Shown one piece after another: positions 1-33,285 of a stretch of DNA of 33,285 bases (positions within the stretch are counted from its first letter, which is position 1; every line of letters starts with the position of its first letter). The position numbers and the translations under genes were made by a program. Source of the stretch: Desulfobacteraceae bacterium (GTDB taxonomy: Bacteria; Desulfobacterota; Desulfobacteria; Desulfobacterales; SURF-7); the NCBI GenBank assembly GCA_030618465.1, contig JAUXDD010000004.1:1-33285 (forward strand), written 5' to 3'. The notes beneath the pieces are model-generated. The model did no database searches. It saw only the letters and a list, made by a program, of their open reading frames with translations, and was not told the origin of the DNA.

Positions 1-351
1 GGACGATTCCTGTTGTTCAGCCAGGGGTCTTTTTTCATCCTTAATTCTGAGCCCTTCCATTAATATGCTTATCAATGGCTGGTTTATTTTTCTGTCTTTT
101 TTTGCGAGTGTCTGGTCAATCTCAATAACGGCAGGTTCCCAGCTGATTATTTCATGTGCTGCTTTTTTACCTTCGGTTTCACCGATTTCGGCATTGATGA
201 GCTCGCCGTTTAACAGATACAGGTATCCGTATTTTTTATTTGAACTGATTTTTAACGTACAGGTGGTTTTGTCCATTTCGGACATTTGCAGGAAAGAGCC
301 GAGGCTGATGCCGTGAAGCTGGCCCCCAACGTTATTGGAATCTTTTCCCAT
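1..351 (-). CDS. DUF4388-like protein, N-terminal part; runs off the left edge
   Basis: Reverse-strand reading from ATG at 351: MGKDSNNVGGQLHGISLGSFLQMSEMDKTTCTLKISSNKKYGYLYLLNGELINAEIGETEGKKAAHEIISWEPAVIEI...; resembles DUF4388/PatA-N type domain (GxLxxxxLxxxLQxxxxxxxTGxLxI). Not in the ORF track because it has no stop in the window. Confidence 0.75.
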   Translation of the reverse strand, partial: MGKDSNNVGGQLHGISLGSFLQMSEMDKTTCTLKISSNKKYGYLYLLNGELINAEIGETEGKKAAHEIISWEPAVIEIDQTLAKKDRKINQPLISILMEGLRIKDEKRPLAEQQESS

Positions 352-652
352 TTAGTTGAAATCCCTTTCAGTATTTAAATTAATAACAGCACGTTTCCTT
401 AAAAGATCAGCCTTAAACGCTCTAAATGATAAGGTGGCTCCTCATTTATTCTTATAATAAGAATATGTTTCATTGCTTTTTAAAAAAGGAAAGATGATAC
501 TTGTATATTTGACCGTTAAGATGCTTTTTTTAAATAGCTATTAATGTAATATACCCCAAAATCAATAATATATGCAAGACCCAATAGTAAATGCGCTGCA
601 TGGCAGGCAATTTTTCTTTAATGCATGCCATAAAAAACAGGGACGCAGTTAA

Positions 653-2017
653 TTGAAAATAACCATAACAAATAATCTTCGGATCACTGAAATTCCGCCT
701 GAGTTATACCGTATTCTTGTTGAAGATCTTGAAATTACAAATCCTAAATGGCTGGAAAATAATCGAATGGGGCGCTGGAACAGGGGGACGCCCAAAATGA
801 TCCGGTTTTATGATAAAATTAAAAACAGTGGGCTGTGGATTCCTCGCGGCTATATCCGGCACCTTATAAACCTTTGCATGAAGCACAATGTGCCGTATCA
901 GATCGATGACAAGAGACGCTGCCTTCCGGAAGTGGAATTCTCATTTAACGGCAAGTTGAAATCTTTTCAGCAGGAAGCGGTCCGGAAAATGATGGCAAAA
1001 GATTTCGGTGTATTAAACGCTCCCACCGGTTCCGGAAAAACTATAATGGCCTTGTATATGATAACTCAGCGCAGACAACCTGCCCTTATTGTCGTTCATA
1101 CAAAGGACCTCGCTTTTCAGTGGATGGAAAGAATAAATACCTTTCTTGGGATTTCCGAAGATGACGTGGGGCTTGTGGGGAGCGGTAAAAAAAAAATTGG
1201 AGAAAAAATTACGGTTGCTCTTGTCCAGTCACTTTACAAATATGCGGAAGAGGTATCATTGAAAACCGGGTTTTTAATTGTTGATGAAAGCCACCGGTGC
1301 CCGAGCCGTACATTTACAGAAGCTGTTACCGTCTTTGATTCCAGGTATATGATGGGGATGAGCGCAACGCCATGGCGGCGGGACAAACTTTCAAAACTAA
1401 TATTCTGGCACCTGGGTGACATGCATTTTTCGGTTGAAAAAAAACGTTTGATTGAAAAGGGGCATATCCTGGAAGCCGAAATTATTACCCGGGAAACCGA
1501 TTTTGAAACGTCATTTAATCCGGTTCATGAATACAGCAGGATGCTTTCCGAGCTGACTGCAGATCAGGATAGAAATGTACTTATTGCTTCGGATATTTTT
1601 AACGAGACAAAAAAAAACAGGGGTGTGTGTCTGGTGCTGTCTGACAGGAAAACCCATTGTGAAAATCTTCGGTTTATTTTACAACACAGGTTCAAAACAT
1701 CATCGGATGTTTTAACCGGGGATCTGAGCAGTAATGAACGGCGGGATATTATTGAGAAACTGAATGAAGGGAAAGTAACCATCCTGATCGCCACGGGACA
1801 ACTGGTGGGAGAAGGGTTTGACTGCAAAGATTTGACAACCCTGTTCCTGGCAACACCCATCCGGTTCAGCGGCCGGGTTCTTCAATACCTGGGAAGGGTT
1901 CTCAGGTCGGCTCCTGGCAAAAAAAAGGCGCGGGTGTATGATTATGTTGATGGAAAGGTTGATATTTTACGATCCGCTGCAAAGGCGAGGGAAAGAGTGT
2001 ATCAGTCTTCAGCTTGA
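653..2017 (+). CDS. DEAD/DEAH-box superfamily 2 helicase (SSL2/XPB-like)
   Basis: 454 aa, TTG start; Walker A NAPTGSGKT, DESH box (FLIVDESHRCPS), motif III SATPWR, motif VI-like QYLGRVLRS. Confidence 0.9.
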   Translation: MKITITNNLRITEIPPELYRILVEDLEITNPKWLENNRMGRWNRGTPKMIRFYDKIKNSGLWIPRGYIRHLINLCMKHNVPYQIDDKRRCLPEVEFSFNGKLKSFQQEAVRKMMAKDFGVLNAPTGSGKTIMALYMITQRRQPALIVVHTKDLAFQWMERINTFLGISEDDVGLVGSGKKKIGEKITVALVQSLYKYAEEVSLKTGFLIVDESHRCPSRTFTEAVTVFDSRYMMGMSATPWRRDKLSKLIFWHLGDMHFSVEKKRLIEKGHILEAEIITRETDFETSFNPVHEYSRMLSELTADQDRNVLIASDIFNETKKNRGVCLVLSDRKTHCENLRFILQHRFKTSSDVLTGDLSSNERRDIIEKLNEGKVTILIATGQLVGEGFDCKDLTTLFLATPIRFSGRVLQYLGRVLRSAPGKKKARVYDYVDGKVDILRSAAKARERVYQSSA

Positions 2018-2178
2018 AAAATGTTCCTGTATTTCAGCGAATTCTCTCTTGAGATGTTGAGGGGGGTCTGATACAAATTATTTTAAGGGTCGGTTATGAA
2101 TAATTGCGGATCTGCCCATGATGATAACCGGTACTTATGCTTACACTATAATCTGTTTCAAAAGTCGCAGGTACAACC

Positions 2179-2970
2179 ATGTATATTCACAAAGTCGAAG
2201 CAAGGGACCTTCCTGATTTATGGTTTCAGGCAGTGAATGATATTCTGGAACACGGGAAAAAATTTCAGATTGACCGGGGATCCTATGCCGGCCAGACCCG
2301 TCTGGAATATGATTACTTTACGGGGTATGTTGAATTCCCCGGAACCCAGCCCCTCCTGCCGGATATCCCTCCTTCCATCGGAATTCCGAATCCTGTTGAA
2401 GAGGCATATATTTACGGCGGTGACGGTTATGAGCGGTCCTATATTGAGTACCTGATGACCGGTCACAAAGAACCCGGAGAGTCCTATACATATGGTGAGC
2501 GGCTTGTCAGAACACCAATTACGGGCAACAAATTAAACTGGTGGAATGAAAATAATTCGGAAATTATCGATAAACGTGATGTTGACGGAAAAATTATCTT
2601 TGAAGAAAACGGAAATTTATATTTGAATCAAATTGAATGGATTATCGATACCTATAAAAAATATGGCGAGCGCAACAACCAGATGGTTCTTCAGGTGGCT
2701 CATCCTTCTGATATGACACTCCTGGATCCTCCCTGTTTACGCTCTATTGACACCCGCATCCAGGACAATAAACTGAATTTTTTTGTATATTTCCGTTCCT
2801 GGGACCTCTGGGGCGGATTACCCGCAAATCTGGCCGGCATCCAGAACCTTAAAGAGTATATGGCAGGAGAAATCGGCGTCAATGACGGGGAAATGATTGT
2901 GGAGAGCAAGGGGTTGCATCTGTATGGGTATGCAGAGGACCTTGCAAAATTAAGATGCCTGAAAGCATAG
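2179..2970 (+). CDS. thymidylate synthase / dCMP hydroxymethylase-like protein, archaeal-type
   Basis: 263 aa; DPPCLRSIDTRIQDNKLNFFVYFRSWDLWGGLPANLAGIQNLKEYMA matches the TS catalytic Cys and substrate-binding region; GLHLYGY near the C-terminus. Confidence 0.7.
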   Translation: MYIHKVEARDLPDLWFQAVNDILEHGKKFQIDRGSYAGQTRLEYDYFTGYVEFPGTQPLLPDIPPSIGIPNPVEEAYIYGGDGYERSYIEYLMTGHKEPGESYTYGERLVRTPITGNKLNWWNENNSEIIDKRDVDGKIIFEENGNLYLNQIEWIIDTYKKYGERNNQMVLQVAHPSDMTLLDPPCLRSIDTRIQDNKLNFFVYFRSWDLWGGLPANLAGIQNLKEYMAGEIGVNDGEMIVESKGLHLYGYAEDLAKLRCLKA

Positions 2971-2989
2971 ACGGATAAAAGCTTCTAAA

Positions 2990-3457
2990 ATGGAAAGGGG
3001 CGGAACCATGATTAAAAAATCTGAAGGCAAAGTGAATATCCGGCCAATGGTAATGGATGATATTGATCCCATCCTGGAGATTGACAAAAAGATTGTCGGG
3101 GCAAAACGGGCTGCCAGCTACTCCTATCCTGATATCGAACATCTCAAAGGGGAAGTGGATTTCAGTTTTGTGGCTGAAAGTAATGGGGAAATCGTAGGAT
3201 TTATTCTGGGGACCCATCTGCACATTGGTGATCCTGTTTCCGAAGTGGGGCTCATCCAGATTGTCGGCATAGACACTGACTACCGGCGGCAGGGTATCGC
3301 CCAGCGACTGGTCAACGCCCTGGTCAACGTCGCCCGAACCAGAGGCCTGAAAACAGTAAGGGTGATGGTCAGGGATGATGACACCCAACTATCTGATTTT
3401 TTTACGCATATTGGGTTCGGTAGCGGCCGGCTTATTGATTATTCCATGTCTTTATAG
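2990..3457 (+). CDS. GNAT family N-acetyltransferase
   Basis: 155 aa; IRPMVMDDIDPILEID N-term, GIDTDYRRQGIAQRLV acetyl-CoA binding motif. True start may be ATG at 3008 (MIKKSEGK). Confidence 0.88.
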   Translation: MERGGTMIKKSEGKVNIRPMVMDDIDPILEIDKKIVGAKRAASYSYPDIEHLKGEVDFSFVAESNGEIVGFILGTHLHIGDPVSEVGLIQIVGIDTDYRRQGIAQRLVNALVNVARTRGLKTVRVMVRDDDTQLSDFFTHIGFGSGRLIDYSMSL

Positions 3458-3494
3458 AATAATCATAGTTGTTTTATGGTTACATCAAAAAATA

Positions 3495-3525
3495 AACGGT
3501 CGTTTTTAAAACAAAAACGACCGTT
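3495..3525. terminator. bidirectional intrinsic terminator
   Basis: Perfect 13-bp stem AACGGTCGTTTTT-aaaac-AAAAACGACCGTT between convergent genes. Confidence 0.85.
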
Positions 3526-3536
3526 ATATATTCTGC

Positions 3537-4661
3537 TTATTCAGGCATAAGACTGTTCAATCGATCAACAGCATCAAGATATTCTTCAATCATTTCCTGG
3601 ATAACCAGACGAACCGGTTTAACCGTATTTGAAGCGCCGATAATCTGTCCGGCCGGATTGAAGTTGATATCTTTAGCCTCGGTCTCATATTTATACCCGC
3701 GTATAACAGCTTCCGCCGTTACCATCCACTGGAGCGGCAGGCCAAGAGGGTCAGGGGTATCCGAAGCATCCCAGGCGTCATTCCATGCATTTTTTACCAT
3801 TCTGCAGGGTTTCCCTGTCCATGCACGTGAACGGACAGTATCGCGGCTTGTTGCAGCAAGATAAGATTCTTTCTGTGACGGCGGACAGTCTGATTCAGTT
3901 GTTGTCAGCCAGATGGTTCCGCACCATACGCCTGCTGCACCCATTGCCAGGGCTGCCGCCATTTGTCGGCCCCTGCCGATACCGCCGGCTGCAAGAACAG
4001 GTGTCGGTGCAACGGCATCAATAACTTCAGGCCAGACAACGATACTGCCCACATCTCCGGTATGGCCGCCGCCTTCACCGCCCTGGCAGATGACAATATC
4101 AACACCTGCTTCCTTGTGGGAAAGCGCATGTTTCACACTGCCGCAGAGGGCTGCCACCGGACGGCCAGAGTCCTGAATTTCTTTGATAACATCTGCAGGC
4201 GGAGTCCCCAGGGCATTGGCAAGCAATGCCACCCTTTCATGGCTGAGAGCTGTTTGTACAAGCGGCCCGGCAGTAGCTTCGGTCCATCCGAGCAGTTCCC
4301 GGACTTCTTCACCTTCCGGAAGTTCGGGGACACCGTGTTTTTTAAGAATTTCTTTTGCAAAATCCCGATGTTCCTCAGGCACCATTGACTTGAGCTGCTC
4401 TTCGAGTTTCTGGGCATCCATCTCTTCGCCTTTTCCCTGGTATTTGGCAGGGATAACAATATCAACACCATATTTTTTATCCGGTTCCACATGCTCATCC
4501 AGCCACTTCAGGTTGGCTTCCAGTTCATCAGCGTTCATGCCGACGGCACCCAGCATGCCTATACCGCCTGAATTACTGACCGCAGCCACAACGTCACGGC
4601 AATGGGTAAAAGCAAAAATAGGGTATTCAATTCCTAATTTGTCACAAAGTTCGGTGTGCAT
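3537..4661 (-). CDS. nitronate monooxygenase / 2-nitropropane dioxygenase family FMN enzyme
   Basis: 374 aa; YPIF...AAVSNSGGIGMLG, DIVICQGGEGGGHTG, PVLAAGGIGRGRQMAAALAMGAAGVWCGT. Confidence 0.88.
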   Translation of the reverse strand: MHTELCDKLGIEYPIFAFTHCRDVVAAVSNSGGIGMLGAVGMNADELEANLKWLDEHVEPDKKYGVDIVIPAKYQGKGEEMDAQKLEEQLKSMVPEEHRDFAKEILKKHGVPELPEGEEVRELLGWTEATAGPLVQTALSHERVALLANALGTPPADVIKEIQDSGRPVAALCGSVKHALSHKEAGVDIVICQGGEGGGHTGDVGSIVVWPEVIDAVAPTPVLAAGGIGRGRQMAAALAMGAAGVWCGTIWLTTTESDCPPSQKESYLAATSRDTVRSRAWTGKPCRMVKNAWNDAWDASDTPDPLGLPLQWMVTAEAVIRGYKYETEAKDINFNPAGQIIGASNTVKPVRLVIQEMIEEYLDAVDRLNSLMPE

Positions 4662-4737
4662 AATCTGTCCTTTCTCTTTTTGGGAATTACATGTAAAAAT
4701 GATTTCCGGCTTAAGAAAATTTATGTGTCATTAATTT

Positions 4738-5739
4738 TTATAAAACCTCTTTCAGCTTTTCTGTTAAAGGGGGTAAAATTTTCTTGTAATCTTCCACGAT
4801 ACCGTATTTTGCAAATTTAAAAATCTGGGCATTTTTGTCGTTATTGATGGCCACTATATTTTTTGAACCGATACACCCGGTAATGTGCTGAATGGCACCG
4901 GAAAGCGCTATAGCGAAATACAGGCCGGGCCCCACAATTTTTCCGGTCAGCCCCACCTGGCATTGCTCTGTAATCAGCCCTTCATCTACGGCTGCCCTTG
5001 TACCGGCAACAGCGCCGCCCAACACACCGGCCAGTCCTTCTCGCAGATAGCTGTGAAAATCTTCTTTACTGCCCACACCTCTCCCGCCGGCAATAATTAT
5101 ATCCGCATTTTCAATATCGTCGGCAGATTCCTGCACCACCCGTTCAATAACGTTTGCTTTAACAACAGAGTCATTCACCCCGGCAGTAATGGTTTTTATT
5201 TCACCCCGGCGGCTGTCATCCTGCAAAAGAGGCTCCATGGCTTTACTCCGCACAGTGGCTATCTGTATGCCATCGCCTTTTATTTTATATGTAGCTGAAA
5301 TATTGCCCCCCGCAACGGGTTTAGTAATCACCAGCTTCTTTGAGGCGGGCTCTATATCCAGTTCCACACAGTCCATGACAAGACCTGTTTTCAATCTGAA
5401 TGCCAGCCGGGGAGCCAGGTCTCTCCCTGTCAATGTATGTCCGAAAAGCAGTATTGCCGGGCAAATCGTTTCTCTGCACAGTTTTTCCATTATTGCAGTG
5501 TGTGAGGCACCCTCATAATTTTCCGTGGGAGCATCACTGATAATAAAAACTTTGTCAGCGCCGCAGGTAATCGACTCCTGACCACAAGCTTCACTATCAT
5601 TGCCGATAAGGACAATGGATAACTGCTCGTTCCGTACATCCGCAAGTTTTCTGCCGACGCCGAGAAGTTCCCTGGAAATTGGCGAAAGCTGACATTTCCC
5701 GGTTTCTCCATATATTAGAACACCATTATAATCAGGCAT
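4738..5739 (-). CDS. etfA: electron transfer flavoprotein alpha subunit
   Basis: 333 aa; C-terminal FAD domain IIAGGRGVGSKEDF, AVAGTRAAVDEG, GKIVGPGLYFAIALSGAIQHITG, IVAINNDKNAQIFKFAKYGIVED. Confidence 0.93.
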   Translation of the reverse strand: MPDYNGVLIYGETGKCQLSPISRELLGVGRKLADVRNEQLSIVLIGNDSEACGQESITCGADKVFIISDAPTENYEGASHTAIMEKLCRETICPAILLFGHTLTGRDLAPRLAFRLKTGLVMDCVELDIEPASKKLVITKPVAGGNISATYKIKGDGIQIATVRSKAMEPLLQDDSRRGEIKTITAGVNDSVVKANVIERVVQESADDIENADIIIAGGRGVGSKEDFHSYLREGLAGVLGGAVAGTRAAVDEGLITEQCQVGLTGKIVGPGLYFAIALSGAIQHITGCIGSKNIVAINNDKNAQIFKFAKYGIVEDYKKILPPLTEKLKEVL

Positions 5740-5756
5740 AAAAAAACCTCTTTGAG

Positions 5757-6566
5757 TTATATGATTGATTCATTTTTCAGCAGTTCGACAAGTTTGGCAG
5801 CTGCCTCTTCCGGGCTTTCACCACTGATGAACTCACAATTGCCTTCAAATTCCGGAATAGAAAGTGCCTGAAGTGACGTAATCGTTCCTGATGCGCCAAC
5901 CTGTGTCGTATCTGCATCAATGTCAGATACTCCCCATGTGGGGATTTTTTCCCTTTTTGCTTTTATTACACCAGAAAGCGGAGGCATTCGCGGTGTATTG
6001 GCCTCATTGCTGACGGCAAGGACTGAAGGTAGCGGTAATTTCAGCACTTCATGGCCATTGTCAGTAACACATTCTACCTGTACGTTTCCGTCACCCGGTA
6101 TAATTTTTCTTACGGGTGTGGCTGAAGGGATTCCCAGAATTTCAGAAATTCCCAGTGCAACCTGGCCGGCATCCCAGTCCGCTGCCTGACGGCCGCATAG
6201 AATAAGATCATAGTCGCCGATCTTTTTAATTGCTGCAGCCAGTGTATATGCAGTTGAATAACTGTCTCCGCCTTCAAAGGCCGGATCATCGAGCAGGATG
6301 GCCTCATCTGCCCCCATGGCCAATGCCTGCCTCAAGCCGCGAATCACTTCATCCGCGGCAGCAACAGCCAGGCTAATAACCGTAAGTGTACCGCCAACTG
6401 CTTCTTTAATCTGAACACCCGCTTCGACAGCATTTTCATCATCAGGATTAATCACATACGGTATATCGGCCGGTAGAGTGACTTTTTTTGCATCTGCATC
6501 AACTCCATAAGAGGAAGCTGGTGTGTCAGGATAAGGAACCTGTTTGATGCAGGCGATAATGTTCAT
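5757..6566 (-). CDS. etfB: electron transfer flavoprotein beta subunit
   Basis: Starts MNIIACIKQVPYPDTPASS (ATG at 6566; the track ORF is extended upstream); contains INPDDENAVEAGVQIKE, ILCGRQAADWDAGQVALGISEILGIP. Confidence 0.93.
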   Translation of the reverse strand: MNIIACIKQVPYPDTPASSYGVDADAKKVTLPADIPYVINPDDENAVEAGVQIKEAVGGTLTVISLAVAAADEVIRGLRQALAMGADEAILLDDPAFEGGDSYSTAYTLAAAIKKIGDYDLILCGRQAADWDAGQVALGISEILGIPSATPVRKIIPGDGNVQVECVTDNGHEVLKLPLPSVLAVSNEANTPRMPPLSGVIKAKREKIPTWGVSDIDADTTQVGASGTITSLQALSIPEFEGNCEFISGESPEEAAAKLVELLKNESII

Positions 6567-6672
6567 AATAATTCCTTCCGATTCGGTTTTATATATTTCA
6601 GGACTATTCGGTCCAGTACCTGTGGACTGATTGATCCAACAGATACCTATCCACATAAAAACGGTTTGTCAA

Positions 6673-6686
6673 GATAAAATTTTATC
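6673..6686. promoter_or_regulatory. palindrome in the etfB / MerR-TetR divergent intergenic region, candidate operator
   Basis: Perfect 14-bp palindrome GATAAAATTTTATC. Confidence 0.4.
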
Positions 6687-6736
6687 CTGTATAAATATAA
6701 TTATCCTTAGAAATTCAAATATTTGATTTGACATAC

Positions 6737-6756
6737 CCATATGAATAATTATATGG
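6737..6756. promoter_or_regulatory. inverted repeat overlapping a possible promoter, candidate operator
   Basis: CCATAT-gaataatt-ATATGG; TTGACA at 6728-6733 could be a -35 box. Confidence 0.4.
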
Positions 6757-6873
6757 TGCCCTGAGGATTTAAAATATATTTTCTTCAGAACGAAATCGGG
6801 AGATAAGGATTTTCGGATAGTAAGTACTTTTGGTTGATCAGATACTCAGGGCGGACGCGAAAAGGAAGTTTAT

Positions 6874-7722
6874 ATGGAACAGATTAAAAATGAAATGACT
6901 ATTTCTGAGCTTTCAAATCGCTCAGCCATACCCATATCCACCATAAAATTTTATTTGCGAAAAGAACTTATCCCCAGGCCGGTGAAAGCAAGAGGCACAA
7001 GGGCCTATTATACGGCTAAGCATATTGACAGACTGAAGCTGATTAAAAAAATTCAACAGGAAGGCAACATGCCCCTTGATAAGATTAAAGGTATCATCAG
7101 CCTGATCGATGAAGGGGAAAGCCGGTCTCAAGAAAAAAAAATTTCCGAAAATTCAGATATGCAACCGGAAATCATTCGTTCTGCCACAGCGCTTTTCCGG
7201 GAAAAAGGGTATGAGCAAGTAACCATTGCCGATATTGTTGAGGCGGCACGCATCGGGCGCAGCACATTTTATAAACATTTTAAAAACAAAAAAGAATTGT
7301 TTGTCGAATGCATAAAAAAAATCATTTTCAAAGAAATGGAAAAAGTGGACAGTGCAGAAATTGAAGATGAAACAGATATCTTAAATGTATTTGATAAACA
7401 TGCAAAAACCTATTACAGTGTGAATCCCCTGTGGATTGATATGGTTGACCAGCTTCGGGCGGCCGCCATCAATGATCCGGATGAATTTGCCGGCAAACTG
7501 GATGAAGTTATTTGCCTTAAAATCAACCTGTTAAAAAGAGGCGTCGAAAACGGTATACAAAAAGGGCTGTTCCGGAACATCAATGCCTTGCTCCTGGCTG
7601 TCATGCTTCTCGGAATTCAGGATTATTCAAACTACCTGCCTCACGATAATGACGAAAAAATTCTTCAAAGGCAGTATGAAGATGCAAAAGATATTATCCT
7701 GCATGGTATTTTAAACAAATAA
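6874..7722 (+). CDS. transcriptional regulator with N-terminal MerR-type and C-terminal TetR-type HTH
   Basis: 282 aa; MTISELSNRSAIPISTIKFYLRKELIPRPVK...RAYYTAKHIDRLKLIKKIQ (MerR) followed by IIRSATALFREKGYEQVTIADIVEAARIGRSTFYKHFKNKKELF (TetR). Confidence 0.88.
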   Translation: MEQIKNEMTISELSNRSAIPISTIKFYLRKELIPRPVKARGTRAYYTAKHIDRLKLIKKIQQEGNMPLDKIKGIISLIDEGESRSQEKKISENSDMQPEIIRSATALFREKGYEQVTIADIVEAARIGRSTFYKHFKNKKELFVECIKKIIFKEMEKVDSAEIEDETDILNVFDKHAKTYYSVNPLWIDMVDQLRAAAINDPDEFAGKLDEVICLKINLLKRGVENGIQKGLFRNINALLLAVMLLGIQDYSNYLPHDNDEKILQRQYEDAKDIILHGILNK

Positions 7723-7762
7723 TTTCTATAAAATCTATTCGTTAAAAGATAAAGAGGAAAAA

Positions 7763-9766
7763 ATGAAATTTATAAAGCTTTTTGAACCCATTACCATTAA
7801 CGGTCTTGAGATAAAAAACCGGATTGTCATGCCTTCCATGGCACTGGCATTTTCCTTTGACTATTCGTTTAATGACAGGCTGAAAGATTTTTACCGGGAA
7901 CGGGCAGAAGGCGGTGTGGGTCTCATGACCATCGGACCGACGGCAATTGACCCGGAAGGTGCTGCGCCGATTATGCCGGGTATTTACAGTGATGACCAGA
8001 TTGACTCATTTAAAATATTTATTGATGAACTTCACAGGGGTACGGATGTCAAAGTATCTATCCAGTTAATGCATATGGGCAGAAATGCAGTTTCTTTGAC
8101 CGGGAGTCAGGCCATTGCGCCGTCAGCCATTACGGGCAAAGTGACAAAGCAGATGCCCAGGGAAATGACAAAAGAAGATATTGAAAAAGTAAAAGAAGAT
8201 TTTGCGCAGGCTGCCGGACGGGCAAAAGAGGCTGGATTTGATTTTATCGAAATAATCGGCTGTACCGGGTATCTTATCAGTCAGTTTCTTTCTCCGCTGA
8301 CAAATAAACGAACGGATGAATATGGCGGAATCATAGAAAACAGGTTCCGTTTTGGTCTTGAAGTGATTCAGAAAGTACGTGAGACAGTGGGCGATGCCAT
8401 GCCGCTTGGTATCCGGATTGCAGGAAATGACTTTCTGGAGGGAGGACATACGAACATTGAATCTGCCATGTTTGCGCAAGCTGCGGAAAAAGCAGGAATC
8501 AACGCGATAAACGTAACCGGCGGGTGGCATGAAACCTATATCCCCCAGCTCACCACCAATGTTCCGCCCGGTGCATTTGTATACCTTGCCAGGGGAATAA
8601 AGGAAAAAGTAAACATCCCGGTCTTTGCTTCAAATCGTCTGGGAAATCCGGAGGTTGCAGAAAGGGCTTTGCGCTCCGGCGCCTGTGACATGGTTTGCTG
8701 GGGAAGACCATTGATTGCGGATGCACAACTGCCGAATAAAGTAAAAGAAGGCCGGCTCAATGAAATTACCTCCTGTATTGCCTGTAACCAGGGATGTTTT
8801 GACTCTATTGTATCCGGTATGCCTGTGCACTGTGTGCTGAATCCCAGGATGGGCCGGGAAAGCGAGTTTGTTATTGAAAAAACCGATTCCCCCAAAAAAA
8901 TTCTGGTGGCAGGCGGCGGTCCTGCAGGAATGGAATTCGCGGTAATTGCCGCACAAAGGGGGCATGACGTTGCTTTATATGAAAAAGAAGACCAGATTGG
9001 TGGACAGCTGAATCTGGCCAAAGCACCTCCTGGTAAAAAGGAGTTGCATAATATTATCCTGAACCTTTCCGACCGAATGAAATTGAGCGGTGTCAAGGTT
9101 TATCTGAATACAGCACTTGATGTACAGACGATCAGGAAAGAGAAGCCGGATGTCCTTGTGGTAGCCACAGGTGCCAGACCAATAGAAATTAAAGTGCCGG
9201 GTATTGACAAGCCCCATGTGCTGAATGCATGGGACGTGCTGATGGAGCGGGTATGGGATATCGGGGGCAATGTGGTTATCATTGGCGGGAGTGCTACCGG
9301 ATGTGAAACCGCGCATTTTATTGCCCACATGGCAGCGCCTGATCCGGAAACCTATGCGTTTTTGAGTTATCATAATGCCGAAGATCCGGAATTTGTAAAA
9401 ACGCTTTTACACAAATCCGGAAGGAAGATCACCGTTATCGATATGATAGGGCGGATGGCAGGAAATGTGGGACCCACCAGCCGTTGGACCCTTATGAAGA
9501 GCCTGAAACTTTCGGGAATTGATTTGCGTCCGGGAAATAAACTGTCAGAGATCACGGATGATTCGGTGATTGTGGAAGTCGGTGATAAAAAAGAAATCAT
9601 TCCTGCAGATACGGTTATTCTTGCCCTGGGGGCAGTATCTGATAATGAACTTGCCGGAACGGTCAGGGAAAACGCCATAAATGTCATCACCATTGGCGAT
9701 GCCAGGGCGCCGAGAAAAATTACCGATGCCGTCATGGAAGGGTTTGAAGCAGCTATGGATGTTTAG
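7763..9766 (+). CDS. NADH:flavin oxidoreductase, old yellow enzyme / 2,4-dienoyl-CoA reductase-like, FMN + Fe-S + FAD
   Basis: 667 aa; LFEPITINGLEIKNRIVMPSM, Fe-S motif CIACNQGCFDSI...CVLNP, FAD site ILVAGGGPAGMEFAVIAAQRGHDVALYEK, second dinucleotide fold VVIIGGSATGCETAHF. Confidence 0.92.
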   Translation: MKFIKLFEPITINGLEIKNRIVMPSMALAFSFDYSFNDRLKDFYRERAEGGVGLMTIGPTAIDPEGAAPIMPGIYSDDQIDSFKIFIDELHRGTDVKVSIQLMHMGRNAVSLTGSQAIAPSAITGKVTKQMPREMTKEDIEKVKEDFAQAAGRAKEAGFDFIEIIGCTGYLISQFLSPLTNKRTDEYGGIIENRFRFGLEVIQKVRETVGDAMPLGIRIAGNDFLEGGHTNIESAMFAQAAEKAGINAINVTGGWHETYIPQLTTNVPPGAFVYLARGIKEKVNIPVFASNRLGNPEVAERALRSGACDMVCWGRPLIADAQLPNKVKEGRLNEITSCIACNQGCFDSIVSGMPVHCVLNPRMGRESEFVIEKTDSPKKILVAGGGPAGMEFAVIAAQRGHDVALYEKEDQIGGQLNLAKAPPGKKELHNIILNLSDRMKLSGVKVYLNTALDVQTIRKEKPDVLVVATGARPIEIKVPGIDKPHVLNAWDVLMERVWDIGGNVVIIGGSATGCETAHFIAHMAAPDPETYAFLSYHNAEDPEFVKTLLHKSGRKITVIDMIGRMAGNVGPTSRWTLMKSLKLSGIDLRPGNKLSEITDDSVIVEVGDKKEIIPADTVILALGAVSDNELAGTVRENAINVITIGDARAPRKITDAVMEGFEAAMDV

Positions 9767-9806
9767 GGCGTACACAAAACCGGCAATATTTTTTTCTGAT
9801 TCCTTA

Positions 9807-10706
9807 TTATTCAACAAATTCGTCAAAAGCATTCCGGAATTTTGTCCGTATGGCATCTGTCTCCATCAGGATTTCATGTTTTGCACCGGTAATTTCAACG
9901 CGCCTGCAGTTCGGCAATCGTAAACTGATTTCTTTTTGGGCTCTGTTGGAAACCACCCTGTCTGTACCGGCGCCGAGGATAAGGATCGGTGTCCGGATCT
10001 GTTCAACATATCCCGGCTGGTAAAGCATATCCATGGACTGAAAACTTTCATAAATCCATCTGTGAGTTACACCACCTAAAGCAAGATCCGGATTTTTTAC
10101 AATCGCCCTGTCAGCAGTAAGGAATCGTTTTGGATCGGATGTGAGCCGGTTCCCTTTGAATTCCGGTTTGGAAGGATCATAATCACCGGAACCCGGAACA
10201 TAGGAGCTGCCCCGGCCATTATGAACGGCGAAGCGGGTAAAAAATTTTGCAAAACGAACGGGGTAGGGAAATGTCAGGATTCCGAACATGGGAGATGTAA
10301 GGACGGCTTTGCTGATTATGCCCCTGTGCTTGTAAAGATAATGAAGGGTAACAAGCCCGCCCATGGAATGAGAAAGGATAATAAACGGCGGCGTACCCTC
10401 AGGCTTTACAATGGTGCGGATAAACAGTTCCAGGTCTTTTAAATACGTGTCATATGTGTCCACATACCCTTTGTGGCGGTTTGGCAACATCCGTGCTGAA
10501 AGGCCCTGGCCTCGCCAGTCAAATGTGAAAATATCATAACCCCGTTGTACCAGTTCCGTGGCTGTTTCCATATATTTTTCCATGAATTCCGCCCGGCCGT
10601 GGAGAAGAAGTATCGTGCCATTTTTTTTGTCACTGGCGCAGGAATAAAATCCATAGCGAATAGACAGATTGTCGTGTGTTGTGTAATAGTCGATTTTTGG
10701 GAACAT
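9807..10706 (-). CDS. alpha/beta hydrolase, lysophospholipase / monoacylglycerol lipase-like
   Basis: 299 aa; LLLHGRAEFMEKY, FTFDWRGQGLS, nucleophile elbow LSHSMGGL, C-terminal GAKHEIL His. Confidence 0.88.
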   Translation of the reverse strand: MFPKIDYYTTHDNLSIRYGFYSCASDKKNGTILLLHGRAEFMEKYMETATELVQRGYDIFTFDWRGQGLSARMLPNRHKGYVDTYDTYLKDLELFIRTIVKPEGTPPFIILSHSMGGLVTLHYLYKHRGIISKAVLTSPMFGILTFPYPVRFAKFFTRFAVHNGRGSSYVPGSGDYDPSKPEFKGNRLTSDPKRFLTADRAIVKNPDLALGGVTHRWIYESFQSMDMLYQPGYVEQIRTPILILGAGTDRVVSNRAQKEISLRLPNCRRVEITGAKHEILMETDAIRTKFRNAFDEFVE

Positions 10707-10855
10707 TTTATCTAAAACCAGAGAGCAGGTTGACCTTAAATCCCTTTTCCATTATGCTTGTAACCTTCATGCATCAGCGAACGTAATGTATGAATACATT
10801 GCTTCATGAAAGTCAACGTTTATTATCATCGAAATAAATTGGGAAAGACAAATAA

Positions 10856-11110
10856 ATGGACAACCATACACATAATTTTGTTGAAATATATGACGGTCTT
10901 GTGGGATTCGGCCTTGACCGGGAAACGGATGAAAAGACAGTCCTCTTTTATCTTCAGAAGTTTTCCGATGATACACTTATGGGTAAACTGATTCCCAGGC
11001 TTACAGATGAGGAACTTGAAGAAATTTTCACAATGATCAGCAGGATGTTGCGGAATCATTTTACAGAGCCGGAATACCATGAATTATTTTTAAAAGAGGG
11101 ATGCGATTAG
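10856..11110 (+). CDS. small conserved hypothetical protein
   Basis: 84 aa acidic soluble protein; coding direction supported by ATG start and lack of a plausible overlapping gene. Confidence 0.6.
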   Translation: MDNHTHNFVEIYDGLVGFGLDRETDEKTVLFYLQKFSDDTLMGKLIPRLTDEELEEIFTMISRMLRNHFTEPEYHELFLKEGCD

Positions 11111-11270
11111 AAGTTTTAGTATTTCAAATTTTTTAATAGCCATCAAGACACAAAGAAAAAAGATTTTTTAAAAAATTCCTGGTGTCTTTGTGCCCTGGTG
11201 GTAAATATTAATCAATGATTGGCAAGATACTTTTTATTTACACCCCTTAAAGGGTTTTGGAGGCGATATA

Positions 11271-12470
11271 ATGCTTACGGAAAAACAACTCAACAGGTAT
11301 GCGGAGGTTCTTTTATGGGGCCTTAATACTGCCAGAACAGCCAGGTTTAAAAAGGATGATATCATTCTTGTTCGGTATGATTTGGCGGCAATTCGACTTG
11401 CAGAGATCCTTTTTGAAAAACTGCTGGATATGGGGAGGAATCCTGTTCCACGGTTAGCCGCCACATCCGTCATGGAAAAAAGTTTCTTCAAAATTTCAAA
11501 TAATAAACAGCTCGTGTTTCAGCCACCCGGGGATGAAGAACTTTTCAACAATCTGAACGGAAACATTTATTTGCATGCGCCTGAATCAATAACCCACCTG
11601 GGTGATATTGATCCCATGAAAATTGCTAAAGCCACGATTGCCAGAAAACATCTGCGTGATATTCTCGACAAACGGGAAGCGGTGGGTGCCTTTGGATGGA
11701 CCCTTTGTGTGTATCCTACAAAAGAACTGGCACGACATGCCAGACTGACCCCGAAGGAATATGCCAGCCAGATAGTAAAGGCCTGCTTTTTGAACAAAAC
11801 AGATCCTGTTTCCGAGTGGCGTAATGTGTTTAAGCAGGCAAAATCTATAAAAAAATGGCTGAACAGTTTACACGTAAAAGTATTCCATATTGAATCCGAA
11901 AATATCGATCTGGAAATAACTCCGGGTGAAAAAAGGAGATGGATCGGTATATCAGGCCATAATATACCCAGCTTCGAGCTTTTTTTCTCTCCTGACTGGC
12001 GGGGGACAAGTGGAACCTATTATGCTGACCAGCCTTCGTACAGGAGCGGCAATTATGTTAAAGGTATTCGACTCGAATTCAAAAACGGAGAAGCTGTAAA
12101 AATTGGAGCAGAAAAAGGAACCTCGTTTATAAGAAAACAGCTCTCCATGGATGCAGGTGCTGATAAAGTTGGTGAATTTTCCCTGACAGACAAACGATTT
12201 TCAAAAATCAATAAATTTATGGCTAATACCCTCTTTGATGAAAACTACGGAGGAAAGAACGGGAACTGCCATATCGCTCTTGGGTCTTCATACTCGGATA
12301 CATATGACGGTGAACCAGCCACATTGACAAAAGAGATAAAAAGAAACCTCGGATTCAATGATTCAGCCCTTCACTGGGACATTGTAAATACTGAAAAAAA
12401 AGTTGTTACTGCAGTACTGGCAACCGGTAAAAAAGTTATAATCTATGAGAATGGAATGTTTAAAAGATAA
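11271..12470 (+). CDS. aminopeptidase, M29 (thermophilic metallo-aminopeptidase) family
   Basis: 399 aa; NIPSFELFFSPDWRGTSGTYYADQPSYRSGNYVKGIRLEFKNGEAVKIGAEKG and ENYGGKNGNCHIALGSSYSDTYDG...LHWDIVN resemble the M29 metal-binding region. Confidence 0.85.
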   Translation: MLTEKQLNRYAEVLLWGLNTARTARFKKDDIILVRYDLAAIRLAEILFEKLLDMGRNPVPRLAATSVMEKSFFKISNNKQLVFQPPGDEELFNNLNGNIYLHAPESITHLGDIDPMKIAKATIARKHLRDILDKREAVGAFGWTLCVYPTKELARHARLTPKEYASQIVKACFLNKTDPVSEWRNVFKQAKSIKKWLNSLHVKVFHIESENIDLEITPGEKRRWIGISGHNIPSFELFFSPDWRGTSGTYYADQPSYRSGNYVKGIRLEFKNGEAVKIGAEKGTSFIRKQLSMDAGADKVGEFSLTDKRFSKINKFMANTLFDENYGGKNGNCHIALGSSYSDTYDGEPATLTKEIKRNLGFNDSALHWDIVNTEKKVVTAVLATGKKVIIYENGMFKR

Positions 12471-12558
12471 TTTACTCCATTCGGACATTTTTCAAAGGTC
12501 TCAGGTTATATGCAGAATGGATAAATAAAAAGGGGCGTTGGTGGTGTCATATAGATCA

Positions 12559-12620
12559 GGCGGCAAGATTTTCTTATTCTGGCTTGATAAGCTAATCTGT
12601 TGCCGCCCATTTTTTTATTT
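12559..12620 (+). terminator. long-stem intrinsic terminator or structured 3' RNA
   Basis: GGCGGCAA-GATT-tt-CTTAT-tctggcttg-ATAAG-ct-AATC-tg-TTGCCGCC (17 paired positions) followed by catttttttatttt. Confidence 0.7.
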
Positions 12621-12790
12621 TGTATTGCCATGTATAAGTAATAAATGTATAATCGAGTCCTGATTCTGGTTTTGGGGAATTTGTATATAAACTATTCAAG
12701 TCCCGACATCAGGTAGCATTTCAGATTCCACACAACGTTCAATAAAACCAAAAAACAAAAGAACAGCCTCTAATTTATTCGGAGGAAGAG

Positions 12791-14278
12791 ATGAAAACTT
12801 CAAAAATTGTAACTTTTAAGATTATTCCTTTTATATTGACAGTTCTTTTTTTATTTCCATTTGCCTTTGCACAGAATGAATTCGAGCAGTGGAAAAGTAT
12901 GGAACTTGATTCCTTTCAGAAATATAAGGATGAAAGGGACGGTGAATTCATTAAATTTTTAAAGCAGCAATGGAAGGAATATGATATTACAAAAGGAAGT
13001 AAACGGGATGAAGCTCCCAAACCCATCGACATTCCGGTTGCCCCCGTTCAACCACCATCAAAAGAGATTGAGCCCTCCAAAAAAATTGTAAAGGAAATTT
13101 CTGTCCCGAAATATATCCCGCCTGTGGGGAAAATCATAATGCCAGAAGCGCCGCCCGAAGTTAAACAAAAAGGGGAAGTCCTGAATATAACGTTTTATCA
13201 AACACCTGTAAAAATATATTATGATCCGGCATTTTACATGGAGCCGATAGGAACGGTTGACCAGAAAACCATCAGTTCCTTCTGGGATAAAATGAGCCGG
13301 GCGGATTATGACTCCTTTGTTAAACAGGCCCGTCAACTGGAAGGGGAGTTGAAGCTCAATGACTGGGGGTATCATCATTTATTGTACGATATCGGTGAAA
13401 AAATTTACCGGGGTAACAGGAATATGACGTTTTTATTTGTATGGTACATCTCTTCAAAATCAGGATATGATTCAAGGGTCGGGTACAAAGACAACCGGGT
13501 ATATATTTTACTGCCTTCAAAAAATTCCGTTTACGGAATTCCGTTCCTGACGCTGGGGGGCAAAAAATATTATGCGCTTTCTTTTAAAAAGAAACCTGAA
13601 ACTTTTTCCGCACTGTATACATACAAGGGGAAGTATCCGAATGCCGATAAACTCATGGACTACAGGGTAGCTGATTCCCCCGGAATAAAACAAAATTCAA
13701 ATCAAAGGGATCTCAAATTTAAATACAAAGGGAAATCGTATCATATCGCCATCAGGTATAATAATAATCTTGTGGATTATTATAAATACTATCCCCAGAC
13801 AGATATTGAAATTTTTTTCGATGCACTCCCTTCGAAAGAAACAGAATATACTGTTCTAAAAGAATTGAAACCTCTTGTGGAAGGAAAGTCTGAAACAGAA
13901 GCGGTTACTATACTTCTGCGATTTGTTCAGACAGCATTTGAATACAAAACAGACGACGAACAGTTTGGCGGGGAAAAATATATGATGCCGGAAGAGATGC
14001 TCTATTACCCCTATTCAGATTGCGAGGACCGTTCCGTCTTCTTTGCCTATATTGTGAGAAAACTTCTGGGACTCGAGGTCGTCGGCCTGGACTACCCTGG
14101 CCACATATCAACAGCCGTAAGGATAGACGGGAAAGTTTACGGAGATTATGTTTACAGGAAAAATATAAGATATACCGTATGTGATCCAACATATATTAAT
14201 GCCGGAATAGGTATGGCTATTCCCAAATTTAAAAAGTTCAAACCTAGAGTTGTGGAAATCAGTTCCTTGAATGATTGA
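12791..14278 (+). CDS. secreted protein with C-terminal transglutaminase-like domain
   Basis: 495 aa; signal peptide, coiled N-term, candidate Cys-His-Asp triad in YSDCEDRSVFFAYIVRKLLG...YPGHISTAV...YTVCDPTYINAGIG. Confidence 0.75.
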   Translation: MKTSKIVTFKIIPFILTVLFLFPFAFAQNEFEQWKSMELDSFQKYKDERDGEFIKFLKQQWKEYDITKGSKRDEAPKPIDIPVAPVQPPSKEIEPSKKIVKEISVPKYIPPVGKIIMPEAPPEVKQKGEVLNITFYQTPVKIYYDPAFYMEPIGTVDQKTISSFWDKMSRADYDSFVKQARQLEGELKLNDWGYHHLLYDIGEKIYRGNRNMTFLFVWYISSKSGYDSRVGYKDNRVYILLPSKNSVYGIPFLTLGGKKYYALSFKKKPETFSALYTYKGKYPNADKLMDYRVADSPGIKQNSNQRDLKFKYKGKSYHIAIRYNNNLVDYYKYYPQTDIEIFFDALPSKETEYTVLKELKPLVEGKSETEAVTILLRFVQTAFEYKTDDEQFGGEKYMMPEEMLYYPYSDCEDRSVFFAYIVRKLLGLEVVGLDYPGHISTAVRIDGKVYGDYVYRKNIRYTVCDPTYINAGIGMAIPKFKKFKPRVVEISSLND

Positions 14279-14430
14279 TTACTGTTTATTTACATTAAGG
14301 AAGGTCTTAAGTGATGACCTTGCTGATGGGTTAAATCGCATTTGAATTTCACATGTAAATCATTGTGCAAGGGTTTTTATTTCCTTGCGAAGTATTATTA
14401 ATTCATTTTTGAAAAAAGGAGGAAACAGGC

Positions 14431-15021
14431 ATGAAGAAAGTATTGTTGGTGATGGCTGCTTTTGTATTTGGTTGCGTTTTTATTGCAGGATGCGGGGGAG
14501 GAAGCGACAATGTCGCGAATAAGGAACTGGCAGACGAATTTAAGGATGCGCCGGCATGGGTGCTGGGGGGCGGAATGGAAGGGGGGAATTCTGCTGTGGG
14601 GTCAGCGAAGGTCGGAAATGCAGGCATGAATTTTTACAGAACAGAAGCCATGGCCCATGCAAGAAGCGAACTGGCAAGGCAGCTCGGTGTCAAGGTTAAA
14701 GACCTGGTGAAAAATTTTCAGCAGGTTACAGGTATCGGCGATGACGAGACTGTTGATAAAGTGTCAAGCCAGGTTTCAAAACAGGTTACAAGCCAGGTAC
14801 TCACCGGTTCCAAACAAAAGGATATGTGGATTTCGCCGAGTAAGGAGCTGTATGTTCTCATGGCCATTGATCCTGATATATTAAAAAATATGGTTAGAGA
14901 TTCCGTACAGACAAGCTACAAAAATGAAAAAGCGCTGTGGCAGAAATTTCAGGCCCAAAAAGCTCATGAGGAGCTTGATAAGGAGATTGAAAAGGAGTTT
15001 GGTGAATTTAAGGACCAGTAA
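14431..15021 (+). CDS. LPP20-like lipoprotein
   Basis: 196 aa; lipobox VFIAGC; AMAHARSELARQLGVKVKDLVKNFQQVTG and ELYVLMAID typical of the LPP20 family. Confidence 0.75.
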   Translation: MKKVLLVMAAFVFGCVFIAGCGGGSDNVANKELADEFKDAPAWVLGGGMEGGNSAVGSAKVGNAGMNFYRTEAMAHARSELARQLGVKVKDLVKNFQQVTGIGDDETVDKVSSQVSKQVTSQVLTGSKQKDMWISPSKELYVLMAIDPDILKNMVRDSVQTSYKNEKALWQKFQAQKAHEELDKEIEKEFGEFKDQ

Positions 15022-15030
15022 ATACTCATG

Positions 15031-15065
15031 CTTTCAGGGCAGGGTTTTTCGTCCTGCCCTGAAAG
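15031..15065 (+). terminator. intrinsic terminator
   Basis: Perfect 13-bp stem CTTTCAGGGCAGG-gtttttcgt-CCTGCCCTGAAAG, followed by a short T-rich tract (attgttttgtt). Confidence 0.75.
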
Positions 15066-15131
15066 ATTGTTTTGTTATTCCCCAGCTGATGAAAACAGTA
15101 AAAAAATGATATGGTCTTTCCAGGAGGCGCC

Positions 15132-15539
15132 ATGCGAAAATTAACATTGATATTTTTATGTGTATGTGCGTGTTCCCTTATATCCTGTTCTTCCGGGCAG
15201 AATATCAAGTTGGAAAACGGAAAACCTTACTGGTACTGGCGGCCTAATGTGGTCGACCAACCAGGTGGTGTGGGGATTTCAGGAATGCACATAAAAGGGC
15301 TGAATGCGCAACGAGCCCTTGCTATCCAGCGGGCTATTGATGATATTGCCAGGCAGCTTGGAGTGGAAGTAAAAAATTTTACAAAATCAACAACTGTGGG
15401 GAACCAGGATAGTGTCCGGACAGGACTTGAAAGCTACAGCATCCAGATGGTGGATGGTACCACTGTAAAAGCGACCATCAGGGAATTATGGGAAGATCCT
15501 GTCACAGATGAACTTTATGTATGGATGGTGATAAAATGA
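15132..15539 (+). CDS. LPP20-like lipoprotein (second paralogue)
   Basis: Start MRKLTLIFLCVCACSLISCSSG (lipobox LISC); AIQRAIDDIARQLGVEVKNFTKSTTVG...DELYVWMVIK parallels the 14431-15021 protein. Confidence 0.75.
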   Translation: MRKLTLIFLCVCACSLISCSSGQNIKLENGKPYWYWRPNVVDQPGGVGISGMHIKGLNAQRALAIQRAIDDIARQLGVEVKNFTKSTTVGNQDSVRTGLESYSIQMVDGTTVKATIRELWEDPVTDELYVWMVIK

Positions 15540-16765
15540 ATCAAACAACATTAAAACACTACCTGGTATTAAAAGTTGTGTTATTTGCATTGTCACTGGT
15601 CATCATTGCTTCATCGTACTCAGTTGCCGAATCTTTTGAAGATTTTATGAAAGCCCAGGAAGAGGGTGGGAACCAGACGCAGCAGGAATTTGACCAGTAT
15701 AAAAAAGAGCTGGAACAGGAGCTCAGGGTATACAAACAGATCGTTGAACAGGAGTACGACCGGTATAAGAACGATGTCCGGAAATATTGGGAGGATACTG
15801 AAATTTCAGGCAAAAAAAAGTGGATCGAATATTCTCCGGATTTCAGGACAAAAAGAAAAGTGGATTTTGATCAAGGATTTATTGAATTAAGTGTTATTGT
15901 TCTGAAACATCAAAAAGACCTGGAACAGAAATTTGAAACAATGCTCAGGGATTTAATCCTTGAAGATAAGCAGACGGCTTTTAAAAGGGACAGTCTGTCA
16001 CAGAATATTGAAAAGAGAATAATAAAAAAGGCAAAGCATATCAAAACAGGCAGGGTGGAAAAATCTCCCATCATTACCAACATGGTTACCGGATCATCCC
16101 AGCCGACCCGAAAACAGGTGGACACGTCTGTTTCAGCCCTGCTGGAAAAAGGGACAATTACCCGCATGCCTTCAAAAATTGAAAACAGCGATGTGGTTAT
16201 ACTGAAAGCACTGCTTCCGCCTGAAAGTATGCAGGTAAAGGCAAAAGAGTATAAACCGGATGTGGTCAGGTATGCGAAGCAACGCAATATTTCAGGCCCC
16301 CTTGTTTTTGCGGTGATTCATACGGAAAGCGCATTCAATCCTATGGCCCGTTCACATGTCCCCGCATATGGATTGATGCAGATTGTGCCGGGAAGTGCCG
16401 GGAGGGATGTGGCCGAAGTCTTATACGGCAAACAGATTCTTATGTCTCCCTCATTTCTCTACAACGGGGAGAATAATATCAATGCGGGAACAACCTACCT
16501 GTATATTCTTTATTATAGATATCTAAAAAATATTGAAAGCCCTGAAAGCAGGTTATATTGTACAATTGCAGCTTATAATACCGGTGCGGGAAACGTCGCA
16601 CGGACATTTGTGGGATCGACCAATATTAATAAAGCGGTAAAGAAGATTAACAAAATGTCACCCGGGAAGGTTTATAAACGGCTGATGAAAAAACTGCCTT
16701 ATGATGAATCCAGACACTATCTGGAGCGGGTGTCAAAGCGAATGGGAATGTATGAAACCTTATGA
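15536..16765 (+). CDS. MltC-like lytic murein transglycosylase (DUF3393-like N-term + SLT domain)
   Basis: ESAFNPMARSHVPAYGLMQIVPGSAGRDV...NNINAGTTYLYILYYRYL...YCTIAAYNTGAGNVARTF; N-term FEDFMKAQ...FDQYKKE...YDRYKNDVRKYWED. No lipobox seen. Confidence 0.87.
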   Translation: MNQTTLKHYLVLKVVLFALSLVIIASSYSVAESFEDFMKAQEEGGNQTQQEFDQYKKELEQELRVYKQIVEQEYDRYKNDVRKYWEDTEISGKKKWIEYSPDFRTKRKVDFDQGFIELSVIVLKHQKDLEQKFETMLRDLILEDKQTAFKRDSLSQNIEKRIIKKAKHIKTGRVEKSPIITNMVTGSSQPTRKQVDTSVSALLEKGTITRMPSKIENSDVVILKALLPPESMQVKAKEYKPDVVRYAKQRNISGPLVFAVIHTESAFNPMARSHVPAYGLMQIVPGSAGRDVAEVLYGKQILMSPSFLYNGENNINAGTTYLYILYYRYLKNIESPESRLYCTIAAYNTGAGNVARTFVGSTNINKAVKKINKMSPGKVYKRLMKKLPYDESRHYLERVSKRMGMYETL

Positions 16766-18210
16766 GTATATGTGAAAAACAGCAGGCATTGTTGAGGAAA
16801 CTACCCGGGGTAGATATTATCCTTGCAAAAATACAGGATGATAATGATTTTTTTCAAATCCCCAAATCTGTCCTGGTCAATTCCATCCGTTCAGTTATTG
16901 AGGGCCTGCGGACAGCCATAGTTGGCGGACAGGAAATTTCTGAAAAAAATTTCTCAGAATCTCTTGAAATCAACAGTATTGTTGAAAAACTTAAAATATG
17001 GGTTAACCAGGTCATGACACTTAATCTCAGACCCGTCATAAATGCAACCGGTGTTGTTGTCCATACCAACCTCGGGCGTTCATTACTTTCCACGGATGCG
17101 GTTGATCATATCCTGTCTGTTTCAGGACGGTATTCAAATCTGGAATTCGATCTTTCAACAGGAAAAAGGGGCATTAGATACAGCTGTGTGGAAGATATAT
17201 TATGTGAAATCAGTGGCGCTGAAGCGGCTATGGTTGTGAACAATAATGCGGCCGCTGTCCTGTTGTGTCTGGACACAATTGCTAAAGATCATGAAGTAAT
17301 CGTATCCAGAGGCGAGCTTGTTGAAATCGGCGGTTCTTTTCGGATTCCTGATGTAATGGCGAAAAGCGGTGCCATATTAAAGGAAGTGGGAACAACCAAC
17401 CGTACGCATTTGAAGGATTATGAAAACGCTATAGCCACTTCAACAGGCCTTTTGTTAAAAGTCCATACAAGCAATTACAGCGTTGTCGGCTTTACTGCCA
17501 GTGTCTCCCTGAAAGATATTGTTGAACTGGGAATGAGATACCAGATTCCTGTCATGGAGGATCTTGGAAGCGGAACATTTATCGATTTTTCCAGGTATGG
17601 GCTGTCAAAGGAACCCACAGTTCAGGAATCCATTGCAGCGGGAACTGATGTTGTGACATTCAGCGGGGATAAACTGCTCGGAGGCCCCCAGGGCGGAATT
17701 ATTGTAGGCAAAAAAAATATTCTTGATAAAATCAAGAAAAACCCCCTGACCCGGGCGCTTCGTATTGACAAACTTACGCTTGCCTCACTTGAAAGTACGC
17801 TACGATTGTACCGGGATGAAGAAAAAGCCATTCAATCGATTCCAACCTTACGTATGTTAACAACTTCTTTTGCAACAATTGAGAAAAAAGCATTTATTCT
17901 TGAAAAGGAACTAAAAACCCTGAATGACTCCCGTCTTCGTATTTATCTGAAGAACCTTTCTTCATGTGTGGGCGGCGGCGCACTCCCGCTTTTGGGACTG
18001 CCAAGTAAATGTGTGGGGATCAAGGTTGAAGAGATGACGGCAAACCACATTGAAACATTTATGCGAATGCACACCCCGGCAATCATCGGGCGAATAGAAG
18101 ATGACCTCTTTATCATGGATTTAAGGACGGTTGAGGAAGATGAAATACCTGCTGTTACCGGTGCTGTTGCTGATATGCTGGAATCAGTGACTAATAATGG
18201 CCCAGGATAA
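16762..18210 (+). CDS. selA: L-seryl-tRNA(Sec) selenium transferase
   Basis: 482 aa; RPVINATGVVVHTNLGRSLLS, YSNLEFDLSTGKRGIR, EVGTTNRTHLKDYENAI, PLP-Lys region TFSGDKLLGGPQGGIIVGKK. Confidence 0.95.
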   Translation: MSICEKQQALLRKLPGVDIILAKIQDDNDFFQIPKSVLVNSIRSVIEGLRTAIVGGQEISEKNFSESLEINSIVEKLKIWVNQVMTLNLRPVINATGVVVHTNLGRSLLSTDAVDHILSVSGRYSNLEFDLSTGKRGIRYSCVEDILCEISGAEAAMVVNNNAAAVLLCLDTIAKDHEVIVSRGELVEIGGSFRIPDVMAKSGAILKEVGTTNRTHLKDYENAIATSTGLLLKVHTSNYSVVGFTASVSLKDIVELGMRYQIPVMEDLGSGTFIDFSRYGLSKEPTVQESIAAGTDVVTFSGDKLLGGPQGGIIVGKKNILDKIKKNPLTRALRIDKLTLASLESTLRLYRDEEKAIQSIPTLRMLTTSFATIEKKAFILEKELKTLNDSRLRIYLKNLSSCVGGGALPLLGLPSKCVGIKVEEMTANHIETFMRMHTPAIIGRIEDDLFIMDLRTVEEDEIPAVTGAVADMLESVTNNGPG

Positions 18211-18228
18211 ACCTTTTTATCAGGGGTC

Positions 18229-19839
18229 CTAAAAGCTGAATTTTCCTTCCAGGAAAATCCGGTCATTGTCATCTATATTTGTAAACCCTGCATGGTCACC
18301 TGATTGATACAGTGCTGTTCCCCCAATAATTTTTGTATTATCGGTTATATCGTATTCTGCTGAAAAACGCTGAAAGGAGCCGCCGGACCGGGCATACCAT
18401 GATGCAATAACTTCCAGCAGAAACGTATCATTTAAAAAGTTTTTTGCCAGCCTTACAACTGTCTGCAACTCATTTTGTTCTACTTCACTGGCAAGCATAT
18501 CAAGCATCTGGAATTGGTTAAACCGGTCTTCATAGTCGCGCAGATGCCTGTTCACCATTTCAAGACTCATCATTGTGTTTTTAAAACCTGAATATTCAAT
18601 TCCGCCAAGGGTATCAATTCGTGAATATTTTTTCCCGGGTTGTATAGTGATTTCGGTATCAGGCAAGTTGCCCGTAATATGCGGATAGTTGAAGAACTGC
18701 ATGCCGTCAAACCAGGCAGCCTCGACTTTTATAAGCCAGTTACCAAATGCGGCATTCACATCAGCGCCATACATTTTCACACGGGCATGCTTCATTTCAA
18801 CCCGGGTTTCCGTATTGATTTGCAGCGGGGATACGGAAACAACGTCCAGGTCAAGTGATTGTAGCTCAACATGGGGGGTGTCATCAAATATATCCGCCCA
18901 GTAAAAGGCAATATCCCACCCACTGAAAATTCCGCTTAAAGAAACCGCATATTCCGTATTGCTTCCGCCATGGGAAGGTTTGTCTTCATGGGGATATGGA
19001 ACCGGAGAAGGGTAAAAATCACTGCCGTATTCTGGATTTTTAGCAAATCGGATTTCATGAACGGCAATGCCGGTCAAACTCCATTTGTTCAGGTAATAAC
19101 TGAGTCGGGTCATGAAAACAGGAAGGCGCAGGTCTTCGAGATCTGTCAGGCCGGGTTCACGATTGTCTAAAGGGTTTAAAACATCCGTCACACGGATATT
19201 GTCTGACTTGCCCCAGACAACAATCTGCCGGCCTGTCTTAATATCCAGTGATTCCAGCAGGCTGCCGGACAGGTAAGTTTCCCGAAGTTCAAGCTCTTTC
19301 TCATAATTATCCAGCACATCATCTGTGTATTGATCCCTGCCGTTTATCCGGTAAGCAAAATCATATGTCCCCTTACCACTGATGAATGCTTTCCATGATG
19401 CTGAAAACTTTGCTTCCAGTTCAACCTGAAGCTCTGCGCGAAGGCGGGATAATCCGCGCCAGTCGGTCTGGCCGGCATCCGGTTTTTTGTGGGCAAAATT
19501 ATAGGATGAGCCGAGTTTTAAATACCCATCCATACTTAAAAATGAAGGCAGGTATTCATTCTTTTTGCCGGATGTTTCCGCGTCACCGTTATCATCCTCA
19601 AATCCATCGAATATTCTATCGTCACTGAAGGTATCCTTTTCTTCAAAAGCATCCATTATATCCTGTAAATCATCTTCCTGAGATTTAGCATCCTCAAATC
19701 CGTCCAGGATATTTTCAATAGATTCGGTGTCAGAAGCATGGCAGGGGAACGGTATCAGGGCAAAGGTACAGACAAGAAAAAAGGATAGAACAAGGAACGG
19801 GTATGCATCATGTCTCATTGAAATATCCCGCGTTATCAT
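18229..19839 (-). CDS. outer-membrane beta-barrel-like protein, DUF1302-like, with acidic N-terminal repeats
   Basis: 536 aa; signal peptide, DGYLKLGSSYNFAH, TGRQIVVWGKSDNIRVTDVLNPLDNREPG; alternating strands and terminal aromatic Phe (LEGKFSF). Start may be ATG at 19818 (MRHDAYPFL). Confidence 0.75.
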   Translation of the reverse strand: MITRDISMRHDAYPFLVLSFFLVCTFALIPFPCHASDTESIENILDGFEDAKSQEDDLQDIMDAFEEKDTFSDDRIFDGFEDDNGDAETSGKKNEYLPSFLSMDGYLKLGSSYNFAHKKPDAGQTDWRGLSRLRAELQVELEAKFSASWKAFISGKGTYDFAYRINGRDQYTDDVLDNYEKELELRETYLSGSLLESLDIKTGRQIVVWGKSDNIRVTDVLNPLDNREPGLTDLEDLRLPVFMTRLSYYLNKWSLTGIAVHEIRFAKNPEYGSDFYPSPVPYPHEDKPSHGGSNTEYAVSLSGIFSGWDIAFYWADIFDDTPHVELQSLDLDVVSVSPLQINTETRVEMKHARVKMYGADVNAAFGNWLIKVEAAWFDGMQFFNYPHITGNLPDTEITIQPGKKYSRIDTLGGIEYSGFKNTMMSLEMVNRHLRDYEDRFNQFQMLDMLASEVEQNELQTVVRLAKNFLNDTFLLEVIASWYARSGGSFQRFSAEYDITDNTKIIGGTALYQSGDHAGFTNIDDNDRIFLEGKFSF

Positions 19840-20861
19840 TTTTTGCCGCTGATTTCTTCTTTTAAAAGACAGCAGGCTATTTTGTATTCGGGATTTCCAT
19901 ACCGGTCATATTCCAGGTTTTCAGGCTGGATGAGCTTATTCATAACACAGCCTTCCGGGATATCCAGCCGGAACAGATCATTTTCATTGATTTGATCTGT
20001 CTGAACCAACCTGTTGTTGCTGAAGATCATGCTGTGAACAGGAAAGTCTTCGCACAACGGGCACCGGTATACCCTGCCGTTGGGGAATATGAAATAATTA
20101 TCGGCAACCAGACCGGCACATTCAAAGGGTTCTTCCGGGCTTAGAAATACTTTGGGATAGGTAACGGTTATTCCTGATTCAGAGACTTTTTCAGCCACAT
20201 CCGGGATTACATCCAACCACTGCTCTTTTGAAACCTGCAGAACATCCTGACTGCCGGTTGATGCATGTGTTTTCTGAGATCTGGCGGACTTGCCCCTTAT
20301 ACCAATTACCTGTATGAAGAATCTGTTTATCCCCAGGTCTTTTAATAGTTCCGGCATTTTATGGAGCTCGTGAATATTCTCCCTGCTCACTGTATATATC
20401 AGGCTTGTGTTAAACCCCCGTGAGACAGCCGCTTTTATGCCGGCGATGCATTTATTATATGAGCCTTCCCCGCGGATGGTGTCGTTTACCTTTTCTGTGG
20501 CGCCATCCATGCTGAAGCTTATATAATCCACTTCATAAGGATTGATTTTATACAGGAAATCATGAAACAGATATCCATTGGTATCAACGGTTACAGACTT
20601 GTAGCCCAATGCGGTTGCTTTTTTTATTGCAGCCGGGAGGTCGGGGTGCAGGGTGGGCTCACCCCCAAGAAATATGACATTGGTATTTTTGCTCATATCT
20701 GCAAATGAGCGCAACCAGTGACCAATGGTAGTAATCGAAAGGCTGTTTTTGCCATGCTGTTCCTGATTGATATAACAATGGCGACACGCCAGGTTGCATT
20801 TTGTGAGGATATGGAAAAACACGTTGATGGAATTTTTTGAAAAAGAAACTGTTTTATTCAT
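19836..20861 (-). CDS. radical SAM protein with SPASM-like C-terminal Cys cluster
   Basis: 341 aa; CNLACRHC cluster motif, FLGGEPTLHPDL, VTVDTNGY, C-terminal CAGLVADNYFIFPNGRVYRCPLC plus ...CC. Confidence 0.87.
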   Translation of the reverse strand: MNKTVSFSKNSINVFFHILTKCNLACRHCYINQEQHGKNSLSITTIGHWLRSFADMSKNTNVIFLGGEPTLHPDLPAAIKKATALGYKSVTVDTNGYLFHDFLYKINPYEVDYISFSMDGATEKVNDTIRGEGSYNKCIAGIKAAVSRGFNTSLIYTVSRENIHELHKMPELLKDLGINRFFIQVIGIRGKSARSQKTHASTGSQDVLQVSKEQWLDVIPDVAEKVSESGITVTYPKVFLSPEEPFECAGLVADNYFIFPNGRVYRCPLCEDFPVHSMIFSNNRLVQTDQINENDLFRLDIPEGCVMNKLIQPENLEYDRYGNPEYKIACCLLKEEISGKK

Positions 20862-20931
20862 CTACATAATTCTGCATGTCCTGCAAGAAATTCTCCTTGA
20901 ATCATTTCCTGTAAGGTTATGAAATGGCAGG

Positions 20932-21501
20932 TTATTTCAGGATCGTTCGTTTCAATATTTTTTCTTCTTTTTCTTTCAGGGTATTTTCCAGGGAAAATAC
21001 TTTCTGTTTAGCTTTAAAAAGCTCTTCGCTGGTGGCACGCAGTCGAATAGACATGTATTCTGCAAATATTTTGTAAAGAAGCAGTATGAAATCTATCCTT
21101 TCATCCACAGTTCCTTCTGAAGAGATCTTGTTTTGAGCGGATGTGTCTACAGCCAGGCAGACCGCTTTCCCGTCGGCAATTACAGAAGCAGATCGGCTAA
21201 GGCTGTCAATAATGCTCATTTCGCCAAAGATTTCACCTTTCTTATCAATAGCCCCGATTTTAACAGTTTCTTTTTTTATAATAACTTTTCCGTTAAGAAG
21301 AAAATACAGCCATGGGTCCTTGTGGTCACCTTCTTTGATGATTGCTTCTCCATTATTATATTCTCTTATCTTGCTGAGCCTGAGAAGCTTGCTGAGGCTT
21401 TTTATTTCAAAATGCATTAAAGCAGGGATTTCCATAAGCTTTTGAATATTTTGCATATTGTCTTTCAGGTATTTTGATTCAATCATGGATGCCTCCTTCA
21501 A
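20932..21501 (-). CDS. cyclic nucleotide-binding domain protein
   Basis: 189 aa; IREYNNGEAIIKEGDHKDPWLYFLLNGKVIIKKE...KGEIFGEMSIIDSLSRSASVIAD (CNB fold); no HTH seen. Confidence 0.85.
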   Translation of the reverse strand: MKEASMIESKYLKDNMQNIQKLMEIPALMHFEIKSLSKLLRLSKIREYNNGEAIIKEGDHKDPWLYFLLNGKVIIKKETVKIGAIDKKGEIFGEMSIIDSLSRSASVIADGKAVCLAVDTSAQNKISSEGTVDERIDFILLLYKIFAEYMSIRLRATSEELFKAKQKVFSLENTLKEKEEKILKRTILK

Positions 21502-21858
21502 AACGTCTTACTTTATACACTTTTATTAACATGGGGGTAATATATTTTTTTAATAATAGCTGTTTTAAAATAGTATTTCTAAAATTATATCATTAAAATC
21601 TAATAAATTGCAACAATCAAAGCATATCTTGCCAGGGTAACCGCATTTATAATTATGAGGATTAAAATTTGAGCCTGACGCAGAAATTGGACAAAATAGC
21701 CATTTCTGGATAGACACTACCTAAGTATTGATAAATGCTTTTTCAAAGGGTAGAGTAATCCTTTATTGTATTTATACATAAACGAGGCATATACACCTGA
21801 CTACAAAACCCGAGGGCCCCACTTATGTGTTGAAATGATATGAATAAGTATACCATAA

Positions 21859-22935
21859 ATGAATAGTAATAAAACCATTATCCCGTTCAGAGGGAAAAAC
21901 GAAGAATGGCATGAAATCCTGTCTTCCGGAATTTGTTCGGCCGATCAACTGGCATGCCATTTCCCAATCAATAAAAACAATATCAGGGGAGTTGTTAAAA
22001 AATATCCCATGCGGATCAATTCCTATTATTTCTCCCTGATAAAAAAAGAGCATGACCCTTTCTGGAAGCAGGCAGTGCCTGACGTGATGGAGCTAAACGA
22101 TGACAGCGGTTTTGAAGATCCCCTGTCAGAAGAATTCCAGTCACCGGTTTTGAATCTGATTCACCGGTATCCTGACCGGGTTTTATTCATGGTGTCAAAC
22201 CAGTGTGCGGTTTATTGCAGATTCTGCATGCGTAAAAGATGTGTAGGTGATAAAACGGTTGTTACAGATGAATCCATCCAGGCGGGGATAGAGTATATAA
22301 AGAAAGAGACGGCCATACGGGATGTGATTCTTTCAGGTGGTGATCCGTTTCTATTGGAAGATGGAGCCCTGGAAGGAATTTTAAAACAGGTCAGGGCAAT
22401 TGACCATGTCGACATTATTCGTATTCACACACGGATTCCCTGCACACTTCCCCAGCGTGTTACAGAAAACCTGGTGTATATGTTAAAACAGTTCCATCCT
22501 TTATTTATCAATACCCATTTTAACCATCCGGATGAAATAACATCAGAAGCAGCCTGTGCCTGTGCCCTGCTTGCTGATGCCGGTATTCCCCTTGGTTGCC
22601 AGACGGTTCTTTTAAAGGGTGTTAATGATGATCCGGAAATCATGATCCGGTTAATGAAAAAGCTTTTACAGATACGGGTAAAACCGTATTACATCCATCA
22701 TCCCGATATGGTTAAAGGGACAGGACATTTTCGCAGTCCGGTTAATGCCGGGTTAAGGATAGTGAAGGCCCTTCATGGCCATATATCCGGGTTGTGTGTG
22801 CCTCACTATATGATTGATCTGCCCGGGGGAGCAGGCAAAGTGCCCCTGCTTCCTGAATATGCAAAAATAAATAATAACGGAATAATGCAGGTGGAGAACC
22901 ATAAAGGGGAAGTTTTTGAATATCCTGCGGGATAA
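21859..22935 (+). CDS. KamA/EpmB-like lysine 2,3-aminomutase family radical SAM protein
   Basis: 358 aa; CAVYCRFCMRKRCVG, DVILSGGDPFLLED, RIHTRIPCTLPQRVT, KPYYIHHPDMVKGTGHFR, PHYMIDLPGGAGKVPLLPEY. Confidence 0.88.
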   Translation: MNSNKTIIPFRGKNEEWHEILSSGICSADQLACHFPINKNNIRGVVKKYPMRINSYYFSLIKKEHDPFWKQAVPDVMELNDDSGFEDPLSEEFQSPVLNLIHRYPDRVLFMVSNQCAVYCRFCMRKRCVGDKTVVTDESIQAGIEYIKKETAIRDVILSGGDPFLLEDGALEGILKQVRAIDHVDIIRIHTRIPCTLPQRVTENLVYMLKQFHPLFINTHFNHPDEITSEAACACALLADAGIPLGCQTVLLKGVNDDPEIMIRLMKKLLQIRVKPYYIHHPDMVKGTGHFRSPVNAGLRIVKALHGHISGLCVPHYMIDLPGGAGKVPLLPEYAKINNNGIMQVENHKGEVFEYPAG

Positions 22936-22979
22936 AAAACTTAATGGTTACGGCTGCAGATATCCATCAGGAAGCATGT

Positions 22980-24155
22980 ATGGAAAAGATCAGTAAATCT
23001 GCCGGATTGTATCTGCATATTCCATTTTGTAAAAAAAAGTGCCCCTATTGTGATTTCTACTCCATAACCGATCTATCCCTGATTCAACCTTTTGTAAGGG
23101 CTTTAAAGAAAGAGATGGAACTGAGCGGAAATACGACCTTGCATTTTGACACCATTTATATCGGCGGCGGCACCCCGTCTGTTCTTGGGCCAGAAGAGAT
23201 TTTCCTGTTAATTGATACGGCCCGCGGTCAGTTTGATTTTCTTCCGGATGTTGAAATTACGCTGGAAATTAATCCGGGAACTGTAAATATGTCTGGATTA
23301 AAAGCATACAGGGATGCAGGAATAAACCGGATAAGTATCGGTGTGCAGTCGTTTGAAACATTGAACCTTGAATTTTTAGGACGGATTCATTCAGAGAGAG
23401 ATGCGGCTCTTGCCGTAAATTGGGCACGGGACGCAGGTTTTGACAATATCGGGCTTGATTTGATTTATGGTATTCCGGGGCAGTCCCCTGAGGCCTGGCT
23501 TCAGGATTTAAAACGTGCTGTGGAATTTGAGCCGGAGCATTTTTCCTGTTATATGCTCACCTATGAACCGGGTACACCCATGGAAAAAAAACGGCAGCAA
23601 TGTTTTTTCCAGCCCATGTCCGACAGGGTGGAGGCAACGCTTTTTGAAACAGCCAACGATTTTTTAACAACCAGAGGGTATGAGCATTACGAAATTTCCA
23701 ATTTCGCAAAAACCGAACTGCCATCTGCCCGGTCCCGGCATAATCAGAAATACTGGTCATATTCCCCGTATATCGGCCTTGGACCGTCTGCACATTCTTT
23801 TATTGAGCCGGAACGCCGATGGAATTGCCGGAGTGTGAAACAGTATGTGGACAGAATCGATTCAGGCAAACGTCCGGTTGAAGGGAATGAGGTACTGACC
23901 CGGCAGCAGCAGATGATGGAATGGATCTACCTGGGGCTGCGAACAGGAGAAGGGATTCATATGAATCGGTTTAACAAAAAATTTGATGTTGACTTTCGTT
24001 CGATTTATAAAGGGGTTATCACCGATCTTACTGAAAAAGGGTATATAAAAACAGAAGAGAACCGGTGCTGTCTCACCCGTCAGGGGATGCTGTTTTTAGA
24101 CAGCATTGCTTCCATGTTAATACACCAGCACACCGAAAATATTTCCCATCGGTAG
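22980..24155 (+). CDS. hemW: HemW-like radical SAM protein (oxygen-independent coproporphyrinogen III oxidase-like)
   Basis: Start MEKISKSAGLYLHIPFCKKKCPYCDFYS; YIGGGTPSVL, GINRISIGVQSF, GLDLIYGIPGQ, C-terminal winged-helix-like. Confidence 0.88.
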   Translation: MEKISKSAGLYLHIPFCKKKCPYCDFYSITDLSLIQPFVRALKKEMELSGNTTLHFDTIYIGGGTPSVLGPEEIFLLIDTARGQFDFLPDVEITLEINPGTVNMSGLKAYRDAGINRISIGVQSFETLNLEFLGRIHSERDAALAVNWARDAGFDNIGLDLIYGIPGQSPEAWLQDLKRAVEFEPEHFSCYMLTYEPGTPMEKKRQQCFFQPMSDRVEATLFETANDFLTTRGYEHYEISNFAKTELPSARSRHNQKYWSYSPYIGLGPSAHSFIEPERRWNCRSVKQYVDRIDSGKRPVEGNEVLTRQQQMMEWIYLGLRTGEGIHMNRFNKKFDVDFRSIYKGVITDLTEKGYIKTEENRCCLTRQGMLFLDSIASMLIHQHTENISHR

Positions 24156-24157
24156 AT

Positions 24158-25264
24158 TTATGTTGATAACGTTTTTTTCAGAACCCCTATATAAAAACGT
24201 GCATGACTGATATGGGCGGCCATATTGGCACGGTGGTTGGCCGTCTGGCTGCTCATGCTGCTGTCGGTAATAATCCACGGCGATATGTGTGCCGCATGAC
24301 GACAGGACTCAATGGCATGGTGAAGCGGTTCAACACCATTCCGGGTTTCCAGGATGGATATGAAGTCAATCATGACCGCCTCAAGAACTCTTCCCATGGC
24401 ATGGGCAACACCTTTGGCATAATAAAAGTAATTATCTGCCATAAAAAAGCTCACATCGCTTCCGTCTTCTTCTTTTGTTTTGACCAGGTTGTCATCACAG
24501 CTTCCCAGAAGATGTTCATACTCAACAAGCAGAGGGATTAAATTGTCCGAGCGGGTATAAAAGGACGATTCGCCGTTTTCCAGTTTCTCTGCATATTTTT
24601 TTAACTCTTTGATACCATCGCGGTATTTTCCTTCTGCTGAAGGGAACCAGTATTCATCCGCTTTTATCACAAAACAGGTACTCCGGGCAGTTTCAAGGTT
24701 CGTGTCAAAGGATGCGGTGCTGCCTGTCCGCGAAATATTTTCAGCCAGTTTTTCGGCTGTTCTTCGGGTTACTTCAAGAACACCCAATTGAAAATTGGTG
24801 ATATTGTCAGTAAAATTTAGAATATCGTTCGGCCGCCATCCCCAGAACCGTTCACTGAGTTCGTAATGCAGAGGTTCGATTGAGGCATAAACAAATTCCA
24901 CGCCAACAACTTTACTGATGGCAGTTTTATGCGGATAGTCTCCCTGACCATGGCCGGCAGAAGTTGTGTCTTTTTTATCGGTAACAGGGTGTTGCACCGG
25001 CTCATCAGGCGCATGCTTATTTGAGGCTGTTTCAGCATGACCTGTGTCTTCCTCAATATCTGTATGCTGTGAGGTCGCTTCTTTCTTGCCGGTATGTTTA
25101 TTTTTTGTCGATGTTGCTTCATAAGATTCCCCGAAAAAACCAAGCACCATGCCAAGCATCCACAAGCCCACAACGGCTAACAATATTCCAACAATTATAT
25201 GTTTTGCGGCAAACCGTTTAAATTCATTTTCAGTATCATTTTTGCTGTTTTCTGAATAACTCAT
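24158..25264 (-). CDS. membrane-anchored protein, possibly DUF2333-like
   Basis: 368 aa; N-terminal TM (IIVGILLAVVGLWMLGMVLGFF), charged linker, conserved-looking RFWGWRPNDILNFTDNITNFQLGVLEVTRR. Confidence 0.6.
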   Translation of the reverse strand: MSYSENSKNDTENEFKRFAAKHIIVGILLAVVGLWMLGMVLGFFGESYEATSTKNKHTGKKEATSQHTDIEEDTGHAETASNKHAPDEPVQHPVTDKKDTTSAGHGQGDYPHKTAISKVVGVEFVYASIEPLHYELSERFWGWRPNDILNFTDNITNFQLGVLEVTRRTAEKLAENISRTGSTASFDTNLETARSTCFVIKADEYWFPSAEGKYRDGIKELKKYAEKLENGESSFYTRSDNLIPLLVEYEHLLGSCDDNLVKTKEEDGSDVSFFMADNYFYYAKGVAHAMGRVLEAVMIDFISILETRNGVEPLHHAIESCRHAAHISPWIITDSSMSSQTANHRANMAAHISHARFYIGVLKKTLST

Positions 25265-25351
25265 AATATTTTCCTCAAATGACTTCGTACTATTTTTTCA
25301 CATTTCTTAATTTCGAATATATATCAATAATTTTTTTCAAATGGCAAGAGA

Positions 25352-27265
25352 TTATCGTCCTTTTCGTAGTTTTCTGATATCCCCTATGCGTATGGTTAAC
25401 TTAATCGCATCAAAATATTCAATCAGCGGTATGACGTACTTACGCGAGGCGCCTGTCATTTCCTTGAACTGTGGTGTGGTGATCTCTTCGTGGGTTGTAA
25501 AAAAATCAACCAGCCTGTTTTTCAGGTCATTGACAACATCTGAATGATAATACAGGTCGTCTTTTACCCTGGTAATTTTTCCCTGGTCAACCAGATGCAT
25601 AAGTACATCTTTTGCATTTCCGGTGTTAATGTCAAGCGTCTTCCCCAGCTCCTTGAAATAGGGCGGTGTGAGTCCGGCCTGAAGGTAGGTTTTTAAAATT
25701 TTCCTGCTGATATCTTCCTGATCAACTTCCATGGAGACTTTATACCCGGCAAGGCGTACGGTATTTTCCTCCCCGACAATTTTGTTTTCCTTTATCATCT
25801 GTGACAGAATCAGGTTAAACAGTTTTGGATGTAAAACAGAGGGCAACTTTGTTTTGAGTTCTTCCCTGGGCATGCCTTCTTTAAGCGGGTTGGCTGAATG
25901 GTATTTCCCCAGCAGCGCCAGTGTCTTTCTGTCCAGGTTTTCAATGGTATTTTCATGAATATAGACCCGGTTTTCCCTGTCAGCCTGAATAACTGCTCTT
26001 TTGGATAACAGGGCAGACATAGTATTCTGAAGATGTTTTTCAGGAAGATTGGTCATTATTTTAAGGTCGGAAAAAGAGACCCCGGAATAACCGGCCTGCT
26101 CAACATGTAAAGAGATGATTTCTTCCGGTGTGCCGGCAACAAGACGTTTCAATCCATCGATGATTTCCGGCTTAAACCGTTTGTGTTTTTTGGGGATGGG
26201 ATTTAACAGTTTTCCTCCCCCGATTGTGCGAACCGGGGAATAGCTCCTTAAAACATATCGATCATCCCGAACACAGGCAACAGGAGAATCAAGTCTGATC
26301 TGTGCTTCAATGGATTCGCCTGGTTTGAGTTCTTCCCGGTCAAGAAGGATCAGGTTCCCCATGATTTCACTTGTACCGGAGTGGAACCTGACGCGGGTGC
26401 GGTTTTTTAACGGTTTTTCATTGCTTTTTAGAAAATTCAATGTCACATCAAGCATGTAGCTGGATTTTAAAGCATTCGGTGTTGACAGCACATCTCCCCG
26501 GTTTGCCGATGCCTTTTCAAGTCCCTGGAAATTGATTGCCGTACGCATTCCGGATTCAGCCTCGTCCACACTCTGATTATGGACCTGTATGCCGCGTACT
26601 TTGGATGTAATACCGGATGGATATACCATGATCGTATCGCCCGTTGAAATTTTGCCGGAATATAGTGAGCCGGTGATAACTGTGCCAAATCCTTTCATGG
26701 TAAACACCCGATCAACAGGAAGACGAAAAAGACCGGAGGAAGTGTGTCCCGGTATATTTTCACACAATTTGTCAAGGGATTGGGTAAGTTCCTGGAGCCC
26801 CTGTCCCGTTGTTGAGGACACGGGAAGGATAGGCGAATTTTCCAGGAAGGTGCCCTGAACAAATTCACTCACATCCTCCGTTACAAGTTCCAGCCACTCT
26901 TCATCCACCATGTCTATTTTGGTCAGAACCACAAAGCCGTGTTTTATATCCAGGAGCGTGCATATTTCCATATGTTCCCTGGTCTGTGGCATGACCCCTT
27001 CATCGGCGGCTATAATCATGGCAACGATATCTATGCCAGTGGCACCGGCAACCATGTTTTTTACAAATTTTTCATGGCCGGGAACATCCACAATTCCCAG
27101 ATGCTGACCGCCCGGCAGATCAAGAGAGGCAAAACCCAGCTCAATTGTGATGCCGCGAAGCTTTTCTTCCTTCAACCGGTCAGTATCAATTCCGGTCAGT
27201 GTTTTTATCAGACTGGTCTTGCCGTGGTCAATATGGCCTGCTGTGCCGAGGATTATCTGTTTCAC
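25352..27265 (-). CDS. selB: selenocysteine-specific translation elongation factor
   Basis: 637 aa; [61 protein letters not shown]-terminal winged-helix repeats. Confidence 0.96.
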
Positions 27266-27324
27266 TTTCAGATATACTCCTGATAATAATAATTTCTATT
27301 TCATTTGCCGGGAAACCGGGCGGG

Positions 27325-27501
27325 TTATAGCTTTGGTTTCCTGTTCCGAAAATATTCAAATATATAAGCAAGCCCAAGAAGGACAATGCCAAGTCCTGCG
27401 GCAAAGGCAATGTTAACATCCGGAAAAAAAAATCGTGAAAGAATAACGGCAAAAACCGCAGCTAAAATTGCTCTGATTACAAAAATATTAAATGATCCCA
27501 T
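27325..27501 (-). CDS. small membrane protein (58 aa)
   Basis: Reverse reading from ATG at 27501: MGSFNIFVIRAILAAVFAVILSRFFFPDVNIAFAAGLGIVLLGLAYIFEYFRNRKPKL*, two hydrophobic segments; below the ORF-track length cutoff. Confidence 0.65.
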   Translation of the reverse strand: MGSFNIFVIRAILAAVFAVILSRFFFPDVNIAFAAGLGIVLLGLAYIFEYFRNRKPKL

Positions 27502-27796
27502 AATATATAACCTTTTTATAGATTTGAAGTGACTTAATTAATATAGATGCCGGTTGGGGTCAATAATAAATGACACTGGTTTGTCTGATATTAATTGAAA
27601 CTATGAGCATTAAACAAAACTCCCGGTAATCCCCTGTAATTTTTTGAAAATATAAATGCGGTTACCCTGTGAATCGATGCCGTCAGAATTGACAAAACCG
27701 GTTTGCCGGGTTATGTGTTCTATTATTGAACCGTTTGAGCATTTATATAAATAAACCGCAAAACAGTATGTATTAATCTGTAAAATGGGAGGGTAA

Positions 27797-28654
27797 ATGG
27801 TAAAGAAAAAGAGAGCATTGATTTATTTGATTTTAACCATTTTTTCAGTGGTGTGTCTGTATGCACCCGATGGTTTTTCAGCAGTTGAGTGGGAGATGGA
27901 AGACAGTATTGTGCTTGAGGATAAACCCATAGCTATAGTCCTTTCCAGGGATGGTTCAACCGCCTATTTTCTTTGCAGGGGGAAAATACTGCTGTATTCC
28001 ACAAAGTCAAAAAAAGTTACGGATACCATTCCTGTTGAAGGGAATTACTCCGGCATCGCACTTACACCGAACGGAGAAAAACTGCTCCTTACGGATACCG
28101 GGAATAAACAGATTGCAGTTATCAGCATTTCCCGGATCTATGATATCAAGATCGGGAAGTCTCCCATTATAGGGAAGAAAGATGCATCGGTAAATATTGT
28201 TGCTTTCCTGGACTTCCAATGACCGTACTGCGCGCGGGATTATCCCGTACTTGAGCAGTTGCTCGAGAAATATTCCAATGATGCCAACCTTGTTGTCAAA
28301 CACTTTCCATTAAGAAATCACAAGTTTGCAAGAAAAGCGGCCATTGCCGCCCTGGCAGCGGACAGGCAGGGTAAATATGCTGAAATAACAAAGATGTTTC
28401 TGGAGAATTTCAGAAAATTAAACGATGAGACAATAAAAACATTTGCCAGGGACGCCGGTCTTGACATGACAAAATTTGAAAAGGATATGGCTGATCCTGT
28501 GTTTAACACAATTATCGGCTTTGACACGAAAATCGGCAGGCAGGCAGGCGTCCGTGGCGTACCGGCTGTTTATATTAATGGAAAGAGGGCGAAGCAGCGT
28601 TCGCTTCAATCGTTTTCACAGATGATTGAAAAGGAGCTTAAAAAGAAGAAATAA
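27797..28654 (+). CDS. selenocysteine-containing DsbA/DsbG-like thioredoxin-fold protein (TGA at 28220-28222 read as Sec)
   Basis: Track ORFs 27797-28222 and 28259-28654 are in the same frame (offset 462 = 154 codons); the bridge reads ...NIVAFLDFQ-U-PYCARDYPVLEQLLEKYSNDANLVVKHFPLRNHKFARKAA...GVRGVPAVYINGKR, a normal DsbA-like order with Sec where CxxC has Cys. Signal peptide at N-term; selA/selB in window. Confidence 0.9.
28227..28259 (+). promoter_or_regulatory. SECIS-like stem-loop immediately downstream of the in-frame TGA
   Basis: ACTGC(28227-28231)-gcg-CGGGA(28235-28239)-tta-TCCCG(28243-28247)-tacttga-GCAGT(28255-28259). Confidence 0.65.
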
Positions 28655-28686
28655 CAAGCCCGCAACCAGTGATCAGTTATCGGTGA

Positions 28687-29079
28687 TCATGACCAGTTTG
28701 CCAGCTTGAGTCCTTCGATCCGTTGAAAGTGTTTTAAGTTATTCGTTACAAGGGTTAAGTTACAGGCAAGGGCGCAGGATGCTATAATCAGATCAAAATC
28801 ATCAAGACGTGTACCGTCTGTTTCAAGCCGGGCCTTCAGCATTCCAAATATTTCCACTGATTCCAGTCCAATGGGAATAATTTCAAGAGACTGTTCCAGT
28901 TTTTTTATTTTGGCGGTGTTACTGGAAATTTTGTTGGATTTGTTAGCACCATAGTACAGTTCCATCAGTGTGATGACACTTATCAAAATGGGATCGTTTA
29001 TATGATGCTCAAGGTTTTCCTGAACAGCGGTGTTGCCTTTCAGGCTGTAAATAATTATATCTGTATCAAGTAGAAACAT
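28687..29079 (-). CDS. PIN-domain toxin, VapC/FitB-like
   Basis: 130 aa; MFLLDTDIIIYSLKG, SVITLMELYYGA, DDFDLIIASCALACNLTLVTNNLKHFQRI. Confidence 0.92.
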   Translation of the reverse strand: MFLLDTDIIIYSLKGNTAVQENLEHHINDPILISVITLMELYYGANKSNKISSNTAKIKKLEQSLEIIPIGLESVEIFGMLKARLETDGTRLDDFDLIIASCALACNLTLVTNNLKHFQRIEGLKLANWS

Positions 29080-29351
29080 CAGAATCCTTTTTGCAGCTTC
29101 TTTGAATTCTTTCTTGCTTTTTTCAACTGTAAAATTATTTCGTCAGAATTCCTGTCATCCTCCCATGATCCGGAAAGATCAAGAAGTGCCTGTGCCGGTG
29201 TTTTTATCTGCTGAAACATTTTTTTGTTGGCCATATAGGTTTTTATGACAAAGAGCACCTGCTGGCTTATTGTCCGATTTTCCGAAGACGCCAGGTTTTT
29301 TATCTGTGCATAAAAATTATCGTCAATACCTTTAATCTGTAAATTTGCCAT
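29079..29351 (-). CDS. antitoxin paired with the PIN toxin (FitA/RHH-like)
   Basis: 90 aa; MANLQIKGIDDNFYAQIKNLASSENRTISQQVLFVIKTYM ribbon-helix-helix-like; overlaps the toxin start. Confidence 0.82.
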   Translation of the reverse strand: MANLQIKGIDDNFYAQIKNLASSENRTISQQVLFVIKTYMANKKMFQQIKTPAQALLDLSGSWEDDRNSDEIILQLKKARKNSKKLQKGF

Positions 29352-29401
29352 TATTATTCCCCTTTTTATGCTTCATGAAAATGTCAAATGGGGTTTTCCA
29401 T

Positions 29402-29448
29402 TGACAATACATTTTAGGCGATTTATTATCGTATATAATGTATTGTCA
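29402..29448. promoter_or_regulatory. inverted repeat upstream of the CopG-like antitoxin, candidate autoregulatory operator
   Basis: Perfect 12-bp arms TGACAATACATT (29402-29413) and AATGTATTGTCA (29437-29448); TATAAT at 29434-29439. Confidence 0.65.
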
Positions 29449-29463
29449 CTATGGAGGTATACA

Positions 29464-29697
29464 ATGAGAACAAAAAGAAAAATCAGCTTAACGATCGATG
29501 CGAACCTTTACAATTCTTTTGAAGAGGCGGCAAAAACGTATAAAATGCCAAAAAGCCAACTAGTTCAGGAAGCTATTAAATGTTGGTTGAAAATACAAAC
29601 TGAAGCTCTAATGTCCAGGGGCTATGAAGAAATGGCAGAAGAAGATAAGGCCTTCGCAAAAGTTTCTCTTGAAGCACAAAAGGAGATTCTTACATGA
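29464..29697 (+). CDS. CopG/RHH-family antitoxin (MazE-like partner)
   Basis: Start MRTKRKISLTIDANLYNSFEEAAKTYKMPKSQLVQEAIKCWLK preceded by ggaggt; ATGA overlap with the toxin gene. Confidence 0.85.
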   Translation: MRTKRKISLTIDANLYNSFEEAAKTYKMPKSQLVQEAIKCWLKIQTEALMSRGYEEMAEEDKAFAKVSLEAQKEILT

Positions 29698-30038
29698 ATG
29701 TTTTTCCTAAACGCGGTGAAATATGGTTGGTAAACTGGAATCCTGCAAGAGGCAGCGAACAGGCAGGTAAACGTCCCGCACTCATCATACAAAATAACAT
29801 TGGAAATGAAAAAGCTTCCACAACCATTGTCGCTGCAATTTCAAGCTCAGTAAGAATATATCCGATGAATGTTCCAATAATCCCCCCGGAAGGTGGGCTT
29901 GACCGCCCATCAATTGTAAAAACAGGCCAGGTATTTACCGTATCAAAGGAGAGACTGGCGAAATGCCTCGGCAAGCTTGGTAAAGAAAAAATGAAAGAAG
30001 TTAATACGGCTATTAAGTTAAGCCTGGATATTTCGTAA
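29694..30038 (+). CDS. MazF/PemK-family endoribonuclease toxin
   Basis: 114 aa; KRGEIWLVNWNPARGSEQAGKRPALIIQNN, FTVSKERLAKCLGKL. Confidence 0.93.
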   Translation: MNVFPKRGEIWLVNWNPARGSEQAGKRPALIIQNNIGNEKASTTIVAAISSSVRIYPMNVPIIPPEGGLDRPSIVKTGQVFTVSKERLAKCLGKLGKEKMKEVNTAIKLSLDIS

Positions 30039-30140
30039 GATTCAAATGCTTTTCCAAATATTCTTTTTGTTTCTTCACAGTGTTCTTCAAATTTCATTTT
30101 CTGATAAACTCATTTTTGAAATTCTTTCAGTTTCACCAGA

Positions 30141-30896
30141 TCAATAAATTGCACCGCCCGGGCCAATGGCAATGGCATGACGTCTGCGATCAGGCTTGTA
30201 AGCATCTTTAATATAGATATCTTCTTCAAGAGCAATCATTTCGCTCCCAATGAAACCATAGGTATAAAAACAAACGGTTATATTATCCGATCCAACAATA
30301 ATTTTCGGACGCCAGTCTTCAGGCTTATCCTGTTCCCATTTCCAGTCCTTTTCGTTACTTATAACTTCTGAAATACCACCACTGTTAAAAGGGGAATCTG
30401 ACAATATGCGAATATCACTCCAAAAACAGCCATGCCACTGTGCCCCGAATTCTCCTGCTTCACGAATAAAAAGTGACGCTTCCAGATATGACGAAGGTGT
30501 TCCTGTTCCGGTTAAAATGTCTTCAAAATCAACAGCACCTTCAGGCCTGGGTGGTGATAAGAACACATCTTTCAGTCTTTCACACTCATCAGGTTCAGGA
30601 AACGTTTTGGTTTCCGGCAATCCCCATACAATACCGTTTCCATTACCTCCCTCAATAAAAACATAGGCCATCAGAGTATATCCCTGCTTTAATGACAGCT
30701 TTTTGAAGACTCCCAACAGATCCATTGGATCTACCGGGCTTTTTTGCCAGCCCTGGACAGGCTTTTTTTCGAGAATATCACATCTTTCCAAAAAATCATC
30801 TGATTCTGGAAATTCTATTCTTCTCGCATCCTCTGCTTTCCTGCGCAGGGACTGTAAATTTCGAACTGATGGATAAATTGTTTTGTTTTTCTTCAT
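30141..30896 (-). CDS. hypothetical protein
   Basis: 251 aa ORF, ATG start; no family recognised. Confidence 0.65.
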   Translation of the reverse strand: MKKNKTIYPSVRNLQSLRRKAEDARRIEFPESDDFLERCDILEKKPVQGWQKSPVDPMDLLGVFKKLSLKQGYTLMAYVFIEGGNGNGIVWGLPETKTFPEPDECERLKDVFLSPPRPEGAVDFEDILTGTGTPSSYLEASLFIREAGEFGAQWHGCFWSDIRILSDSPFNSGGISEVISNEKDWKWEQDKPEDWRPKIIVGSDNITVCFYTYGFIGSEMIALEEDIYIKDAYKPDRRRHAIAIGPGGAIY

Positions 30897-31039
30897 TGTT
30901 TTTAGGTTTTGTCCATCGTTGGCAAGATAATAACCATCATAATATTGATATATTTGAATATGCCCTAATCTATATGACTATAGAAGTAATGAGTTCATTA
31001 TCAGCAGATCATCTTTGCTGTTTGAACAATAACTCATTT

Positions 31040-32158
31040 TTACCAGAATTCCGCAATGAGCTCCTCAATTTTTTGAATTAATTTATCTGATTCTTTTCCC
31101 CAGGTCTCAGAAGGAATTGACGGAGACTTTTGTTTCATTTCTTCAGTATGTCCAAATTCAAGGTCGATCGCAATTTTAAACAATTTGTCTTTAAAGGAAA
31201 TATCAAGTTCAGTTTCTTTTAACGTATTATAGTTAAAATAAATTCTACCGTTTGTACAAATGCTTATTAATGCATTAGAATTATGAATTTTTGGAAGTAT
31301 CAAATTCAATGAACCGGTTTCAACGCCAGTTCCAAACTTATACTGATAATTGGAAAATAATTGAAAAAGTTTTTTTATACTTTCGGTTACTTCTCTTTTA
31401 TTCTTTTTTTCAGTATCTTTTATGAATTCATCATAATTCCACACACGCTTACCTGGAGATTCCGGTGGGAACTTTTTTTTGATTCTTCTTGCCTGCTCTG
31501 TATAACCGAACAGATAAGGAACAACGACTTTTATATTGTCTTTAATAAACTGTTTTGCCTCAACAATAAGAACCTCTGTTCGTTCCATCTGTTTGTTTAA
31601 AAATTCAACAATACTTTTTAGCTCAAGCGGGGCCTCTTCCATAAAAAAGATAAGTCTTACTATGCCCTCATTAAGGTTGTTTTCGACACGATCAAGAAAG
31701 TCTTCAACAGAATCACCGGATTCAGGATGAAAATTCATAATAATTTCATTGATATCTGGGTTACTGTCATTAGCGCTTAATTCAATATTTTTCCGAAGAA
31801 CTTCTTTGTTCCAGTAGAACTGGCCATTTGCAGCATAATCCAGCATCTGGCCGACTACTTCACGCCTTGATCGTGAATCTTGGTACCTTTTACATTCAAC
31901 AAAAGTTAATATGCCACTCTGGTCAACCAGAAGGAAATCTATACTCCATCGAGAGCTACCTGTGTTGGGATCTTCAACCGGCATCTCTCTTCTTATTTTC
32001 AGCCACCGCCGTGGCTCTTCAGGGTTGATCTGGTCTCCAGGAATCAGGTCAAGATTGTTCTCTAAAAGTTGTTGTAATTCTTTATCCTCATTTTTGCAGA
32101 GAATTGTATCCATTTTCACACAAAGACTTTCCTCTTTAACAATAAATACTTTTGACAT
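31040..32158 (-). CDS. PD-(D/E)XK-like nuclease domain protein (NucS/DUF91-like core)
   Basis: 372 aa; SRWSIDFLLVDQSGILTFVECKRYQDSRSRREVVGQMLDYAANG fits D-x(n)-ExK core; Start could be an internal ATG (MDTILCKNED). Confidence 0.7.
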   Translation of the reverse strand: MSKVFIVKEESLCVKMDTILCKNEDKELQQLLENNLDLIPGDQINPEEPRRWLKIRREMPVEDPNTGSSRWSIDFLLVDQSGILTFVECKRYQDSRSRREVVGQMLDYAANGQFYWNKEVLRKNIELSANDSNPDINEIIMNFHPESGDSVEDFLDRVENNLNEGIVRLIFFMEEAPLELKSIVEFLNKQMERTEVLIVEAKQFIKDNIKVVVPYLFGYTEQARRIKKKFPPESPGKRVWNYDEFIKDTEKKNKREVTESIKKLFQLFSNYQYKFGTGVETGSLNLILPKIHNSNALISICTNGRIYFNYNTLKETELDISFKDKLFKIAIDLEFGHTEEMKQKSPSIPSETWGKESDKLIQKIEELIAEFW

Positions 32159-32260
32159 TGTTTTAGCCTTTCCATTTTAAAATTTTTGACTTCAAAAAAT
32201 AATTAAATTGTCACACGTAGTATATCAGAGGAGCCCCATTATATTTCTTTCATGTAATTA

Positions 32261-33184
32261 TCAGTTGATAAATCCATCAATAATATTTTTACCGATATCC
32301 TGTTTTTTCCTGCCATCATCGTCAAACAGGTCTACAAACAACATCTGGCAGAAATGTTCATACTCATTTCCAAGTGTGTCTGAATTTTCATAAGGTTTGG
32401 GTCCCGTGTTTTTGTTCCCGACATTGGGATACAGGAGAATACTTCGCGGCGAGCCAAAATGAAGATTATACACGTACATCTGTTTCAGGTCATCATCAGA
32501 AGGCGTATTGCCTGTAACAACCTTCCACTTTGTATCCAGGACAACGCGTTTTTTTTCATTCGCTTTATTGAATTCTGCCACTATATCCGGCCTGACACGG
32601 CGGCCCTGCCAGAACGATCTGCTTTCTTGGCCGGAGATGGAAAGACCGCAATCTTTGAAATTGTCCTCTTCCTTTTTTATCTGAAAATAAATAAATTTTT
32701 CAAAGAGCATGTTCATATCAAAAAGAATTGCAAGGATGTCATTTTCACCGTTGCTTATATCCGGCGAATAATTAAGAATGATCATTTTTGCCAGGAGCAG
32801 GGCGGTTCTGTAGCATTCTGTATTGCGGTTAAAGCGGATCTTTTCGAACGTTTTTTCCGTTACATGAATATCGTCCGTATCTTCAAAGGACAGTTGAAGG
32901 TTCCGGGCTGCTGGAATAAATCGGTGATTGGATGTAATACCCACAAGTACATTCAGTGCTTTTGCAAGAATCTGGTTAAACAGATTGTTTCCGTCATAGA
33001 CCTGGTGAGACGTATAAAACCTTTCCTTATGTATGATATTCCTGTTGATATTTTTTTCAAACAGGATACGTCCCTTTAATTTATAAAGATTATCTTCATT
33101 AAAGCGGTATCTTTTTACAAGACCCCGGTGGACTATGGCTGCTGTTTCTTCAAGGAATGCTTTCAGGTACAGGTCATTAACTTC
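32261..33184 (-). pseudogene. mcrC: mcrC-like 5-methylcytosine restriction component, 5'-truncated
   Basis: Open reverse frame from 33184 after TAG (33185-33187): EVNDLYLKAFLEETAAIVHRGLVKRYRFNEDNLYKLKGRILFEKNINRNIIHKERFYTSHQVYDGNNLFNQILAKALNVLVGITSNHRFIPAARN...RPDIVAEFN...VVLDTKWK...QMYVYNLHF. No suitable start upstream of the GTG at 32944; N-terminal third of McrC is missing. Confidence 0.75.
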
Positions 33185-33196
33185 CTAGCGATCCCT

Positions 33197-33285
33197 TTAG
33201 ATGTCCTTCTTGGGGACGACACGTAAAGGAGCAGCAACTGAATCGCCGGGAGTCCATTCGGGCTCAATGGTAACGCGGGCATGGG
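33197..33285 (-). CDS. C-terminal fragment of an unidentified ORF running off the right edge
   Basis: Open reverse frame ...HARVTIEPEWTPGDSVAAPLRVVPKKDI* ending at 33197; higher GC than the neighbouring mcrC sequence. Confidence 0.35.
   Translation of the reverse strand, partial: HARVTIEPEWTPGDSVAAPLRVVPKKDI

Follow-up and report, generated by a model that had tools for sequence, protein, structure and literature searches.

A predicted exported DsbA-like selenoprotein with a two-bladed propeller domain, encoded across an in-frame UGA in the Desulfobacterales

We analyzed a 33,285-nucleotide stretch of DNA from a Desulfobacteraceae genome (hereafter the window) and conclude, with high confidence, that positions 27797 to 28654 of the plus strand are one DsbA-fold gene in which a UGA is decoded as selenocysteine (Sec) at the catalytic position. 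The joined translation, its Pfam profile matches, and the codons of its homologues together identify a DsbA-like selenoprotein of 285 amino acids that is predicted to be exported. The original prediction described two same-frame open reading frames (ORFs) split only by a TGA and 12 codons, and this is what we found: ORFs 27797-28222 (+) and 28259-28654 (+) lie in a single frame of 286 codons, of which TGA 28220-28222 is the sole interruption, and the matches to Thioredoxin_4 and DSBA cross the junction. Joined, they give the predicted 285-residue product with no further stop, in which the TGA, read as U at residue 142, yields ...VAFLDFQ-U-PYCARDYPVLEQLL... and supplies position 1 of a U-P-Y-C active site. 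Direct reading of the sequence shows a Shine-Dalgarno-like GGGAGGG (27787-27793, +) ahead of ATG 27797 and none ahead of TTG 28259, the apparent start of the second ORF, which falls in the apical loop and 3' arm of the Sec insertion (SECIS) hairpin described below. Mechanical gene calling yields two false ORFs here, as had been anticipated.

The codon found at the catalytic position of homologues carries much of this assignment. A read-through search, in which all stops were passed, covered 390 genomes from the order and gave 90 aligned sequences, the window's included. At the catalytic codon, 61 have TGA, 22 have TGC, and 7 have TGT; TAA, TAG, and any other codon that is neither TGA nor Cys are absent from all 90. 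The proposal that the TGA takes the place of the codon for the first Cys of C-P-Y-C in DsbA-type proteins thus holds across the alignment, in which both active-site columns are invariant. Three relatives from other genera of the same family carry the TGA at identities of 57, 49, and 41%, as do 57 further homologues in the order; because the same codon is TGA in 60 other homologues, its position is not due to chance. A first scan of the genome contigs with a single sequence found no match, and the alignment-based scan, which used a Cys pattern, retrieved Cys forms.

The second line of evidence is a bacterial SECIS (bSECIS) hairpin, CTTGAGC-AGTT-GCTCGAG (28250-28267, +), identified by folding and a recoding test. 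According to a 2026 review, bSECIS elements have a loop of 3 to 9 nt with G in the first two positions, a stem of 4 to 16 bp, a distance of 16 to 37 nt from the UGA, and a minimum free energy (MFE) of ≤ -7.5 (PMC13188914); the window hairpin lies within all four ranges, with an AGUU loop of 4 nt, a 7-bp stem, a distance of 34 nt past the UGA, and an MFE of -17.4 kcal/mol for the UGA plus 45 nt. In nearly all TGA members, the hairpin occupies positions +30 to +47 of this stretch, and its loop is AGGU in 45, AGUU in 15, and GGUU in 1. Because the hairpin sits within coding sequence, the null for the stem came from 300 trials of synonymous recoding, in which every sequence drew on its own codon usage. 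The 61 TGA members form 6.54 of 7 stem pairs on average, against 4.36 ± 0.12 expected and a recoded maximum of 4.72, whereas Cys members form 3.69, against 3.40 under recoding. With 20 extra Cys homologues added, the combined Fisher p is ∼1e-37 for TGA members, a value exaggerated by the nonindependence of related sequences, and 0.97 for Cys members; the contrast between the two groups is still clear. Two-sided changes occur in the stem: pair 33-44 is G-C in 36 and C-G in 19 sequences, and pair 35-42 is G-C in 48 and U-A in 6. Taken by itself, the window sequence would show a complete stem under recoding with a probability of 0.03. A test of phylogenetically independent pairs for association between hairpin and Sec gave about 4 concordant to 0, with too few supported pairs for significance. 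No Rfam family reached its gathering score in the window, and matches near the gene are at chance level only. The hairpin is kept beyond coding need in TGA members only. The bacterial SECIS that was sought thus exists and goes with the TGA codon.

The window also encodes two components of the Sec machinery, as originally claimed: selA, Sec synthase (16762-18210, +; TIGR00474, 605.7 bits, cutoff 267.9), and selB, the Sec-specific elongation factor (25352-27265, -; TIGR00475, 392 bits, cutoff 242, with SelB-wing_2 and SelB-wing_3). The predicted divergent arrangement of selB about 530 bp from the selenoprotein gene was confirmed at 532 bp, but an unassigned 58-aa ORF of membrane-protein character (27325-27501, -) intervenes, so selB is not necessarily the immediate neighbor. 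When the ORFs of 24 other loci were clustered with those of the window, no conserved neighborhood with selA, selB, or a redox partner emerged; thus, proximity to selB is not a feature of the family. Two toxin-antitoxin-like pairs lie directly downstream of the selenoprotein gene: a PIN domain (1.5e-14) with its small upstream partner (28687-29351, -) and PemK/MazF (1.9e-32), likewise with a small upstream partner (29368-30038, +).

Elsewhere in the genome, a 98%-complete draft of 295 contigs, a tRNA-SeC gene with anticodon TCA (74 bits; contig G000:C69) provides selC, and two formate dehydrogenase alpha subunits contain an in-frame TGA (L220 at nt 1741 and L221 at nt 1885; G000:C75 and C170), in both cases at the canonical FdhA Sec site. 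Of the two genes whose absence from the genome was to count against Sec decoding, selC was therefore found and selD was not, either by profile search or by a search with the SelD of a relative. The best selD profile match, below the cutoff, is part of a 542-aa frame resembling a thiamine-phosphate synthase/kinase fusion (L022), and the second is weak. SelD, which itself carries one TGA, is encoded by 8 of the 12 family genomes, and the missing gene is probably an assembly gap. A comparison of the TGA form with the occurrence of selA offers no information, because selA is found in 359 of the 390 genomes searched. Together, the codon census, the SECIS tied to the TGA form, and selC support the proposed replacement of the catalytic Cys by Sec. 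In decoding, SelB would bring Sec-tRNA(Sec) to UGA 28220, with recruitment by the hairpin at 28250-28267.

The protein has three parts. A probable N-terminal signal peptide (residues 1 to 28; 27797-27880, +) has a basic start, a hydrophobic helix at residues 2 to 20 in the model, and a putative cleavage site after ...GFS; relatives share a similar hydrophobic leader in the alignment, and inspection by eye revealed no lipobox, [LVI][ASTVI][GAS]C, at the N terminus of the window protein. Residues 29 to 121 (27881-28159, +) form a predicted two-bladed beta-propeller, YVTN-like domain, over which no Pfam family reaches its cutoff. Residues 43 to 123 match the YVTN propeller 1l0q by phmmer (E value, 1e-13); an AlphaFold2 model of the domain alone has seven strands and a pLDDT of 92; and Foldseek matches it to 5c2v, 1l0q, and two-bladed fragments such as 6r5x (rank 14; TM-score to target, 0.65). 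The remainder, residues 122 to 280 (28160-28636, +), is a DsbA-type thioredoxin-fold domain with a helical insert and a G-V-P cis-Pro loop. When the joined translation was compared with the DsbA family, as had been suggested, residues 121 to 279 matched Thioredoxin_4 (PF13462; 3e-26, 93 bits, cutoff 23.2) and DSBA (PF01323; 2e-18, 67 bits, cutoff 25.6). The whole-protein model has a pLDDT of 94, and the top Foldseek matches of the catalytic domain are 3gyk, alpha-DsbA2 (6eez), BdbD, and ScsC, of which ScsC and BdbD are exported types. Pro256 of the cis-Pro loop is invariant in the alignment; the loop is G-T-P in 59 of 70 scored family members. The N-terminal extension, a domain of 93 residues in the window protein, is shared by the aligned family.

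By homology to DsbA, in which the nucleophilic Cys of C-P-Y-C occupies the place of Sec in U-P-Y-C, Sec142 would attack and Cys145 would resolve. The product is likely exported to the periplasm, where the Sec142 selenol and the Cys145 thiol may cycle between a reduced form and a selenylsulfide in exchange with the disulfides of periplasmic proteins. By analogy with the unrelated N-terminal domains of ScsC and alpha-DsbA2, the most likely role of the two-bladed propeller is to link protomers in an oligomer. An oligomerizing N-terminal extension and a G-T-cisPro loop accompany isomerase activity in DsbA-like enzymes (PMC6450060), and the family has the extension and mostly the G-T-P loop. We therefore lean, tentatively, toward an oligomeric isomerase or shuffling enzyme rather than a plain oxidase, although the G-V-P loop of the window protein is the oxidase-like form and counts against this reading.

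The strongest competitor, to which we give somewhat less credence, is a DsbA-like thiol oxidase coupled to VKOR, with the propeller acting as a docking module only. The disulfide machinery detected in the assembly is oxidative: the genome encodes two VKOR-DsbA fusion proteins (L019, 781-2064 of C55; L021, 33-983 of C123), and searches of the assembly found neither DsbB nor DsbD_TM, which would leave an isomerase dependent on some other reductant. The G-V-P loop of the window protein also suits an oxidase. However, the VKOR fusions already have DsbA domains of their own, and most family members have G-T-P. A couple whose nucleophile is Sec is usually more reducing, which fits reduction or shuffling better than oxidation. 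What probability remains after the isomerase and the VKOR-coupled oxidase falls to a substrate-specific reductase or a peroxide-linked role. A more elaborate form of the isomerase reading is a speculation that we consider improbable: a self-assembling propeller, in which, e.g., three to four two-bladed protomers close a six- or eight-bladed ring, would present multiple selenol sites as a periplasmic Se-dependent disulfide isomerase widespread in the order, with the Sec form ancestral and Sec-to-Cys losses repeated.

Other readings concern the UGA itself. It could act as a selenium-dependent switch, such that a 141-residue propeller half with a role of its own is made alone when selenium is lacking, and the N-terminal half is indeed confidently folded alone in prediction. 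We regard this as very unlikely, because 29 of the 90 homologues have Cys and no stop, so a truncated product is not needed, and because the stop follows a thioredoxin-fold strand rather than a domain border. A TGA arising as a nonsense mutation in a pseudogene, or as a miscall of TGC or TGT, with the two halves as remnants, is possible in principle in a draft so fragmented, where a single-base error would suffice. Yet the TGA recurs at the same codon in separately assembled genomes without TAA or TAG, the hairpin is conserved with the TGA only, and constraint at the protein level persists past the TGA. Protein identity to the closest relatives is equal to or above that before it, and differences from the closest relative at codon positions 1, 2, and 3 number 41, 34, and 80 after the TGA, compared with 54, 34, and 88 before; this third-position bias indicates that the coding pattern continues. 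A sequencing error is excluded by the TGA relatives in the family and order, and the pseudogene and error readings are rejected as having next to no probability. Reassignment of TGA (e.g., to Trp) or general readthrough in place of specific Sec decoding, for which it can be said that the frame is open whatever residue the TGA encodes, is equally negligible and was rejected, since TGA is an ordinary terminator in 8 of 28 window genes checked, the position alternates solely with Cys, and the gene has a SECIS of its own in a genome with Sec-specific machinery.

To follow Sec/Cys exchange, we used a tree built without the active-site and SECIS columns. It has 17 state changes, at least 7 of which are forced by well-supported branches. 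Parsimony gives 12 gains and 5 losses, or 7 and 10, depending on how ties are broken; an asymmetric two-state model modestly prefers Sec-to-Cys losses, by 2.2 to 3.2 lnL units. A fossil SECIS, by which such losses could be dated, is not detectable in Cys members, the 20 extra Cys homologues included (Fisher p, 0.97). The weak preference for Sec-to-Cys loss touches on the statement in the 2026 review that this direction is rare outside FdhA and SelD (PMC13188914). In some genomes of the phylum, a copy with one TGA lies beside a copy without a stop (G766:C1:1927662-1929432, G407:C7:146122-147517, and G558:C12:53403-54807); these are possible natural matched Sec/Cys pairs. Elsewhere in the phylum, DsbA-domain relatives whose match is limited to the catalytic part also contain one in-frame TGA (G666:C1:2038124, G702:C1:3180671, and G719:C1:1325832, among others), suggesting that Sec-DsbA may extend beyond the propeller form.

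DsbA/DsbG-like UxxC selenoproteins have been known since 2005. They were reported, under PF01323/COG2761, from the Sargasso Sea in 2005, again in 2006, and as "DsbA 1-3" of the GOS data in 2008, with deltaproteobacterial cases among them (PMC1794560, PMC1088965, PMC2398784), and the 2026 review lists a "DsbA-like protein form 1" (PMC13188914); the window protein joins this known class. These selenoproteins share with it the DsbA fold, a UxxC motif with Sec first, a bSECIS just downstream, and widespread Cys homologues; the passages that describe them mention no propeller domain. The window protein reaches the cutoff of no NCBIfam model. The best is NF041057, the Rcas_1661 thioredoxin-like (seleno)lipoprotein/DsbG-like family, which has the UxxC motif and whose profile matches the thioredoxin domain in all 24 members scanned; the window protein reaches 50 bits where the cutoff is 190, aligns to profile positions 83 to 246 only, with its propeller preceding the aligned part, and lacks a lipobox. 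Among the closest solved catalytic domains are those of the trimeric isomerases ScsC (5idr, 7rgv) and alpha-DsbA2 (6eez), in which the DsbA domain stands behind an N-terminal extension of at least 50 residues (PMC6450060, PMC5524982, PMC8900818). These isomerases differ in having N-terminal domains other than propellers and a catalytic Cys, and they are trimeric, whereas an oligomer is only hypothesized here. Residues 29 to 121 also resemble 6r5x, in which one chain is a two-bladed unit that assembles into an eight-bladed ring; 6r5x, however, is a stand-alone construct that lacks a catalytic domain, and a like assembly here is hypothetical.

A search of open-licence papers revealed no propeller-DsbA architecture. 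This architecture appears to be undescribed, as do the prevalence of Sec over Cys in the family and the recurrent switching between the two. Because the gene is called as two false ORFs and no NCBIfam model reaches its cutoff, a common exported selenoenzyme of the order is probably absent from many annotations. The many natural Sec/Cys pairs, some of them apparently adjacent, would offer matched enzymes for studying the benefit of Sec to thiol oxidoreductases.
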